Positions 1-64,000 of a stretch of 64,000 nucleotides of DNA are shown here, piece by piece (the first letter of the stretch is position 1; each line of letters opens with the position of its first letter). The DNA is from Fibrobacter sp. UWH4. GTDB lineage: Bacteria > Fibrobacterota > Fibrobacteria > Fibrobacterales > Fibrobacteraceae. The stretch is taken from contig NZ_FRAY01000005.1 in NCBI RefSeq assembly GCF_900142475.1, positions 248,001 through 312,000 of the forward strand. Direction: 5' to 3'. The notes under the pieces were generated by a model. It was not told where the DNA came from, ran no database searches, and saw only the letters and a list, made by a program, of their open reading frames with translations. The translations under genes were made by a program, and so were the position numbers.

Positions 1-749
1 CTGTCACGAAACTCAAGGAATTCTTCGAAGGCTGGAAAATTGCGGTCGGTGCGGCGGACTCTTCGGCAAAGAAGAAGGCGGCGAAACCCACGGTGGCAGA
101 ACCGCAGCCGCTTTCGTTCTTGCGCAAGCCCGGCATTTACGTGGTGGACAAGGATATAACGCAGGCGAATATCTCGATGAACCAACCTTTCGTAAAGAGG
201 CCGCACGAAGATTACTACCCGGCGGCGGTGGCGAGTTTCATCTTGGGTGGCGGAAGTTTTACAAGCCGCCTGATGAACCGTGTCCGCAGCGACGAAGGCC
301 TTGCCTATAGCGTGTACAGTTCGGTCGGTAACGACTACCGCGATACGGCTATGGTGACGATTGCCTTGCAGACCAAGGTGGAATCGGTGGATTTCGCTCT
401 GAAGCTGATTCGCGAGGTAGTGCAGGAATTTGCCGAAAAAGGCCCCACCGAAGAAGAACTTTCGCAGGCGAAAAAGTCGCTGATCGAAAGTCTCCCTAGC
501 CTGTTCGATAGCCCCGAAGCGACCGCGACGATTTTTGCGAGAGGCGAACTTGTCGGGAAAACCTTCGACCATTATCTGGACTATGTCAAGGAAATCAATG
601 CCGTGACGGCGGACCAGGTGAAGGCGATGACCAAGAAATACTTTGACATGGACAAGATGACGGTCTCGATTGTGGCGCCCGTGGCGAAACTGGATGCCGT
701 GAAGCCGTTTACGGTAGTGCCGCTTGATAGCCTGGAGTTCAGGGATTGA
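1..749 (+). CDS. M16-family zinc metallopeptidase, C-terminal part (5' end off window)
   Basis: The reading frame is open from base 3, so this is the end of a gene that starts before the window. The protein shows the second M16 (insulinase/PqqL-like) domain: a glycine-rich stretch leading into RVRSDEGLAYSV, the conserved Arg...GLAYSV region of M16 C-terminal halves, followed by the helical EEELSQAKKSL segment. The HxxEH zinc motif of the N-terminal half would lie upstream and cannot be seen. A short Ala/Lys-rich, low-complexity linker (about bases 50-110) precedes the domain. The role is presumably envelope peptide degradation. The stop codon overlaps the start of the next gene, which suggests co-transcription. 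Confidence 0.85.
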   Translation, partial: VTKLKEFFEGWKIAVGAADSSAKKKAAKPTVAEPQPLSFLRKPGIYVVDKDITQANISMNQPFVKRPHEDYYPAAVASFILGGGSFTSRLMNRVRSDEGLAYSVYSSVGNDYRDTAMVTIALQTKVESVDFALKLIREVVQEFAEKGPTEEELSQAKKSLIESLPSLFDSPEATATIFARGELVGKTFDHYLDYVKEINAVTADQVKAMTKKYFDMDKMTVSIVAPVAKLDAVKPFTVVPLDSLEFRD

Positions 750-1810
750 TGTTTCGCTTTGTTCGACAGGTGATGCTAGCCTCTGTTGCGATGCTTATGG
801 GCGTTGTGGTGTCGCTAGCTGCGGACAATGCTGCGCGGACGGTGCCGGCGGATTCGCTTGCCAAGATGTGGGTCCATGACAACCTCCGGAAAAAACTGGG
901 CAACGACGACGACTTGCGTTCGCTCTGCTCGGGGCTCAAGATCTGCATGGACATTGACTACGAAGGCTGTTTCGAGGAAGACAAGAAACCCTGGCCGCAC
1001 CACAAGTACGACAAAGAATTCTGCGGCGTTTACAAGGAAGTGGAAAAACGCGGCTACTTGCCTAATCCCAAGGTCCCGATGGCGGCGGAAGTCTTTGCGA
1101 GGCTCGGACGGCGCTACCGTGCGGTCTATGTAAACGAGGGAACGCTTCCGCTCAACGAGGATGTCTTCAGGTACCTGTTTGACAATATGCCCTTTACGGC
1201 GCAACTGATCAACGCCTACCTGGATGAAAATTACACGCTTGAGTATACGCATCCGAACAGGCGTTTCTTTAACGGAAGCAACGGTCGCAGCCTTTCCGGG
1301 GAATTCTACTGGGCCCTGCAGGATAGCGCCGGAAAACGGCTCGGGATGCGCAACCTGTTCTTTGGTTACGGCCATGCGCATGTGCTCAAGTGGCAGTTGC
1401 ACGGAACGGCAATCGCGTATCTGGACATGGATCCCCTTCCGGGAAACAAGATTAAGTACAAATTAACTGCTATCGTGTTTCCGGCGAATTCGGTGCTGAA
1501 TTCCATTATGCAGATGAAGGTGTTCCGGAGTGTCGTGAACAGCAAAATCGACCATATTGTCGATGATATCAAGAAGGCTTCCAAGATGTACTTTAGCGGC
1601 AACAAGGAACCCATGCTGAAGAGTGCAGCCCTGAAATCTTCCGAGAATGTACAGTACGTGCTGGATTTTGAAGAGGTGGTCAACGGCGCCCATTGGGAAC
1701 TGGGCGACTTTGAACGTTTGCAGAAGGCCCGCAAGGAAAAGCGCAAGCAGGATATGCAGGCTGTGCCCATCATGGTAGACGACAATCAAATAATCAAGGA
1801 CAAGAAATGA
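749..1810 (+). CDS. Exported protein of unknown function
   Basis: About 353 residues. The ATG at 749 overlaps the upstream TGA; a TTG at 746 is also possible. The N-terminus has a signal peptide (VMLASVAMLMGVVVSLAA), so the product is probably periplasmic or outer-membrane-associated. Four or five cysteines cluster in residues 50-90, which could form disulfides. The C-terminus is lysine-rich and charged. I recognise no domain. The gene lies between an M16 peptidase and a TrmH-type methyltransferase with start/stop overlaps on both sides, so it is translationally coupled. Function cannot be assigned. Confidence 0.75.
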   Translation: MFRFVRQVMLASVAMLMGVVVSLAADNAARTVPADSLAKMWVHDNLRKKLGNDDDLRSLCSGLKICMDIDYEGCFEEDKKPWPHHKYDKEFCGVYKEVEKRGYLPNPKVPMAAEVFARLGRRYRAVYVNEGTLPLNEDVFRYLFDNMPFTAQLINAYLDENYTLEYTHPNRRFFNGSNGRSLSGEFYWALQDSAGKRLGMRNLFFGYGHAHVLKWQLHGTAIAYLDMDPLPGNKIKYKLTAIVFPANSVLNSIMQMKVFRSVVNSKIDHIVDDIKKASKMYFSGNKEPMLKSAALKSSENVQYVLDFEEVVNGAHWELGDFERLQKARKEKRKQDMQAVPIMVDDNQIIKDKK

Positions 1811-2466
1811 GCGAAGAAAGAGAATCGATGGAATCCCTGTTGGCGCGCGTAACGGAACGCCGCCGCGAACTTTTGACATCTGTGGTGGATCGTCGCACAA
1901 GGCATTTTTGCATGGTGCTGGAAGACCTGTTCGATCCGCACAACATTTCTGCCGTGATTCGAACCGCCGAAGTTTTTGGCCTTCAGGATGTCCACATTAT
2001 CGAAGAGGACAATGCCTACAGCGTGAACAAGTCCATTCTGAAGGGGTCCTACAAGTGGATGAGCCTGTACCTTTACAAGAAGCGTATGCTCTGCATGGAA
2101 AAGCTGCGTGCGAAGGGCTACAAGATTGCCGTGGCAAGCACCAATACGACCAACTCCGTTCTGGACTTGGACTTGAGCCAGCCTATGGCCTTTTACCTGG
2201 GAAGCGAATTCCACGGGAACCATCCCGATACGCTCGCCCATGCCGATTACGAGTTCAAGCTTCCGCAGTACGGCATTACCGAATCGATGAACGTGTCGGT
2301 GGCCGGTGGCGTGCTGATGACCTACCTCGATGTGTTCATGCAGAAGGAAGGCCGCGAGAAATTCCTGCTCAAGAAGGACGAGCGCGACGCCTTGCTGTGG
2401 GATTGGCTCGATCGCCATGTGAACGGCATCGAGAACAACAGCCCCATTACGCGGGTGGAAGAATAA
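1807..2466 (+). CDS. trmH: tRNA (guanosine-2'-O-)-methyltransferase, TrmH/SpoU family
   Basis: 219 residues, the usual TrmH size. The SPOUT motifs are visible in order: motif 1 with conserved Asn and Arg (PHNISAVIRTAE, about residues 43-54), motif 2 (GSEFHG, about 136-141) and motif 3 with the knot-forming ESMNVSVAGGV (about 160-170). Members use SAM to methylate the ribose 2'-OH, classically G18 of tRNA. Related SpoU enzymes act on rRNA, so the exact substrate is inferred. The start ATG overlaps the preceding stop (ATGA). A rho-independent terminator follows about 40 bases after the stop and closes the operon. Confidence 0.85.
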   Translation: MSEERESMESLLARVTERRRELLTSVVDRRTRHFCMVLEDLFDPHNISAVIRTAEVFGLQDVHIIEEDNAYSVNKSILKGSYKWMSLYLYKKRMLCMEKLRAKGYKIAVASTNTTNSVLDLDLSQPMAFYLGSEFHGNHPDTLAHADYEFKLPQYGITESMNVSVAGGVLMTYLDVFMQKEGREKFLLKKDERDALLWDWLDRHVNGIENNSPITRVEE

Positions 2467-2504
2467 TCCGTCTGTCCCGTTCGTAAAAATGCGATTTCAG
2501 CCTC

Positions 2505-2534
2505 AAAGCCCCCTTTTTAGAGGGCTTTTTTTCT
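2505..2534 (+). terminator. Rho-independent terminator after trmH
   Basis: The inverted repeat AAAGCCC / GGGCTTT (2505-2511 and 2522-2528) is followed by a run of T to about 2532. It separates trmH from the MCE gene. Confidence 0.8.
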
Positions 2535-2568
2535 GCGCTGTATACAAAAATGCTAGATTGCTTCACAA

Positions 2569-3489
2569 ATGAAAAAGTATACGGCTCTTTATTTTTCAGT
2601 CGGCCTAGTGGTCATACTGGCCCTTATCATTCTTGTTTTCGGAATTTTCTTTTTGAACGAGAAGGATCCACGGGAAACGTACAATACCTTCCATCTCCGT
2701 TTTACCCAGGTGAGTACTCTCGTTTTGGATGACCCCGTCAAGGTGAACGGCGTGAAACTCGGAAAGGTCGAGGCCATCGAACTTTCGGGACACCGCGTGG
2801 TGGTGACCATCCGCCTGCGTACCGACGTGAAAATTCCGAAGGATTCTGAAATCCGCGTGCAGAACATCGGCATCATGGGTGAACGCCAGATTGGCATTAT
2901 CCTGGGCGACCAGATGGAGTACTTTGCACCGGGCGATACCATTACGGGCCAGTTCGATGCGGGTATTGCCGAGGCGATTGGCCTTGCGGGCGAACTTTGC
3001 GACAGTACCAAGGTGCTTTTGGAATCGGTGAAACTTGCGCTTAACCAGACGATTGTGAATCCTGAATTCCAGGAAAGGTTCAAGACCCTGCTCGTGAAGG
3101 CGGAAACCCTGGAAGACCGTGCCATTACCATGCTGAATACGACGGATCCGCAGCTCAAGAAGAGCCTGCTGGGGCTGAACCAGGTGGTGGCGAAGGTCGA
3201 CGCCCTTTTAGACGGGGTGAAACCGCCCATCGACAATATGTTTGCCAATACCGACAAGGTGATGAGCGATGCCGACAAGCTGATCGGCGAACTCGAAGGC
3301 GTGACGAACCATTTGGATGAACTGATCGTCAAGGTTCAGACGAAGATTGAATCCAAGGACAATACGGTCGGCATCTTGCTGAACGACAGGACCTTGCATG
3401 ACGATTTGGTGAAGACGGTGCACTCGGCGGATAGTTTGGTACGCGTTATCCTGCACGACGGTCTCGATATCAATGTGGATTTGTTCTGA
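2569..3489 (+). CDS. MCE/MlaD-family lipid-transport substrate-binding protein
   Basis: 306 residues. One N-terminal membrane anchor (about residues 8-29, VGLVVILALIILVFGIFFL) is followed by an MCE domain (about 40-118) containing DPVKVNGVKLGKV and the beta-rich RVQNIGIMGERQIGI. The rest is a long helical/coiled-coil tail. Such proteins are anchored in the inner membrane and form rings that carry phospholipids or other lipids between membranes, working with an MlaE-like permease and MlaF-like ATPase. No such partners are in this window. It ends 7 bases before the HPr start and is probably co-transcribed with ptsH-ptsI. No clear ribosome binding site is seen. Confidence 0.82.
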   Translation: MKKYTALYFSVGLVVILALIILVFGIFFLNEKDPRETYNTFHLRFTQVSTLVLDDPVKVNGVKLGKVEAIELSGHRVVVTIRLRTDVKIPKDSEIRVQNIGIMGERQIGIILGDQMEYFAPGDTITGQFDAGIAEAIGLAGELCDSTKVLLESVKLALNQTIVNPEFQERFKTLLVKAETLEDRAITMLNTTDPQLKKSLLGLNQVVAKVDALLDGVKPPIDNMFANTDKVMSDADKLIGELEGVTNHLDELIVKVQTKIESKDNTVGILLNDRTLHDDLVKTVHSADSLVRVILHDGLDINVDLF

Positions 3490-3496
3490 GGAAAAA

Positions 3497-3769
3497 ATGA
3501 TAGAGAAAACACTGGTGGTGACAAACAAGTTGGGAATTCACGCTAGGCCGGCCGGAATGATCGTCGATATTACCGGTCAGGCGAAAAGCGACATCTCGAT
3601 TGTGTTCGAAGGCTCCAAGGCAAATGCAAAGAGCATCTTGAATGTGATGATGCTCGCCATTCCCGCTGGCTCCGAAGTCAAGTTCGAGATAGACGGCGAA
3701 GATGAAGAAAGCGTGGCTTCTCAGCTGGAAAGTCTGTTCAATGACCACTTCAACGAAGAACCCTGCTAG
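3497..3769 (+). CDS. ptsH: Phosphocarrier protein HPr
   Basis: 90 residues from the ATG at 3497, which has a GAGGAAAAA ribosome binding site. An upstream in-frame start would only add residues that overlap the MCE gene. The active-site His15 lies in GIHARPAG and a regulatory-type Ser46 in NAKSILNVM. HPr accepts phosphate from enzyme I and passes it to EII proteins or regulatory targets. No EII gene occurs in the window, so a regulatory rather than transport role is possible. It overlaps the start of ptsI. Confidence 0.93.
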   Translation: MIEKTLVVTNKLGIHARPAGMIVDITGQAKSDISIVFEGSKANAKSILNVMMLAIPAGSEVKFEIDGEDEESVASQLESLFNDHFNEEPC

Positions 3770-5561
3770 CAAGAAGGCTCCCGCCCGTATCGTGATGACG
3801 GGCGTGCCTGCGTCTCCGGGCTTTGCCATGGGACGCGTTTTTCCGGTAATCAACCGGAATATCTCGGTGGTGGAAGAAACATTGCCGGAAAGCCGTCTTG
3901 CCGACGAGGAACAGCTTTTCTTGAAGGCGATCCACAAGACGGTCAAGGAAGTTTCGCAGATCAAGGAAATTTCCGAAAGTCGCACCGGGATGAAGGATAG
4001 CCTCATCTTCGCGACTCACTTGATGATTTTGCAGGATCCCGTGTTGATTAACGGAATCCTTGATAAGGTCCGCAAGGAACACAAGAACGCTCGTTGGGCG
4101 GTTCACGTGGTGCTGGGTTCCTATATCGACCAGTTCGAAAAGGTCGATTCCCCGGCGATGCGCGACAAGGCGGCGGACCTGAGGGACGTGTACAACCGCT
4201 TGATGGCGGCGATGGAAGACTCCGGACCTGTGTTGGAGGATGAAGCTCGCGAAGACGGCATTATCCTTGTGGGCCATGAGTTGCTGCCGAGCCTTTTGAT
4301 GTCGATCAAGCCCGGCCAGGTGGCGGCGCTTGCGATGGATACCGGTGGCCGTACAAGCCATGTGGCGATTCTCGCGCGTTCGCTCCAGATACCCCTGGTG
4401 TCGGGTCTCCGTAATTTTGCCGCCCTGGTGAAATCCGGCGATACGGTCATTGTCGACGGTTCGAGCGGACAGGTCGTCATCAATCCGAACCAGGATGACG
4501 TCAATGATTTCCACGCCCGTCAGGAAGTCTTTGAACGGCAGCGTCGTGAACTGTTCACGATGCGCCAGCTGGAACCGATGACGCGCGATGGCAAGTATAT
4601 CACCTTGCACGCCAATATCGAACTTCCGTCTGAATCAGAAAAGGTGACGGATTTCGGTGCGACGGGTATCGGCCTTTACCGTTCTGAATTTTTGTTCCTG
4701 CGCAAGGATGCGCCGACTCAGGACGAACAGCGCGATGCCTACCGCTATATCCTCGAGACGATGTACCCGTGCCCCGTGACGATCCGTACATTGGATGCCG
4801 GTGGCGACAAGTTGGTGAATGGCATTACGGCGGTGAACGAGTCGAACCCGTTTATGGGGTGGCGCTCGATTCGCGTGTGTCTCGACCGCGAAGATATTTT
4901 CTGCACCCAGCTGAAGGCGTTGCTGCTTGCGAATACCAAGGGTAACCTGCGCTTGTTGTTGCCGATGATTTCGGGGATGACGGAACTCCGCCGTGCCCGC
5001 GCCTGCATCGAGAAAAGCCGCAAGGAACTCGAAGCCGAAGGCCACAAGGTCGCCAAGGTGAAGATGGGCGTGATGATCGAAGTCCCTGCCGCGGTGATGA
5101 TTGTGGACAAACTAGCGAAAGAGGTGGATTTCTTCAGCATCGGAACGAACGACCTGGTTCAGTTTACCTTGGCCGTGGACCGGACGAACGAATTGATTAC
5201 GGACATGTTCCAGCCGCACCATCCGGCAGTGCTCAGCATGATTTACCAGACGGTCCAGGCGGCACACCGCGAGGGAATTCCCGTGGCGGTTTGCGGCGAA
5301 ATGAGTGCGGACCCGATGAGCGTGCTGCTCTTGGTGGGACTCGGAGTCGATGAACTTTCGATGACGCCCTGGAGCGTGATGTCGACCAAGAAGATTATCC
5401 GTTCCATCAACTTCGAGGATGTGCGCGATTCGGCCCTTACGGTTTTGCAGATGGATGACGCCGAAAGCGTGAACAGCTATATGCACGGCAAGTATGCCCA
5501 GACGATTCGCGACCTGGGAATATCGAGCTTTGTGGGCCAGGTGGACAGTAGCAAAAAATGA
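3741..5561 (+). CDS. ptsI: Phosphoenolpyruvate-protein phosphotransferase (PTS enzyme I)
   Basis: About 606 residues from the ATG at 3741; an ATG at 3702 is an alternative and both overlap ptsH. The phospho-histidine motif TGGRTSHVAILARS lies near residue 200. The PEP-binding barrel shows GATGIGLYRSEFLFL, RTLDAGGDK, NPFMGWRSIR, MIEVPAAV, GTNDLVQFTLAVDR and the catalytic-cysteine segment VCGEMSADP. It transfers phosphate from PEP to HPr in the cytoplasm. Length and motifs are complete. Because no EII follows, the phosphoryl acceptor beyond HPr is unknown from this sequence. Confidence 0.93.
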   Translation: MTTSTKNPASKKAPARIVMTGVPASPGFAMGRVFPVINRNISVVEETLPESRLADEEQLFLKAIHKTVKEVSQIKEISESRTGMKDSLIFATHLMILQDPVLINGILDKVRKEHKNARWAVHVVLGSYIDQFEKVDSPAMRDKAADLRDVYNRLMAAMEDSGPVLEDEAREDGIILVGHELLPSLLMSIKPGQVAALAMDTGGRTSHVAILARSLQIPLVSGLRNFAALVKSGDTVIVDGSSGQVVINPNQDDVNDFHARQEVFERQRRELFTMRQLEPMTRDGKYITLHANIELPSESEKVTDFGATGIGLYRSEFLFLRKDAPTQDEQRDAYRYILETMYPCPVTIRTLDAGGDKLVNGITAVNESNPFMGWRSIRVCLDREDIFCTQLKALLLANTKGNLRLLLPMISGMTELRRARACIEKSRKELEAEGHKVAKVKMGVMIEVPAAVMIVDKLAKEVDFFSIGTNDLVQFTLAVDRTNELITDMFQPHHPAVLSMIYQTVQAAHREGIPVAVCGEMSADPMSVLLLVGLGVDELSMTPWSVMSTKKIIRSINFEDVRDSALTVLQMDDAESVNSYMHGKYAQTIRDLGISSFVGQVDSSKK

Positions 5562-5670
5562 TGCTGCCGTGCCTGCTTCCTTTGATAAACATTTCGATTG
5601 AATCGGAACTCCGTTCGTATATCGTGGCTGTCGGAGTCGCGTGTCGCCGGAAAAGACTTTAGGAGAAAAT

Positions 5671-8040
5671 ATGTGTAGGATTTTTTGTTTGGTTGTTTTT
5701 TTAAGTGTGCTCGCCCTGGCGGATTCGTCGAAGGTCGCGCCTGTTGCCCCTGCGGCTCCTAAGGAAAATGCCGTAGCGCCGCAGGGACCGCTCCCGTCGC
5801 AGACGACGGATAGCCTGATTGCGACGATGCCCCTGGCGCCCGTCGATCCGTATGCGGAACTGGAGCAGATTGCACCGGCGCATTTCCAGGACATGGTGGT
5901 GCGTCAGCAGCGCCTGAAAGCGATAAGCGAGGATGAGTCGCAGCCGAAGAACGTGCGCGACTTCGCCCGTGCGGCCCAGTTCTTTTACAAGGAACAGTGG
6001 GACAGTTCCTATGCGGCATACGATGTATTGCGAGGTCGCGATACGCTGTTGGACGGTGCGGTCATTCTCCGCATGGCAACGGCGAAGTTCAAGCTGGGCG
6101 ATTACAAGATGATGCGTTCCGCTTTGGCGGCCTATAAGAATTACGAGAAGGACGCCTCGTTTGACAGGGCGGCCTCCCGCCTGAGAATCGAGGCGGCAAT
6201 GGCGGATTCGACCTTGAGTGACCATGCCCATGCAGACTCGCTGAAGGCGTTCGTGGAAAAGTACCCGAAATCCGACGATGCGGCGGCTCTCCGTTACCGT
6301 TACGCGCAGTACCTGGAACAGTTCAAGCAACTGAAGGATGCCAAGCGCGTTTACCTGAAGCTCTTGACGAGTTCCTCGGTGTATAAGGATTCTGCGTTCA
6401 TGGCGATTCGCAGGCTCCGCAAGGTGCGCGGCGCCCCCGAGACTCTGGAAGAAAAGGTGGCGTATGCCAAGATGGCATGTGCGAAGGATAATGCAAACGA
6501 ATGCCTGACGCTGTTGGATTCGATTCGGATTCTGGATTCCCTGCTGATTACGCTTTCGCCGGAAGCGGCCCTCCCGCCTCCTGAAGATTCGTTGCAGAAA
6601 AATCTGCCGCCCAGTTCCCTGGATATGGCGACCCGTATCAACTTGTGGGAAAAACGCGCCGTGACACTGCGTACCTTGAAACGCGAAGAGGAATCGATCA
6701 AGCAGTTCAGGTTCCTGCTGGATTCCGTGGAAGCGCGGCCGCTGTGGATGCAGTCCATCTTGCGCCTTTACAGGAATAATGCCGGACGCTACGAAAAGGA
6801 AATCCGAGCGATGGATGCCGCGTTGCAGGATGCGAGCCAGTTCAGCAAGGAAAATGCGAACAACCTCTGGGTGAAGGGTTTTGAATACGAACAGAAGGAA
6901 AATTACGATAGCGCGATCGTCTGTTACAAGACGCTTTCCCATAAGCGCTTTAAGAACAACATAAAGAGACAATGGGCGAAGTTCCGTATCGGTTTTGTGT
7001 ACTTTAAGCAGGAAAAGTGGAACGAAGCCGTGGCGGCCTTTATCGATGCGAGCAAGGAACCGTTCCTGTGGAGCGGAAGCGGCGCCCGTATGTTCCTGGG
7101 CGATGCCTATATGAAGCTCGGCAAGGATTCCCTTGCCCGCGAAGCCTTCCTCGACTGTATCCGCGATTTTCCGCTGGCCTACTATGCGCACCGCAGCCGC
7201 CTGAAGTTGGTGGAATACGGATTGATGGCCGAGAAGGATGTCCCGTATGCGCACGGCGTGCTGATGGCGCCTGAACAGACTCTTGCTTGGGTGCGTGCCT
7301 CGCAGAAGGTCGGAAAACCCGACACGAGCTACAATGCGGAACGTTACAACAGAATCCGTACCCTGTTCCAGTACGGCTTTAGCGAACAGGCCTTTGCGCT
7401 TTACGACGAGGCCCGCAAGAAAAATGCGAAACGCCTGGATTTCTTGTACGAGTACGGCAAGCTTTTCTATGAAATGGGCGAGACTGCAGCGGGTTACCGC
7501 CTCGCTCGCCAGTTCCAGAACAACATCGATCGACGCCGCCTGATGGCGCCGCCCATCGACGTGCTGCATTACCTGTACCCGATTCCGTACAAGGAACAGG
7601 TCAAGTTCCATTCGGGCGAACGCATCGACCCGTTCTTCGTGTACAGCGTGATGCGCCAGGAATCGATTTTCAACTTCGAAATCATGTCGCCGGCAGGTGC
7701 TTGCGGGCTACTGCAGATTATGCCCGCGACCGGCAAGATGCTCGCCGGCAAGGAAGGCCTCGAAAACTTCGAACCGCGCCAGCTCTTTAATGCCTACATG
7801 AACATTCGCCTGGGAATTCGTTACTTGGTGGACTTGAAGGCCGAATACAACGACGACTATATGTACGTCCTCGGCAACTACAACGCTGGCCCCAAGCCCA
7901 CCAAACGCTGGCAGGCCGCCGGTGAGGGCAAACACTGGGATGTCCGCGCCGAAGAAATCAGCTACTGGGAAACCCGCGACTACGTGAAACGCGTCATGGG
8001 AAATTATTGGATATACCAGGAAATCTACGAAGGACTGTAG
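5671..8040 (+). CDS. Soluble lytic murein transglycosylase (Slt70-like)
   Basis: 789 residues from the ATG at 5671, which has an AGGAG site 5 bases upstream; the in-frame GTG at 5641 lies before that site. A signal peptide (residues 1-18) is followed by a Pro/Ala-rich linker, a long helical superhelix with TPR-like repeats (about 80-620) and a C-terminal SLT domain (about 650-789). That domain has the catalytic glutamate in MRQES, then SPAGACGLLQIMPATG and GNYNAGP. The enzyme cleaves peptidoglycan glycan strands to 1,6-anhydro products in the periplasm. A repeat-bounded element abuts its stop codon, so no normal terminator is seen. Confidence 0.9.
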   Translation: MCRIFCLVVFLSVLALADSSKVAPVAPAAPKENAVAPQGPLPSQTTDSLIATMPLAPVDPYAELEQIAPAHFQDMVVRQQRLKAISEDESQPKNVRDFARAAQFFYKEQWDSSYAAYDVLRGRDTLLDGAVILRMATAKFKLGDYKMMRSALAAYKNYEKDASFDRAASRLRIEAAMADSTLSDHAHADSLKAFVEKYPKSDDAAALRYRYAQYLEQFKQLKDAKRVYLKLLTSSSVYKDSAFMAIRRLRKVRGAPETLEEKVAYAKMACAKDNANECLTLLDSIRILDSLLITLSPEAALPPPEDSLQKNLPPSSLDMATRINLWEKRAVTLRTLKREEESIKQFRFLLDSVEARPLWMQSILRLYRNNAGRYEKEIRAMDAALQDASQFSKENANNLWVKGFEYEQKENYDSAIVCYKTLSHKRFKNNIKRQWAKFRIGFVYFKQEKWNEAVAAFIDASKEPFLWSGSGARMFLGDAYMKLGKDSLAREAFLDCIRDFPLAYYAHRSRLKLVEYGLMAEKDVPYAHGVLMAPEQTLAWVRASQKVGKPDTSYNAERYNRIRTLFQYGFSEQAFALYDEARKKNAKRLDFLYEYGKLFYEMGETAAGYRLARQFQNNIDRRRLMAPPIDVLHYLYPIPYKEQVKFHSGERIDPFFVYSVMRQESIFNFEIMSPAGACGLLQIMPATGKMLAGKEGLENFEPRQLFNAYMNIRLGIRYLVDLKAEYNDDYMYVLGNYNAGPKPTKRWQAAGEGKHWDVRAEEISYWETRDYVKRVMGNYWIYQEIYEGL

Positions 8041-8484
8041 CTTAGAGCTTAGAACTTAGAACTTAGAACTTAGAACATTCCTTCTTCTATATGCGTATGG
8101 AATCAAATTACAAGAAATTAATTGTTTGGCAAAAGGCGATGCAATTGACGACAGGTATTTATAGAAACGTGAAAAAATTACCAAAGGAAGAATTGTTTGC
8201 TTTGTCTGATCAAATGAGAAGGGCTGTAGTATCAATTCCCTCAAATATTGCAGAAGGTTGTGGTCGTCAGTCTCCTAATGAAATGTCCTATTTCTTACGA
8301 ATAGCAAGTGGATCCGCCTCAGAATTAGAAACACAATTGTTAATTTGCAAAAATCTAGGTTATTTAAATGATGAAGATTTAAAAGAATCTATGCCGTTGT
8401 TGAATGAAATCATAAGAATGCTTTCTCGACTAGGAAAAAGAACTGCTAAATCTCTAAGCTCTACCAACTAAGTTCTACCAACTA
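8041..8484 (+). mobile_element. Repeat-bounded element carrying a four-helix-bundle gene
   Basis: The left edge is a tandem 7-mer, CTTAGAG followed by four CTTAGAA (8041-8075), starting directly after the slt stop codon. The right edge (8454-8484) carries, on the opposite strand, two copies of TTGGTAGARCTTAG, so the edges are inverted relative to each other. The right repeat encodes the last residues and stop of the enclosed gene. A similar pair of edges without a gene occurs at 40069-40137. Mobility is inferred from the architecture; no transposase is present. Confidence 0.55.
8091..8471 (+). CDS. Four-helix-bundle protein (23S rRNA intervening-sequence / S23 family)
   Basis: 126 residues, helical, with the family signature: WQKAMQLTTGIYR near the N-terminus, then LSDQMRRAVVSIPSNIAEG, then a helix around SASELETQLLICKNLGY. 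The family is known from proteins encoded in 23S rRNA intervening sequences and is related in fold to the Avd accessory protein of diversity-generating retroelements; its biochemical role is not established. It is AT-rich compared with both neighbours and lacks a clear ribosome binding site. ATG 8091 or 8097 could be the start. The final LSSTN and the stop are read from the flanking repeat. No rRNA gene or reverse transcriptase is near. Confidence 0.85.
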   Translation: MRMESNYKKLIVWQKAMQLTTGIYRNVKKLPKEELFALSDQMRRAVVSIPSNIAEGCGRQSPNEMSYFLRIASGSASELETQLLICKNLGYLNDEDLKESMPLLNEIIRMLSRLGKRTAKSLSSTN

Positions 8485-8486
8485 CT

Positions 8487-9329
8487 ATGCTCTTTCTTCT
8501 CCTTACAATCGGTCCGGCATTTCTTTTTGCTTGCGGGAACATCCTCGAAAAGTCGGGGGTGTCCACGGTCGGCAAGCGTACGGGCGGAACTTCGCAGCCT
8601 TGGGAATTTTTCAAAGGCGTGATTACGAATAAATTCTGGTGGCTGGGCATTGGCTGCTCGGGGCTTGCCACGCTCGGTTATTACATTGCCATGGCGCAGT
8701 ACGACCTTTCGCAGGTGCAGCCGATGATGGTGCTGAACCCGGTGCTTACGGCCCTGATGGGTTTTTGCATCTTGAAGGAGGTCCTGACAAAGCGAATTGT
8801 CATTGCCATTTGCTTTGTGGTGGCGGGCCTCCTGTATTCGGTGGAAAATCTGGGAGAATCGACCGCGGTTCAGAATATCCCGATGCTCTGGGCGTATGCG
8901 GGCGGACTCAGTGCCGTGACGCTTGTGGCGCACCTTTGGGTGAAGGACCGCGAAATGGTAGATTCGCTGATCATGGGCGTTGGCTTCGGCCTTTCGGCGG
9001 CGTTCTACAAGAGCCTCTCTATGGACTTTGACCTGGAACATATCGAGCTGTCTTCTGTAGCGAACCTGTTGCTGGATTTTAGGACGCTCGGCTACATTGC
9101 GACTTACGGCATTGCGTTCCTTTATTCGCAGGTGTCTTTCTCCCGTGGGCGAGCCTTGTTCATCATCCCGTTCAGCGCGGCGGTGGGCGCGGCGGTTCCG
9201 ACCCTTGCGGGGGCGCTCGTCTTTTCCGAGGCGTTCCCCGTGGGGAAGGCGATTTCGGTGACTCTCGTGCTGATTGGCGCATGCCTGTTTATTGTCCGCA
9301 GGCCGAGACGCAAGAAAAAGTGTGATTAA
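8487..9329 (+). CDS. DMT-superfamily (EamA-like) transporter
   Basis: 280 residues with about ten hydrophobic segments arranged as two five-helix halves. The features include LNPVLTALMGFCILKE at the end of the first half and a matching PTLAGALVFSEAFPVG in the second, as in EamA/DMT permeases. Substrate unknown. The ATG at 8487 lies 3 bases after the repeat element and no Shine-Dalgarno sequence is visible, so the element may have replaced the original leader. The C-terminus is basic and cytoplasmic. Confidence 0.75.
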   Translation: MLFLLLTIGPAFLFACGNILEKSGVSTVGKRTGGTSQPWEFFKGVITNKFWWLGIGCSGLATLGYYIAMAQYDLSQVQPMMVLNPVLTALMGFCILKEVLTKRIVIAICFVVAGLLYSVENLGESTAVQNIPMLWAYAGGLSAVTLVAHLWVKDREMVDSLIMGVGFGLSAAFYKSLSMDFDLEHIELSSVANLLLDFRTLGYIATYGIAFLYSQVSFSRGRALFIIPFSAAVGAAVPTLAGALVFSEAFPVGKAISVTLVLIGACLFIVRRPRRKKKCD

Positions 9330-9554
9330 AACAGATTTTTCTTATAAAAAGGCTCCGTTCGTGACAAAGATGCGAATACATTTGTAATGACCTACGATTG
9401 CAAATGGATTTCTAGTCTTAATTTAATTTTTGGCGGTGATTTATTATTCTGTTGCGTCAATAACAAGAAAGAAAAAGATAATCGTCAAATGAAATAATTC
9501 CGAAATTCGAATTAATAATATATATTACTCCTGATGTATAGGGATTTTTTTCAA

Positions 9555-12362
9555 ATGAGTGGTTCGCGAACATCGCCTGTCGCGGTCCTAGAGGTGGTTG
9601 TTGCAGTCTGCTTGTCTGCATTCCTATTGGCGTGCTCGGACGATTCGTCCAGTTCGTCTAGGGATGCCGAGACGGATGTTCCCGCAAGCAGTTCTTCGCA
9701 TGATTCCCTTGCGGCACCTGTGCTTCCGTTTGTGGGTGGCCCCGTCATGTTTACCGAGGTCGATCCGATTAACATTGGGTACGAAGACCATGAGGGTGAC
9801 GATGCGGGCTGGGTTGAAATTTTCAATACTTCTTCTGATACGGCCGACTTGTCGGGAATGTTCCTAACAGATACGCAGTCGGAGCCGTTCAAGTGGAAGT
9901 TCGGGAAGGCGAAGGTCGCCCCGAATTCGTTCCTGCTCGTTTTTATGTCGGGGAAGAACTATCCCGATTATGTGCTGCCGCATGATACGCTTGACATGGT
10001 TGGAAGTGGTTGCTGGACCTGGACCGATGCGCAGAACGATCCGCCGGGATTCAGTTATGCGGACCCGTTGCCAGGTAAGACGAAGAACTGTTTCAAGGAA
10101 GACGGTGTACAACGTTTCGGTAGTGTGATGCGGCTTGGTGAAAACGAAGAACTCGGCTGGTCGTCCATTTCTTTTTTCGTAGGGACGGGAAATGCTGATC
10201 CTTCGGATGTGCAGGATATTTCGGCGGCGAATGAGTTGCTGGTTCACGCCTACATCACCAAGGACCGCAAGGTTTCTTTTCGCCTGGCGCAACCCGATAT
10301 GGATGATTGGAAAGGTTACGAGCTGATTCTGGAAGGCACGGGGGATTCCTCGACGGTTTATCGGTTGCCGCTCCCGACGGGGACGACTTTCCCCGACCTC
10401 AAGAATATTTACGGCACGCGTATTAGCCCCGAGGCAAGCGATTCGCGGGAGGTGGCGCTCAAGGTGTTTAGCTACATCGCCCGTAATCGCGGGCATGAGC
10501 CGCACGCCGGTTTCAAGCTCTCGCAGAAGGGCGGCTCGCTGTACCTGGTGAATGCCGATACGGCGATCGTGGATTCCGTGGCGTACCCTGAAACGCCCGT
10601 GGGAAAAACGTGGGGCTTTGGTGTCTTGGCGGACGGTTCGAGTGGCTTTGGATACGGGGATGCTTCCCCGTACGGTCTTACTGCATCGGTGGTGGCGCCG
10701 TCGCGATCCCCGTCGGTCGACACGTTGGCGGATTTCCCGCCGTCGGGATTCTATGCGGAGCCGTTCGAGGTGCAGATTCCGCGGAACAATTCGGTGCGCT
10801 GTGTCGTAGGGGGTGCTTCTCCTACGGAAGGCCCGACGGAAACGGCGCTAGTACAGATAAAGTCTTCGGCGACGGTTCGTTGCGCCTCGTTTGCGAAGGG
10901 GGCGCTCCCTGGCGAAGAACTGGTCCGCACCTACATTATCGGGGAGGCCCCCGCCTTGCCGGTCGTATTCGTGACTGCAGATCCGAATTCCATGTTCGAT
11001 CCCGATTCGGGAATCTATATGGAGGGGCCTAATGCGCAGAGCAAGGAACCGCATTACGGAGCGAACTACTGGCTCGACAAGGAAATCCCCGTGACGGTGG
11101 AACTGGTGGAGCCGGGCGCGAGTTCGCCTGCATTTTCCAAGAATGCCGGCCTCAAGATTTTCGGCAATTACAGCCGCCAGAATGACAAGAAGTCTGTCTC
11201 CATCACGTTCCGCGAAAAGTACGGCGACAGTCGCCTCAAATACGCGTTGTTCCCGGATTTCCCGGAGCTGAACAAGTTCAAGGTGTTCCTGCTGCGTAAT
11301 AACGGCAGCAATTTCGGCAACGACTATATTCGTGACCGTCTCGCGAGTTCCATTAGCGAAGGACTCGAAGTCGATTACCAGCGGGGACGTTTTGCGGTGG
11401 TGTATTACAATGGCGAATACTACGGCATTCACAGTATCCGTGAACGTTCTACGGAATACTATTTCGAGACGCATTACGGCCTGGACCCCGACGAAATTGA
11501 CTTGCTCAAGGCGGACAATTCCGTCTCGGCGGGCTCCGCTGTCGATTACGTGGCGTTGATGGACTGGATAGAATCGCGTTCGCTTGAAAGTGCGGAAAAT
11601 TACGCCTATGTTGAGTCGCAAATCGATGTCGATAATTTCATCAACTACATGCAAACCGAAATCTACGCGAACAATCGCGACTGGCCGGGAAACAACCTCA
11701 AGAAATGGCGCGGCACGAATCCGAAGACCAAGTGGAAATGGTTTCTGTATGATATGGATTTCGGAATGGGAAATGACTATAGCGAATTTACGAACAACGT
11801 ATTTGAATTTGCAACGGCTGAAGATGGCCCTTCGTGGCCGAATGGCCCCGAGTATACTCTGTTGCTTCGCCGCCTGTTGGAAAATGAAGGCTTCAGGGCC
11901 GCATTTGTCAATCGCATGGCGGTGCTCCTGCAGATGAATTTTGAAAGTTCCCGCGTGCTGGCCCGCATCGACAAGATGATGGCGGAAATCGAGTCGGAAA
12001 TTCCCCGCGACCAGAAACGCTGGGGCTTGAGTGCGACGCGGATGGCGTCACAGCTGAATTTGATCAAGGATTTCGCGAAGGCGCGCCCCGGTGTCGTATA
12101 TGACGAGTTGCGTGAATATTTTGCTCTGGACGAACCGGTGCCAGTAAGTTTGTCTGTAAATGGCCTCGGTGCGATTCATGTACACGGATTGAAGGTCGAT
12201 TCGTCTCCCATCAAGGTAAACTTTTTCAAAGGCTTTCCTGTGACGGTAACGGCGGTCGCCTCGGCCGGGGGAATTTGGGCGGGCTGGAGCGACGGCGTGA
12301 TGGATGCGACCCGGACGGTCTTGCCGGAGAATGTCGGTTCGTTGACAGCTAATTTTAAGTAG
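9555..12362 (+). CDS. CotH-kinase family lipoprotein with lamin-tail domain
   Basis: About 935 residues. The ATG at 9534 is an alternative start; 9555 is preceded by AGGGA. The signal peptide ends in the lipobox LLAC, followed by a Ser/Asp-rich linker typical of Fibrobacter-like lipoproteins. The domains in order are: a lamin-tail domain (about 55-145, with GWVEIFNTSSDTADLSG), a beta-rich region, a chitobiase-C-terminal-like segment (about 390-465), a CotH domain (about 465-790, with NYSRQNDKKS, LLRNNGSNFGNDYIRDRL, NNLKKWRG and FLYDMDFGMG) and a C-terminal beta domain ending LTANFK. CotH proteins phosphorylate proteins in spore coats; the substrate here is unknown. It faces the cell surface or periplasm. 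Confidence 0.82.
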   Translation: MSGSRTSPVAVLEVVVAVCLSAFLLACSDDSSSSSRDAETDVPASSSSHDSLAAPVLPFVGGPVMFTEVDPINIGYEDHEGDDAGWVEIFNTSSDTADLSGMFLTDTQSEPFKWKFGKAKVAPNSFLLVFMSGKNYPDYVLPHDTLDMVGSGCWTWTDAQNDPPGFSYADPLPGKTKNCFKEDGVQRFGSVMRLGENEELGWSSISFFVGTGNADPSDVQDISAANELLVHAYITKDRKVSFRLAQPDMDDWKGYELILEGTGDSSTVYRLPLPTGTTFPDLKNIYGTRISPEASDSREVALKVFSYIARNRGHEPHAGFKLSQKGGSLYLVNADTAIVDSVAYPETPVGKTWGFGVLADGSSGFGYGDASPYGLTASVVAPSRSPSVDTLADFPPSGFYAEPFEVQIPRNNSVRCVVGGASPTEGPTETALVQIKSSATVRCASFAKGALPGEELVRTYIIGEAPALPVVFVTADPNSMFDPDSGIYMEGPNAQSKEPHYGANYWLDKEIPVTVELVEPGASSPAFSKNAGLKIFGNYSRQNDKKSVSITFREKYGDSRLKYALFPDFPELNKFKVFLLRNNGSNFGNDYIRDRLASSISEGLEVDYQRGRFAVVYYNGEYYGIHSIRERSTEYYFETHYGLDPDEIDLLKADNSVSAGSAVDYVALMDWIESRSLESAENYAYVESQIDVDNFINYMQTEIYANNRDWPGNNLKKWRGTNPKTKWKWFLYDMDFGMGNDYSEFTNNVFEFATAEDGPSWPNGPEYTLLLRRLLENEGFRAAFVNRMAVLLQMNFESSRVLARIDKMMAEIESEIPRDQKRWGLSATRMASQLNLIKDFAKARPGVVYDELREYFALDEPVPVSLSVNGLGAIHVHGLKVDSSPIKVNFFKGFPVTVTAVASAGGIWAGWSDGVMDATRTVLPENVGSLTANFK

Positions 12363-12430
12363 CTTATGACGGTGGCGCCCATTGCGAACGCCAAGGGAAC
12401 AGAAAAATGTGATGTAAATCCTAAAGAATG

Positions 12431-12482
12431 CCGCTTTCCCGTTTTTTTAGCTAAAATAAAGGGTGCGGGAAATGCGGTTTTT
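12431..12482 (+). terminator. Inverted repeat with T-runs between the CotH gene and ugd
   Basis: CCGCTTTCCCG (12431-12441) can pair with CGGGAAATGCGG (12466-12477), with one bulged base. Each arm is followed by T-runs (seven T after the left arm, five after the right). The 24-base loop is long for a simple terminator, so it may be an attenuator-like element in the ugd leader. Confidence 0.45.
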
Positions 12483-12498
12483 CTAAATTTGGGGTACT

Positions 12499-13869
12499 AT
12501 GAGTTACAATACCAAGATTCTTTGCATTGGCGCGGGCTATGTCGGTGGCCCCACTATGACTGTTATTGCCGACAAGTGTCCTGATGTCAAGGTGACCGTA
12601 GTCGATATCAACCAGGCCCGTATTGATGCCTGGAACAGCGACAATCTTCCGATTTTTGAACCTGGCCTCGATGACGTGGTGAAGCGTGCCCGTGGCCGTA
12701 ACCTCTTCTTTAGCACCGATATCCCGGCTGCCATTAAAGAAGCGGACATTATCTTTGTTTCTGTGAACACCCCGACCAAGACGTTCGGCCATGGAGCCGG
12801 AAAGGCTTCTGACCTCCAGTACTGGGAAAAGACCGCGCGCAACATCTTGGAAATCGCCGACGAAGGCAAGATTATCGTGGAAAAGTCCACGCTCCCGGTG
12901 CGTACCGCCGCCGCCATGGAACGAATCCTGAACTCCAACGACAAGGGCCTTCACTTCGAAGTGCTTAGCAACCCGGAATTCTTGGCGGAAGGTACCGCCA
13001 TTAACGACCTTTTCGAACCGGATCGCGTTCTTATCGGTAGCCACCAGACGGAATCTGGCCTCGCTGCCTGCCAGAAACTGGTGGACGTGTATGCTCATTG
13101 GGTGCCGCGTGACCGAATCCTTACGACGAACCTCTGGAGTTCCGAACTCACGAAGCTTACCGCTAACGCCTTCTTGGCTCAGCGCATCAGCTCCATCAAC
13201 TCCATCAGTGCTCTCTGCGAAAAGACCGGCGCCGACGTGGATGAAGTCGCCTACGTGATGGGTAAGGACCGTCGTATCGGCCCGAAGTTCCTCAAGGCCT
13301 CCATCGGCTTTGGCGGTTCCTGCTTCAAGAAAGATATTTTGAACCTCGTGTACCTGTGCGGCTACTATGGACTCCCCGAAGTGGCCGCCTATTGGGAAAG
13401 CGTCGTGAAAATCAACGAATGGCAGACCCACCGCGTGGTGGACCGCATGCTCGAGACGATGTTCAATACCATCGCGAGCAAGAAAATTGCCGTTTTCGGC
13501 TTTGCTTTCAAGGCGAATACCGGCGATACCCGTGAAAGCCCCGCTAACTTGGTTGTTCGCGATTTGCTCGCCGAACATGCACAGCCGGTCGTGACCGACC
13601 CGAAGGCGATTCCCGATGCCAAGCGCGACCTGAAGGACGTGATTGACCAGGTGCAGTTCGAAGAAGACCCGTACAAGGCCGCCGAAGGCGCTCATGCCGT
13701 GGTGGTTTGCACGGAATGGAAATGCTTTGCCGAACTCGACTGGAAGCGCATCTATAAGGGCATGGCCAAGCCCGCTTTCGTATTCGATGGCCGCAACATT
13801 TTGGATGCCGACGCCCTCCGTAAGATTGGATTTGAAGTATCCAGTATCGGTAAGGGCAAGGCGGAGTAG
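12499..13869 (+). CDS. ugd: UDP-glucose 6-dehydrogenase, eukaryote-like long form
   Basis: 456 residues. The NAD-binding GAGYVGG is at about residues 10-16. [21 protein letters not shown], the conserved [11 protein letters not shown] and the catalytic Cys275 in [10 protein letters not shown] follow. The enzyme oxidises UDP-glucose to UDP-glucuronate in two steps. The length and the [18 protein letters not shown] segment resemble the animal/plant-type enzyme rather than the shorter bacterial type, a judgement made by eye. It opens the glycan locus and probably supplies uronic-acid donors; the next glycosyltransferase starts 6 bases after its stop. Confidence 0.92.
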
Positions 13870-13875
13870 TTTAAG

Positions 13876-14985
13876 TTGAAAGTCGCTGTTGTTGGCACTC
13901 GCGGAATTCCTGACATCATGGGCGGAATTGAAACCCATTGTCAGGAATTGTATCCACGCCTGGTGGAACGCGGTGCTTCTGTCGTAATTTTTGCGCGAAA
14001 GGCCTATACGCCCCAGAAAAAACCTTATTTCTATAAGGGCGTCGAGGTCGTTCCTGTCTATGCTCCCAAGATTTCGGGAGTGGAGACGTTCGTCCATACC
14101 TTCAGGTGCTTCCTCAAGGTGTTGGCCTGGAAACCCGATGTCGTTCATCTGCACGCCATCGGTCCCTCCTTTATTGCCCCGTTGTTCAGGCTCGCAGGCC
14201 TCAAGGTGGTCTATACCCATCATGGTCAGGACTACAATCGTGCCAAGTGGGGCAAGCTCGCCAAGGCAATCCTTCGCTTGAGCGAATACGTGGGAACCAA
14301 GTTCTCGAATCGCGTTATCGTGATTTCGGATTTGCTGGAAGACTGGCTGCAGAAAAAATACCATTGCAACAAGACGGTCCGCATCAATAACGGTGTGACC
14401 CTGTTGTCTGCCCTTCCCGAAGAAACAACGAAAAAATGGCTCAGCAAGTATGGGCTCGAAGGCAAACGCTATATTTTCGCGCTTGGAAGATTCGTCAAGG
14501 AAAAGGGCTTCCATGACCTGATTGCTGCTTACAAGAAGGCGAGCCTTGTCGATGTGCAACTTGTGATTGCCGGATCGGCGGATTTTCAGTCGGAGTATGC
14601 GACTAGGATGAAGCGTGACGCCGAGGAAGTCGGTGCGATTCTTCCGGGCTTTATTCACGGCGAAGAACTGCAGGTCCTTTTTGAAAATGCGTCTCTGTTT
14701 GTGATTCCGAGTTACCATGAAGGTCTTCCGATTGCGTTGCTCGAGGCTCTCGGCTACAACAGGAACGTTGTGGCGAGTGATATCCCTGCGAATATGGAAG
14801 TCCCGCTTCCTGAAGAGTGCTTCTATGAATTGGGCGATGTCGACGAACTTGCCGACAAGATGACCCTGTTTATGGAAAACCCCGTGCAAAGGGATTTCAG
14901 ACATATCGTCGAATACCATTACGATTGGGACAAGATTGCAGACCAGACGATGGATCTGTATAAGAGTCTCGTCAAGAAAAAATAG
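13876..14985 (+). CDS. Glycosyltransferase family 4
   Basis: 369 residues from a TTG start at 13876, with GGAG about 8 bases upstream inside the end of ugd. It has a GT-B fold: N-terminal VAVVGTRGIPDIMGGIETH, an interdomain HHGQDYNRAKWGK, the donor-site RFVKEKGFHDLI and the acidic motif SYHEGLPIALLEALGYNRNVVAS. These are retaining glycosyltransferases that use nucleotide sugars and usually act on lipid-linked glycans at the inner membrane. The sugar cannot be told from sequence. It is coupled to ugd and followed by an O-acyltransferase. Confidence 0.9.
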   Translation: MKVAVVGTRGIPDIMGGIETHCQELYPRLVERGASVVIFARKAYTPQKKPYFYKGVEVVPVYAPKISGVETFVHTFRCFLKVLAWKPDVVHLHAIGPSFIAPLFRLAGLKVVYTHHGQDYNRAKWGKLAKAILRLSEYVGTKFSNRVIVISDLLEDWLQKKYHCNKTVRINNGVTLLSALPEETTKKWLSKYGLEGKRYIFALGRFVKEKGFHDLIAAYKKASLVDVQLVIAGSADFQSEYATRMKRDAEEVGAILPGFIHGEELQVLFENASLFVIPSYHEGLPIALLEALGYNRNVVASDIPANMEVPLPEECFYELGDVDELADKMTLFMENPVQRDFRHIVEYHYDWDKIADQTMDLYKSLVKKK

Positions 14986-14999
14986 GCCTGCGTCTGGTA

Positions 15000-16004
15000 A
15001 TGAATCGGTTTGAATCGCTTGATTGCTTAAGGGCTTTTGCGGTAATCGGTATCGTAATTTGTCATGTTCTTTCGAATGCCGATTTGAACTTGCCGGAAAA
15101 TTTCTTGTTTCAGAAATTTCTTCCGTTCGGGTCGGAATATGTTTTTCTGTTCATGATGCTTAGCGCGTTTTCGATGTGCTGCGCCTATTATCAGAAATTC
15201 AAAGACCGTCAAGTTGATTTAAATACTTTCTACAAGAGGCGTTACCTTCGTATATGGCCTTTTTTTGCTTTGATGGTCCTGATTGATGTTGCCTTGGGCT
15301 TTTCAAGGGAATCTCTTATCGAGGCCTTTGCGGATTTGACGCTCTTTTTTGGCTTCTTGCCGAATCCGGACATCCATGTGATTGGGGTAGGGTGGTTCCT
15401 CGGGCTGATTTTTGTTTTCTATGCAATCTTTCCCTTTTTTGTATTCCTGATGGATAACAAGAAAAGGGCGTGGTTTGTTCTTGCCTTGTCGATTGCGATG
15501 ATGTATTTTGCGTCGTCGTATTTCTCTAGGCCAGAATTAGTCGTGCGTTCCGTGAGCAAGTGGAGCATCCTGTTCTGCATGCCCATGTTCGTTAGCGGCG
15601 GCATCATTTATCTTTATATTGACAAGATCAAGAAGATTCCTGTTTTGTGGGCCCTTGCGATTGCGGTTTTGACTACTGCCCTGTTTTTTATTCTGGGAAA
15701 GGATCTTTTTGTGTTTAAGATGCTCGTGTTTGCATCGTGGCTGGTTTTTGCCATTGCGGATAGCGTTCGTCCGGCCCAGTGGACCCTGATGAAAAACAAG
15801 TATGTCGCCTTTTTGAGTGGCGTCTCGATGGAAGTGTATCTGTGTCACATGATGTTTTTCAGGGCCGTCGAGAAAACGCATATTCTGGATGCCTTTTCTT
15901 CGGGAATTGTCCGATTCCTGGTTTGCTTGACTCTGACTTTGGCGGGGGCCATTGTATTTTCCTTTGCCGTCAAGAAAACGATCTTTCGCGGTATTCACCG
16001 ATAA
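15000..16004 (+). CDS. Acyltransferase 3 (OafA-type) membrane protein
   Basis: 334 residues with about ten transmembrane segments. The N-terminus FESLDCLRAFAVIGIVICHV is the typical PF01757 opening, with the conserved Arg and His. A later VYLCHMMFFRAVEK is the usual C-terminal histidine region. Such proteins O-acylate cell-surface glycans or lipids in the membrane. It lies 14 bases after a glycosyltransferase and 15 bases before an SGNH hydrolase, so acylation and deacylation of the same glycan is a reasonable inference. Confidence 0.87.
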   Translation: MNRFESLDCLRAFAVIGIVICHVLSNADLNLPENFLFQKFLPFGSEYVFLFMMLSAFSMCCAYYQKFKDRQVDLNTFYKRRYLRIWPFFALMVLIDVALGFSRESLIEAFADLTLFFGFLPNPDIHVIGVGWFLGLIFVFYAIFPFFVFLMDNKKRAWFVLALSIAMMYFASSYFSRPELVVRSVSKWSILFCMPMFVSGGIIYLYIDKIKKIPVLWALAIAVLTTALFFILGKDLFVFKMLVFASWLVFAIADSVRPAQWTLMKNKYVAFLSGVSMEVYLCHMMFFRAVEKTHILDAFSSGIVRFLVCLTLTLAGAIVFSFAVKKTIFRGIHR

Positions 16005-16019
16005 CGGTATTCTCTAGAG

Positions 16020-16616
16020 ATGAAACGGCTCCTGCTGCCATTTCTTTTTGTAATCGCGTTTGGTAGCTGCGCCTTCGAAGAAGGTGAAGACGAACTGTGT
16101 TTTGTGGGGGATTCCATTACCTATCTGTGGGATCTTGAGTACTATTTCCCGAACTACATTATTCATAAGCATGCGGTTAGCGGTGCGGGACTGAAACAGA
16201 TGGATTCCTGGGATGTATCCGATTGCAAAGGGCGTACGACAATTCTCTTGATAGGCACCAACGACATTGGCTATTGGAAATCGACTGCCGATGGTATTGA
16301 GCGTTTGCGTGAAGATTACAAGGACAGGTTTATCAAGAGTGCAAAAAGGATTGGCGGAAAGCCGATGCTGATCATGTCGATTTTACCTCGGAATGAATGG
16401 GGAAAACAGGATTCGCTGGTAAACGAAAATATTCGGGCGCAAAACGGAGTTCTCCGTCGTTCGTTGAAAGATATCCCCGATTGGGAATTTGTAGATGTCT
16501 TTGATTTATTCTTGGACAAAGGCCTTCAGATACGCGAGGACTTGTTTAAGGATGGACTACATCCGAATGACGAAGGCTATGAAATTTTGTCTCGCCAAAT
16601 ACAGGGGGTCTTATGA
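16020..16616 (+). CDS. SGNH/GDSL hydrolase lipoprotein
   Basis: 198 residues. A short signal peptide ends in the lipobox-like FGSC, so the product is probably lipid-anchored. Block I is VGDSITYL (nucleophile Ser), block III is IGTNDI with the oxyanion Asn, and block V is DGLHPND with the catalytic Asp and His. These enzymes hydrolyse acyl esters, often on polysaccharides. It sits directly behind an OafA-type acyltransferase and overlaps the start of the next gene by 4 bases (ATGA). Confidence 0.85.
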   Translation: MKRLLLPFLFVIAFGSCAFEEGEDELCFVGDSITYLWDLEYYFPNYIIHKHAVSGAGLKQMDSWDVSDCKGRTTILLIGTNDIGYWKSTADGIERLREDYKDRFIKSAKRIGGKPMLIMSILPRNEWGKQDSLVNENIRAQNGVLRRSLKDIPDWEFVDVFDLFLDKGLQIREDLFKDGLHPNDEGYEILSRQIQGVL

Positions 16617-17212
16617 GAAAGTTTATCTTGATCGCATTGTTGCTAAGTTCTATAAATTTGTATGCAGACGAATCGTTCTCTTACCTGATGGGAATGCGGA
16701 ATAACCGCTATGTGTTTGCCGGAGTGGAGTATGCGGCGCGTTTTGGAATTGCAGTTGAAAATTCGGTATTTACGCAAGGAACAGAAAAACAGTATATCCG
16801 CGTGGCTCCTTATTACCGCTGGAATTTAGGTGAAGGGCTTGTCGGTAGTTATGCCCTGTATACGGGAATGCGCTATGACCGTGATTATTACGATACAGGG
16901 GCGCGTTTGGATGTCCTTTGGACAAATTACCGCTACTTGCAGGTTGGGGGAACGCTGATGCCCTTTTACGACAGTTTCTTGAAGGGGCTGGTCGGGTATC
17001 AGGCGTATGTCCAAAGTTTTCTGCTGAAAGAAATCGGCGTGTTTGCTGGAGCGAAAAACTTGCCTGATTTTAGGAATGTGGAACGTCGTTTTATGGGCGG
17101 CTTGGTGTTCGAATCGGGAAACCTGTGCGTTCGCCCGGAAGTATCGGTTCCGATGAACGGGGGGACGCATTTGTCGCGGGTGTCTCTATTTTTTGTTTAC
17201 CGGTCCCCCTGA
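16613..17212 (+). CDS. Probable outer-membrane beta-barrel-like protein
   Basis: 199 residues with a clean signal peptide (IALLLSSINLYA). The mature part alternates aromatic and small residues in short strands (RYVFAGVEYAARFGIAVENSVF, YIRVAPYYRWNLG and similar) and ends in VSLFFVYRSP, as small outer-membrane barrels do. No family is recognised. It overlaps the SGNH hydrolase gene and is likely translated with it, suggesting a role in outer-membrane glycan handling; that role is inferred only from position. Confidence 0.6.
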   Translation: MRKFILIALLLSSINLYADESFSYLMGMRNNRYVFAGVEYAARFGIAVENSVFTQGTEKQYIRVAPYYRWNLGEGLVGSYALYTGMRYDRDYYDTGARLDVLWTNYRYLQVGGTLMPFYDSFLKGLVGYQAYVQSFLLKEIGVFAGAKNLPDFRNVERRFMGGLVFESGNLCVRPEVSVPMNGGTHLSRVSLFFVYRSP

Positions 17213-17273
17213 AAGTCCTGCTGAAAGCTGGCGAAAAGCAAGGCAGTGGTGTCGGCGGGCAGACTTAAATTGC

Positions 17274-17279
17274 TATAAT
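17274..17279 (+). promoter_or_regulatory. Candidate -10 box before the radical SAM gene
   Basis: A perfect TATAAT lies 45 bases before the ATG at 17325, in a 112-base gap between genes. No convincing -35 hexamer is visible. Confidence 0.35.
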
Positions 17280-17324
17280 TGTAGAAGTTGTTCTTGGGTA
17301 GAAAAGGAGGCTTGCTGAGGTTTT

Positions 17325-18419
17325 ATGTCTTGCTCGAATTGTAGTCATTGTAATTCTAAGATTCAGATGCCGACGGACGTGTCGGTGATTACGACATATC
17401 GTTGCCAGATGCGCTGCAAGATGTGCAACATCTGGAAGAATCCGACCAAGAAGAGTGAGGAAGTCCAGGCAAAGGATTTGGAAATCCTTCCGCAGCTTAA
17501 ATTTGCCAACGTGACCGGCGGTGAACCGTTCATTCGCCAGGATTTGGAAGATATCGTTGAAGTGCTCTATACCAAGGCCCCGCGCATCGTGATCAGTACG
17601 AGCGGCTGGTGGGTAGACCGTGTTATCAAACTGGCCGAACGTTTCCCGAACATTGGTATCCGCGTCTCCATCGAAGGCCTTGAAGGCACCAACAATTTCT
17701 TGCGAGGCCGGGACGATGGCTTTGAACGCGGCATGAAGACGCTCAAGACCCTGCATGAAATGGGCGTGAAGGATATCGGCTTCGGTCAGACGCTCAGCAA
17801 CTGGAACAGTAACGACTTGATTCCGCTTTATGAACTCGCGCTTTCGATGAATTTCGAATTTGCGACGGCTGCCTTCCATAACAGTTACTACTTCCATAAG
17901 GAAGACAACCAGATCAGTAACAAGGAAGAACTCTGCGACAATATCGGCAAGCTGGTGAACCGCCTCCTCAAGGAAAACCATCCGAAGTCCTGGTTCCGCG
18001 CCTTCTTCAACCTGGGTCTCATCAAGTACATCCAGGGAGGCAAGCGAATGCTGCCTTGTGAAGCAGGTTCCGTGAACTTCTTTACGGATCCGTGGGGCGA
18101 AGTCTACCCCTGCAACGGTCTTGAACCGCGCTACTGGCAGGAAAGCATGGGTAACATCCATAACGCGAAGAATTTCGAGGAAATCTGGTTCAGCGAACAG
18201 GCCCAGAAGGTGCGCGAAAAGGTGCGTACCTGCCCCAAGAACTGCTGGATGGTTGGTACTGCCGCTCCGGTCATGAAAAAGTACATTGCGCACGTGGCAC
18301 CGTGGGTGCTGACGGCGAAACTCAAGAGCCTGTTCGGCAAGGAAATCGACTGCTCCAAGTTCCCGACGTTCGATGTCGGCCAGGACCCGCGTCAGGGCAA
18401 CCTGAGAATCGAAGGGTAG
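17325..18419 (+). CDS. Radical SAM enzyme with SPASM-like C-terminus
   Basis: 364 residues. The CxxxCxxC cluster is Cys27, Cys31 and Cys34 (CQMRCKMC), followed by NVTGGEPFIRQDL, the GGE SAM-binding motif. The C-terminal third has a cysteine pattern (LPCEAGS, VYPCNG, CPKNCW) like the auxiliary iron-sulfur clusters of SPASM proteins. The first ten residues add three more cysteines (positions 3, 6, 9). Radical SAM proteins in glycan loci can modify sugars or peptides; the substrate here is unknown. A GAGG site lies 4 bases before the start. Confidence 0.85.
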   Translation: MSCSNCSHCNSKIQMPTDVSVITTYRCQMRCKMCNIWKNPTKKSEEVQAKDLEILPQLKFANVTGGEPFIRQDLEDIVEVLYTKAPRIVISTSGWWVDRVIKLAERFPNIGIRVSIEGLEGTNNFLRGRDDGFERGMKTLKTLHEMGVKDIGFGQTLSNWNSNDLIPLYELALSMNFEFATAAFHNSYYFHKEDNQISNKEELCDNIGKLVNRLLKENHPKSWFRAFFNLGLIKYIQGGKRMLPCEAGSVNFFTDPWGEVYPCNGLEPRYWQESMGNIHNAKNFEEIWFSEQAQKVREKVRTCPKNCWMVGTAAPVMKKYIAHVAPWVLTAKLKSLFGKEIDCSKFPTFDVGQDPRQGNLRIEG

Positions 18420-18429
18420 AGAGCTCACG

Positions 18430-19608
18430 ATGCGGATTCTGCTTGCAAATAAGTTTTACTACCGTCGTGGTGGTGATTGCGTTTATTCTATAGAACTGGA
18501 AAACCTGCTCAAGGCTTCGGGGCACGAGGTCGCTTTTTTTGCGATGGATTATCCCGAAAACCAGAACAGCGAATGGAAAAGCTACTGGCCGAGCGAGGTC
18601 GCCTTTTCTCCGAAGAAACCAGTCGCTTTTCTCAAGGCGTTCAAGCGTCCGTTTGGCGATGCAGAAACCGTAAGGAAATTTACCGCGCTGCTTGATAAAT
18701 TTAAGCCCGACGTGCTGCACCTGAACAACATCCATACGCAACTTTCGCCTGTAATGGCCGAAATTGCGCATGCGCGCGGCGTCAAGGTGGTGTGGACGTT
18801 GCACGACTACAAGCTGGTTTGCCCCGCCTATACGTGCCTCTGCAACGGTAAAATCTGTGAAGACTGCATCGGTGGTGACAAGCGGAACTGCACCGCGAAA
18901 AAATGCCTCAAGAACAACTGGCTTGCAAGCAAGATTGCCGAGAAAGAAGCCGTGGTGTGGAATCGCGAGCGGCTGGAACGCTGCGTGGACAAGTTTATCT
19001 GCCCGAGCCATTTCATGAAGCAGAAAATGGAACAGGACGGTTTTGATGCTTCGAAGCTGGTTGCTCTCCATAATTTTGTCGATGAATCGAAATTTGCACA
19101 TGGGCCGGTGGAACGCGAAAATTCCTACTGTTTCGTGGGACGCCTTTCCAACGAGAAGGGTGCCGAAACCCTGCTGCGCGTGGCGTCGAAAATTGAGGCG
19201 ACTCTCAATGTGCTCGGTACGGGCCCGCTGGAGGCCGAACTCAATGCGAAATATGCGTCGGCAAGGCAGATTCGGTTTATGGGACACTGCGACTGGGAAA
19301 CCTGCAAGTCCGTGTTGCTCAAGTCCAAGTTCAGCGTGGTGCCGAGCGAATGGTACGAGAACAATCCGTTCTCAGTGATTGAACCGCTCTGCCTTGGAAC
19401 TCCCGTGCTGGGGGCGAACATCGGCGGAATTCCCGAACTGATCGAACCGGGAAAGACCGGCGAGCTTTTTGAGATGGGTAACGCCGAGGACCTCGAAGCG
19501 AAAATCCGCAAGATGCTTTCCGGCGACTATTCCTTTGATGTGGAACCTCTCCGTCAGCATTTCTCCAAGGACAATTACTTGGAACAGATGATGTCTGTTT
19601 ATAGGTAA
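18430..19608 (+). CDS. Glycosyltransferase family 4 with cysteine-rich insertion
   Basis: 392 residues. It starts LLANKFYYRRGGDCVYSIELE and has VWTLHDYKLVCPAY followed by a segment with seven cysteines in about 45 residues, an insertion seen in a subset of GT4 enzymes that may bind a metal. The C-terminal donor domain has VGRLSNEKGAETLL, GTGPLEAEL and FSVVPSEWYENNPFSVIEPL. The acceptor and sugar are unknown. It lies 10 bases after the radical SAM gene and 5 bases before a family 2 glycosyltransferase. Confidence 0.88.
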   Translation: MRILLANKFYYRRGGDCVYSIELENLLKASGHEVAFFAMDYPENQNSEWKSYWPSEVAFSPKKPVAFLKAFKRPFGDAETVRKFTALLDKFKPDVLHLNNIHTQLSPVMAEIAHARGVKVVWTLHDYKLVCPAYTCLCNGKICEDCIGGDKRNCTAKKCLKNNWLASKIAEKEAVVWNRERLERCVDKFICPSHFMKQKMEQDGFDASKLVALHNFVDESKFAHGPVERENSYCFVGRLSNEKGAETLLRVASKIEATLNVLGTGPLEAELNAKYASARQIRFMGHCDWETCKSVLLKSKFSVVPSEWYENNPFSVIEPLCLGTPVLGANIGGIPELIEPGKTGELFEMGNAEDLEAKIRKMLSGDYSFDVEPLRQHFSKDNYLEQMMSVYR

Positions 19609-19613
19609 CGAGC

Positions 19614-20612
19614 ATGCCGCAAGAACAACCGTTGATTTCTGTTATCGTTCCTGTCTATAAGGTCGAGGCGTACTTGGACCAGTGTGTCGAAAGTATCGTA
19701 AACCAGACCTACCGGAACTTGGAAATCATTCTGGTAGATGACGGCTCTCCGGATCGTTGTGGCGAAATGTGCGATGCGTGGGCCAAGAAGGATTCCCGAA
19801 TCAAGGTCGTCCATAAGGAGAACGGGGGACTTGGCGATGCTCGCAATGCGGGTGTTGCTATAGCGAGGGGCGACTATTTCGGGTTTATTGATAGCGATGA
19901 CTGGTGCGAGCCGGATATGTATCAGGAACTCTTGGATTCGTGCGTGCGATTTGACGCTCCTGTCTCGGTCTGTAATGTTTTTATTAACTGGGAATGCGGC
20001 TGGCCAACAGAACAGACTGTTTTTGCAAAAGAAAAATCTGCTATAGAACGTGATGAAGTCCTGCGGAGGTTCTTTAGCGACCGCCTTACGGCTTGGGCCT
20101 GGAACAAGCTGTATCACCGTGATCTTGCTGGAATATTGACGTATCCCAAGCAGGGCTATGAGGACATTCCTGTAGCAAGAGAACTTTTTATAAAAGTGTC
20201 CTGTATTGCGTTTACGGGAAAATCTCTTTACCATTATCGACAGCGTCAAGGAAGTATTGTTAATTCGACGGTAAATCTTTCGCAATATATTTTTATAGAG
20301 GAACTGCGCAAGAATGTTGAACTCGCACGGGAATGGAACTTTGAAAAGGAATCTGTGGCGCGGCTATCGGTGAGCGCCTTTAACTTCCTTGAAAAAATTT
20401 ATTCAAATCGAACTAAAGAATTGGAATGTAAAATTCCTGCGTTGATAGAAGATGTTTCTCAAGGTAGAATGTATTTTAAGGATCTGAAGACTCGAAAGTT
20501 GGATAAATTTTTCATGGGACTGTTGGCGAAGGGTGTTTCCTATAAGAAAATTTTCGCCGTTCGTCAATTGTTTCAGTGGTTCTATAGAAAACTGAACTTG
20601 AAGAAATTCTGA
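19614..20612 (+). CDS. Glycosyltransferase family 2
   Basis: 332 residues. The GT-A domain begins LISVIVPVYKVEAYLDQCVE and carries EIILVDDGSPDRCGEMC, the nucleotide-binding VHKENGGLGDARNAG and the metal-binding DSDD in GDYFGFIDSDDW. It is an inverting glycosyltransferase of the glycan-assembly type, cytoplasmic or membrane-associated. Base composition falls towards its 3' end and into the next gene, as is common where glycan genes are exchanged. Only 4 bases separate its stop from the polymerase-like gene. Confidence 0.9.
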   Translation: MPQEQPLISVIVPVYKVEAYLDQCVESIVNQTYRNLEIILVDDGSPDRCGEMCDAWAKKDSRIKVVHKENGGLGDARNAGVAIARGDYFGFIDSDDWCEPDMYQELLDSCVRFDAPVSVCNVFINWECGWPTEQTVFAKEKSAIERDEVLRRFFSDRLTAWAWNKLYHRDLAGILTYPKQGYEDIPVARELFIKVSCIAFTGKSLYHYRQRQGSIVNSTVNLSQYIFIEELRKNVELAREWNFEKESVARLSVSAFNFLEKIYSNRTKELECKIPALIEDVSQGRMYFKDLKTRKLDKFFMGLLAKGVSYKKIFAVRQLFQWFYRKLNLKKF

Positions 20613-20616
20613 ATTT

Positions 20617-21918
20617 ATGCATGTTGCTATTGCCATATATATAGCGTTTGCTTTTATAAACTATCGTGTTGCCGTACTCCTTCTGGCTCCGTGGGGACTG
20701 TTTTTAGGACATTTTCCTGCCGTGGATGGCCAATATACGTCTATATTTGATCTCTGCTGTTTGGGCTTGACCGTTTTGCTTCCGATAAAGACAAATATCA
20801 TTACGAAAATAAAAACATATCCGTTTTTGATTCCGACCTTATTAGTATTAGTTTCTTATTGCACAACAAATCTACTTGCTGAAACTCACTGGCCAAGTAC
20901 AATTATCTTTTATAATACGGTATTTCTTTATCCTTTGGCAGTGTGGAGTGTCTTGGAGGAAAAAGATGATTTACGTCTGTTGTTGATTAGCAACATTGTT
21001 TTCTTTGCGCTCTGTGCTATTTATGCTTTGGTGGAATTGGCTCTGGATCAGAATATAATTCTTGAAACCATTATTCAGAAAAGAATGGTGAATGAAAACG
21101 TGTTGAACTACACAGAAGTACGTTTTGGAATCAAACGTATCCAGAGTGTTTTCTGTACGCCCATGTCTATGGGGCTTGCTATGACCACCTTTGCTTATGT
21201 ACTTTATGAAAAGTATAAGATGATGGAAGAAAAAATCCTACTGCTTTTCGTGCTCATTGTAATGTGCTTTATTTTGCCGTGGCTTACGGGGGCTCGTTCC
21301 GTATTTGTCTCGGCACTGATTATCCTAATTCCGGTTCTACGTGAAGTATTTAAAGATGGTCGTTTTGCTCTTTTGAAAATAGGTATTGTTGGCTTGGTTG
21401 TTTTTGTAGGTGGAAACTGGATCCTTACTCTGATAGATTCGTTCGTCCATTCCGACACGGCTGTCGCCGGAAGCAGCTTGGATATGCGCTTAATGCAATT
21501 TGCGGTGATTGTTCCGTTCTTCCTGAATTCTCCCATTTGGGGAAATGGCTATGCTTTCATTTGGACATTTGTAAAGGCGGTAGATAAGGATATTTTGGGT
21601 GCCGAAAGTATTTGGATTCAGCTCCTGGTGGATTACGGACTCCTGGGCGCCTTGGCTTATTTATCTTGCATCGTGTCTATTTATCGTAATTTGACTAGGT
21701 TTCGCCCTGAAGGAAAATTTCTGCCACTCGCCATAATTGTCGGCTATACGTTGTCGACGTTCCTTGAATTGGAAATGAACTTTTTCTTCATTATGAGTAT
21801 CATTCTGATAAAACTCTATGCGTGGAATGATGAAGAAAATGCGCGGCAGAATATCAAAGAGGATGACGAAACCGACATCAACCCTAAAAAGGATCTTCAA
21901 GAATCAAAGGCAGACTAG
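20617..21918 (+). CDS. O-antigen ligase/polymerase-like (Wzy-type) membrane protein
   Basis: 433 residues, about eleven hydrophobic segments and a charged cytoplasmic tail (about residues 405-433). A periplasmic loop follows FVHSDTAVAGSSLDMRL, and the architecture matches Wzy/WaaL-type proteins, which have little sequence conservation. The gene is AT-rich compared with its neighbours, usual for polymerases. Its stop shares the sequence CTAG with the stop of the convergent flippase gene. Assignment rests on topology and position between glycosyltransferases and a flippase. Confidence 0.75.
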   Translation: MHVAIAIYIAFAFINYRVAVLLLAPWGLFLGHFPAVDGQYTSIFDLCCLGLTVLLPIKTNIITKIKTYPFLIPTLLVLVSYCTTNLLAETHWPSTIIFYNTVFLYPLAVWSVLEEKDDLRLLLISNIVFFALCAIYALVELALDQNIILETIIQKRMVNENVLNYTEVRFGIKRIQSVFCTPMSMGLAMTTFAYVLYEKYKMMEEKILLLFVLIVMCFILPWLTGARSVFVSALIILIPVLREVFKDGRFALLKIGIVGLVVFVGGNWILTLIDSFVHSDTAVAGSSLDMRLMQFAVIVPFFLNSPIWGNGYAFIWTFVKAVDKDILGAESIWIQLLVDYGLLGALAYLSCIVSIYRNLTRFRPEGKFLPLAIIVGYTLSTFLELEMNFFFIMSIILIKLYAWNDEENARQNIKEDDETDINPKKDLQESKAD

Positions 21919-23351
21919 TGCTTGAATTTGTTCCTGATTTTCTTGAAGTATTTCAGGGCGATGGCGTCGCGAATCAAGTAGAGCACGAGGCTGTAGGCCG
22001 GCATGAAGATCGCTGTTGACAGAATAATGTTCAGCAGGTGCATGTCGGTTTGGATTCCCTTTGTGATACCCCAGGCAATCGGGTAGGCAATGAGTATATA
22101 TTTGACGAGGTCGAATAGCTGCATCGCGTAGTTGTATTGCAGAATCTTTTTGGTCGGATACAAGTTGATGAGCGCTGCGGAGAAATTGATGAAAAACTGC
22201 GCAAACGCAAGGCCGATTACTCCGTATTGAATGCCGACAACGATAAAGAGGACGCAAAGGGTCTTCTTGGGAAATTCCAGTTTTAGGATGGTCCCCGTGC
22301 GGTTGACAACTTGCAATAGGCTGAGGCTGAGTTGACCAATAGGATTCCAGATGTTACTTGTGACAAGAATCTGGAAAAAGATAACGGCCGGTAGCCATTT
22401 TTCGGTCCAGAGAAAGACGATGATATCGCGCCCGGTAAAGCAGAGTATCGCCGACATGGGGGCCGTAATCATGACAAGCAGGCGCATGACTTCGCGAAAA
22501 CGATCCTTGAGAACGGCGGTGTCGTTCTGGTACTTGGATAGGACTGGCAGCGCAATCTTTTGGACGATGCCGGAGCTGATGGAATTGACGTTGCACCTCA
22601 GACCGTTTGCCTTCGAGAAATACCCGAGGTCTGCTTTGGTAAAGAACTTACCGATGACAACAGAATAGATTTCGTTGAATACGGTTCCGATGAGGTTCGC
22701 GCTGAGCAGTTTGGAACCGAATCCGAACAGGTAACGGAACGATTCTTTGCTGAATCCTTCACGTGGATGCCACTTGGCGCAAATCCAGAGGAGAATGGTG
22801 CGGATGAAGGCCGCAAGGACAGTCTGTAAAGCGAGCGTGTAGACTCCCCATCCGTAAAAGGCGAGGACGATTGCCACGAGGCCCGCGGGAATTTGACCGC
22901 ACAGGCCGATAATCGTCTGAAGTCTGATGTTCAGTTTTGCCGTCAGGATGGCGTTCTGGACGATACAGAGGGAATTGAGGAGTACGCTGAGGCCGACAAT
23001 CTTGATGAGCGGTATCAACAGCGGCTCGTCGAAGAAATTTGCAATGAGTGGGGAACAAACCCAGAGGATTGCATAGGCGACAATGCCCACAACTACATTG
23101 AAGTAGAAGGCTGTCGCCAGATCCTTTTCGGTGCGGTCTATCTTACGGATCAGTCCGTTGGCAAAGCCGGAGTCGACGAACGTGTTGGACAGCGAGATGA
23201 ATATGGTCGTGAGCCCTACGATGCCGTATTCGTTAGGTGTCAGCAGTCGGGCAAGAACGATGCCGATGGCAAAGCTTACAATCTGCGAAGAGAGCCTTTC
23301 GAGAAGGCTCCAAACTGCAGCGAGAAAGGGCGTGTTCTTTTTATAGGACAT
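21915..23351 (-). CDS. Lipopolysaccharide/polysaccharide flippase (Wzx-like, MOP superfamily)
   Basis: 478 residues, about 12-14 transmembrane helices. The N-terminus reads AAVWSLLERLSSQIVSFAIGIVLARLLTPNEYG, the typical opening of WzxC/RfbX-type polysaccharide transporters, and VDSGFANGLIRK follows. These proteins move lipid-linked oligosaccharide across the inner membrane. With the adjacent polymerase-like gene it suggests a Wzx/Wzy pathway. It is the last gene of a leftward block and overlaps the upstream LicD-family gene by 11 bases. Confidence 0.88.
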   Translation of the reverse strand: MSYKKNTPFLAAVWSLLERLSSQIVSFAIGIVLARLLTPNEYGIVGLTTIFISLSNTFVDSGFANGLIRKIDRTEKDLATAFYFNVVVGIVAYAILWVCSPLIANFFDEPLLIPLIKIVGLSVLLNSLCIVQNAILTAKLNIRLQTIIGLCGQIPAGLVAIVLAFYGWGVYTLALQTVLAAFIRTILLWICAKWHPREGFSKESFRYLFGFGSKLLSANLIGTVFNEIYSVVIGKFFTKADLGYFSKANGLRCNVNSISSGIVQKIALPVLSKYQNDTAVLKDRFREVMRLLVMITAPMSAILCFTGRDIIVFLWTEKWLPAVIFFQILVTSNIWNPIGQLSLSLLQVVNRTGTILKLEFPKKTLCVLFIVVGIQYGVIGLAFAQFFINFSAALINLYPTKKILQYNYAMQLFDLVKYILIAYPIAWGITKGIQTDMHLLNIILSTAIFMPAYSLVLYLIRDAIALKYFKKIRNKFKH

Positions 23352-24063
23352 CGGTCTTGGGCCTAATCAAGATACCGGTAATTTCGTTGGGGGTGTAGTA
23401 GGTGGCGCACTTGTTGCCGCCGTTTTTACCGGTCCAATTCGGATTCGGAATCATGAAATCTTCGCCGTAGTACATAGATAGTGTCTTGACCGGGTCGGCG
23501 GGGGCGCCCAATTCAACTCCGTTGATCGTTACGGTAGACAAAGGTTCCTTGGTGCTGAAGGTGTAAGACCTTGTCGAAGAAACGATGTCGCCCTTTTCGA
23601 CTTCGTAGCAGTACACAGTGCGGGTGTCTCCCTCGCGGATACCGAGGAAAATATCGAAGGCGAGTCCCTTGTAGTGGAAGGCGTATTCCGAAGGTTTGCG
23701 TTCTCCAGTCGAGACCTTGACGACGTCAAAGGAATGATCCTTGACAAAGCCTTTGGCGATCAGTTTTTTTTCGAAATCTTCCGTATAGGAATCTTCGAGG
23801 ATGCCTACGTCTAGATCAAAATCATGGGGAATGAAGGACTTGTGCCTTACGGCTCCAAGCAGGGTTCCGAATTCCAGCCAGTAGCCTACGCTGGATTCCC
23901 GGCAGATTTCTTTGAATGCCTGCAGGGCTTCAATACCGTATTGGCGCAACAGTTTCTGTTTTCTTTTCAGGTCTTTGCCGATGCAATAATTGGACCACTT
24001 AGTCTGAAGAAAGGAACCTTCTTTTCCTCCGAGGAGGGTGTAAACTTTATGCACGATACCCAT
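23341..24063 (-). CDS. LicD-family phosphotransferase-like protein (1 of 4)
   Basis: 240 residues. The nucleotidyltransferase-like core is visible as YWLEFGTLLGAVRHKSFIPHDFDLDVGI (about residues 60-87), the LicD/fukutin pattern with the acidic DxD. It has D in place of the more usual W in the IPWDDDID segment, so this is the most diverged of the four copies. LicD proteins transfer phospho-substituents such as phosphocholine from CDP-activated donors to glycans. It overlaps the flippase gene and lies 15 bases after the next LicD gene. Confidence 0.8.
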   Translation of the reverse strand: MGIVHKVYTLLGGKEGSFLQTKWSNYCIGKDLKRKQKLLRQYGIEALQAFKEICRESSVGYWLEFGTLLGAVRHKSFIPHDFDLDVGILEDSYTEDFEKKLIAKGFVKDHSFDVVKVSTGERKPSEYAFHYKGLAFDIFLGIREGDTRTVYCYEVEKGDIVSSTRSYTFSTKEPLSTVTINGVELGAPADPVKTLSMYYGEDFMIPNPNWTGKNGGNKCATYYTPNEITGILIRPKTDVL

Positions 24064-24078
24064 GATAATCCTTGATAA

Positions 24079-24888
24079 CTATATCCAGTAGATGTTGCTT
24101 AAGGTGTGAGGCGATGTACGGTCTTTGTTTGCCGGTGGCGTCATATAGTCTCCGTACATTCCCGTGAGCCATTGGTCATAATCGGCGATGGCCATGAATT
24201 TTCCGTCTTCGAAAGGAACTTCGATGAATTTTTCGAACGTACTTCGCGGTGATATGGAGCGGATGGCAGCCTCCTTTTCGGGATCTACGGCCATGGCGAC
24301 CCATTGGGCGGAAGGGTTGTTCAAATCACCAATCTTTGCGTATTCCATTTCGGTGATGCTCCTAATGGACCACGGAAGAACTGCAATTTTAGAGAGCCTG
24401 ATTAGAATCCGTTTCCACCAAGAGTTTTTCTTACCCGGCTTTACGAGCTTGATGCGGAAAAGGGTTTTGAGTCTGTTGAGAGAGTGAATGAAATTTTTGC
24501 AATCATCTTTCTTGTCGAACATATAGTCGAACGGGAAAACATCGATATTGACGCCGATGTTCTTGGTCGAGACATTCTCTTCAAGAAGGGTGCGGGTGTC
24601 GGCGACCTTGGCGTAAGGGTTGTGGTAGTCTTTGTCTTTGCGAAAGTCGTAGACGTGATACCAACCATCTTTATGTTTGTAGTGAGCGACGAATTTTTCG
24701 TAGTCGGGACGCATCATGGCGATGTCGATGTCGTCGTCCCAGGGAATGTAGCCCTTATGGCGAATGGCGCCTAGTAGCGTTCCGAAAATAAGTGTGTAAT
24801 GAATGTTGTTTTCGATGCAGAATCGATGGACGTCCTTGAGAATGTCCAACTGAATGTGCTTCATTTTGTCTACGTCAATTTTCTTCAT
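24079..24888 (-). CDS. LicD-family phosphotransferase (2 of 4)
   Basis: 269 residues from the ATG at 24888, which has GGAAG just upstream; a longer frame would run into the neighbouring gene. The core [28 protein letters not shown] (about 31-58) is canonical for LicD, with the WDDDID metal site. ENVSTKNIGVNIDVFPFDYM follows. It probably transfers a phospho-substituent from a CDP-linked donor to the surface glycan. Its start overlaps the stop of the third LicD gene by 4 bases. Confidence 0.87.
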   Translation of the reverse strand: MKKIDVDKMKHIQLDILKDVHRFCIENNIHYTLIFGTLLGAIRHKGYIPWDDDIDIAMMRPDYEKFVAHYKHKDGWYHVYDFRKDKDYHNPYAKVADTRTLLEENVSTKNIGVNIDVFPFDYMFDKKDDCKNFIHSLNRLKTLFRIKLVKPGKKNSWWKRILIRLSKIAVLPWSIRSITEMEYAKIGDLNNPSAQWVAMAVDPEKEAAIRSISPRSTFEKFIEVPFEDGKFMAIADYDQWLTGMYGDYMTPPANKDRTSPHTLSNIYWI

Positions 24889-25706
24889 TTTGTCTTCCAG
24901 TAGAACTGGGTGTGATCGCAGCTGTGCTGGCGACGCTCTTCTTCTGGCGGGAGCTGCATATAGTCTCCGTACAGCTCCGAAAGACAGCGGTCCCACTGCT
25001 TGATCGCCTTGAATTGATGACCCTCGAATTCAATATCGGTATAGTCTTCGAAGAAGGCGATGGGCAAGTGCTCGATGCTTTTTTCGTCGGGGCAGGCGAG
25101 TTGGGTGCAATGGGTAGTGGTTTCACTCGCTTTCGCGGTGCATAGTTTGTTCAGCCGGTCATTGATAATGGCAATGTCAAGATTCCTGTATTTGACCTTC
25201 CTGCAAATTTGCTTGAAAGCGGATTTAAACCCCTTTTTCCAAGGGATTTCGGGTGTGGCTCTTCTTGCGGCCAGCTGGGTTTCGTATAAGCGAAGTGCTT
25301 CCTTTAGCTTGTCTTGATAGACGGCCTTGTCGTCATCGATGGGGTCAATTGGGAACAGGTCTATCCAAATGCCGGTTCCTTTTACTTTTGTCCAGGGGAG
25401 GACCGTTTGGGTTGTCGTCTGCTCGGTGTCGCAAATTCTAGCGAATGCGATATAGCTCTCCTGGCCTGCGATGAGTTTCAAATTTTTTCTGGTGCCGAAT
25501 GTTTTGATGAACCGTTCGTAATTTGGGCGGGTCATGTAGAGATCGATGTCGTCGTCCCAGGGAATAAAGCCCTTATGGCGGATGGCGCCTAAAAGGGTTC
25601 CGTAGGCGAGAGAGTACTGAATTCCGTTCTCCATGCAGAATGAGTGAACTTCTTTCAGAATTTCCAGCGAAACTTGCTGGATGTCTTTGAGAGTCATCGG
25701 TTTCAT
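24885..25706 (-). CDS. LicD-family phosphotransferase (3 of 4)
   Basis: 273 residues. The core [28 protein letters not shown] (about 31-58) and GTGIWIDLFPIDPIDDD are canonical LicD features. The C-terminal half shares with copy 2 the WLTGMYGDYM / CLSELYGDYM motif near the end. Copies 2 and 3 have similar organisation and probably arose by tandem duplication. The donor group is unknown; the nearby cytidylyltransferase genes make a CDP-linked donor likely. Confidence 0.87.
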   Translation of the reverse strand: MKPMTLKDIQQVSLEILKEVHSFCMENGIQYSLAYGTLLGAIRHKGFIPWDDDIDLYMTRPNYERFIKTFGTRKNLKLIAGQESYIAFARICDTEQTTTQTVLPWTKVKGTGIWIDLFPIDPIDDDKAVYQDKLKEALRLYETQLAARRATPEIPWKKGFKSAFKQICRKVKYRNLDIAIINDRLNKLCTAKASETTTHCTQLACPDEKSIEHLPIAFFEDYTDIEFEGHQFKAIKQWDRCLSELYGDYMQLPPEEERRQHSCDHTQFYWKTK

Positions 25707-25726
25707 ATCTTAAAAAGAAGGAAATT

Positions 25727-26689
25727 CTAGAATTCTTTATAGTCGATCGGAGTGCCGATGGTTTCCAGGTATTCGTTCAGGTCTTTGAGTGTATGGGGAA
25801 TGCCGATATCCTTCGGATAGCCTCTCCAATTTTTCCCAAACTGCTTGTCGAGCATAATATCGGGTTCGTTGGGACCCGGCAAGGCAGTATTTTCAAACGG
25901 GATGGGCTTGAGCGGATAGAGCTCGTTGTAGTTTCTGAATCCGTGGAATTTGTATTCCGTGAGGACCCAGTTGCCGAGCCCCGGAGTAATTCGGGATGTT
26001 TCTTCGAGGGAGTAGATTTCGCTGTTTTTCAGCTCGGCTTCGTAAAATTCGAAAATTTCTTTCCAGGAACGGTTACTGTGGACGAATTGGATAACCTTTT
26101 CGCGGTAGGCCATATAGGCCTCTTCAGTAACACCTTCTTTGACAAAGTCGTTGGAGAAGAATTCCAGGTTCAGTGCGTCTTTCAGGCAGGTGCCCTTATA
26201 CAGGTGAATGCAGTAAGGCGTCATTAGGAAGACATACTTGCCGGGATTGGCGCGGATGGCGTTATCGTAGAACTCGGCGTAGTTCCCGTTTTTCTGGGAG
26301 GAGTCGATCCAGACGAAGTCTTTCTTGGCGATTTCGATCAGCTTGAGGTAATCGGCGCGTGTCACGCCAACATCGATATCGTCGTCCCAGGGAATGAATC
26401 CTCCATGCCTCTGGGCGCCAAGGAGCGCGCCGCCTTCAAGGAAAGGCTTGATGTCATAGGCCTTGAGCATTTCGAGGATTTCTTGCGTGAACTGAAGCTC
26501 CTTGAGCTGATATTCACGCAGGTAACCCGTGGCGGGTTTCATTTGTTTGATGTCGAAATGGTGCTTGAAGTATTCCAGTTGGAATTGCAACGATTTGATT
26601 TCTTCTTTCATCTGTGGGCGAAAGAAAAAATTGTAGATAGGACGCAGGTATCTTTTGATGCGCCTTTTAGCTTTGCCTGCTAGCGACAT
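25727..26689 (-). CDS. LicD-family phosphotransferase (4 of 4), with N-terminal extension
   Basis: 320 residues from the ATG at 26689; the longer frame would cover the end of the cytidylyltransferase gene. A basic and helical N-terminal extension of about 90 residues ([17 protein letters not shown]) precedes the LicD core [28 protein letters not shown]. The extension could sit at the membrane or mediate partner binding; this is inferred. The stop of the cytidylyltransferase gene lies inside its first codons (10-base overlap), so the two are translationally coupled. Confidence 0.85.
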
Positions 26690-27072
26690 TCTAAGTCCTT
26701 TTTGATTTGGGTTGTGCTGATTTCCGGAGTGCGTTCCAGATAAACGACTTCGCACTGCTCTTTGAGGAAGTCGAATTTACCCTTCCAGTCGTCACCCATG
26801 ACAAATGTGTCGATGCGGAATTCCTTGACGTCGGTCTTCTTTTGTTCCCAGTTTTCTTCGGGAATGACTAAGTCTACGTAGCGGATGGCTTCGAGCAACT
26901 GCTTGCGTTTTTCGTAGCTGAAGTAACATTTTTTCTGCTTGGCGTTCCAGTTGAACTCGTCAGTCGAAAGAGCGACGATGAGATAATCACCTAAAGCCTT
27001 GGCGCGGCGCAGAAGATTTATGTGCCCGTAATGTAGAAGGTCAAAAGTTCCGTAGGTAATGACTCGTTTCAT
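26680..27072 (-). CDS. Glycerol-3-phosphate cytidylyltransferase-like protein (TagD family)
   Basis: 130 residues, the full TagD length. The HxGH motif is in [18 protein letters not shown] (residues 8-25) and the C-terminal RTPEISTT matches the family RTxGISTT. Family members make CDP-glycerol, or CDP-activated relatives such as CDP-ethanolamine, from CTP and a phospho-alcohol. It is coupled to a LicD gene, which suggests it makes that enzyme's CDP donor. The exact alcohol cannot be told from sequence. Confidence 0.88.
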
Positions 27073-27089
27073 ACTAAATCCTAATTCTG

Positions 27090-28163
27090 TTAGATGAAAT
27101 TTTTCTTCATCAGGTCGCGGAAAGCATCAAGCAGCTTGTCGTAATCGGCGGTTGTCAAGGATCCGATGTGACCTACGCGGAAAACGGTTTCCTTCATTTC
27201 GCCGCCGTTGGGGCAGATCCACATGCCGTATTCGTCCTTGATTTTGAGGAAGATATCGTAGGCGGAAGCAGTTGTCGGGTGAAGCGGAGTCACTGCATTC
27301 GAGAGAGATTCCGAAACGATTTCGAAGGGAAGTCCCTTGATGCGTTCGCGGAAGTAGTTGGCAAGCGATGCCGTGCGGGCGATTTCTGCCTCTACGCCGC
27401 CGTTTGTGTCAATTTCCTTGAGGCGCACATTGATTTGGCGTAGGATACTGACGGCGGGCGTCCACGGGGTCTGTCCACGTTCGGCGTTTTTCAGGGCTAG
27501 CTTCAGGTCCAGGTACTGACACTTGCATTTGATTTTTTCGATGCGAGCAAGCGCCTTCGGTGAAAGCGCCATCACCGTGATTCCCGGTGGGCAGGCGAGA
27601 GCCTTTTGCGAACCTGTAATCATAATGTCTGCGCCGAGTGCCCCCATGTCGAAAGGGTCGGCGAGGAAGGTGCTGATGCAGTCCACAATCAGAAACAGGT
27701 TGTTTCGCTTGCAGAAATCACTGATGAGCTGCATGTCGTAGTGCACGCCGGTGGAGGTTTCGTGTTTGTTCACGATGAAGGTGGTGTAGCCCTTGCCTTC
27801 GAATTCTTTCAGGTGTTCGGCCTTGAGTGCCTTGCCCGGCTGGAGCTTGATTTCGGTGAAGGGAATTTCGTGCAGTTCGCAGAGCTCCACGAAACGGTGA
27901 CCGAAGCTTCCTCCGTTGACGACAATCGCGTTGTCGGCAGGAGTCAAGGTGTTCATGATGGCGGTCTCCATGCCTGCCGAACCCGAACCCGTAATGAAGA
28001 CGACCCTGGAGTCGTCGGAGGCCTTTGCGAATTTCTTGACCAGGCGTTCGTTTTCGAGCATCAGTTCCGAGAATTCCGCCGTGCGGAAATAAGGAACCTG
28101 TTCTGCACCGATGGCGCGTACGGCATCGCTGGATTGTACCGGGCCTACAGTAAAGTTAATCAT
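27090..28163 (-). CDS. PLP-dependent aminotransferase, class V (2-aminoethylphosphonate transaminase-like)
   Basis: 357 residues from the ATG at 28163; a longer frame would run back through the neighbouring gene. [24 protein letters not shown] at the start, [28 protein letters not shown] and the PLP-binding lysine in [14 protein letters not shown] match class V enzymes of the PhnW / serine-glyoxylate type. Position between two cytidylyltransferase genes suggests it makes an amino-alcohol phosphate or aminophosphonate that is then CDP-activated. No PEP mutase or phosphonopyruvate decarboxylase gene is in the window, so a phosphonate product is only one possibility. Confidence 0.83.
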
Positions 28164-28171
28164 AACAACCT

Positions 28172-29515
28172 CTAAATCTCGTAAAAATTCTTTCGTTCGT
28201 TGAACTGCTGCATGATGTATGCCATCTGGATGCTTTCGCGGCGTCTTAGACGTGCTGAAGAGAAACGGTGGTTCAAAACGCAGCTGATGAACTCCTGGAC
28301 TTCGTAGCGAAGTCCAAATCCGTCCCATTTGTAGAAAAACTTCTTGTTGTCGTTAGGATTTTCGTAACGCAGTTCAAAGTAGTCCGTTTTCCACCAGGGT
28401 GCGGGAACATAGGCGTAGCCTTTGGTCCCGGAAATGACCAGGTCGCCTTCGGTTTTTACGCCCAGGCCTACCTTGAAGGAACAAACGGCCTTGGGATAGC
28501 GGAAAACACCCTTGGTGTGGATGTCCACGCCGTTTTCGATGCGTGAGAAAAGCTGCAGGCTTTCGTACTGAATGCCCATCAGCTTGAGAATGGGAAGTAA
28601 CGGGTATGACCCCTGCTCGAACATGGCTCCGCCGGCCTGCTTCGGGTCGAATTCGCGCCCCCCTTTGTCCAGCAGCTGCGAAAGGGATGCCTCAATGTCG
28701 ACGACTTCGCCGATCAGTCCGGACTTGATCATGACCATCAGGTGGTTGAAGGCGGGGCAATGAGCGGTCTTGTTGGCTTCCATCAAAATAAGACCGTTAG
28801 ATTCGGCGAAATTATACAGTTCCTTTGCCTGCAATCCGTCAAGGACGAGGGGTGTTTCGCAAAGGACATGCTTCTTGGCTAGGAGGGAATCCTTGATGCA
28901 CCGGTAATGTTCCAGGTGCGGGGTCGCCACGTAAACAGCGTCAACCCGGCTGTAGAAATCATCAAGGCTCTTGCAGGGGGTGATACCATCGAATTGCTTT
29001 GCGAAAGTGGAACATTTTTCAAAATCTGTATCGTAGGCGGCAGAAATGCTCACTCCGCTCACGACTTGCGCTTCGCTGGGGAAGCGGTTGGCGACACGGC
29101 CGCAACCGATGATACCCACCCTGACGATGTCCTGGGTTTCTTCGCGGAGCATAGTAGAGGAAATCCCCTCGGTGCGGGGAAGGTATACGACCTGACAGAA
29201 TTCGTTCAGATAGTCGAATTTGCCTTCCCAGTCGGAACCGATGGCGAAAATGTCCACATTGTATTTCTGGACATCGTCAATTTTTTGGCCGACGTAATCT
29301 TCGATGATGATTTGGTCGGCAATTCCGGTCGCTTTTACGGCCTCGACTCGTTCAAGAACGTTGTTGCGTACATTGAGTTTTCCTCGGTCGCGGTCAAAAT
29401 TGTCATTGGTGACACCAACAATCAAGTAGTCACCAAGAGCCTTTGCTCGTTTCAGCAAATTGATGTGCCCCTGGTGTAGTAGGTCGTATGTTCCGTAAGT
29501 AATGACTTTTTTCAT
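28172..29515 (-). CDS. Cytidylyltransferase fused to Gfo/Idh/MocA oxidoreductase-like domain
   Basis: 447 residues from the ATG at 29515; an in-frame ATG lies 24 bases further upstream and neither has a clear ribosome binding site. Residues 1-130 are a TagD-like domain ([18 protein letters not shown], later [10 protein letters not shown]). Residues about 132-447 are a Gfo/Idh/MocA domain ([15 protein letters not shown]). In place of the family EKP motif it has ETP (LCETPLVL), so the lysine is missing, which may mean altered or lost dehydrogenase activity. The fusion suggests that activation and modification of the same small molecule are linked. The neighbours are the aminotransferase gene (8 bases) and, divergently, a glycosyltransferase. 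Confidence 0.87.
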
Positions 29516-29590
29516 GAGATCAAGTTTTTCTTGTACCATAATCAAATATAGAAAATTGGGAAAAAAGCTATTATTGGACTATAGAATACT

Positions 29591-30655
29591 ATGAAGATCG
29601 TACACCTTTTATGGGGCCTTGCTACTGGCGGCATTGAAAATATGCTGGTGGATATCGTCAACCAACAGGTTGAGGGTAATGAAATATCGTTAATTGTGAT
29701 CAACAATATGCTAGACGAGTCCATTCAGGCCCGTTTAGACAAGCGTATCCATATCTATTGTTGTGGCCGTAAAGTCAAAAGCAAGAATCCGCTCCCGATC
29801 CTCAAGCTCAATTATTTCCTTAGAAAGATTCGACCTGACATTGTCCATGCCCATTATGATGAAATGGCAAAATTTGTTTTCGGCAAGTGGACGATGGTGC
29901 GTACCATTCACAATACCACGAATGATTTTGACGAATCGAAGTATTTCAAAGCTTGCTACGCAATATCGAAAGCGGTTCAGGAAGAATGGATGCAGGCTGG
30001 TAAGGAATCGATTCTAGTTGAAAATGGGATTCCCTGCGATAGTATCAATTGTGAAAAGACGGGGCTTTTTAACGACGGTTTGCTGCATTTTGTTCAGGTG
30101 TCAAGGCTTTATATCAAGCAAAAAGGCCAAGATATCCTTTTAAAGGCCCTCGCCGAAATCAAGAATAATAATTTGTGCAAAATAAATTTTAAAATGCACT
30201 TTGTCGGCGATGGTTCCAGCAGGGAACTGTTGCAGAACATGACGAAAACCCTGGGAATTGAAGACTTGGTGCTTTTCGAAGGCAACAAGCCTAGGAAATG
30301 GATTTACGAGAATCTCTGTAATTTTGATTTGTTTATCCAACCTTCACGTTATGAGGGATTTGGCTTGACCGTTGCCGAGGCGATGGTGGCTAAAGTTCCT
30401 GTATTGTCGAGTAATATCGAAGGCCCCGTAGAAATTATGTCGGTCGTCAAGGATGGCGCTAAGCAACTGCTAGGCTATACGTTTGAGTCTGAAAATTCCG
30501 AAGATCTTGCCCGTCAAATTGCCGCTTTTGTGCAACAGGGCCGTCATGAAGAAAACATCGAATTCGGCCGTCAGCATGTCATGCGAAATTACAGTATCAA
30601 GAAGACGGCGCTACAATATTTGGACGAATACCGCAAAGTTATCGCCTATAGGTGA
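29591..30655 (+). CDS. Glycosyltransferase family 4
   Basis: 354 residues. The N-terminus IVHLLWGLATGGIENMLVDIVNQ is typical of GT4 enzymes of glycan loci. The donor domain shows VSRLYIKQKGQDILLKAL, FVGDGSSRELL and the acidic QPSRYEGFGLTVAEAMVAKVPVL. Divergent from the cytidylyltransferase-fusion gene, with a 75-base AT-rich gap that must hold both promoters. The last 10 bases overlap the end of the convergent CotH gene. Confidence 0.88.
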   Translation: MKIVHLLWGLATGGIENMLVDIVNQQVEGNEISLIVINNMLDESIQARLDKRIHIYCCGRKVKSKNPLPILKLNYFLRKIRPDIVHAHYDEMAKFVFGKWTMVRTIHNTTNDFDESKYFKACYAISKAVQEEWMQAGKESILVENGIPCDSINCEKTGLFNDGLLHFVQVSRLYIKQKGQDILLKALAEIKNNNLCKINFKMHFVGDGSSRELLQNMTKTLGIEDLVLFEGNKPRKWIYENLCNFDLFIQPSRYEGFGLTVAEAMVAKVPVLSSNIEGPVEIMSVVKDGAKQLLGYTFESENSEDLARQIAAFVQQGRHEENIEFGRQHVMRNYSIKKTALQYLDEYRKVIAYR

Positions 30656-31872
30656 TTGTCTATCCAATCCATTCGCTGGTTGATCCAGCTGTTGAGTGAA
30701 TCAACAGCTTCGTCGTAGCTGTCGTAGGCTTCCTTGTAGGTCCAGTTTTCGGTGTTTTCGAGCACGGGCCAGCGCTTGAATTCGTTTTTGGTGACCGGTG
30801 CGAGTTCATTGGCGTACTTTCGGATAGAATCGGGGAACGTGGCGAAGAAATCACGGTGGTCTTTCCAGTAACGGACTGCTTCTTGCCAGTACTTTTCTCG
30901 TTTGAAAATAAGGCCGTTCCAGCCGCTTGGGCGTATATACCAGTCGGTCACGGAGCGAAGGGATTTAGTTTCCCAGTTTCCGTAGGCCACGTCAAAATCC
31001 CAGACGGGACCGAGACGTATAACGTCTCCTTTTTGCCAAGTCAAGAAAATGCTTCGTCTAAAGGCTCCGTCCATATTCTTGGAGAGTTCCTGAATCCAGT
31101 AGTAGCGTAAGTAATCCTCGAAATCGAGGTAGTCTGTAATTTCGCCTTTTGGATTGTCGCTTCCCAGAAAACTTTCAAATTGGCTTAGAGCTTTCTTGAT
31201 GAGTGCTGTCGAGGAATCGGTTGGCTCCTTGGGCGACTTGATTTCGAATTTGGTGCCTTGTTCAGTGACGACGAAGTGTTCTCCGCCATGTTCCGTAGGG
31301 CCTCTTTCGAGTAGGAAGGAACTGCCACTTTGAGGAATGTTGACTCGGTGCTCGCCAACCTTGACTGTCTCGACCAGTTGGTAGACACCTTGGTATTGCC
31401 TGTTCAGATAAAGTTCGACGAATTTGCTTCTCGGGGTGTATTCGTCGCCGAGCCAACCTGCAAGTTTGTATGTGATAAAGTTCTTGAGGAGTGTCTTGTC
31501 GGCGGAATTGCCGATGAGAGCCCATTCCTTGTCTTTGGACATTCCCAGAAGTTCCTGTTTTTTTTCGAATTTGATCTTGTAACCGGGCTTGGGCATTCCC
31601 GTGAAACTGGAGTTTCCGCGGCCCTTGATGGTCAAATCAAGGACGTCGCTTTCGGGGGCGTCTTTGCCGTATATTTGTAACTTTGCGGGAATCTTGGTTT
31701 CGCGATCGCGAATCTGCGTGAAGTCCTCTGTCTCGATGACAAGTCGCGGCAAGTCTGCATAGGGGTACTCCGAATCGTCAATGGGTAGGTAACCGGGCGC
31801 GCTCTCGGGATCGTTCCAGACGCAGGAACAGAGAAAAAAAAACAGGAATATGGTTGCCATGCGAAACAACAT
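30646..31872 (-). CDS. CotH-kinase family lipoprotein (second copy)
   Basis: 408 residues. The signal peptide ends in a lipobox (FFFLCSC). The CotH domain begins about residue 70 with LTIKGRGNSSFTGMPKPGYKIKF and continues with WALIGNSADKTLLKNFITYKLA, VELYLNRQYQGVYQLVETVKV, SFLLERG, LSKNMDGAFRRSIF and VWDFDVAYGN, where the aspartates correspond to the CotH metal site. It lacks the lamin-tail and chitobiase-like domains of the copy at 9.6-12.4 kb. It is probably an extracytoplasmic protein kinase or phosphoryl-transfer enzyme anchored by lipid; the substrate is unknown. Confidence 0.85.
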   Translation of the reverse strand: MLFRMATIFLFFFLCSCVWNDPESAPGYLPIDDSEYPYADLPRLVIETEDFTQIRDRETKIPAKLQIYGKDAPESDVLDLTIKGRGNSSFTGMPKPGYKIKFEKKQELLGMSKDKEWALIGNSADKTLLKNFITYKLAGWLGDEYTPRSKFVELYLNRQYQGVYQLVETVKVGEHRVNIPQSGSSFLLERGPTEHGGEHFVVTEQGTKFEIKSPKEPTDSSTALIKKALSQFESFLGSDNPKGEITDYLDFEDYLRYYWIQELSKNMDGAFRRSIFLTWQKGDVIRLGPVWDFDVAYGNWETKSLRSVTDWYIRPSGWNGLIFKREKYWQEAVRYWKDHRDFFATFPDSIRKYANELAPVTKNEFKRWPVLENTENWTYKEAYDSYDEAVDSLNSWINQRMDWIDNHL

Positions 31873-31936
31873 ACTGAAAATTTAACAACTGTATCTGTTG
31901 GCGTTGTTTTGAAGTTAACGGTGTATGGGTGGGGAG

Positions 31937-31955
31937 TGCCTTTATAAGGCATTTT
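31937..31955 (+). terminator. Short hairpin with T-run in the leader of the FGE-like gene
   Basis: TGCCTT-TAT-AAGGCA (31937-31951) is followed by TTTT. It lies between divergent genes, so it is not a normal gene end. It may be a leader hairpin. Confidence 0.3.
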
Positions 31956-32002
31956 CTGCAACGTTGAATTACAATCTGGTAAAAAAAACTTACCTTATTG
32001 CT

Positions 32003-34882
32003 ATGAAAGAGAAAATTTATTTTATCAAAATGTCGCTTTTGGTGGCATTGATTGTTGCCGCTTGTAGTAATTCCGAACCTTATCAGGAAGGGGGCTGTGG
32101 TAGCTGTTCGACAGTGCTGGACGATGTTGGGAATCTCGCAGATATGCTTCTTGTTGCTGGATCCAACGATGTTGTTAAACTCGGGAGCAACGCCCCTGGG
32201 TCAAAATTAAATGAGAAACCTGAAATGAAGGTTGTGTTGGACTATGATTATTATTTAGATGCTCATGAAACCACCTGTGGTGATTATGTTTTGTTCATGA
32301 AGGAATATGGAGCGAAAGAAAGTTTTGCTCGGAATTTTAAATGCTTTGAAGATTCTCTTCCTATTGTGGATGTGACTTATTTTGATGCGGTCCTTTTTGC
32401 TAATGCTAAAAGCGTTGCCGACGGAATGGATTCGGTGTATAGTTATTCTAACGCCTTTTTTGATGAAAGTGGCCACTGTACGGATTTGAAAGGCCTTGTT
32501 TTTCATGTGGATCGGAAAGGCTTTCGTTTGCCAACAGAAGCGGAATGGGTGAAAGCGGCTGCGAGTGACTTTGATGTCCGGAGCAGTTGGAATAATGAAA
32601 ACTCTGAATTTAAATCTCATGAAGTGTGCTCGCGAAAAATGGATAAGCGTGGTTTCTGTGATTTAGCTGGGAATGTAATGGAATGGGTTAATGACTGGCT
32701 AGGAGTTTTTCGCGATACGACTGTATCGAATTATGTCGGAGCTCCTGATGGCGGTTCCCTTGGTGAACGGGTTATAAAAGGGGGTGCGTTCAATGCGGAT
32801 CCCTCCAATATTAATACGTATAGTCGAGGAGATGTCTATACAGTTACTTCATCTACAAGAACAAATTATGTAGGTTTCCGCTTGGCGATTGGAACTATTC
32901 CGAATGCGGTTTGGATGGGTGCTGATGGTGTCCCAAAGACAAGTATCGTTAATTTGTTGTCGTCATCTACAGATATCTATTCTTATACGAAGTCATATAA
33001 TGTTAAACTTGCTTTTAGGAATGATGAAACGGGAAATGTCGCGTTTATTGATTATGCCGATGGCGCACAATCTGTGATAGAAATTCAGGATACAATCGAT
33101 GCTTATCATCCTGAAATTTCCCCTGATGGAAATAAGGTAGCTTTCTGCACCAAATTGGAAGGCGTTGCAGGAAAATCGGCTTTGTATGTTCGTGATTTAG
33201 ATGTAAATGGTCGTGGGCTTGTTAGACTTGATGTTGCAAGCGCCTCAATTCCACGATGGAGTGTCCTAGAAAACGGAGATACGGTCATCACGTATGTGAC
33301 TGATGCAGGAAGTAATCAAAACGAAGTGACTTGGAAAAAATATAGTACATGGCAGGTTCCTTTTTCAAGAGGGACTTTTGGTTCTCCTAAAAAAATAATG
33401 GATGGCTCCTTTCATGGAGGAGTTAGCAAAGACGGAAGTTTTGCTGTGACTGGATCGCAATTACTTAGGATTCGCATAAATTCAAAAGATTCCTTGTGGT
33501 ACAATGGCGAACAGGCTTGCAATGTGTCTATGGCTCAGGACGATAGTAAACGTACGGCGTTCCTTGACTTTGGTGGAAAAACGGGACAAGCTTATGTGGG
33601 GCACAGATACGGGGTTCACCAAAATATATTGATTGCTGATAGCACGGGTAAGTTAATTCAATATGTAACGGCTCCAGTCGGATATGCTTTTGACCATAGT
33701 GAATGGGCGGTTGGTAGTGTGAAAGAAAATATTGTAGCGACATTAACAAATCCGGATGGTGCGCATAAGAAAATCGTGCTTGTAAACCTTGAGGAAGGGG
33801 TGTTGTTAGATCTTGCTGAAGGAAATGAATTGTGGCATCCGAGTATTTGGATTAAGGGTGGGAACTCAGCGCTTTCTAGCAGTGGCACAAATGAAGGTGT
33901 CTCGTCTAGCAGTGCTGTCATGGAGTTGGATGACAAACAATCAAGTAGCTCAATAATTAATTACGAATTTGATCCAGATAGTGTAGGAATGTACTATAAT
34001 AATTCTGGAGCATGCAGTTATGCCTTATATTATCGGTACAAAATGGAATTTCTTTGGCAATATAAGGATTCTGCTAATGTTGTCATTGTTGGTTCATCTA
34101 GATCGTATTATGGTGTGATGCCGCAGAAGTTTAAAAAACCAATAATCGCTGTGAATTTAGCTGTTCCAACAGGTATTATGAGAGGAAGTAAATATTTTCT
34201 GGATAATTATGTAATTCCTCATTATGGACATCTAAAGGCTATTGTCATATCGCTTGATTTAGACCGCTCTGATGATTTGGGACTTGCTGATTATAACCTT
34301 TTTTATAAAACATACGAGTCGTATTCGGGGTATGTTTATGATAAAAAGCATGATTTTTGGAAAGGCTACAATACTAATAAATTGTATGATGCTACTTATA
34401 ATGCGCTTGGATCAAATGAACTTGCTTCGACGTTGCGTCCAACGGCTGGTTATCCTTCTGGAAGTGGCTACTCTAGTTGGGGAAATCCCTTTGTTCAGAA
34501 TGATTCAAATTCTATTTCAGCTAAATCGCCTGTTTTTGAGACGAATTTTAATATGCTGAAGGATTTGGCTAAGACATGTCAAGAAAATAATATCGTTTTG
34601 GTGGGTGTGTTTTTCCCGTTGAATCCTAAGTATCGTGAAACGGGGGCTTATGGAAGGCACGGCCTTCGCAGGAGTGAGGCTCCTGCCATAATTGAGAAAA
34701 TACAGAAATTAAATGAGGCTTATCCGAACTTTATTATATTTGATGAAAATAAAATGGGAAACCATGATTACACAGATGAAATGGCTCGAGATACGGACCA
34801 TCTAGGCGATTTAGGGGCTGCTCAAATGAGCTTGCGTTTGGATTCTCTATTGCAGAATCAAAATATAAATTGGGAAGAATAA
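32003..34882 (+). CDS. Large lipoprotein: FGE-sulfatase-like domain, beta-propeller-like region, SGNH-like domain
   Basis: 959 residues from the ATG at 32003. The signal peptide ends in a lipobox (IVAAC). Residues about 50-300 form a formylglycine-generating-enzyme-like domain (DAHETTCGDYVLFM, GFRLPTEAEWVKAA, CDLAGNVMEWVNDW, RVIKGGAFN, TNYVGFRLAI). Residues about 325-600 contain TolB/WD-like strands (AYHPEISPDGNKVAFCT, HSEWAVG, LWHPSIW). After a Ser-rich linker comes a C-terminal SGNH-like domain with VIVGSSRSYYG and DTDHLGDLGAAQ. The size, lipobox and FGE-like start recall the Fibrobacter paralogous family TIGR02171, whose function is unknown; that assignment is from memory. It is clearly more AT-rich than the genes on either side. 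Confidence 0.75.
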   Translation: MKEKIYFIKMSLLVALIVAACSNSEPYQEGGCGSCSTVLDDVGNLADMLLVAGSNDVVKLGSNAPGSKLNEKPEMKVVLDYDYYLDAHETTCGDYVLFMKEYGAKESFARNFKCFEDSLPIVDVTYFDAVLFANAKSVADGMDSVYSYSNAFFDESGHCTDLKGLVFHVDRKGFRLPTEAEWVKAAASDFDVRSSWNNENSEFKSHEVCSRKMDKRGFCDLAGNVMEWVNDWLGVFRDTTVSNYVGAPDGGSLGERVIKGGAFNADPSNINTYSRGDVYTVTSSTRTNYVGFRLAIGTIPNAVWMGADGVPKTSIVNLLSSSTDIYSYTKSYNVKLAFRNDETGNVAFIDYADGAQSVIEIQDTIDAYHPEISPDGNKVAFCTKLEGVAGKSALYVRDLDVNGRGLVRLDVASASIPRWSVLENGDTVITYVTDAGSNQNEVTWKKYSTWQVPFSRGTFGSPKKIMDGSFHGGVSKDGSFAVTGSQLLRIRINSKDSLWYNGEQACNVSMAQDDSKRTAFLDFGGKTGQAYVGHRYGVHQNILIADSTGKLIQYVTAPVGYAFDHSEWAVGSVKENIVATLTNPDGAHKKIVLVNLEEGVLLDLAEGNELWHPSIWIKGGNSALSSSGTNEGVSSSSAVMELDDKQSSSSIINYEFDPDSVGMYYNNSGACSYALYYRYKMEFLWQYKDSANVVIVGSSRSYYGVMPQKFKKPIIAVNLAVPTGIMRGSKYFLDNYVIPHYGHLKAIVISLDLDRSDDLGLADYNLFYKTYESYSGYVYDKKHDFWKGYNTNKLYDATYNALGSNELASTLRPTAGYPSGSGYSSWGNPFVQNDSNSISAKSPVFETNFNMLKDLAKTCQENNIVLVGVFFPLNPKYRETGAYGRHGLRRSEAPAIIEKIQKLNEAYPNFIIFDENKMGNHDYTDEMARDTDHLGDLGAAQMSLRLDSLLQNQNINWEE

Positions 34883-34926
34883 TTTAACGACTTGTTTAGT
34901 AGGATGTTTTTTTAAATTTGAGGAGA

Positions 34927-35745
34927 ATGTTGTTTCGACGATTGTTCTGGTTTTTGCCGCTAGTTCCCCTCTCGCTTTTTGCCCGCGAGACGGTTTCACC
35001 GGTGCGCGCTCCCGAAAGTTTTGTGCTGCTGGGGGCCATTGCGGAACTCCGCGATGATGTTTATAGTGGCGATATCAATGTGGCGGGGGAGTATGCGCCC
35101 TGCAACTGCTTTAGCATCTATGGGGATTTTGCCTACCGACTCGTAAGTTACGAGTGGAATACGATGGCGCACGACCAGATTCACGAGATGGTGAACTTGC
35201 AGGTGAACGGGCTCAACGAATCGTACCTGGGCATGAAACTGGCGCCTTTCCCGTTTGCAGGCGTCGATGTCAGCTGGAGGTTTCCGCCGCGTGAAGGTTC
35301 CCGCGTGAACCGTTTCCATCGGCTGGGCGTTTCGCCTTTTGGCCTCTATGAATTCTCGCGGAACATGACTCTCGGTGCTGCGGCGGAATACTTTACTTTC
35401 CTCGAAGAACGCGACTTTCAGCCGGGCGACGAGCTTGGCCTCAAGGGATCTATTTCGTGGAAGTTCCTGTGGGATCGTGACGATCATTCGGGCTGGAAAT
35501 TCGACTATGTTTTCCTGTACCGCTGGCGAATCCAGGAATCCGAAAACTTGAGTCTGCAGAAACCATATCGCAATATGGATGACCTTTATCGCGGGTACAA
35601 GATGCGCCTAGATGCGGCGCGTTATTTTTCTTCGTTCGGCAACTCTCTCGGCGTAGCCCTTTTCTACGAGATGAATCGCGGGTACCTGTTCGGGATGGAA
35701 ACGGGGCACACTTTAGGTTTGTATGCAAAGTTCTTGTTCCTATAA
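34927..35745 (+). CDS. Probable outer-membrane beta-barrel protein
   Basis: About 272 residues from the ATG at 34927, which has GAGG close upstream; a TTG at 34918 is possible. The signal peptide (FWFLPLVPLSLFA) is followed by repeated amphipathic strands (FSIYGDFAYRLVSYEW, AGVDVSWRFP, MTLGAAAEYFTFL, FDYVFLYRWRIQ) and the final strand GLYAKFLFL ends in a hydrophobic residue, as in outer-membrane barrels. No family is recognised. Its GC content returns to the genomic average after the AT-rich gene before it. It overlaps the next gene by 23 bases. Confidence 0.65.
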   Translation: MLFRRLFWFLPLVPLSLFARETVSPVRAPESFVLLGAIAELRDDVYSGDINVAGEYAPCNCFSIYGDFAYRLVSYEWNTMAHDQIHEMVNLQVNGLNESYLGMKLAPFPFAGVDVSWRFPPREGSRVNRFHRLGVSPFGLYEFSRNMTLGAAAEYFTFLEERDFQPGDELGLKGSISWKFLWDRDDHSGWKFDYVFLYRWRIQESENLSLQKPYRNMDDLYRGYKMRLDAARYFSSFGNSLGVALFYEMNRGYLFGMETGHTLGLYAKFLFL

Positions 35746-36670
35746 GGCGGTCTTGATTGGTAACGGTACCATGGGGCAGCGGCACAAGCGGCTGTTCGAA
35801 GAAGTCGGTGTAGAATTTATCGGTGTCGTGGACACTGCAACCGAGGCGGCAACCCTGTTTGAACAAATCGCTGCCGGAGCCCTGGCTCCTGATTTTGCCA
35901 TTGTCGCGTCTCCTGCGGTAACGCACGATGAATACGTGAAAAAATGCATCGACATAAAGCTCCCTGTGCTTGTGGAAAAGCCGGTTTTCGTCTCGGCTGT
36001 TGCAGCGATGGAATACCAGAAACTTGCCCTTGAACGGAACGCGTTTGTCTTTGTCGGCCATTCGGAACGTTACAACCCTGCGATCGAGAATTTTTCGAAA
36101 ACGGTCTTTTTTAAGGAGATGCGGGAATACTTGAAATATTGGTATCTGCAGAAAAAAGATGCGGGCCCGGTGAGTTTCAAGTTTACGCGAACGCATGGGT
36201 TTTCGCCGCGCAACCGCGATGTCCCCGTGGAATACGACCTGATGATTCACGACATGGACTTGCTTAGTTTCTTTGGCGACAAGAACGCCATGATGTACAA
36301 GTCGTTTCGTTGCGAGGAATTGTCTGACGACCGTGTCCACGCTTTCTATGACTTGAGGACGCTCAAGGCTGAATTTATCGCAGACCGAAACTCCGCCAAG
36401 GATTCCCGTATGGTAGAAATTTCGATGAACGGCCTTTCTACATCACTGGATCTGGGGGCCTATCGAAACGGCAATCCGGCGTATGCGCTGCAAAAGGAGC
36501 ATCAGGCATTTCTAAATTATTTGAACTCGTACAGGAATTCGGCGCAAGACGAGGTTCACGAGTACGATTGGTATGGAGACTTTTACGACGCCTGCAACGC
36601 GGTCATAATGGTTTCGTTGATTGGTGAAGTGTACAGAAAGGGGAGAGCGGATGAATCCGATGCAAAATAA
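35723..36670 (+). CDS. Gfo/Idh/MocA-family oxidoreductase
   Basis: 315 residues. A Rossmann start AVLIGNGTMGQRHKRLF, then IVASPAVTHDEYVKKCID, the EKP motif (VLVEKPVFVS), VGHSERYNPAI and the C-terminal-domain MIHDMDLLSFFG match the family and keep the catalytic lysine and histidine region. Members are NAD(P)-dependent sugar or inositol dehydrogenases. It overlaps the preceding barrel-like gene and the following sppA gene (20 bases), so all three are probably one operon. The substrate is unknown. Confidence 0.83.
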   Translation: MQSSCSYKAVLIGNGTMGQRHKRLFEEVGVEFIGVVDTATEAATLFEQIAAGALAPDFAIVASPAVTHDEYVKKCIDIKLPVLVEKPVFVSAVAAMEYQKLALERNAFVFVGHSERYNPAIENFSKTVFFKEMREYLKYWYLQKKDAGPVSFKFTRTHGFSPRNRDVPVEYDLMIHDMDLLSFFGDKNAMMYKSFRCEELSDDRVHAFYDLRTLKAEFIADRNSAKDSRMVEISMNGLSTSLDLGAYRNGNPAYALQKEHQAFLNYLNSYRNSAQDEVHEYDWYGDFYDACNAVIMVSLIGEVYRKGRADESDAK

Positions 36671-39020
36671 GTTTGTGCCTGCGCTTTTGTGGTTCTGCAC
36701 GGCGCTCGCCTTTGCCTATATTCCCGGCGAGTCGGGTTTTGTGTCGCTCGCAAATGAACACGGTATTTGGGGCAACCCGGCGGGGCTTACCGCTTTTGAT
36801 TCCAAGGGTGCGTTGGTGAGCTACGATTACGATGACGGCATCAAGAACTTCCGTATCGGTGGCAATCTGGACCATTGGGCGGCGGGCTTCGATTACACGC
36901 AGGGGCCCGATCACTTGGATTTGTCCCGCTGGAGCCTCACGCACGGTAACGACTTGTGGAACCGCAGCATCTTTGTCGGTGAACGCGTCACGGCTCTCCG
37001 CAGCGCTGACTTTACCGGCACCGAATGGGGCTTGGACCTCGGCGTGATGATCCGCCCGTTCAGTTTCCTTTCTGTGGGCTATTCCTGCGACAATGTACTT
37101 TATACGGGGCCGCAGGCTCCCGACCGTATACAGAACCTGGGCGCGACGGTTCGTTTCGGGCCTCTGATGAGCGTGAGCTACGATGTGGAGGATTTCGAAA
37201 ATCACCGCTTGCTGGTGGAACTGGGCATGTACGGTGCCCGCTGGGGACTCCGCATTCCGCTTTATGGTGACGATGAATACCAGCTGAGCTTCTCGATGGC
37301 TTTCGGCGGTTACAATAACGTCGCGGTGCATGTCTACGACGACCTGTTGCCGAAGGGTGTTGCGTGGGGCTACCACAGCGCACGTAATCCGGAAGCATCG
37401 TTGAGTGCGCAGATTATTCGCGTTCCGCTTGATATTGAAGTTTCCGAGACCGAAGACGAATTCGCCTTTTTCCGCAAGAATTCGATTTATCTTTGGCATG
37501 TCCGTAATTTATTCGAACACATGTTGCGCGACCCTGCCTCGGGGCTTGTGATCTTGGACTTTTCCGGGTACAAGGGCAATGTCGGTATTTCGAGTGAAAT
37601 TGACCGCTACGTGCAAAAGCTCAAGGCCCGTGGCGGCAAGGTAATTGCCTATATGGATGACATTCGCCCTGCGGTATTATTGGCGTCTGCGCATGTGGAC
37701 CGCATCGTGGTGGAGCCTTCGGCGCACATGAACTGGCGCGGTTTTGGCGGAAACGTGCTCTTTTACAAGGGACTTTTCGACAAGCTCGGCGTGAAGGTGG
37801 AATTCCTGCGTCACGGCAAGTTCAAGTCGGCGGTGGAACCTTACGTGGCCGATTCGATGTCTGCGGAATCCCGCTCCAACCTGGATTCGCTTTATTCGGA
37901 CTTGTGGACGGCGATGCAGACCTATATATCGATGCGCTATGCGGGTGGCGCTAGGGCTTCCGCTGCGGCCATGAGCCAGGCTTATGCGCATCTGGATTCC
38001 CTGGCGAAACAGCCTTTAGTGACGGCGTCTGCCGCAAAGCGCGCGGGCCTCGTCGATACGCTGCTTTACCTCGATCAGGTTCCTTCTTATGCGCTCAAGA
38101 CGTTCTTCGGCATCGATTACCCGCAGGCATCTTACCGCACCTGGTATCCGACGGACAAGCGGATTTTCAACGAGAGCTGGAATCGCCGGGCATCGGTCGC
38201 GCTCCTGAATATCGACGGGACGATCGATTCGCGTATGGAACGCTCCGTTCTGGAATCTCTCCGCAAGTTGCCCGCGACGGGTGCCGAGGCGTTGATCGTT
38301 CGCATTTCTTCGCCGGGTGGTTCCGCAATCGCTTCGGACAAGATTTGGGCGGCACTCCGCCATGTGAGCGAACAGGGAATTCCCGTGGTTTCAAGCATCG
38401 GCTACATGGGGGCTTCGGGCGGTTACTACATTGCCTGCGCGGGCGACCGGATTTTGGCGGAGCCCATGGCGATTGTCGGGAGCATCGGCATTTATGGCGG
38501 CAAGATCGATGTGTCGGGACTGATGTCGAAAATCGGGCTGAAGGCCGAAACGGTCAAGACGCATGAGTATGCGGATGCGACGACTTTTACGCGCCCCTGG
38601 AGTGATGCGGAAAAGGCGGCGTTGCAGCAGTATATGGATGAGTTCTACGATCGCTTTACGGGAGTTGTCTCGAAGGCGACGGGAATTCCGCAGGCAACTG
38701 TCGATACGGCGTACGGTGGCGGTCGCGTGATGATTGGCGTCAAGGCGCTTCAGGCTGGTCTGGTGCATGATCTCGGCGGCATTGACGATGCGATTGCCGC
38801 TGCAAAACAGTTGGCGCATATCGGCGAATCGACCGACGTGGATTTGATGGTGCTCGGCTCGGGAAATTCGTTTACGTTGCCCGCGTTCGGCGCCAAGTTG
38901 GGAGGCAAGAACCTGACGGATTTCTCGGATTGGGCTGACTACCTTTATGATCTAGGCCGTCCGCAACTTTGGGCGATTGAACCGGCCTTGTTTGAATCGT
39001 CGTTACTGGGTGTTGAATAA
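36651..39020 (+). CDS. SppA-like signal peptide peptidase (S49) with N-terminal barrel-like domain
   Basis: 789 residues from the ATG at 36651, with GGGGAGA just upstream. The catalytic dyad of tandem S49 peptidases is visible: the lysine in KFKSAVEPYV (first S49 half) and the serine in MGASGGYYIAC (second half), with IRISSPGGSA before it. The first about 270 residues are not the usual membrane anchor: after a signal peptide (ALLWFCTALAFA) come repeated beta strands (GALVSYDYDDGIKNFRIGG, WAAGFDYTQG, SFLSVGYSCDNVLY) like an outer-membrane or PorV-type barrel. SppA normally degrades signal peptides at the inner membrane; this form may act elsewhere. Its stop overlaps the next start (TAATG). Confidence 0.85.
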   Translation: MNPMQNKFVPALLWFCTALAFAYIPGESGFVSLANEHGIWGNPAGLTAFDSKGALVSYDYDDGIKNFRIGGNLDHWAAGFDYTQGPDHLDLSRWSLTHGNDLWNRSIFVGERVTALRSADFTGTEWGLDLGVMIRPFSFLSVGYSCDNVLYTGPQAPDRIQNLGATVRFGPLMSVSYDVEDFENHRLLVELGMYGARWGLRIPLYGDDEYQLSFSMAFGGYNNVAVHVYDDLLPKGVAWGYHSARNPEASLSAQIIRVPLDIEVSETEDEFAFFRKNSIYLWHVRNLFEHMLRDPASGLVILDFSGYKGNVGISSEIDRYVQKLKARGGKVIAYMDDIRPAVLLASAHVDRIVVEPSAHMNWRGFGGNVLFYKGLFDKLGVKVEFLRHGKFKSAVEPYVADSMSAESRSNLDSLYSDLWTAMQTYISMRYAGGARASAAAMSQAYAHLDSLAKQPLVTASAAKRAGLVDTLLYLDQVPSYALKTFFGIDYPQASYRTWYPTDKRIFNESWNRRASVALLNIDGTIDSRMERSVLESLRKLPATGAEALIVRISSPGGSAIASDKIWAALRHVSEQGIPVVSSIGYMGASGGYYIACAGDRILAEPMAIVGSIGIYGGKIDVSGLMSKIGLKAETVKTHEYADATTFTRPWSDAEKAALQQYMDEFYDRFTGVVSKATGIPQATVDTAYGGGRVMIGVKALQAGLVHDLGGIDDAIAAAKQLAHIGESTDVDLMVLGSGNSFTLPAFGAKLGGKNLTDFSDWADYLYDLGRPQLWAIEPALFESSLLGVE

Positions 39021-40102
39021 TGCTTTCTATTGTCTTGACTGTTCTCGGTTGCCTTACGATCTCGGCGTTCTGCTCCGTGACGGAGGCGTCGTTCTATAGT
39101 GTCCCGCCTGCGATCATCGATTTTTTGCAGAAGCATAAAAAGTTTACCGCGCGCTACATGGTGCACGTGAAGGAAAATATCGACCGCTACATCGCTTCGG
39201 TGCTGGTGGTGAATACGATTGCGAATACCGTGGGCGCGTCCTTGGCGACGGCGCTTGCCGTGAAGAATCTACCTCCGATTGGGCAGGTGTCGCTCCCGAT
39301 TGTCTTGACGATTTTAATTTTGCTGTTCGGCGAAATTACCCCGAAGACTTTGGGCGTCAAGCAGGCGAAAGTCGTGGCGCCCTTGGTTGCCGTTCCGTTC
39401 TACTACATTACCATCGTTCTTTCTTGGACGGGAGTCATTTGGCTGTGCCTTACGCTCACCAAGCATTGGACCCGCGAAAAGGAAGACAAGAAGGACGTGA
39501 GCATCGATGACATCAACAGCCTCGTGAGCCTTGGCCTCCGCGAAGATGTGATTGACCGTCAGCAGTCCCTGGTCATCAAGAATATCCTGGCGCTGAAATC
39601 GGTGCCGGTGCGCAAGGTGATGACGCCCCGCCAGGTGGTATTTTCGCTCAAGGCGGATTCTACCATCGGCGAAACGTTGGATGAACGCGGTAACTGGCCA
39701 TTCTCGCGAGTGCCGCTTTACGAAAAGGGGAAGGACAACTGGATCGGAATTGTGCTTCGCCGCGACGCGTACAACAAACTCGCCGAAGGACTCCGCGATG
39801 TAAAGCTCCGACAGATGATGCGGCCGCTGCAGCTTATTCCTGACAGTCTTACTTTGGACAAGCTGCTTCTCCGTTTCTTGAAACAGCGGGGGCATATCGT
39901 GGGTGTTGTCGATGAGTGGGGTGCCATTGCCGGCATCGTGAGCCTCGAAGACGTACTCGAAGAAATCCTCGGCCGCGAAATTGTGGATGAATACGACGAA
40001 AACGTGGACCTCCAGGAAACAGCACGCCGCCGCTCCAAGGCCCTCGCCCGCATCCGCCAACAACAAAAGAACTTAGAACTTAGAACATTTTCTTCTCTCT
40101 AA
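39020..40102 (+). CDS. CNNM (DUF21) plus CBS-pair membrane protein, HlyC/CorC-like
   Basis: 360 residues. A DUF21/CNNM transmembrane domain (about 1-150; ITPKTLGVKQAKVVAPL) is followed by two CBS domains (about 185-325; KVMTPRQVVFSLKAD, HIVGVVDEWGAIAGIVSLEDVLEEILG). Family members are magnesium or divalent-cation exporters or regulators. The C-terminal HlyC/CorC domain of longer relatives is missing. The last ten or so codons (after QQQK) are read from the CTTAGAA-type repeat, so the natural C-terminus has probably been replaced by repeat sequence. Confidence 0.83.
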   Translation: MLSIVLTVLGCLTISAFCSVTEASFYSVPPAIIDFLQKHKKFTARYMVHVKENIDRYIASVLVVNTIANTVGASLATALAVKNLPPIGQVSLPIVLTILILLFGEITPKTLGVKQAKVVAPLVAVPFYYITIVLSWTGVIWLCLTLTKHWTREKEDKKDVSIDDINSLVSLGLREDVIDRQQSLVIKNILALKSVPVRKVMTPRQVVFSLKADSTIGETLDERGNWPFSRVPLYEKGKDNWIGIVLRRDAYNKLAEGLRDVKLRQMMRPLQLIPDSLTLDKLLLRFLKQRGHIVGVVDEWGAIAGIVSLEDVLEEILGREIVDEYDENVDLQETARRRSKALARIRQQQKNLELRTFSSL

Positions 40103-40137
40103 GCTCTGAGAGCGAAGCGGTCTAAGTTCTGCCAACT
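40069..40137 (+). repeat. CTTAGAA-type repeat pair without internal gene
   Basis: The left edge GAACTTAGAACTTAGAACATT begins inside the CNNM gene. The right edge (40097-40137) contains CTCTAAGCTCT and CTAAGTTCTGCCAACT on the same strand, so the two edges are inverted relative to each other. The same left and right edges, including the shared TTAGAACATT...TTCTTCT junction, flank the four-helix-bundle gene at 8041-8484. Here only about 10 bases separate them. Confidence 0.6.
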
Positions 40138-40144
40138 TTTTATT

Positions 40145-41329
40145 ATGGAAAAAATAAAGCCTAACTACTTTCCTGCGCTTGACGGTCTCCGTCTTTTAGC
40201 GAGTATAAACATCGTGATGCTTCATTTGGGTAGCTCCTCGGCGCTCAATTATATGGCGGACTTCAAGTGGGTTATGCCCATTATCAATGCGCCGGCTTTT
40301 GCGGCGGGGATCTTCTACGTGCTGGCAGGTTTCCTTTTCGCGAGCAAGTTTAGCGACCCAGAACGCCGCATCCCGGTAGTCCCCTTTATGTTTGCGCGAA
40401 TCGCGAAGCTTTACCGCCTGCATTTCTTCATGACGCTCCTGATGTTCGTGGTGCTTGTCTTCAAGTTCAGCGGCTACACGCACTTGCCCGCCTTGAATGA
40501 AATAGGTGACTGCGCCGCGGCGGGCCTCGCCAAGATGACACACCCGTGGCGGAGCCTCTTCTTGCACCTTTCGCTCACCTGGTCCATTGTCCCTGATTTG
40601 GGCATGAAACTGAATGAGCCATCGTGGTCATTGACGAGTTTCTTCGTGTGCTATGCGGTGACTCCCTGGTTTAGCCGCTGGCTTTTCAAACAGAGCGATC
40701 GCACACTCTGGGTGCTTTTCGGAACGCTCTTTATTCCGGGTATTCTGTGGGCGACCTTCTTCGGCCTCTCGGATAATCTATGGTTTGACAGCTACGACGC
40801 CAAGTACCGTTTCTTCCACATTTTTGCGCCGGTGCGAATTTTTGAATACCTGTTTGGCATGGTGCTTTTCAGACTCTTCAAGGAAGGTCATTTCGATTTC
40901 TTGAAACGGAGATTCATGAGCGGTGCCGCGCAGTTCCTGATGCTCGCTGCTATTTACGGGAGCCTTTTCCTGATGCGTCCGGAACTGAACCCCGGCTTCA
41001 ACTATTTCTTCCACCATTCGCTCCCGATTATGTTGTACGGACTGTTCCTGGTTTCGCTCCTTACGGGCGAGGGCTTCATGGCGAGTTTCTTCTGCATTGG
41101 AATCGTTCGCAAGATTGGACGCGCGTCCTTTTACCCGTATCTGATTCACTTGCCGATCATCACGATTGCCTGGGGCATTTGCAACTTGAACCGCCCGAAG
41201 AATACGATCCTCCTGCTCCTCTTTATTTACACCGTGAGCACGCTCTACAGCGAATTCAAGGTGTGGCGCCGTAAAAAGCAGAAGGCAAAACTGCAGGCAG
41301 CCTCTTCCACCGCGCCGCCAACCAAATAA
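40145..41329 (+). CDS. Acyltransferase 3 family membrane protein
   Basis: 394 residues with about ten transmembrane helices. The N-terminus YFPALDGLRLLASINIVMLHLGSS is the family opening with the conserved Arg and His. Later segments include SWSLTSFFVCYAVTPWFSRW and YPYLIHLPIITIAW. Such proteins O-acylate glycans or lipids. It is separate from the main glycan locus and begins just after the repeat at 40.1 kb. Differing in length from the copy at 15.0-16.0 kb (334 residues), it is not a recent duplicate. Confidence 0.85.
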   Translation: MEKIKPNYFPALDGLRLLASINIVMLHLGSSSALNYMADFKWVMPIINAPAFAAGIFYVLAGFLFASKFSDPERRIPVVPFMFARIAKLYRLHFFMTLLMFVVLVFKFSGYTHLPALNEIGDCAAAGLAKMTHPWRSLFLHLSLTWSIVPDLGMKLNEPSWSLTSFFVCYAVTPWFSRWLFKQSDRTLWVLFGTLFIPGILWATFFGLSDNLWFDSYDAKYRFFHIFAPVRIFEYLFGMVLFRLFKEGHFDFLKRRFMSGAAQFLMLAAIYGSLFLMRPELNPGFNYFFHHSLPIMLYGLFLVSLLTGEGFMASFFCIGIVRKIGRASFYPYLIHLPIITIAWGICNLNRPKNTILLLLFIYTVSTLYSEFKVWRRKKQKAKLQAASSTAPPTK

Positions 41330-41338
41330 GCGTTCTGC

Positions 41339-41372
41339 AAAAAAGCTCTCCGAACGAATCGGAGAGCTTTTT
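41339..41372. terminator. Bidirectional rho-independent terminator
   Basis: A perfect stem GCTCTCCGA / TCGGAGAGC (41345-41353 and 41359-41367) with a 5-base loop is flanked by A-run on the left and T-run on the right. It lies between the convergent acyltransferase and sugar-porter genes and can serve both. Confidence 0.9.
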
Positions 41373-41390
41373 GTGTGCAGGAGTAAAATG

Positions 41391-42782
41391 TTACATCTCT
41401 TCGAGTTCCTTGCCCTTCGTCTCCTTGATGAACCTTGCCACGAAGAAGATGCTGAAAATGGCGAAGAACGAGTAGATGGCGTAGGTGGGGCCGACTCCGA
41501 TACCGTCTTTGCCGGTAAGCACCGGGAAAGTCCATGTGACCACGAAGTTCGCGAACCACTGGGCAAGTCCGCAAATGGCAATCGCGATGGTACGGATGCG
41601 GTTGTTGAACATTTCGCCGAGCATCACCCACATGACCGGTCCCCACGTTGCGGCGAAGAAGGTGATGTAGAGGTTCGCTGCAATCAGGGCGATGATGGCG
41701 GCATGTCCCGGGAGGCTTCCGCTTTCGCCCGCACTCATGAAGCAGAGCGTAAGTGTGCTCAAGGTGACTGCCATGCCGATACTACCAATCAACAAGAGCG
41801 GTTTTCGGCCAATCTTGTCAATGAGCATAATTGCGACCACGGTCATCACCAAGTTGACTGCGCTCGAAATCACGCTTGTGAGGAAGGCGTCGCTTTCACC
41901 GAAGCCCACACTCTGCCAGAGCATTGTCCCATAATAGAAAATCACGTTGATGCCTACCAACTGCTGCAAAATGGCGAGGCCGAGGCCAGCCCACAGAACC
42001 GGCGAAACCTTTTCCTTGCCGTCAATAATTTCGAGCATGTCGGTAAATTTGGCGGATTTCTTGTTTTTAAAGGTGGACTGAATCGTTTCGACTTCTTTGT
42101 CGATGCCTTCGGGGTTGATCATGGCGAGTACTTTCTTGGCCTGGTCAAGATAGCCCTTGCGGACAAGGTAACGCGGCGATTCGGGAAGTTTCCAGGCGGC
42201 ATAACCGTAAATCACGGCCGGAATGACTTCGACCCAGAACATCACCTGCCAGGCCTTGATGTTGCCGAACATGGGAGCGTTTGCAGACCCCGCGATGCGT
42301 ACAATCAGGTAGTTCGACAGCAGCGCCACGAAGATACCGATCACGATGGCGAACTGTTGCATCGACCCTAGTCGCCCTCGCAAATGGGCGGGTGCCGTTT
42401 CGGCGATGTAAATCGGGGCGATAATACTTGCCATACCGATGCCGAGACCGCCGATGACGCGCCACATGATAAAGTCAGGAATGCCGAAGGGAATGCCCGA
42501 ACCGATGGCGCTTAAAACGAAAAGGTCCGATGCGAAAAGCATGCAACGCACGCGGCCCAGGGCGTCGGCGATTTTACCTGCAAAAAATGCACCGATGGCT
42601 GCACCGATCAGCGCAAGCGAAACGGACCAGGCAAGTTCATAATCCGTTGCGTTGAAGTGAACTTTCAGGGCCCCGTTGGCACCGTTGATTACGGACGAGT
42701 CAAAGCCGAATAGGAATCCGCCAATCGCTGCGGAGAGGGTAATCAGGACAATGTGCCTGAGGTTGGAATTTGTATTTGTCAT
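41391..42782 (-). CDS. Sugar porter (MFS, XylE/GalP type)
   Basis: 463 residues from the ATG at 42782; the longer frame runs into the hairpin module and is not likely translated. Twelve transmembrane segments are visible. The sugar-porter signatures are GFLFGFDSSVINGA, GKIADALGRVR, PIYIAETAPAHLRGRLG, PESPRYLVRKG, QQLVGINVIFYYG and the C-terminal IKETKGKELEEM (PETKG-like). It is a proton-coupled monosaccharide importer; the sugar is not determined. The promoter region holds a perfect palindrome, so it is probably controlled by a local regulator. Confidence 0.9.
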   Translation of the reverse strand: MTNTNSNLRHIVLITLSAAIGGFLFGFDSSVINGANGALKVHFNATDYELAWSVSLALIGAAIGAFFAGKIADALGRVRCMLFASDLFVLSAIGSGIPFGIPDFIMWRVIGGLGIGMASIIAPIYIAETAPAHLRGRLGSMQQFAIVIGIFVALLSNYLIVRIAGSANAPMFGNIKAWQVMFWVEVIPAVIYGYAAWKLPESPRYLVRKGYLDQAKKVLAMINPEGIDKEVETIQSTFKNKKSAKFTDMLEIIDGKEKVSPVLWAGLGLAILQQLVGINVIFYYGTMLWQSVGFGESDAFLTSVISSAVNLVMTVVAIMLIDKIGRKPLLLIGSIGMAVTLSTLTLCFMSAGESGSLPGHAAIIALIAANLYITFFAATWGPVMWVMLGEMFNNRIRTIAIAICGLAQWFANFVVTWTFPVLTGKDGIGVGPTYAIYSFFAIFSIFFVARFIKETKGKELEEM

Positions 42783-42863
42783 AACTATACCGTATGGATG
42801 GGTTATGACTAACAATATATTTGTTTGTTCGCAAAAATGCCATATCAAATAATCAAAATAAAA

Positions 42864-42905
42864 GGAATTTTTTATTCCAAATTGGAATAATCTAGATTGG
42901 AATAA
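42864..42905. promoter_or_regulatory. Candidate operator upstream of the sugar-porter gene
   Basis: A perfect 15-bp palindrome ATTCCAA-A-TTGGAAT (42874-42888) is followed by a further half-site TTGGAAT at 42897-42903 and preceded by GGAAT at 42864-42868. The centre lies about 100 bases before the ATG at 42782. This is what a dimeric repressor or activator site looks like; no regulator gene is adjacent. Confidence 0.45.
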
Positions 42906-42984
42906 TTGAATTTTTTGCCGCATTTGAAACCGAAGGTTTCCACGCTCATGGCTCACAGCCTGGCCGAAGGCCGAGAGGTAACCC

Positions 42985-43130
42985 ATGTTTCGTGAAGTAA
43001 AGAAAGAAGAGACGTTGCGCAAGCGCCAACTTCTTCGCCTCGGTCATGGGAGCCTGTAAACAGTCTCCCGCGACTCTCGGCTTGCGAAGTTGTCCCGCAA
43101 ATCGAAGAGCGCGTGCTTTCCCTTTTGAAT
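42985..43130 (+). pseudogene. Degraded ileS 5' remnant, interrupted by the hairpin module
   Basis: 42985-43014 encodes MFREVKKEET, close to FREVDKNET at the start of the true ileS (43191-43220). After 86 unrelated bases, 43101-43124 encodes IEERVLSL, matching IEERVLTL of the true gene. Order and spacing fit an ileS start into which the module (43015-43100) was inserted in place of about nine bases. Most differences between the matching codons are at third positions. Confidence 0.6.
43015..43100 (-). repeat. Structured hairpin module, copy A (diverged)
   Basis: Read on the minus strand it forms an outer stem CAACTTC/GAAGTTG (43086-43092 with 43027-43033), an inner helix GCC/GGC and GTC/GAC separated by GAGA opposite CGA, an apical hairpin GGGAG...CTCCC plus CTGT/ACAG (43048-43069), and a side hairpin GCGC-TT-GCGC. 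Architecture and loops are the same as in copies B and C, but stem bases differ in compensated pairs. It interrupts an ileS remnant. Confidence 0.7.
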
Positions 43131-43184
43131 TCTTAGTCAGTTTTTTCTAAATTTCCCCGCGTAAATTTTATAGAGGTTATTATA

Positions 43185-46100
43185 ATGGCTTTGTTTCGCG
43201 AAGTAGATAAAAACGAGACGTTCCCTGATATTGAGGAACGAGTTCTTACCTTGTGGGATAAGGATGAATCGTTCAAGAAGTCGCTGGACTCCCGTCCGGA
43301 AACTGAACCGTACACTTTCTACGATGGCCCTCCGTTTGCAACGGGCCTTCCGCACTACGGTCACTTGCTTGCCGGTACCATCAAGGATATCGTTCCGCGT
43401 TACTGGACCATGAAGGGCAAGAAGGTTCCCCGCGGTTTCGGTTGGGACTGCCACGGCCTTCCGATTGAATCTCTCGTGCAGAACGAACTCGGTCTCGCGG
43501 GCGTTGCCGAAATCCAGAAGCTCGGCGTCGACAAGTTCAACGAAACCTGCCGCGGCAAGGTGCTCAAGTACACCAGCGAATGGAAGAAGACGGTGCGCCG
43601 CATGGGCCGCTGGGTGGACTTCGACAAGGGCTACAAGACCATGGACAAGAACTTCATGGAATCTGTGTGGTGGGTGTTCAAGCAGTGCTTCGACAAGGGC
43701 CTCATCTACCAGGGCTACCGCATCCAGCCGTATAGCCCGGCGCTTGCCACTCCGCTTTCGAACTTCGAAACGAACCAGGGCTATAAGGACCGTCAGGACC
43801 CGTCACTCACGCTGATTTTCCCGATCAACTCGAACGAGCCCAAGTTCAAGGATACGAGCATCCTCGTGTGGACGACGACCCCGTGGACGCTTTACTCCAA
43901 CTTCTGCATCGTTGTGGGCCCGGACATGGACTACAACCTGGTGGAACAGGACGGCAAGAAGTACTGGATTGCCGCAAGCCGTACCGCCGCCTACTTCAAG
44001 AACCCGAACATCGTGGATACCTGCAAGGGTTCCGAACTCGTGGGCAAGGACTACGAGCCGCTCTCCCGCATTTCCGATGCGTTTGTGACGCCGGACCAGC
44101 TGTCCCGCCACTACAAGATTTACCCGGCCGACTACGTGAGTACCGAAGACGGTACCGGCGCCGTGCATACCGCTCCATCCTTCGGTGAAGAAGACTTCCA
44201 GAAGGGCGCAGAACTCGACCTCGGCCTTTTCGACCCGCTGGATACCGAAGGCAAGTTCACCGACAAGGTCCCGATGTGGAAGGGCCTGGGTGCCAAGGAA
44301 GCCGACAAGGAAATTATCCGCTACTTCAAGGAACAGGGCCGCGTGTTCAAGCAGGACGTGATTGTCCATAGCTACCCGCACTGCTGGCGTACCGGCGTTC
44401 CTCTGATTTACCGCGCCCTCAAGACTTGGTTCCTGAAGATTGACGCCCCTGTCACGAGCAAGGACGGCGTGACCAAGACTCTGAAGGAATGGATGGTCGA
44501 AAACAACCAGACCGTGAACTGGGTGCCGGACCACATCAAGAACGGACGCTTTGGCAAGTGGCTCGAAGGCGCCCGCGACTGGAACCTTTCCCGTAACCGC
44601 TTCTGGGGTACGCCGATTCCGGTGTGGCTCAGCGACGACGGCGACATGATTGCCGTGGGCAGCATCGAAGAATTGCAGCAACTCACTGGCGTGAAGCTCG
44701 ATGACTTGCACAAGCATTTTGTGGACAAGCTTACCATTGAAAAGGACGGCAAGGTTTACCGCCGCACGCCTGAAGTGTTCGACTGCTGGTTCGAATCCGG
44801 CTCCATGCCGTATGCCAGCCGCCATTACCCGTTCGAAAACAAGGAACTGGTGGAACGCAGCTTCCCGGCGGACTTCATCGCCGAAGGCCTCGACCAGACC
44901 CGCGGTTGGTTCTACACGCTGACGGTGCTTTCTAACGCTTTGTTCCAAAAGCCCGCATTCAAGAACGTGATTGTGAACGGTATCATCTTGGCCGAAGACG
45001 GTTCCAAGATGAGCAAGTCCAAGCGCAACTACCCGGACCCGAACGACCTCATCGAACGCACGGGTGCCGACGCAATTCGCTTGTTCATGATCAACTCCGC
45101 CGCTTTGAAGGCTGAAGACCTCCGCTTCAGCGAAGAAGGCGTGAAGGGCATCGTGAAGCAGGTGATGTTGCCGCTCTGGAACGCCGTGGCATTCTTTGTG
45201 TCTAACCACAACGCCGACGCTGCCAAGGGCCAGCTCAACTGGAAGCCGGGTCAGGAAGTCAAGAGCGAAAACGAACTTGACCGCTGGATGCTTGCAACGC
45301 TGCAGGATTTGGCCGCCAAGGTCGAAGTGGAAATGAAGGCTTACCGCCTGTACAACGTGGTGCCCGCCGTGATTGCCGCGGTGGATGACCTCACGAACTG
45401 GTACGTGCGCCGCAGCCGTCGCCGTTTCTGGAAGAGCGAAAACGATGGCGACAAGAATGCCGCCTACGCCACCATGTACAAGGTGCTGGTGGACTTTTCC
45501 AAGATTCTCGCTCCGTTCCTCCCGCTCCTCGCCGAAGAAATCTACCAGATTCTCGTTCGCGAAGTCGATGCCAACGCTCCGGTGAGCGTACACCTCTGCG
45601 AATTCCCGAGCGCCGACAAGTCCCTGATGGACGAAAAGCTTGTGGAACGCATCGCCATGGTGCGTGGCATGGTCGAAATGGGCCGCGTGATTCGCGCTAC
45701 GAACAACGTAAAGAACCGTATGCCGATTGCCAGCATGACGGTCGTTGCTCATGGCACCGAAGAAAAGAATGTTGCTGAAACGATGAAGGACTTGATCCTC
45801 GAAGAACTCAATGTTCGCGAAATGAAGTTCCTCGAAGATGAGACGAAACTCGTGAAACTTTCCGCCAAGCCGAACTTCCTTGCCATCAAGGCGAAGGGCC
45901 CGGATTACGCGAAGAACATGAAGGTGATTTCTGCCAAGCTCAACAGCCTCTCGGTTGACGAAATCAAGGCTCTGCAGAATGGCGAAACCATCAAGTTCGA
46001 CTTCGGTGAAGTCGGTGCCGATTGCCTGATGCTTAACCGCATCGTGGCCGATGGCATGGCCGTGGAAGCCAACCAGCACTTCACCGTGGCTCTGGACTTG

Positions 46101-46373
46101 AAGATTACCGACGAACTCCGCCGCGCCTGCGTGGCCCGCGAACTCGTGAACCGCATCCAGAACCGCCGTAAGGATCAGAACTTTGCAATCTCTGACCGTA
46201 TCAGCATTGAACTTTATTCTGAAAGTGAAGTGCTGAAGCAGGCTGTGAAGGAAAACGAATCTTACATCAAGGGCGAGACGCAGGCTGATGCTATCGTGTG
46301 GAAGGATTCTGCAACAGGCTTGCAGGATACTGATGCTGACGGCGAAAAGGTTGCTGTCGAAACAGTGAGATAG
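43185..46373 (+). CDS. ileS: Isoleucyl-tRNA synthetase, type 2 (eukaryote-like)
   Basis: 1062 residues. It has the class I HIGH-type motif in [20 protein letters not shown], then WDCHGLPIE, the editing-domain [17 protein letters not shown], and [17 protein letters not shown] (KMSKS). The PHYGH and KRNYPDP variants are those of IleRS2, found in eukaryotes and some bacteria and associated in the literature with natural mupirocin tolerance; susceptibility here is not shown. It charges tRNA-Ile with isoleucine and edits valine. The 3' end is followed at once by hairpin module B, and ileS fragments occur at 42985-43130 and 51104-51148. The ORF is intact. Confidence 0.95.
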   Translation: [1062 protein letters not shown]

Positions 46374-46401
46374 GCCTCGAAGCCAACGACGCTGATGGTG
46401 A

Positions 46402-46508
46402 CAACTGCAAAAGGCGAGAGTCGCGACCGTGCTTGCACGGGCATGACCGAGCCGCAGCAGTTGGTGCTCGAAGAGCACAGCCTTTCAGCTTTACGACGGT
46501 TAAGGCTT
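46402..46508 (+). repeat. Structured hairpin module, copy B (left edge of island)
   Basis: It starts 28 bases after the ileS stop. Outer stem CAACTGC/GCAGTTG (46402-46408 with 46457-46463); inner helix GGC/GCC and GTC/GAC with GAGA opposite CGA; apical hairpin CCGTGC-TT-GCACGG (46427-46440); side hairpin GTGCTC-GAA-GAGCAC (46464-46478); a further stem AGCCTT/AAGGCT (46479-46484 with 46502-46507). Bases 46411-46484 are identical to copy C at 73 of 74 positions. Confidence 0.8.
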
Positions 46509-46537
46509 AATCAAAGAGAATGGTTTAAATCAAAAAT

Positions 46538-46570
46538 GGCGTTCCCCGTGGGAGCGCCGTTTCCTTTTTT
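46538..46570 (+). terminator. Rho-independent terminator after module B
   Basis: A nine-pair stem GGCGTTCCC / GGGAGCGCC (46538-46546 and 46550-46558) with a CGT loop is followed by TTTCCTTTTTT. It ends transcripts coming from ileS or from the module itself. Confidence 0.8.
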
Positions 46571-46625
46571 CTGAAAATTATCTATCTTCAAAACGAAAGA
46601 ACAGAGATGATCTGAAGAGAGAAAA

Positions 46626-48173
46626 ATGGGTGATATAAAAGTATTCATCAGCAGTGTTCAGCGAGAGTTTGCTTGCGAACGACGACTCTTGTGCGATTAT
46701 ATCCGGACGGATTCCCTGCTCGGTCGATTCTTTGTGCCGTTTATTTTTGAGGATATGCCTGCATCCGAGGTTTCTGCACAAAAGGCGTATCTTGCTCAAG
46801 CTGCCGAAAGCCATATTTATTTGGGTATTTTCGGCACGCAATACGGCTACGAGGACTCTGAGGGCGTTTCACCCACGGAACGTGAATACGATACAGCAAA
46901 GGCTCATTTTGTACATCGGTTGGTGTACACGTTGCGAACTGAATCCAAGCGAGAGCCAAAGGAACAAGTTTTTGTAAAGAAGGTCGAGCAGGAACTTGTT
47001 CGTCGCAGCTTTACCACCTACGAAGAACTGCGCACTGCTGTTTACAACTCCCTCATTGATTATCTGGAACAAAAGGAATTCATTCGTAAGGCTCCCTTTG
47101 ATGCTGCGGCTCATCCGGTTGCAACTTACGATGATATTGACCCTGAGCGGGTGCGGACATTCATCAACAGGGCAAAGGAAAAACGCAATTTCCCGCTGAC
47201 ATTTGCCGATGGTATGGAAAAGATTTTTTCGGGCATACATGTATTGACGGATGACGGTCGCTTGACAAATTCAGCTCTACTCCTTTTTGCCAAGGATCCG
47301 CAACGGTTCTTCCGCACATCGGAGGTTCGCTGCGCTCAGTTCTATGGCACAAAAGTGGAAAAACCCATCCGCAATTATCAAGTGTTCGCTGGTTCGCTCT
47401 TTGAGATGATAGATAAGGCCGTTGGTTTCGTAATGTCGCGTATAGACGCTCGCGTGGGTACTCGCGACCATTCGGCGGATGCTCCTGTGGATTACGAATT
47501 GCCGGAAAGTGCCGTGGCAGAAGCTATTGCCAATGCCGTTGCGCATCGTGACTATACCAGCAATGCCAGCGTGCAGGTGATGCTTTTTCGTGATCGTGTC
47601 GAGATTTGGAACCCTGGACGGCTTCCCGATGGTTTTACTGTACAGAAACTGCGTGAAATGCATTCGTCTGAGCCCACAAATCCCGTCATTGCGCACCCGT
47701 TGTTCCTTGCCGGCTATATTGAGCATTTGGGAACAGGAACGACCGATTTGATAGCGGCCTGTGAACAATATGGTCTCCAGACACCGGAATTTTACCAGGC
47801 AGAAGACTTCCGCACGGTCATATATCGTAAGACAAAGGTGTCAGACCCCGATGAAAAAGTAACCAACTCCAGCGAAAAGGTAACCAACCTTGACAAAAAA
47901 GTAACCAACTTAGGCGGGGAAGTAACCAAGCATGGTGGAAAAGGTGATAAAATGCGTCTTACTGCCAAGCAGCAAAAGGTACTGGAATTTTGCAATGAAA
48001 TGCCCCGAACGGCACAAGAAATTTTGGACATGTTAGGCGTGAAAAATCAAACAAAGACCCGTCAGCAATATACTACCAAATTGGTTATGATGGGTATGCT
48101 TCGCCCGACTACCACGGCTTCCCATGATCCAAACCGCAAATACATCACGTCGCATGGCGAACGGGATGATTAA
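46626..48173 (+). CDS. DUF4062 / HATPase_c_4 (AAA_4-associated) protein with winged-helix C-terminus
   Basis: 515 residues with a GAAGAGAG site before the ATG. Residues about 3-100 are DUF4062 (VFISSVQREFACERR, IYLGIFGTQYGYED), a TIR/SEFIR-like fold. Residues about 180-395 resemble the putative transcriptional regulators with a C-terminal GHKL-type domain (LPESAVAEAIANAVAHRDY, VEIWNPGRLPDG, HLGTGTTDLI). Four 7-residue repeats of KVTN type follow (about 412-439), then a winged helix (TAKQQKVLEFCNEMPRTAQEIL). DUF4062 proteins occur in defence and signalling contexts. The usual AlbA_2 domain with GExxxxEFK is replaced by DUF4062. First gene of the island. Confidence 0.75.
   Translation: MGDIKVFISSVQREFACERRLLCDYIRTDSLLGRFFVPFIFEDMPASEVSAQKAYLAQAAESHIYLGIFGTQYGYEDSEGVSPTEREYDTAKAHFVHRLVYTLRTESKREPKEQVFVKKVEQELVRRSFTTYEELRTAVYNSLIDYLEQKEFIRKAPFDAAAHPVATYDDIDPERVRTFINRAKEKRNFPLTFADGMEKIFSGIHVLTDDGRLTNSALLLFAKDPQRFFRTSEVRCAQFYGTKVEKPIRNYQVFAGSLFEMIDKAVGFVMSRIDARVGTRDHSADAPVDYELPESAVAEAIANAVAHRDYTSNASVQVMLFRDRVEIWNPGRLPDGFTVQKLREMHSSEPTNPVIAHPLFLAGYIEHLGTGTTDLIAACEQYGLQTPEFYQAEDFRTVIYRKTKVSDPDEKVTNSSEKVTNLDKKVTNLGGEVTKHGGKGDKMRLTAKQQKVLEFCNEMPRTAQEILDMLGVKNQTKTRQQYTTKLVMMGMLRPTTTASHDPNRKYITSHGERDD
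47859..47942 (+). repeat. 21-nt in-gene tandem repeat (KVTN heptads)
   Basis: GTAACCAA recurs at 47859, 47880, 47901 and 47922, an exact 21-base period that encodes seven-residue units beginning KVTN or EVTK. It lies in the linker between the HATPase-like domain and the winged helix, and copy number may vary between strains. Confidence 0.8.
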
Positions 48174-48240
48174 GCCCCCATTACAACTTGGAACAGCCCT
48201 TTTCCTTTACAATTTGCTCCAAATTCGCCTTTTTTATGGC

Positions 48241-48262
48241 AAAAACGCTCGTTTTTGTAAAC
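48241..48262 (+). terminator. A/T-rich hairpin after the DUF4062 gene
   Basis: CAAAAACG-CT-CGTTTTTG is a perfect eight-pair hairpin within an AT-rich stretch about 70 bases after the stop. T-rich sequence follows a few bases later. It is a likely terminator, though not a classical one. Confidence 0.45.
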
Positions 48263-48351
48263 TTTTAGGACTTTTTTCTCGTTTTTATGTTATTTTTTAA
48301 AGAGTAAAAGAGTTTTTGCTCTTGTTCTCTAGATGAAATGTGCAAATTTCA

Positions 48352-48553
48352 AATAACCGAGGACAAGACGAACGCTCACGCAGGTATGCCGTTTTTGCGG
48401 TATGCTTCAGTTTGTCGTACCGACTTTTTGGTCGGTCTTTGGTCGTATAGACCAAGGGCAACAGCCCTTTTGGGGCGTGGGTCGTTTGTGTTTATCGGTT
48501 ATTAGGCATGCACAGCCTCATCTAGGTAAATGCAACGATCTGCGCCTTTTTTT
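48352..48553 (+). ncRNA. Probable structured RNA in the island
   Basis: A perfect closing stem AATAACCGA/TCGGTTATT (48352-48360 with 48495-48503) encloses CGAACG/CGTTTG and CACGC/GCGTG helices. Inside are four successive hairpins: GTATGCCG/CGGTATGC (48384-48405), ACCGAC/GTCGGT (48419-48436), TTGGTC-GTATA-GACCAA (48439-48455) and GGGC-AACA-GCCC (48456-48467). A short stem and seven T follow at 48547-48553, which fits an intrinsic terminator. No ribosome binding site or plausible protein reading covers it. It lies about 100 bases before the next gene. Expression is not shown. Confidence 0.55.
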
Positions 48554-48653
48554 GTATTCTCTCGAAAATTGGCTTGGCTTCCGAGTGGAACAAGACATAA
48601 TCTCGCCAAATCATAAACTTAAACGGCTTGATACATCAAAGGAGTCAGCTATC

Positions 48654-49355
48654 ATGGAATTTTCAATTCAAGGAAAGACCCTATCTTTTTCCGACAACCA
48701 GATTGAAATCGCAAAAATATTGAAGCATTACCATAAGTTGGCTTCGGAGGGCAGAGAGGTTGCTAGAGTTCTTCTTATTGCAAGAAAATTCACTCCTATT
48801 CAATTTGTAAAAAACGGCGATAACTTTGCTTTGGCTATTATCGGTTCTTATGGAGAGCAGGTTATCCAGGATTTTATCAATAAGGGCTTTTTCTCTTATG
48901 ATGAAAGTAAACTAAAGAAAGATTTTGAAGATACGTTTAATTTCAACGATGAATGGGAAGAGCTTATTGCTCCAATGGTTGAAATCATACAAAAGAACCA
49001 AGACACGCAGTTGTATCGAGAATTCCGCAAAGAAGAACGTGGACGTGTCGTTGGCGGGGGATTTGGCTTGGAAGGCGCCTTGAAAGGTTTTGTTGCTGCA
49101 GGTGCTTTGAATATGGCATCCGATATTGGACACAGCATATTCAATAGTATTGCAAATGCAATTGATGAAACTTCGCAAGAAACACAACTTAAAGAACTTT
49201 TCAATGAAGATCTTATTGATGATTATCTTGAACTTGTTTATGATGGAATTTACTCTTTTGGAAAGGTGTTCGTTCAAAAGTTGGTAGATTACGATTTTAT
49301 GGATCCTGATGATTTGGGTAATTTATTCAATGAAGGTAAACAGAAAGAGTATTGA
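48654..49355 (+). CDS. Unrecognised island protein
   Basis: 233 residues from the ATG at 48654, with GGAG 9 bases upstream. A longer frame back to 48402 would run through the structured RNA and is unlikely. The protein is mostly helical and acidic, with a central glycine-rich hydrophobic stretch (GGGFGLEGALKGFVAAGALN, about residues 135-155) that could insert in a membrane or form a hairpin between helices. It ends KQKEY with TGA, and the same frame stays open after the stop into the next gene. I recognise no family. Composition is AT-rich. Confidence 0.7.
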   Translation: MEFSIQGKTLSFSDNQIEIAKILKHYHKLASEGREVARVLLIARKFTPIQFVKNGDNFALAIIGSYGEQVIQDFINKGFFSYDESKLKKDFEDTFNFNDEWEELIAPMVEIIQKNQDTQLYREFRKEERGRVVGGGFGLEGALKGFVAAGALNMASDIGHSIFNSIANAIDETSQETQLKELFNEDLIDDYLELVYDGIYSFGKVFVQKLVDYDFMDPDDLGNLFNEGKQKEY

Positions 49356-49403
49356 TCCATTTTTCTTAATCTTTTAAAAAATCGAATTCCCGAAACAGAA
49401 CGC

Positions 49404-50276
49404 GTGAATGTTGCGTTGCATTTGATTGAATGTTCTCCATATGAACATGGCGAGTATTACGAATACTTGAAAAAGAATGTTGCAGACCATGATGCCGATC
49501 AAGTAGTCGCAATGAAGTCAATGATGTATGCTCGCAATAGTCGGTATGCTCTATCTGACTTTTCGGAAGATGTCGTGAAGCCAACGGAATTTGATATCGC
49601 AGTGGGTCAAAAAATTGAAAAAACATACGGCATTAGAATTCCAATTTTGTTCGAAGGAAAGAAAGAACAGCCTAAGGTCGAAAAGAAAGAAGTGAAAACA
49701 TCATCTTCTGTTGAACAGAAAAAAGATGCCGAAATTTCTCAGGCAAAAGCCCCTGAGAAGACATCTATATTTACGGCTATTCATGGATGTACTTGGTTTG
49801 TAGTGGTGGCTGTTGCGATTGCAATTGCTTTAAATTACTATAATCATCCGATTCTAAGCAATCTAAGTCTTCTTGTGACGATGGCGGTTGACTTTTTCAT
49901 AATTGGCATTGGTATTTTTGCAATTGCAGATATGTGGGGACATATAACGAATCAAAAGCAGACGATTTTTGAAGAAATGGGGAAAAATTCGGATTCGGTC
50001 TTTTTTGCCAAAGCTTCAGGAGGAAGTTTTGTCATAACTTTGATAACTCTAATTATGTTTGTTGTAATGCTGTTTATTTGCAGGATTCACTATTTTACAA
50101 TCACGTTTTGGTTTATGGTTGCGGCAGGATTAATTAATTTGTTGATTCTTCCGTTTATTGTGTTGTTTGGACTAAAAAATCTTGGAGATTCTGCAAAGAA
50201 AAAAAGTTCCCAAAATAAACAAAAAGAAAGGCGGAATGACAAAGAAATTAGCGTAGAAAAAGAGAATGAAAAATAA
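49404..50276 (+). CDS. Unrecognised island membrane protein, in frame with the gene before it
   Basis: 290 residues from a GTG at 49404 without a clear ribosome binding site. The frame is open back to the TGA of the preceding gene (49353-49355), and the 16 intervening codons contain no ATG, GTG or TTG yet read like protein (IFLNLLKNRIPETER). The soluble part (1-120) is charged, with a Lys/Glu-rich linker. Four hydrophobic segments follow (about 130-250), then a basic tail. The possible explanations are a rare start such as ATT at 49359, a TGA that broke an original fusion, or readthrough. Confidence 0.6.
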   Translation: MNVALHLIECSPYEHGEYYEYLKKNVADHDADQVVAMKSMMYARNSRYALSDFSEDVVKPTEFDIAVGQKIEKTYGIRIPILFEGKKEQPKVEKKEVKTSSSVEQKKDAEISQAKAPEKTSIFTAIHGCTWFVVVAVAIAIALNYYNHPILSNLSLLVTMAVDFFIIGIGIFAIADMWGHITNQKQTIFEEMGKNSDSVFFAKASGGSFVITLITLIMFVVMLFICRIHYFTITFWFMVAAGLINLLILPFIVLFGLKNLGDSAKKKSSQNKQKERRNDKEISVEKENEK

Positions 50277-50293
50277 TATGATGCAGGATGATT

Positions 50294-50917
50294 ATGTTGA
50301 TTAATGTTAAGAGCTGTTTGCAAAAGGGAGCGGCTGTATGTTTTGTGATGCTTTTATCTTCTTGTATGGAAACAAAAACATTGGAATCTTTTGATTTTGA
50401 GTACTCAGCTCTTTGTGATGATGTCAAGTGCTCTGAAATAATCAATCCCGAATCAACGGCTTTGTATAAGCAGACGAATCTTCGTGGGGAAATAGAAAAT
50501 AATCTCAAAAATATGAAAGCCCTACTTAATGCAGCTCGATCAGAAGCTGATTATCAAGAGGGTTTTCGAGCCTATCAGGCAGCCGAATTATTTTACGCTT
50601 TTCATGGTGTCCCCTTCAAAGTTCAGTTTTCGGAAATGACAGGAATTCCATTTTTTGGAGATGGAAAGAAAATAGATATAAAAGGCGGCTATCTTGAATT
50701 TTCTTCTTTAATCGAAAAAGAGGGGAAAAAAGGAAATTCCCATATATACACTATTAGTGACAAAGACCATAAGTTTATAGTGATTGTTCCAATAGATATG
50801 CTTTCTTATCCTATAATTGTTTTATTAGACGCAAATAGCGAAGCCAGAGTTATTTTGGGAAAGAGTAAAAACTTCTTGGATGTTGAACGTATTTTCATGA
50901 AAACATTGGGTGGGTGA
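50294..50917 (+). CDS. Unrecognised island lipoprotein
   Basis: About 207 residues from the ATG at 50294, which has AGGA 5 bases upstream; ATG 50288 overlaps that site. The signal peptide ends in the lipobox LLSSC. The mature part has two further cysteines near each other (LCDDVKC) and a mixed alpha/beta pattern with no known motif. It begins 17 bases after the membrane-protein gene and is AT-rich like it, so the two are probably one transcription unit. Function unknown. Confidence 0.7.
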   Translation: MLINVKSCLQKGAAVCFVMLLSSCMETKTLESFDFEYSALCDDVKCSEIINPESTALYKQTNLRGEIENNLKNMKALLNAARSEADYQEGFRAYQAAELFYAFHGVPFKVQFSEMTGIPFFGDGKKIDIKGGYLEFSSLIEKEGKKGNSHIYTISDKDHKFIVIVPIDMLSYPIIVLLDANSEARVILGKSKNFLDVERIFMKTLGG

Positions 50918-50951
50918 ACACATTTGCGTTAGGGATAGTGACCCCTTGGGG

Positions 50952-50972
50952 CGGCGCTGAGGCGCCGTTTTA
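50952..50972 (+). terminator. Hairpin terminator after the island lipoprotein gene
   Basis: CGGCGC-TGAG-GCGCCG (50952-50967) is a perfect six-pair hairpin followed by TTTTAT, 35 bases after the stop codon. Confidence 0.7.
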
Positions 50973-50975
50973 TGA

Positions 50976-51089
50976 GGTTGGGCGGGAACGGAGTGAACCG
51001 GGCAACCCATAAAATATAGCCCGACCCACGAAGTGGGCGGACAGCACTTAACAACTTGTTGTTTAGTGCGCATGGCCACCAAGGTGGGG
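50976..51089. repeat. Hairpin-dense non-coding stretch at the right end of the island
   Basis: Four more inverted repeats lie close together: GGTTG...CAACC (50976-51007), CCCAC-GAA-GTGGG (51025-51037), AACAAC-TT-GTTGTT (51050-51063) and CCACC-AA-GGTGG (51077-51088). No gene is seen here. Confidence 0.55.
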
Positions 51090-51103
51090 AACGCCCTAAA
51101 AAA

Positions 51104-51148
51104 GAAGAACTCAACGTTCGCGAAATGAAGTTCCTCGGAGACGACAAA
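51104..51148 (+). pseudogene. Internal fragment of ileS at the right end of the island
   Basis: 51104-51137 matches ileS 45801-45834 with a single mismatch over 34 bases, and weaker similarity runs on for about 10 bases. It encodes [11 protein letters not shown] in the same order as ileS. It runs directly into module C, whereas in the true ileS locus about 570 bases separate this segment from module B. Confidence 0.75.
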
Positions 51149-51248
51149 TGTGTAAGGCGAGAGTCGCGACCGTGCTTGCACGGGCATGACCGAGCCGCAG
51201 CAGTTGGTGCTCGAAGAGTACAGCCTTCAGCATCACGACGGTTAAGGC
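51145..51248 (+). repeat. Structured hairpin module, copy C (right edge of island)
   Basis: It has the same architecture as copy B: inner helix GGC/GCC, apical CCGTGC-TT-GCACGG, side hairpin GTGCTC-GAA-GAGTAC with one G-T pair, and GCCTT/AAGGC. The outer stem has one mismatch (CAAATGT against GCAGTTG) because its left arm adjoins the ileS fragment. Bases 51154-51227 match copy B at 73 of 74 positions. Confidence 0.8.
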
Positions 51249-51298
51249 ATAGCAAAGATCGCTGAGCTTGCCAAAGCGCTAAAGTGAAAAAATCTGAG

Positions 51299-51330
51299 AA
51301 ACGCTCTTTCCTATGGGAGGGGCGTTTTTC
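51299..51330 (+). terminator. Rho-independent terminator after module C
   Basis: AAACGCTCTTTCC pairs with GGGAGGGGCGTTT (with G-T pairs) around a TAT loop and is followed by a T-run. It occupies the same relative place as the terminator after copy B. Confidence 0.75.
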
Positions 51331-51380
51331 TTGTTTGCGCAGAAATCTATATTTAACACAAATTTTCATAGGAGGCTTTT

Positions 51381-51920
51381 ATGAACAAGATGGTTTTGAA
51401 TTTCGCTGGAATGTTGTCGGTTGCCCTGCTTGCCGGAAGTCTTTTGGCTGCTTGTGATGACGATAGTTCTACAGCGCCGAATACGGATAATGCCGCTTTG
51501 AGTTCTTCTACAGAGGTGACTCCGCAGCCTGGTGATGCGCTGTATTCATCTGAAGCGTTGCCGGGAATTTCTTCGGCGGAGATGTCCTCGGCGATTGAAG
51601 AAAGTTCTTCTAGCGAGGCCCTGCCGACGACTCTTTGCAAATTTACTCTGGTGACGCAGACGAGCTACTACCCGATGGCGATTATCACGGGCGTGACGAC
51701 GCTTTGCTTGCCGATGGCGGAATGCGACACTTCGGCGTTGAACATGTGGATGGATCAGTGCTACGAAGACCATGCGACTGTTGAAGGCTGCTATTCCAGC
51801 TTTAAGGCGGAAGTCGTCGAAGATTGTGGCGACAGCTACAGTGAAACTTGTGAAACGCGTAATGGAACGGCCTACATTTCTGGGCGATTCAAGGGCGACT
51901 GCGGCCTTATTGTGCGTTAA
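51381..51920 (+). CDS. Small cysteine-rich lipoprotein with Ser-rich linker
   Basis: 179 residues with an AGGAGG site before the ATG. The signal peptide ends in the lipobox LLAAC and is followed by a long Ser/Glu/Ala-rich linker (about residues 27-80). The C-terminal domain (about 82-179) has seven or eight cysteines (LCKF, TLCLPMAECD, QCYEDH, GCYSS, DCGDS, TCETR, DCGL), probably disulfide-bonded. No family is recognised. The linker style is that of Fibrobacter-like surface lipoproteins. The gene is 37 bases before the flavodoxin lipoprotein gene. Confidence 0.75.
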   Translation: MNKMVLNFAGMLSVALLAGSLLAACDDDSSTAPNTDNAALSSSTEVTPQPGDALYSSEALPGISSAEMSSAIEESSSSEALPTTLCKFTLVTQTSYYPMAIITGVTTLCLPMAECDTSALNMWMDQCYEDHATVEGCYSSFKAEVVEDCGDSYSETCETRNGTAYISGRFKGDCGLIVR

Positions 51921-51956
51921 AGGTTCGCAAAAACAACACTAAAAATCGGAGGTGAT

Positions 51957-52862
51957 ATGTTCCGTAATTTTAAATGGGTTCTTGCTACGGCCTCGGCTAT
52001 TAGCCTGTCTGTGATGTTTGCTGCGTGCAACGAGCAGGAGTCTAAAACCGAGATGAAAAAGGATGTCGCTGAGGTGGCGACGCCTGCACCTACGCCGGCT
52101 CCCACGAAGTCAGTGGTGGTGTACTATTCGCAGAATGGAGCAACCAAGAAACTCGCCGAAATTTTCCAGAAGGCGAAGAACGCCGAAGCGGTGGAACTTA
52201 AACTTGTAAAACCGTACCCCTCGACTTACGACAGCACTGTTGCCGCGGTTGGTGCCGAACGTGAAAGCAAGCTGTGGCCTGCTCTTGAAAATGCGAAGGT
52301 GGATCTCGCCAAGTACGATACGGTGTACTTGGGGTATCCGATCATGTTCGGGAGTTTCGCTCCGCCGATTTACACCTTCCTCGATTCAAACGACTTGAGT
52401 GGCAAGGTTGTGGTGCCGTTCTGCACGTACGGTAGCGGAGGCCGCAAGGCGAGCGCTGCAGAACTCAAGACTCTTGAACCGAATGCGAACGTGACGCTAG
52501 CTTATGGAATTTCGAACAAGCGAATCACGGCGGAAAATGGCGCCGAAGTGGCCGCGGGTGAAGTCGAGGCCTTCTTTGGGAATCTGGAAGCCGGTAAGAC
52601 TGACGAAATGCTTCTGGGCGGCTACTCGGAACAGCGCCCGCTTACTGCGGAAGATTCTGCGGTCTTTGCCGAGGCGACCAAGGATTACGCCTACTTGAGC
52701 CTCAAGCCGCTGAGTGTCGCGACGCAGATTGTGGCCGGCACGAATTACTTGTTCGTTTGCGAAATGAAGGCCTTCGGTGGGCCAGCCACTCAGACATACG
52801 TGAAAATATTTAAGCCGCTCCCGGGTCGCGGTGCGGCTGAACTGATTGTCGTTGAAAAGTAG
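51957..52862 (+). CDS. Lipoprotein: flavodoxin-like domain joined to cystatin-like domain
   Basis: 301 residues with GGAGG upstream. The signal peptide ends in a lipobox (FAAC), followed by a Thr/Pro/Ala linker. Residues about 50-215 are flavodoxin-like (SVVVYYSQNGATKKLAE, the FMN phosphate loop; later TVYLGYPIMFGSFAPPIY and FCTYGSGG). Residues about 218-301 resemble a cystatin: an early GGYSEQRPLT, the central QIVAGTNYLFVCEMK matching the QxVxG inhibitory loop, and a late PLPGRG. Flavodoxins are normally cytoplasmic, so an exported lipid-anchored one is odd. The cystatin-like part suggests cysteine-protease inhibition; not demonstrated. Confidence 0.78.
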   Translation: MFRNFKWVLATASAISLSVMFAACNEQESKTEMKKDVAEVATPAPTPAPTKSVVVYYSQNGATKKLAEIFQKAKNAEAVELKLVKPYPSTYDSTVAAVGAERESKLWPALENAKVDLAKYDTVYLGYPIMFGSFAPPIYTFLDSNDLSGKVVVPFCTYGSGGRKASAAELKTLEPNANVTLAYGISNKRITAENGAEVAAGEVEAFFGNLEAGKTDEMLLGGYSEQRPLTAEDSAVFAEATKDYAYLSLKPLSVATQIVAGTNYLFVCEMKAFGGPATQTYVKIFKPLPGRGAAELIVVEK

Positions 52863-52884
52863 AAATCGTCATTGGAAATAAAAG

Positions 52885-52911
52885 AAAGCGGGCTTGAATC
52901 CCGCTTTTTTT
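52885..52911. terminator. Bidirectional terminator between the flavodoxin gene and metH
   Basis: AAAGCGGG-CTTGAAT-CCCGCTTT (52885-52907) is followed by T on the plus strand and by a T-rich stretch on the minus strand. It overlaps the metH stop codon. Confidence 0.85.
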
Positions 52912-55900
52912 ACGCCTTCACGTGGAAGTAGTCGATTTCGGGGTGGCTGATGTAGAGGCCGCTTACGGAGGCTTGCGGGTACATGGCGCCGTTCTCGGTG
53001 AGCGATATTCCGACACTTTCGAAGTCGATGAGTTTCGCGACGTTGAAGATTTCCTTGATGTTCGGTAGCACGGGGTATCCGACGGCCGGGCGGATGCCCT
53101 TCCAGCTGTTGGTGCGCGCGAGTTCCTGGCTTAGGTATTCGGCGCCTGCTTCGGCGAGGCGGTCGGCGACAGTCTGCATCAGGAGAACGTCGTAGTCGCT
53201 GCCGCCCTGTTCGGCTTTGAGCTTTTCGAGACGCTTCACGAAGGCGTCGCTCACGGTGACGGCGAAGGCACCTACGATGTCGCGGAAAACATCTTTACCG
53301 GCGGGAGCAGCGAAGATGCTTGCGGTGTTCGCGTTGGCAGGGGCTACGTAGTCGCAGAGGGCGAGACAGGTGCCTTCGGGGTTCTGCTGGCGTGCTGTGG
53401 CGACTTCGACAAGGTCGGAGTCGGTGCCGGTACGGCCCGTGTTGAACCTGATGGAATTTTCCGTACCGGCGGCAGGGTAGAACGCCTGCACGGCACGGAG
53501 TGCGTATTCGGGCTTTGTGAGCGACTTGATGAGCGCTTCGGCGTCGGCCTTAAGTTTTTTCGCCTCTTCTTCGTCTGGCTTGATTTTCCAAGTGAAGAAG
53601 AAGTATTCCCAGCTGATGAGCGGGATAATCTTTTCGATAGGAATCGGCGGGAGCTTGCTTTCGCCCATGAACGGCGGCTGTACCGGCTGGTATTTGCTCC
53701 AGTCGTACTGGAAACGGCGTTCGACGGTCGTTTTGGCGCTTGCGGCTTCGGTCTGGATGCCGTTCTGTTTGTCGCGAATGCGCTGCTGCTCGGCCCGGTT
53801 TTCTTGAATCGTAGCTTCGCTTGTCGCGGGGTCCAAGAGCTTTTGCACGAGGCCCGGGTTGCTGGCGGCATCGCGCACGTGGAATACGGGGCCGTCGTAG
53901 CACGGAGCAATCTTTACGGCCGTGTGCGTGGGCGAGGTGGTGGCACCGCCGACGATAATCGGGATGCGCTGGCCTGCATCTTGCATGGCCTTCGCCACAG
54001 TGCACATTTCTTCGAGCGAGGGCGTAATCAGCCCGGAGAGGCTCAATATATCGGCCTTGTTCTCGATGACCGCTTTCACGATGACGTCTTCGGGAACCAT
54101 CACGCCGAGGTCCACCATCTCGTAGCCGTTACAGGCCATAATCACGGAGACGATGTTCTTGCCGATATCGTGCACGTCGCCCTTCACGGTCGCAATCACG
54201 ATTTTTCCGCGGTTAGAAGCATTGGCGTCCTTGCCCGCCTCGATGTAGGGCTGCAAAATTTCCACCGCCTTCTTCATGGTGCGTGCGGTTTTTACCACCT
54301 GCGGCAAGAACATCTTGCCTTCGCCGAAGCGACGGCCCACTTCGTTCATGCCGTCCATGAGCGGGCCAGAGATGATTCCCACCGGGCTATCGCCACGGTT
54401 GATGAGTTCCATCAGGTCGGGCTGAAGCGTTGTAGAAGTTCCCTTGAGTAAGGCTTCTTGCAGGCGTTCTTCGGGGGTGGTGGGCTTGGCTTCGGCGGCA
54501 GCGCTGGCGTTGTCGTCAGAAGAGCTCGCGCCTGTGCTCATGGCGAAAATTGCCTTCGGGTCGTATTTGGTGCCTGCTTCCTTGGCGGCAGCGGCGGCCG
54601 CGGTCATGCGGCTTGCAATTTCAATGAGCGCTTCGCTCGCATCCGGTTCCGTGTTGTAGATGACTTCGGTAATGGCCATGCGGAGTTCCAGCGGAATCGT
54701 CTTGTATTCGATAATCGCGCTCGGGTTCATGATGGCCATGCCCATGCCGTTCGGAATCGCGTAATGCAGGAAGGTGGTATGCATCGCTTCGCGCAGGTAG
54801 TTATTGCCGCGGAAGGCGAAGGAAAGGTTCGAAAGACCGCCCGAGATGCGCACGCCGGGCAAGTTGTCCATAATCCAGCGGACCGCACGGATAAAGTCAA
54901 TGGCGTAAGCGTTGTGTTCCGCCATGCCCGTAGCGACAGTCAAAACGTTCGGATCGTAAATGATGTCAGAAGGATCGAAGCCGAGCTTTTTGACCATGAT
55001 GTCGTAAGCGCGGGCGGCAATTTGTACGCGGCGCTCGTAGTTGGTGGCCTGGCCTTCTTCGTCAAAGAGCATCACGATGACCGCACCGCCGAGTCGCTTG
55101 ATGGTGCGCGCGTGATCGATGAAAGCTTGTTCACCCATCTTGAGTGAGATAGAGTTCACGATGCACTTGCCCTGGGCGCACTTGAGGCCCGCTTCGATGA
55201 CTTCGAACCGGGAAGAGTCCACCATGATGGGCACGCGGCTGATGGCGGGGTCCGAAGCGAGCAAGTTCAAGAAGGTCTGCATTTCAGCGGTAGCATCCAA
55301 GAGACCGTCGTCCATGTTCACGTCGATCACGTCGGCGCCGTCTTCGACTTGCTTACGAGCGATGTCGAGAGCTTCTTCGTAATTTTTTTCGTTGATGAGT
55401 CGCAGGAACTTCTTGGAGCCCGCCACGTTGCAGCGTTCGCCCACCTTCACAAAATCTTCGGCGTTGCAGCTGTCGGCGCCGTTGCTCGGGCGCACCTGTT
55501 CCTTGAACAGCGGTTCCAAACCGGCGAGGCGGAGCAGCGGGCTCGTCGCATACTTGGGTGCTGGCTTACGGCGTTCGTAATCGGCCGGCAGGGCGTCAAG
55601 CATCTTGCGCATGGCGGCGATGTGTTCCGGTGTGGTACCGCAGCAACCGCCAATCATGTTCACTAGTTTGTCATCCAGGTAAACGCCCATCAGGCGCACC
55701 ATGTCTTCGGGCGTATCGTCGTAACCGCCGAACTGGTTCGGGAGCCCCGCATTCGGGTGACAGCTAATGTAGCAGGGCGCGACCTTGCCCATGCGGCGCA
55801 GGTACGGCACCATGCCGTCGGCACCGAGACCGCAGTTCAGGCCAATCGAAAGCGGATGCATGTGCATCACGCTCACGGCGAACGCTTCTACCGTCTGGCC

Positions 55901-56566
55901 CGAAAGTGTACGGCCCGAGGCGTCGCTCACCGTCATCGAAAACATGACTTCAACCGGCTTGAGGTCGGCAACCGCGGACCCTTCGGCAAGCTCAGGGACC
56001 TTGGCTGCAGCGCGTTTTTCCATCACTTTGGTAAATGCGCTTGCGGCGGCTTTTGCGTTCAGCGTATCAAAAATCGTTTCAATCAGAATCGCATCGACGC
56101 CTTCTTCCACCAGCACCTGGATCTGTTCCAGGTAGGCGTCTTCCAGTTCGTCGAAAGTAATGCTACGGCTCGCGGGATCGTTCACGTCTTCGCTCATCGA
56201 AAGCATTTTGCTCGTGGGGCCCACGTCACCCAGGATGTACACCTGGCGGCCGTACTTTTCCATGGCCTCTGCCGCCGCCTGCTTCGCAATCTTCACCGCG
56301 GCGCGGTTCATTTCGGCAATGCGGTGTTCCTGGTGGTATTCGTGCTGGCTTACGCGCTGGCTCGAGAAGGTATTCGTGGTGAGGCAATCTACGCCCGCAT
56401 CCACGTATCGACGCTGGATATCAAGAATGATATCCGGCTTTTCGATAGAGAGCATGTCGTTGTTCGCGCCCTTGATTCCGTAAGTCTGAATGACAGAACC
56501 CATGCCGCCGTCGAGCAGCATCATCTTGCTTTCAAAAGCTTCGCGTAGAGTCATTTTCTTGTCCAT
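52910..56566 (-). CDS. metH: Cobalamin-dependent methionine synthase
   Basis: 1218 residues, full length. The homocysteine domain (about 1-330) has LLDGGMGSVIQ and the zinc cysteines in GLNCGLG and GGCCGTTPEH. The folate domain (about 355-620) has FVKVGERCNVAGS and DVIDVNMDDGLLD. The cobalamin domain (about 690-890) has the base-off motif VHDIGKNIV with the axial histidine. The C-terminal activation domain (about 920-1218) has RPAVGYPVLP. It transfers the methyl group of methyl-tetrahydrofolate to homocysteine through methylcobalamin. No cobalamin riboswitch is recognised in the 90 bases upstream. Confidence 0.96.
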   Translation of the reverse strand: MDKKMTLREAFESKMMLLDGGMGSVIQTYGIKGANNDMLSIEKPDIILDIQRRYVDAGVDCLTTNTFSSQRVSQHEYHQEHRIAEMNRAAVKIAKQAAAEAMEKYGRQVYILGDVGPTSKMLSMSEDVNDPASRSITFDELEDAYLEQIQVLVEEGVDAILIETIFDTLNAKAAASAFTKVMEKRAAAKVPELAEGSAVADLKPVEVMFSMTVSDASGRTLSGQTVEAFAVSVMHMHPLSIGLNCGLGADGMVPYLRRMGKVAPCYISCHPNAGLPNQFGGYDDTPEDMVRLMGVYLDDKLVNMIGGCCGTTPEHIAAMRKMLDALPADYERRKPAPKYATSPLLRLAGLEPLFKEQVRPSNGADSCNAEDFVKVGERCNVAGSKKFLRLINEKNYEEALDIARKQVEDGADVIDVNMDDGLLDATAEMQTFLNLLASDPAISRVPIMVDSSRFEVIEAGLKCAQGKCIVNSISLKMGEQAFIDHARTIKRLGGAVIVMLFDEEGQATNYERRVQIAARAYDIMVKKLGFDPSDIIYDPNVLTVATGMAEHNAYAIDFIRAVRWIMDNLPGVRISGGLSNLSFAFRGNNYLREAMHTTFLHYAIPNGMGMAIMNPSAIIEYKTIPLELRMAITEVIYNTEPDASEALIEIASRMTAAAAAAKEAGTKYDPKAIFAMSTGASSSDDNASAAAEAKPTTPEERLQEALLKGTSTTLQPDLMELINRGDSPVGIISGPLMDGMNEVGRRFGEGKMFLPQVVKTARTMKKAVEILQPYIEAGKDANASNRGKIVIATVKGDVHDIGKNIVSVIMACNGYEMVDLGVMVPEDVIVKAVIENKADILSLSGLITPSLEEMCTVAKAMQDAGQRIPIIVGGATTSPTHTAVKIAPCYDGPVFHVRDAASNPGLVQKLLDPATSEATIQENRAEQQRIRDKQNGIQTEAASAKTTVERRFQYDWSKYQPVQPPFMGESKLPPIPIEKIIPLISWEYFFFTWKIKPDEEEAKKLKADAEALIKSLTKPEYALRAVQAFYPAAGTENSIRFNTGRTGTDSDLVEVATARQQNPEGTCLALCDYVAPANANTASIFAAPAGKDVFRDIVGAFAVTVSDAFVKRLEKLKAEQGGSDYDVLLMQTVADRLAEAGAEYLSQELARTNSWKGIRPAVGYPVLPNIKEIFNVAKLIDFESVGISLTENGAMYPQASVSGLYISHPEIDYFHVKA

Positions 56567-56658
56567 TGCACGAACCGCCGTATTTTACGTTTTATGCGTT
56601 TATTTAGTTTTATGCATAAAAGATAGGAAATGCCGATGGACTTTTCAAGCGGGATATG

Positions 56659-56690
56659 TAAAAACCGGGGCACCTCGCGGCACCCCGGTT
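56659..56690 (-). terminator. Strong terminator of the orphan gene group
   Basis: AACCGGGG/CCCCGGTT (56663-56670 with 56683-56690) forms an eight-pair stem. Read on the minus strand the stem is followed by TTTTTAC. It ends the leftward orphan genes 31 bases after the last stop. Confidence 0.85.
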
Positions 56691-56720
56691 CCACTTTACC
56701 ACAACACAAACTTTTAAAGA

Positions 56721-56957
56721 TTAGCCAATACGGTCGTTGACCTCCTTTAAAGTCGGTACTTTTATGAGGTTTAATTGTCCTGCACGACAGTGAATGCCTA
56801 TCCGTTTGTCGGGGCGTTCGCCTGCAGCGAGTTCAAGATTCTTGGTAAAGTCGCGTAGCGAACTTAATACCTCTTCAAGGCTACCGATGTTGGTGCATTC
56901 GATGATCCATCCACTATTAGGGAATATTATATCTGGATTTGCATTGGCTTTGCTCAT
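56721..56957 (-). CDS. Unrecognised small protein (orphan group, gene 3)
   Basis: 78 residues. The N-terminal part reads FPNSGWIIECTNIGSLEEVLSSLRDF, a short alpha/beta pattern, and the C-terminus ends KVPTLKEVNDRIG. No signal peptide or membrane segment is seen. The start overlaps the stop of the 200-residue gene by 4 bases, so it is translationally coupled. No family is recognised. Confidence 0.65.
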   Translation of the reverse strand: MSKANANPDIIFPNSGWIIECTNIGSLEEVLSSLRDFTKNLELAAGERPDKRIGIHCRAGQLNLIKVPTLKEVNDRIG

Positions 56958-57556
56958 GTGGCCTCCTTTGCGATGCTTTTTAAAATCGCTTTCGCTAAAG
57001 CCCTTAGCTGGGTCAAGGGATGCTCTGGAAAGAATTCATCGTAGAAGGGGTCTTCGCCAATCGTGTAACAGCAACCTTTTCTAGGTTCTCTATCCATGAG
57101 GTTGAATGATGTTGTTGAGTTTTTGGAACCAAAGGCTTTTAAGACGACTTCCTTGTAGCATTTTTTCGGTTGGGTCCGACGTAGGGATGCTTCACCGAGC
57201 TCATCACCGGAAGCGAACAGTTGAAAGGCTTGTCCTTCGTGGAAAACATCCATTATCAGGGTGTAATGGACTGCTTCGTCGTTCTCTTTGGTGAGGTAGT
57301 AGCGGCATAGCGTAGAGCCAATGGCTACATCACGGAAATCAACGAAGCATGTGTTGTCGTTCTCGAATCTTGCAAGCCAGAAAACATCATCTCGAAAGTG
57401 CTTTTCGGGTAGGAATGTTTTTGTCGTATTTTTTTCAATAACGGCCATTATGCAGGATTGCTTGGATTGGCGAACGAACCAAGTGGACTTGCCACGACCT
57501 TGCTTAAGTATTTTGTAGTCGGGAGGGAGCAGGTTTGCGAATTGCTTAGTGGTCAT
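56954..57556 (-). CDS. Unrecognised protein (orphan group, gene 2)
   Basis: 200 residues from the ATG at 57556, which has AGGAG upstream; the longer frame would run through the neighbouring gene. It begins MTTKQFANLLPPDYKILKQG and has a beta-rich middle (FVRQSKQSCIMAVIEK, DVFWLARFENDNTCFVDFRDV, YTLIMDVFHEGQAFQLFAS). Seven cysteines are scattered. It looks cytoplasmic. It lies 10 bases after gene 1 and overlaps gene 3 by 4 bases. I recognise no motif. Confidence 0.7.
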   Translation of the reverse strand: MTTKQFANLLPPDYKILKQGRGKSTWFVRQSKQSCIMAVIEKNTTKTFLPEKHFRDDVFWLARFENDNTCFVDFRDVAIGSTLCRYYLTKENDEAVHYTLIMDVFHEGQAFQLFASGDELGEASLRRTQPKKCYKEVVLKAFGSKNSTTSFNLMDREPRKGCCYTIGEDPFYDEFFPEHPLTQLRALAKAILKSIAKEAT

Positions 57557-57566
57557 ACCCAATCTC

Positions 57567-57944
57567 CTAGAAAATGCGTACGTGAAGTACGCGGACAAGC
57601 TTGTCAATGAAACTCGTTTTGGGAATGATTGCCTCGGATAGGTCAAGGCCGTAGGTTGCCGCCTTCCCGAAGCCGATACAGAATGCTTGGCCTTTGACGT
57701 AGCGATTGGGTTCGCAGTAGCAGACGATTTTTTCACCGAGGTTCGTGACAAATCCGGTTTCAAAGCAGAAACGTCCTCGCTCAAAGCGGTACATCCCGAT
57801 GCCATTCAGGGCCTTTTCGTAGTTGGAGTTGATGCGCATCAGGGCTTCCTTGAAAGAAACTGTGTTGCGTTCGTTGGATTGCATGATTAGGTGGTTGATT
57901 TTGCCCTGTTCATTCTTGATAAAAATTTCTTCATGTAATTTCAT
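57567..57944 (-). CDS. Unrecognised protein (orphan group, gene 1)
   Basis: 125 residues with AAGG 9 bases before the ATG at 57944. The sequence includes FKEALMRINSNYEKALNGIGMYRFERGRFCFETGF and a later GQAFCIGFGKAATYGLDLSEAII. It has no membrane segment or signal peptide. It is the first gene of a tight leftward trio ending at the terminator at 56659-56690. Function unknown. Confidence 0.7.
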   Translation of the reverse strand: MKLHEEIFIKNEQGKINHLIMQSNERNTVSFKEALMRINSNYEKALNGIGMYRFERGRFCFETGFVTNLGEKIVCYCEPNRYVKGQAFCIGFGKAATYGLDLSEAIIPKTSFIDKLVRVLHVRIF

Positions 57945-58023
57945 ATGGTTAAACCTTTGTTTTGATAGTTTGTGTGTAATTTGGTCGCAGGACCGTTGGT
58001 CCGTGGATGTAAGCGGAAATGGC

Positions 58024-58053
58024 GGCCGGTAATGTGGAAATTACCGGCCTTTT
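58024..58053. terminator. Perfect ten-pair hairpin between orphan genes
   Basis: GGCCGGTAAT-GTGGAA-ATTACCGGCC (58024-58049) is followed by TTTT on the plus strand. On the minus strand, where the genes lie, no T-run follows, so it may be an RNA-stabilising or regulatory hairpin rather than a terminator. A smaller GGACC-GTT-GGTCC hairpin lies at 57990-58003. Confidence 0.5.
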
Positions 58054-58127
58054 CCATTCCGTTTATTGCGACTCTATAGTCGCCATTGAGTGATATGCTT
58101 TAGTGTATTATTGCTTAGATCGTTTAA

Positions 58128-58406
58128 TTATTCGTCGTAGAATTCCTCAAAGGCTGTGTCGTCAAAGTCGTTGGGATCATCGAGTGGATCGATGTATCCC
58201 ATAGTCTCGAGATAGTCGCCGTCGGGATTGAAACCCATCCAAGGATCGGGATCAGGTTCTTCCTCTTCCAAGTCTTCATCAGAATCTCCATTAGCGCGTT
58301 TCCTTTCCAACTCTTCTAACAGACGTTCTTTTTCGGCTTCGAGTTCAATCTCATATTGGAGTTCGGTCATCTCACCCCACTTAGTCCATATTAAATGGTC
58401 TTTCAT
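58128..58406 (-). CDS. Small acidic protein
   Basis: 92 residues with GAGGA about 9 bases before the ATG at 58406. The middle is a charged helix (YEIELEAEKERLLEELERK), then a very acidic stretch rich in Glu, Asp and Pro, ending FEEFYDE. Such proteins can be DNA mimics, antitoxins or anti-restriction proteins, but nothing in the sequence decides between these. It is separated by 183 bases from the orphan trio and is the first gene downstream of the 55-bp repeat array. Confidence 0.65.
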   Translation of the reverse strand: MKDHLIWTKWGEMTELQYEIELEAEKERLLEELERKRANGDSDEDLEEEEPDPDPWMGFNPDGDYLETMGYIDPLDDPNDFDDTAFEEFYDE

Positions 58407-58450
58407 AATGAATGTCCTCTTGTTTTTTTTGAAAAATTGATTTTATCATA

Positions 58451-58828
58451 AGCTCCGGACTCGAATCCCCGAGGGTTTGCAAGCCGCTGGCTCCAATTAT
58501 TATTAAGCTCCGGACTCGAATCCCCGAGGGTTTGCAAGCCGCTGGCTCCAATTATTATTAAGCTCCGGACTCGAATCCCCGAGGGTTTGCAAGCCGCTGG
58601 CTCCAATTATTATTAAGCTCCGGACTCGAATCCCCGAGGGTTTGCAAGCCGCTGGCTCCAATTATTATTAAGCTCCGGACTCGAATCCCCGAGGGTTTGC
58701 AAGCCGCTGGCTCCAATTATTATTAAGCTCCGGACTCGAATCCCCGAGGGTTTGCAAGCCGCTGGCTCCAATTATTATTAAGCTCCGGACTTGAATCCTT
58801 GAGGGATTGCAAGCCACTGGCTCCGATT
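58451..58828. repeat. 55-bp tandem repeat array, seven units
   Basis: Units begin at 58451, 58506, 58561, 58616, 58671, 58726 and 58781, each starting AGCTCCGGACTCGAATCC. The first six are identical over 55 bases and the last has several substitutions. Each unit contains a GGA-CTCGAA-TCC arm that resembles a tRNA T-arm, an AGCC-GCT-GGCT hairpin and an AT-rich end (ATTATTATTA). There are no variable spacers. The array lies upstream of the small acidic gene. Confidence 0.95.
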
Positions 58829-58869
58829 ATATGTACTTAGACGTTAGAGTCGCTTGACTTATCGGTCAG

Positions 58870-58901
58870 GTACATTTACACCTAGACAGGTGTAGGTGTA
58901 C
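58870..58901. promoter_or_regulatory. Long interrupted palindrome next to the array
   Basis: GTACA-TT-TACACCT pairs with AGGTGTA-GG-TGTAC around an AGAC centre: 12 of 14 positions pair, with only the two central-arm bases mismatched. It could be an operator or a hairpin. Confidence 0.5.
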
Positions 58902-58925
58902 AAGTTACAAAAATTCTATAATGCT

Positions 58926-58963
58926 GTCAACCCATTTCCACAAAAAAATAGAAAAGGGTTGAC
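58926..58963. promoter_or_regulatory. Second long inverted repeat, downstream of the COG0523 gene
   Basis: GTCAACCCATTTC pairs with GAAAAGGGTTGAC (12 of 13 positions) around a 12-base A-rich loop. It lies 62 bases after the end of the leftward COG0523 gene. It may act as its terminator, or as an operator for the orphan genes. Confidence 0.45.
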
Positions 58964-59024
58964 GCTGTTTCATTTTGTCATATTACTATGATTGCTTGTA
59001 GGGTTTTCCTTCATAAATTTGCGG

Positions 59025-60167
59025 TTAGTCAAGGCATTTTTCGAGTTCCGTTCGGATGGATTCCTTGTTGTAGCCCTTGCCGATAAAGACGACTTGGTTT
59101 TCGCGGTCGCCGTAGCGGGAATCCCAGTTTTCCCGGACTTCGGGATTGTCGGCGAGGTAGGCTTGCTTCTGGTCTTCGCGCAGGGCGTCTATCCAAAAAG
59201 ATACTGGCATGACCGAGGAATTCCGGCCGGCCTGTTCGAACAGTTGAACGTCCCTGCTGGCGTCCGAGAACCAGATGTAGCCCTTGGAGCGGATGAGTTC
59301 GGCAGGGTAGCGGTTGTTGACGAAATCCATGAAGCGGGTCCTGTTGAACGGTTGCCTTGTCTCGAAAACGAAGGACGAAATTCCGTATTCGTCTACGCAG
59401 CTGTCGCGACGGCGTCCTGACTGCAACAGGCTTGCGGTGGCTTTTTGAATGGCCGAGGACGATTCGATTTGACCGTAGTTGAAAGGTTTTGTCGTAAGGA
59501 TTTTTTCGATGTCGATGTCGCCGTTTACCGAATGGATAATTGGTGCGCGGGGCTGGAAATCGCGTACGATGGATTCGACTTCCTTGAGTTGGTCTTCGCT
59601 GAGCAAGTCGCACTTGTTCAAGACGATAAAGTTGCAGAATTCAATCTGGTCTACAATCAGGGTGGAAATTTCTTCTTGCGAAAGATCGTACTGATCGGCT
59701 AAGTGGTCCCGCTGTTCTTTTTTGTGTTTCAGGTCGCTGAGGAATTCGCGGTAGATGCGGTCGGCATCGACGACGGTCACGATGGAGGTCAGGTAAACGT
59801 TGGTGTCGGGATTGTCTTCTTCGTAGGCCAAGAAGCTTGCGCTCACGGCGCCGGGGTCGCTGATGCCGGAGGCTTCGACGAATACGACTTCGATGGAATC
59901 CAGTTTGGAAATCTTTTCGACTTGCTCGATGAATTCGTCGCGCAGCGTGCAGCAGATGCAACCGTTTTGCAGTTCGAACATCGGGCATTCGGCCACGTTC
60001 GAGCCGTTCTTTTTCAGAATTTCGGCATCGACGTTGATGCTTCCCATGTCGTTGACGATAAGGGCGACTTTCCGCTTCTCCTGCTTAAGAATATTGTTCA
60101 AGAGGGTTGTTTTGCCGGAGCCCAAATATCCGGTAATGAGGATGACGGGTTTCTTGTTCTTTTTCAT
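59025..60167 (-). CDS. COG0523 / CobW-family metal-associated GTPase
   Basis: 380 residues. The Walker A motif is GYLGSGKTTLLNN (about residues 12-24), the family metal-binding CxCC is GCICCTL (about 70-76), and the G4-type motif NKCDLL is at about 187. The C-terminal CobW_C domain follows with FVFETRQPFNRTRFMDFV. COG0523 proteins are G3E GTPases that deliver metals, and several are induced by zinc starvation. Its place at the end of a cluster with a TonB receptor, a His-rich lipoprotein and a ZnuB-like permease supports a zinc role. It is 58 bases after the receptor gene. Confidence 0.88.
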   Translation of the reverse strand: MKKNKKPVILITGYLGSGKTTLLNNILKQEKRKVALIVNDMGSINVDAEILKKNGSNVAECPMFELQNGCICCTLRDEFIEQVEKISKLDSIEVVFVEASGISDPGAVSASFLAYEEDNPDTNVYLTSIVTVVDADRIYREFLSDLKHKKEQRDHLADQYDLSQEEISTLIVDQIEFCNFIVLNKCDLLSEDQLKEVESIVRDFQPRAPIIHSVNGDIDIEKILTTKPFNYGQIESSSAIQKATASLLQSGRRRDSCVDEYGISSFVFETRQPFNRTRFMDFVNNRYPAELIRSKGYIWFSDASRDVQLFEQAGRNSSVMPVSFWIDALREDQKQAYLADNPEVRENWDSRYGDRENQVVFIGKGYNKESIRTELEKCLD

Positions 60168-60225
60168 AGTTCTCCTTTGAAGATTGTGTAGTTTGTTAAA
60201 AAGTTTGTTTGTAATGAATAATGCG

Positions 60226-62271
60226 TTACCATTCGATTTTTGCGAGTGCGCTAAAATTGCGGCCCTTTTCGGGCATGACTGATTTTAGGCGGGAAAGATG
60301 ATTACGAACGTCGGCGTCTAGCAAGTTGTCGGCGCGGAAAACGAGACTGTAGCGGGCGAGTGCAAGTTCCCAGTGGATTTCAGTTGACAGACCGAAGGTG
60401 ATGTGGCCGGGAGTGCGCTCTTCGTATTTGTCTACTTTGTGCTGGGCGAGGGCCATGTCGGTGTGTGCGCCTGTGCGTACATGTTCCCAGAGGTAGGCGA
60501 GTTCGCCGTGGAATTTAAGCGGCGGAATTTGCGGCATGTCGCTCCACGTGTTCTTGGAGTCGTTGTGGCTTGAACTATTTGCGTTGCGGTACATGCCGCG
60601 CACGTAGCTTGCGGAGGCTGTCGCGTGTATGCCGCGTTCTGCCGCGGTTTCGACGGAGGCGCTGCCGCCAAAAAGGAATGCCTCGTCGCCGCTGACTTGA
60701 TAGATGGGGAGTAGCTGCGACCAGTTGGTGTCTCCTGTAGCGCGGGGCGCGAGATAGTTCAAAAAATAGGTAGCGTGAGCGGCCGCGCGCCAGGTGAATA
60801 AATCGCCGTAAGAGCGGTATTCCAGTTCGCTGCCGTAGCCGCTTTCGGCGTCCTGCTTGTGGTTGCCACGCTCGTAGGTGTAAGCGGCGAGATGCGGCCC
60901 CTGATTGTATAACTCTTCGATGGTGGGCGCCCGTGTGGTCCTGAATAAATCCAGCGTCAAGAATTTGCCCACACCGACGTGCTGCGAGAATTCTGCGTCA
61001 AACGCCCATAATGCAAAGTTGCGGTCTTCGATGGCGTCTTTGTCGGCGACGACGCTTTCATGCGGGCGAAAGATCGCTCCGCCGAGTCGCGCAGCTACCG
61101 TAATTTCGAGCCCACGCCACCCACTCATGCTGGCGACGGCAAAAGCGGAACCTGCATACGACCGAGTCGGTGGCGTGAATACGTAACCGCCCATTTCGAT
61201 CCAGCGGCGTTCCAATTCTGCGCCCAGGCGAATTCCGAAAAGGGGACCGAGACTTGCCAGGAGTTTTTCTAAGCGCAAGTTCTCCTGATTGACAGCAAAC
61301 TCGGCCCCCACCGCCCCCTTCTTTCCTTCAAATTCTTTGTGATGATAACGGTTGATTCGAAGCGTGACATCCAGCGTGTCGCGGACGTCATTGGCCGGCA
61401 AGTAAAAGCCGCGCAGTGTCAAGTCGCGTTTCCATAATTCAATGTCGACGCCGTTCGGGTGCCCGCCAATGAATCCGCCGGGGATTCCGTAGTCGCTGTC
61501 GAACCAGCGGTAAGAGGCTCCGAAACGGAAACGCCCCAAGGCGTACGCGGCGCCTACAGCCCCGCTCCTGTTTTCAATATCCGTATTTTTCAGCGTGCCA
61601 TCGGGCGTTTCCATGTCGCCCATGCGGCGGGCAGAAAGTTCTCCTTTAAGTGAAATTCCCGCCGTCGAGGCATTAGCCCCCACGGCCGTTGCGTACCCCG
61701 GCTGTGCGCTTTCGGAATACCCCGTGACATAACCGTGAAAAGGCGCTCCGTCAGAAGATGAATCGTCAAAGGGAATGTCCTTGCGTTCTACTAGCACTAC
61801 GCCGCCCGCGGCTGAAAATGAATGCGCCAAAATATGCGGCCCGCGCAAAACGCGAAGCCGGTGTGCGGTTAAGACTTCAGATGCGACGGCGTGATCGGGC
61901 GAGGTGGCGCTCATGTCGCCACAGAATGCGCCGTCTTCGGTCAATTCGACATGGCTCCCCGAAAGTCCTTTGATAACGGGGCGTGCGGCCGCAGGGCCCA
62001 TGGAACGGATCGCTACATCGGGCTCGTTCTTGATAGTCTCAGCAATAGTTGTAGAGATAGCGCGTTCGAGTTTGTCGCCTTTTAAATCGTCATCTTCGCG
62101 GAGGCCTTCTAAAATCGCATGCGCGGGGCTTTCCGCCTGCACTACCGAACTTCCTAAATCCTGTACAAAATCTTGGGCTGAATCCTGTTCTGTAATTTGT
62201 GCAAAAGAAGAGTGAAGGAAGCCCCCTAGAAGGAGGCTCCCCATGGCAGCCCTAATGAGGCTAATCTTCAT
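60226..62271 (-). CDS. TonB-dependent outer-membrane receptor, ZnuD-like
   Basis: 681 residues from the ATG at 62271; the longer frame is only the other-frame reading of the His-rich gene. A signal peptide (LLLGGFLHSSFAQ) precedes a plug domain (RPVIKGLSGSHVELTEDG, then RVLRGPHILAHSFSAAGGVV) and a barrel with typical strands (FRFGASYRWFDSDYGIPGGFIG, RTTRAPTIEELYNQGPHLAAYTYERGN) and C-terminal FSALAKIEW. The plug pattern and FRTTRAPTIEELY resemble receptors of the ZnuD group. It imports a metal or metal complex with energy from TonB. Its start lies inside the end of the His-rich lipoprotein gene. Confidence 0.87.
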   Translation of the reverse strand: MKISLIRAAMGSLLLGGFLHSSFAQITEQDSAQDFVQDLGSSVVQAESPAHAILEGLREDDDLKGDKLERAISTTIAETIKNEPDVAIRSMGPAAARPVIKGLSGSHVELTEDGAFCGDMSATSPDHAVASEVLTAHRLRVLRGPHILAHSFSAAGGVVLVERKDIPFDDSSSDGAPFHGYVTGYSESAQPGYATAVGANASTAGISLKGELSARRMGDMETPDGTLKNTDIENRSGAVGAAYALGRFRFGASYRWFDSDYGIPGGFIGGHPNGVDIELWKRDLTLRGFYLPANDVRDTLDVTLRINRYHHKEFEGKKGAVGAEFAVNQENLRLEKLLASLGPLFGIRLGAELERRWIEMGGYVFTPPTRSYAGSAFAVASMSGWRGLEITVAARLGGAIFRPHESVVADKDAIEDRNFALWAFDAEFSQHVGVGKFLTLDLFRTTRAPTIEELYNQGPHLAAYTYERGNHKQDAESGYGSELEYRSYGDLFTWRAAAHATYFLNYLAPRATGDTNWSQLLPIYQVSGDEAFLFGGSASVETAAERGIHATASASYVRGMYRNANSSSHNDSKNTWSDMPQIPPLKFHGELAYLWEHVRTGAHTDMALAQHKVDKYEERTPGHITFGLSTEIHWELALARYSLVFRADNLLDADVRNHLSRLKSVMPEKGRNFSALAKIEW

Positions 62272-62845
62272 GTTCGTGCTCGTGTTCATGATCGTGGTGT
62301 TCATGGTCGTGATCATGATCTTCGTCTTCATCCTCGTCGTGGTGATGTTCATGGAACGGGCATTCCTCGGCGTCCAAAGCCTTATCTACGACAACGCGGA
62401 TTGCAGGCGTGCGAGCGTCGGCATGGTCGTGATGGTTCACCTTCAGAATCAAAGTCGTTTCGCCTTCCTTGACACCCTTCAGGTGGAAACCCCAGCTGCC
62501 GCAGGAGTGTACGTCAAGAATTTTTTCGTCGGCGATTTCCCAGGCGAGGGAATGTTCGTCATCTGTCGGGGGCTCCACTTCTTTCTTGTTGTCGTCAAGA
62601 AACTTCACGTGGATATGTTCGCTCATGCAGTTTGCGTTCACGTGCATCACTTCGATGGAAGAATCGGCCTTGCCGCGGTAAACGCTGTAGGCAAGCTGCC
62701 AGTCGCCCCAATAAAGGTTCCAGCCTTCGGCTTCAAAATGTTCGTGCTGGTCGGTAGAGGCGCTGTTGCTGTCGCCGCAGGCGGCAAAGAATACGCTGAG
62801 GATGATGCCAAAAATGGCAAAGGAAAGGGTTTGGATCAGTTTCAT
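62261..62845 (-). CDS. Histidine-rich metal-binding lipoprotein
   Basis: 194 residues from the ATG at 62845, with GAGAG upstream. The signal peptide ends in a lipobox (FFAAC). The central domain (about 30-155) has HVNANCMSEHIHVKFL and SCGSWGFHLKGVKEGETTL. The C-terminus is a tail of about 30 residues made almost only of His, Asp and Glu, a strong metal-chelating sequence. It probably binds zinc at the periplasmic or outer-membrane face and hands it to the receptor or ABC transporter. The last codons overlap the receptor start by 11 bases. Confidence 0.83.
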   Translation of the reverse strand: MKLIQTLSFAIFGIILSVFFAACGDSNSASTDQHEHFEAEGWNLYWGDWQLAYSVYRGKADSSIEVMHVNANCMSEHIHVKFLDDNKKEVEPPTDDEHSLAWEIADEKILDVHSCGSWGFHLKGVKEGETTLILKVNHHDHADARTPAIRVVVDKALDAEECPFHEHHHDEDEDEDHDHDHEHHDHEHEHEHED

Positions 62846-62861
62846 GTTTCTCTCGTTTAAT

Positions 62862-62881
62862 CGGCCGTCATAATGGACGGC
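62862..62881 (-). promoter_or_regulatory. Leader hairpin before the His-rich gene
   Basis: GCCGTC and GACGGC (62864-62869 and 62876-62881) form a perfect six-pair stem in the region expected to be the 5' untranslated leader. Confidence 0.3.
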
Positions 62882-62895
62882 TTTTGTGTACAACA

Positions 62896-62925
62896 ATCCT
62901 ATCCGCGAAAAATTTTGCGGACAAT
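62896..62925 (-). promoter_or_regulatory. Candidate promoter and operator of the His-rich gene
   Basis: On the minus strand TTGTCC and TAGGAT are 17 bases apart and could be -35 and -10 boxes. Between and over them lies the inverted repeat TCCGC/GCGGA (62902-62906 and 62917-62921) with an AT-rich centre. A metal-responsive repressor such as Zur could bind here; no match to a known Zur box is claimed. Confidence 0.35.
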
Positions 62926-62993
62926 ACTCCAAAACACCTGGCGATTTTTCGCAAGGCAAAAAAGCAGGATATTGCGGTTAAGGTTTTAACGGA

Positions 62994-63272
62994 TTATGCG
63001 GAGAGGGCGGGAGGGGCGCGTGGCCTCGAAAAATGAAAACGCGGGTTTGTTCTAAAAATGCGAATTTCACTTACCAGTTCGCCGATAACCACCAAAATTA
63101 CAGCGACATCCGCGGTGCCGCTTGCAACGTCAAGACCATTCTGCACCAGCGCACAGACTGGGCAATCGTCATGCTCGTCAAAGTCATCGTGATGGTGCTG
63201 GGCAATAGAGAGTAGGCCCGCTACCACGAAAGCGACGATTATGGTCTTCAAGAACTTCACTAAAAAATCCAA
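62994..63272 (-). CDS. Small membrane protein with His/Asp cluster
   Basis: 92 residues from a TTG at 63272, without a clear ribosome binding site; a GTG four codons later is possible. A hydrophobic N-terminus (IIVAFVVAGLLSIA) is followed by HHHDDFDEHDDCPVC, a probable metal-binding segment, then a second hydrophobic helix (VAVILVVIGELV) and a basic tail. The CPVC arrangement and position in the metal cluster fit a metal-handling accessory protein, but no family is recognised with confidence. Confidence 0.6.
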   Translation of the reverse strand: MDFLVKFLKTIIVAFVVAGLLSIAQHHHDDFDEHDDCPVCALVQNGLDVASGTADVAVILVVIGELVSEIRIFRTNPRFHFSRPRAPPALSA

Positions 63273-63289
63273 TAATTAAAATAACGGAA

Positions 63290-63724
63290 TTACTTTTCGG
63301 TCTGCATTTCAGCGTTGCGGATGATGGGAAAACCTCCGCCCCCTTCATCGCTTTCAAAATCGAAGTCGCCCGTAATCGTGATGATGGCTCCTTCGGCGGG
63401 GTATTCCTTGGGAAATTCTCGCGGTTTTGCAAGTTCAAAGGCGAGCCCCTGCGAACAACAGGCGAGAGCGTCTTGAATCACGCAACCGTAAAAACGCCGT
63501 TCCATTTCCTCGTCGTAATAGCTCGAAAAGATTCCCTTCATCTTGATATGCTTTCCGAGATACTTGCTTGGGTACATGACCATTTGGTAAACTTGCCCAT
63601 AGACCATGGTCCCGCTCATGCGGGAAATGTCAATGTCGTATTTCTCTTTACCGCCGGGTTCCTTTGCAAACAAGGCCGCAAAGGCAAGCAGAACTGCAAG
63701 AACTACTTTGAACAACTTAAGCAC
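63290..63724 (-). CDS. Exported protein with OB-fold-like pattern
   Basis: 144 residues. The signal peptide (VLAVLLAFAALFA) is followed by a small beta-rich domain: YGQVYQMVMYPSKYLGKHIKMKGIF, then CVIQDALACCSQGLAFEL, then IITITGDFDFE, an order that looks like a periplasmic OB-fold. The CC pair could bind metal. It overlaps the permease gene by 8 bases and precedes the small His/Asp membrane protein by 17 bases. Its role in metal uptake is inferred from position. Confidence 0.65.
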   Translation of the reverse strand: MLKLFKVVLAVLLAFAALFAKEPGGKEKYDIDISRMSGTMVYGQVYQMVMYPSKYLGKHIKMKGIFSSYYDEEMERRFYGCVIQDALACCSQGLAFELAKPREFPKEYPAEGAIITITGDFDFESDEGGGGFPIIRNAEMQTEK

Positions 63725-64000
63725 CTCTGCCTTGAATCAGGCTGATCGAATAGAAGAGACCAAAAGCCACAATGTCTGCCGCCACAATGGTAGAACCTAC
63801 GGGAGTCCCCGCAAGAATCGCGACGACGATTCCGATAAGCGAGCACACGACCGAGATGATGGCCGATGCAACCGTTACCGCGAAGAAACTCTTGAAAACG
63901 CGCATGGCCGAAAGCGACGGGAGCACCACTAGGGCCGACACCAGGAGGGCGCCCACCAGGTTCATGGCAAGAACGATGATGACGGCCACGATGACAGCGA
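63717..64000 (-). CDS. ABC-3 family (ZnuB-like) metal transporter permease, C-terminal part
   Basis: The gene runs off the right edge; about 94 residues of the C-terminal end are visible, with three hydrophobic helices. VLAMNLVGALLVSALVVLPSLSAMRV matches the conserved VGxLLVxALLVxPAxxA region of ZnuB/MntB-type permeases. It forms the membrane channel of a zinc or manganese ABC importer; the ATPase and binding-protein genes are presumably outside the window. It is the most upstream visible gene of the leftward cluster. Confidence 0.83.
   Translation of the reverse strand, partial: AVIVAVIIVLAMNLVGALLVSALVVLPSLSAMRVFKSFFAVTVASAIISVVCSLIGIVVAILAGTPVGSTIVAADIVAFGLFYSISLIQGRGA

Follow-up and report, generated by a model that had tools for sequence, protein, structure and literature searches.

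The DNA analysed here (hereafter, the window) is a 64,000-nucleotide stretch of Fibrobacter sp. UWH4 (NZ_FRAY01000005.1, positions 248,001-312,000, forward strand). At a site downstream of ileS, the window carries a gene that was named DUF4062 in an initial sequence-only reading, a structured element located at approximately 48320-48553 on the plus strand, and a gene for a 233-aa protein for which no Pfam match was found (see the table for coordinates). The frame that opens with this last gene continues to 50276 past an in-frame TGA at 49353-49355 (K-E-Y-stop-S-I-F-L...), and the stretch 48654-50276 is either two genes or one gene with a nonsense change. The leader unit that contains the structured element belongs to the downstream gene and not to the upstream DUF4062 gene.

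Features of the leader and the flanking genes in the window
Feature	Position	Strand	Remarks
DUF4062 gene (name from the sequence-only reading)	46626-48173	+	upstream ORF; outside the leader unit
Promoter-like block, TTTGTAAACTTTT ... TTTTTATGTTATTTTTTAAAGAG	48251-48313	+	found conserved before the leader across 32 aligned copies; consensus only
H5, 5' hairpin arm	48320-48329	+	pairs with 48359-48368 in the terminator state
P1 5' strand, CTAGATGA, variable tag	48329-48336	+	partner TCATCTAG, 48518-48525
Hairpin HA (GAAAT...ATTTC)	48335-48350	+	presents the P2 5' strand; GAAA/TTTC nearly invariant, loop variable
P2, TGTGCA / TGCACA	48339-48344 / 48509-48514	+	99% paired
P3 5' strand, AATAACCGA, variable tag; nine-pair stem of the sequence-only reading	48352-48360	+	partner TCGGTTATT, 48495-48503
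P4 5' strand, antiterminator	48365-48381	+	partner 48475-48492
Variable middle domain	48382-48471	+	four hairpins (48382-48407, 48419-48436, 48439-48455, 48456-48467); from the fold
Near-invariant switch strand	48473-48497	+	alternative partners P4 and the terminator 3' arm; from alignments
B segment (P3 3' strand, HB, P1 3' strand)	48495-48525	+	from cognate versus non-cognate pairing
Hairpin HB, GGC / GCC	48505-48507 / 48515-48517	+	P2 3' strand (48509-48514) in the loop
Terminator 3' arm	48525-48547	+
T-run	48547-48553	+
Shine-Dalgarno GGAG of the gene behind the leader	48641-48644	+	from sequence
Gene behind the leader	48654-49355	+	ATG at 48654; 233-aa protein

On the plus strand, 48352-48553 is predicted to fold at -85.2 kcal/mol, compared to -56.2 ± 4.1 for shuffled sequences (z = -7.2), far more stable than the shuffled controls; the extended stretch 48320-48560 reaches z = -8.0, and the mean z over 40 sampled copies is -6.4. 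The minus strand was rejected as the RNA on account of its much weaker fold (z = -3.7). The nine-pair stem, the four consecutive hairpins and the terminal T-run described in the sequence-only reading were all borne out. The start of the element was corrected: the 32 bases upstream of 48352 that had been left out provide one arm of a 5' hairpin and one strand each, in both cases the 5' one, of two additional long-range helices. The closing helices and the terminator cannot all form simultaneously, the switch strand having two alternative partners. The view of the RNA as non-coding stands: no reading frame is conserved across copies, and leader lengths are spread over all three frame classes, which rules out a coding explanation. 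The ribosome-binding site of the neighbouring gene indeed lies downstream of the RNA, because the RNA is the leader of that gene. The general picture of a structured, dispersed regulatory RNA close to island and defence genes is supported; what had to be replaced is the notion of a free-standing RNA beside orphan genes, given that the element acts in cis as a 5' leader whose terminator is switchable, with a promoter-like block before it and a gene after it.

Fibrobacteraceae are important degraders of plant fibre in the gut. To trace the element in this family, we used a covariance model of its 3' half (R1) and a genome sample that consists mostly of metagenome bins. The element was detected in 60 of the 61 sampled genomes of the genus, among them all 29 with a completeness of at least 90% and a contamination of no more than 5%, and three other genera of the family have it as well; outside the family, R1 yielded only three weak matches (E values of 5e-7 to 1e-5). 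The UWH4 genome contains 14 copies (three reverse-strand echoes left out), as expected of the dispersed element that the sequence-only reading had considered, and rumen and gut Fibrobacter have about a dozen copies per genome, most of which precede genes for DNA modification or defence or further exchangeable genes. Most copies are tens to hundreds of kb apart, with a few pairs at 1.4-2.8 kb that represent two leaders in one locus. Core matches also occur on short contigs labelled Paludibacteraceae, Bacteroidales, Bacilli and Lachnospiraceae (L058, L060, L066, L106, L131); several of these contigs carry a full leader, and they probably are misbinned Fibrobacteraceae. Neither the window nor 13 diverse loci matched Rfam at the gathering score, and a relaxed threshold produced chance matches only; no published description of the element was found in the literature searched, which did not include the 224 candidate RNAs catalogued in 2017. 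None of 2.9 million viral contigs contains the exact core pattern, and a viral origin was rejected on this ground.

The 110 extracted copies share one plan: the promoter-like block, the H5 arm, P1, HA, P3, P4 (ACGAACGCTCACG) and the middle domain are followed by the near-invariant switch strand (GGGGCGTGGGTCGTTTGYGTTTATC), the P3 partner, HB, the P1 partner, the terminator 3' arm and the T-run. Several subtypes have a TATATTT-like box upstream of the leader. The middle domain spans 54-167 nt in most copies and shrinks to 6-8 nt in a minimal subtype (L006, L007, L042 and others). The start codon, usually accompanied by a Shine-Dalgarno-like site, mostly lies 50-110 nt past the leader; in leaders that carry a second 5' half (see below), it is found 240-390 nt on.

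The central feature of the element is that the switch strand can pair either upstream, forming an antiterminator, or downstream, forming an intrinsic terminator with the T-run. Both structures are conserved and of similar stability: among the 23 aligned long copies, 99.4% of cells are paired in the terminator stem (48473-48496 with 48525-48547) and 99.5% in P4. In both helices, it is mostly by G-U changes that pairing is maintained, in keeping with the two pairing duties of the switch strand; H5 (98% of cells paired, 23 copies) likewise changes largely via G-U. When leaders were cut before the terminator 3' arm, the P4 antiterminator was predicted in 110 of 110 copies; for the full-length leaders, the terminator was favoured in 42 and the antiterminator in 68, the energy gap between the two structures averaging -5.2 ± 4.9 kcal/mol, all these predictions being thermodynamic and ignoring pseudoknots, proteins and kinetics. 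The leader thus places an intrinsic terminator, stem and T-run included, between the promoter-like block and the gene, and an antiterminator that is mutually exclusive with it on the same strand, P4 occupying 48475-48492.

The alternative pairings, together with the antiterminator-first order of folding, make a transcription attenuator the best-supported reading, and we consider it likely, judging from the alignments and predicted folds, that the element is a cis-acting attenuator in the promoter-proximal 5' leader of an exchangeable accessory gene. During transcription, the A segment (the 5' strands of P1, HA, P3 and P4) would pair with the B segment (P4', P3', HB and P1'), yielding an antiterminator closed by a four-way junction in which the two hairpin loops could kiss. 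The terminator 3' arm, once made, would compete for the shared switch strand and, should the terminator win, transcription would end at the T-run, which lies about 100 nt short of the gene. It is through such folding that the two structures are expected to terminate transcription or let it read through in the cell.

The helices that join A and B carry a tag specific to each copy. Although the sequences of P1, P2 and P3 are very different from one copy to the next, their covariation is nearly perfect: both sides have changed in 6 of the 8 pairs of P1 (92% of cells paired), 4 of the 6 pairs of P2 and 7 of the 9 pairs of P3, counts that are approximate given that P2 and the outer P3 pairs are off by one base in some rows of the MAFFT alignment used. 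The covariation score of the antiterminator helices is 0.42, far above the shuffled (0.145 ± 0.011) and slid (at most 0.10) controls. Across 94 copies from seven genomes, cognate A-B pairing is predicted at -35.9 ± 3.0 kcal/mol compared to -15.6 ± 4.4 kcal/mol for non-cognate pairs within one genome; only 10 of the 1210 within-genome non-cognate pairs come near the cognate values, and several of these are artefacts that arose when A segments were selected. Analogously, for 92 distinct loops, the means are -31.9 (cognate) and -13.0 kcal/mol (non-cognate), and 82 of them pair best with their cognate partner. Non-cognate pairing between genomes (-15.9) is about as weak as within genomes (-15.6), so that selection for privacy and drift under a pairing constraint are indistinguishable by this comparison, and the diversity of the tags could reflect drift under structural constraint.

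Each half of the window's tag is unique in its own genome, where no second copy of the tag was found. Sharing does occur elsewhere. Two leaders of the genome G033 with the same tag, L202 (G033:C3:127181) and L207 (G033:C7:97831), precede a Tsp45I-like restriction enzyme and a C5 methyltransferase, one each, possibly reflecting coordination or a recent duplication, and two leaders of G154 with a common tag precede near-identical genes. Two sets of leaders (L201, L234 and L254; L200, L233 and L249) are near-identical across two genera, tag included, with different or diverged genes behind them, which implies that tag sequences can stay stable over long times. One leader (L155:2788-3034) has mismatched 5' and 3' tags and is a recombinant or an assembly chimera.

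In 30 distinct leaders, the 5' half recurs about 65 nt past the terminator with the leader's own tag; these second 5' halves (A2) were called by sequence identity, pairing energy alone having given spurious partners. Such leaders have a long middle domain, and nearly all have the gene 240-390 nt on, mostly a restriction-modification gene; the window copy lacks A2. The predicted pairing of A2 with its own B (-29.1) is much stronger than with other B segments (-16.0; none of 10000 permutations was as good), and in 22 of the 30 leaders A2 is predicted to be a stronger partner than the extracted first copy. Being transcribed only after read-through and still matching B, A2 suggests feedback or a later switch, and it is a candidate antisense-like partner in cis in the restriction-modification leaders.

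The 171 distinct proteins encoded downstream of the leaders form 52 clusters, with classes assigned from cluster representatives and ORFs picked by a simple score, such that a small number of the ORFs could be wrong. The main classes are DNA methyltransferases and restriction enzymes, followed by further defence-like genes and by lipoproteins of Fibrobacter. About 70 of the 171 proteins belong to restriction-modification clusters (C5 methylase, 25; type III Mod, 10; EcoRI methylase, 10; type ISP/IIG, 9; N6 methylase, 8; Tsp45I restriction enzyme, 5; D12 methylase, 3), in line with the link to defence genes suggested at the outset. The remainder includes a 34-member cluster represented by a Fib_succ_major lipoprotein, along with DUF4417, OLD/GajA-like, UvrD-PDDEXK and SNF2 proteins, a GTPase with a LeoBC match, EndoU, PAPS reductase, SPFH and 8xMP. 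Comparison of coordinates by eye in seven genomes places 5 of 7 EcoRI-type methylases behind a leader; judged in the same manner, both C5 methylases of the UWH4 genome and roughly a third of C5 loci overall are so placed, and the Fib_succ_major domains (40-137 matches per genome) mostly lack a leader.

The genes behind the leaders are exchangeable. In pairs of genomes, leaders that are about 93-99% identical precede unrelated genes, the identity ending near the start codon. At the ileS site of G016 (L278), the DUF4062 gene and the leader are present at about 94% identity overall, but the leader differs in its tag and its middle domain and is followed by a lipoprotein gene. G019 (L270, ~633-746 in the reverse complement) contains a single copy of the island-border repeat, like an empty site. 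In the window, the ileS island is bracketed by direct repeats (46400-46517 and 51143-51258; 45801-45841 and 51104-51144), and its right end carries an ileS-internal fragment. Several other islands are flanked on both sides by duplicates of the 3' end of a core gene (L205, L216, L168, L246, L220, L208, L209 and L233); from their translations, we take the duplicated genes to be nifJ, valS, sdhB, carB, ileS and thrS. This is a recurring pattern of insertion in Fibrobacter, possibly via homologous recombination.

For a new host, the acquisition of restriction enzymes or other defence genes is dangerous, and their known controls are mostly protein regulators or antisense RNAs. The reading best supported by the alignments and fold predictions is that the attenuator moves together with exchangeable accessory and defence genes and restrains them: costly or newly acquired genes would be kept low until a signal, or a low level of transcript, permits read-through. 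The downstream genes have no single function in common, and they suggest no effector. The copy-specific tag would keep the folding of each leader private, in which case free A or B segments could act in trans on the nascent leader of the same gene. Such segments might derive from terminated leaders or from A2 on full-length messages, which would constitute self-limiting feedback. That transcript-level feedback through the private tag flips the switch is a tentative proposal to which we assign a rather low probability, and a similarly low one applies to the full version, in which the leaders of a genome would together form mutually orthogonal RNA feedback switches, each addressed to itself by A and B, plus A2 in the restriction-modification leaders, such that the terminated leader or message of a gene would shut off the transcription of that gene only.

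The main rival agrees on attenuation and differs in what decides the switch: the leader would be a riboswitch or a protein-binding leader in which the conserved parts sense a shared ligand (a metabolite, a second messenger or an RNA-binding protein), P1-P3 being structural stems whose sequence can drift provided that they pair. We regard this as unlikely on balance but as a serious contender. Conserved blocks, an exchangeable terminator and antiterminator, and a diverse regulon like those of second-messenger riboswitches are all compatible with such a sensor, as is the observation that non-cognate pairing is no stronger between genomes than within them. Against it, a repeat of the leader's own tag in A2 is unexpected for a merely drifting stem, and no Rfam family matches. 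Furthermore, the middle domain is dispensable, as the minimal forms indicate, which leaves the P4/junction core as the only place for an aptamer, and most of this core is explained by its two pairing duties. It is improbable that the element acts at the DNA level, serving as a site of recombination or insertion (an attC-like site or a small element with inverted repeats) during exchange of the genes behind it, with only apparent RNA helices. The frequent end of identity between genomes at the leader or start codon, with different genes behind, and the direct repeats of core-gene 3' ends at island borders would fit such a site, but homologous recombination between shared leaders suffices for the gene swaps. 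The T-run terminator and the G-U pairs in H5, P4 and the terminator are strand-specific RNA features, the element has a promoter block and a fixed orientation relative to the gene, and copies are single or paired, with no cassette arrays of the kind that characterize integron attC sites.

Even less probable is that the terminated leader serves as a type III-like RNA antitoxin in trans, with the terminator setting the ratio of RNA to message. The layout of RNA, terminator and gene is that of such loci, and nucleases (EndoU, Tsp45I) are among the downstream proteins. However, the 52 clusters behind the leaders are mostly methyltransferases, lipoproteins and membrane proteins, near-identical leaders precede unrelated proteins, and no tandem repeat array was found within the element; the earlier suggestion of an RNA antitoxin or guide is not supported, the downstream genes being too diverse and mostly not toxins. 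A plain terminator of the DUF4062 gene combined with chance palindromes, a reading prompted by the position of the element just downstream of that gene, has a negligible probability: it is refuted by covariation across copies in other contexts, the 14 copies of this genome occur in differing surroundings, and a promoter-like block separates the DUF4062 stop from the RNA.

The attenuator reading places the element in a known general kind, and the copy-tagged arrangement is absent from Rfam and from the literature searched. As in other attenuators and terminator-antiterminator riboswitches, a promoter-proximal leader with a gene behind it contains one strand common to two exclusive structures. 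Unlike attenuators generally, these leaders number a dozen paralogues in each genome, every one of them with its own private tag that covaries, have a regulon of exchangeable defence and surface genes and, in the case of restriction-modification, have a second half with their own tag after the terminator. With antisense attenuators of the pT181 and pIP501 type, they have in common complementary loops, a termination that is set by which strand pairs, and a sequence-specific 'address' that could keep the control of each copy private; the difference is that both partners here are in one transcript, on the chromosome and ahead of accessory rather than replication genes. In the SpnIV tvr locus of Streptococcus pneumoniae, a 19-bp hairpin ahead of the recombinase gene is a terminator-like structure that likewise limits transcription inside a restriction-modification locus, with no antiterminator partner or tag described there (PMC6265443). 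EcoRI and Eco29kI are also subject to RNA-based restraint, which is exerted by antisense transcripts from reverse promoters within genes instead of a structured 5' leader (PMC3874152). The avcID system, described as a type III toxin-antitoxin, has the same order of RNA, terminator and gene (PMC10511110); the leaders described here differ from type III loci in lacking antitoxin repeats and a common toxin family and in being able to form an antiterminator.

If the proposed addressing is real, the private covarying tags would be nature's equivalent of the orthogonal RNA switches designed in synthetic biology, and each acquired restriction-modification or defence gene would have a built-in, cross-talk-free limiter of expression that is retained through gene exchange. 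The switch strand and the covariance model also provide a handle for new defence and other exchangeable genes in Fibrobacteraceae.

Two minor observations concern the surroundings of the leaders. DUF4417 genes are repeatedly found behind leaders that adjoin methyltransferase loci (L250:6055-6726, L255:5614-6342, L194 and others) and may be part of those restriction-modification systems. Further along the window, at 58449-58830, there is a tandem array with a 55-base period and self-matches of 88-98% identity.
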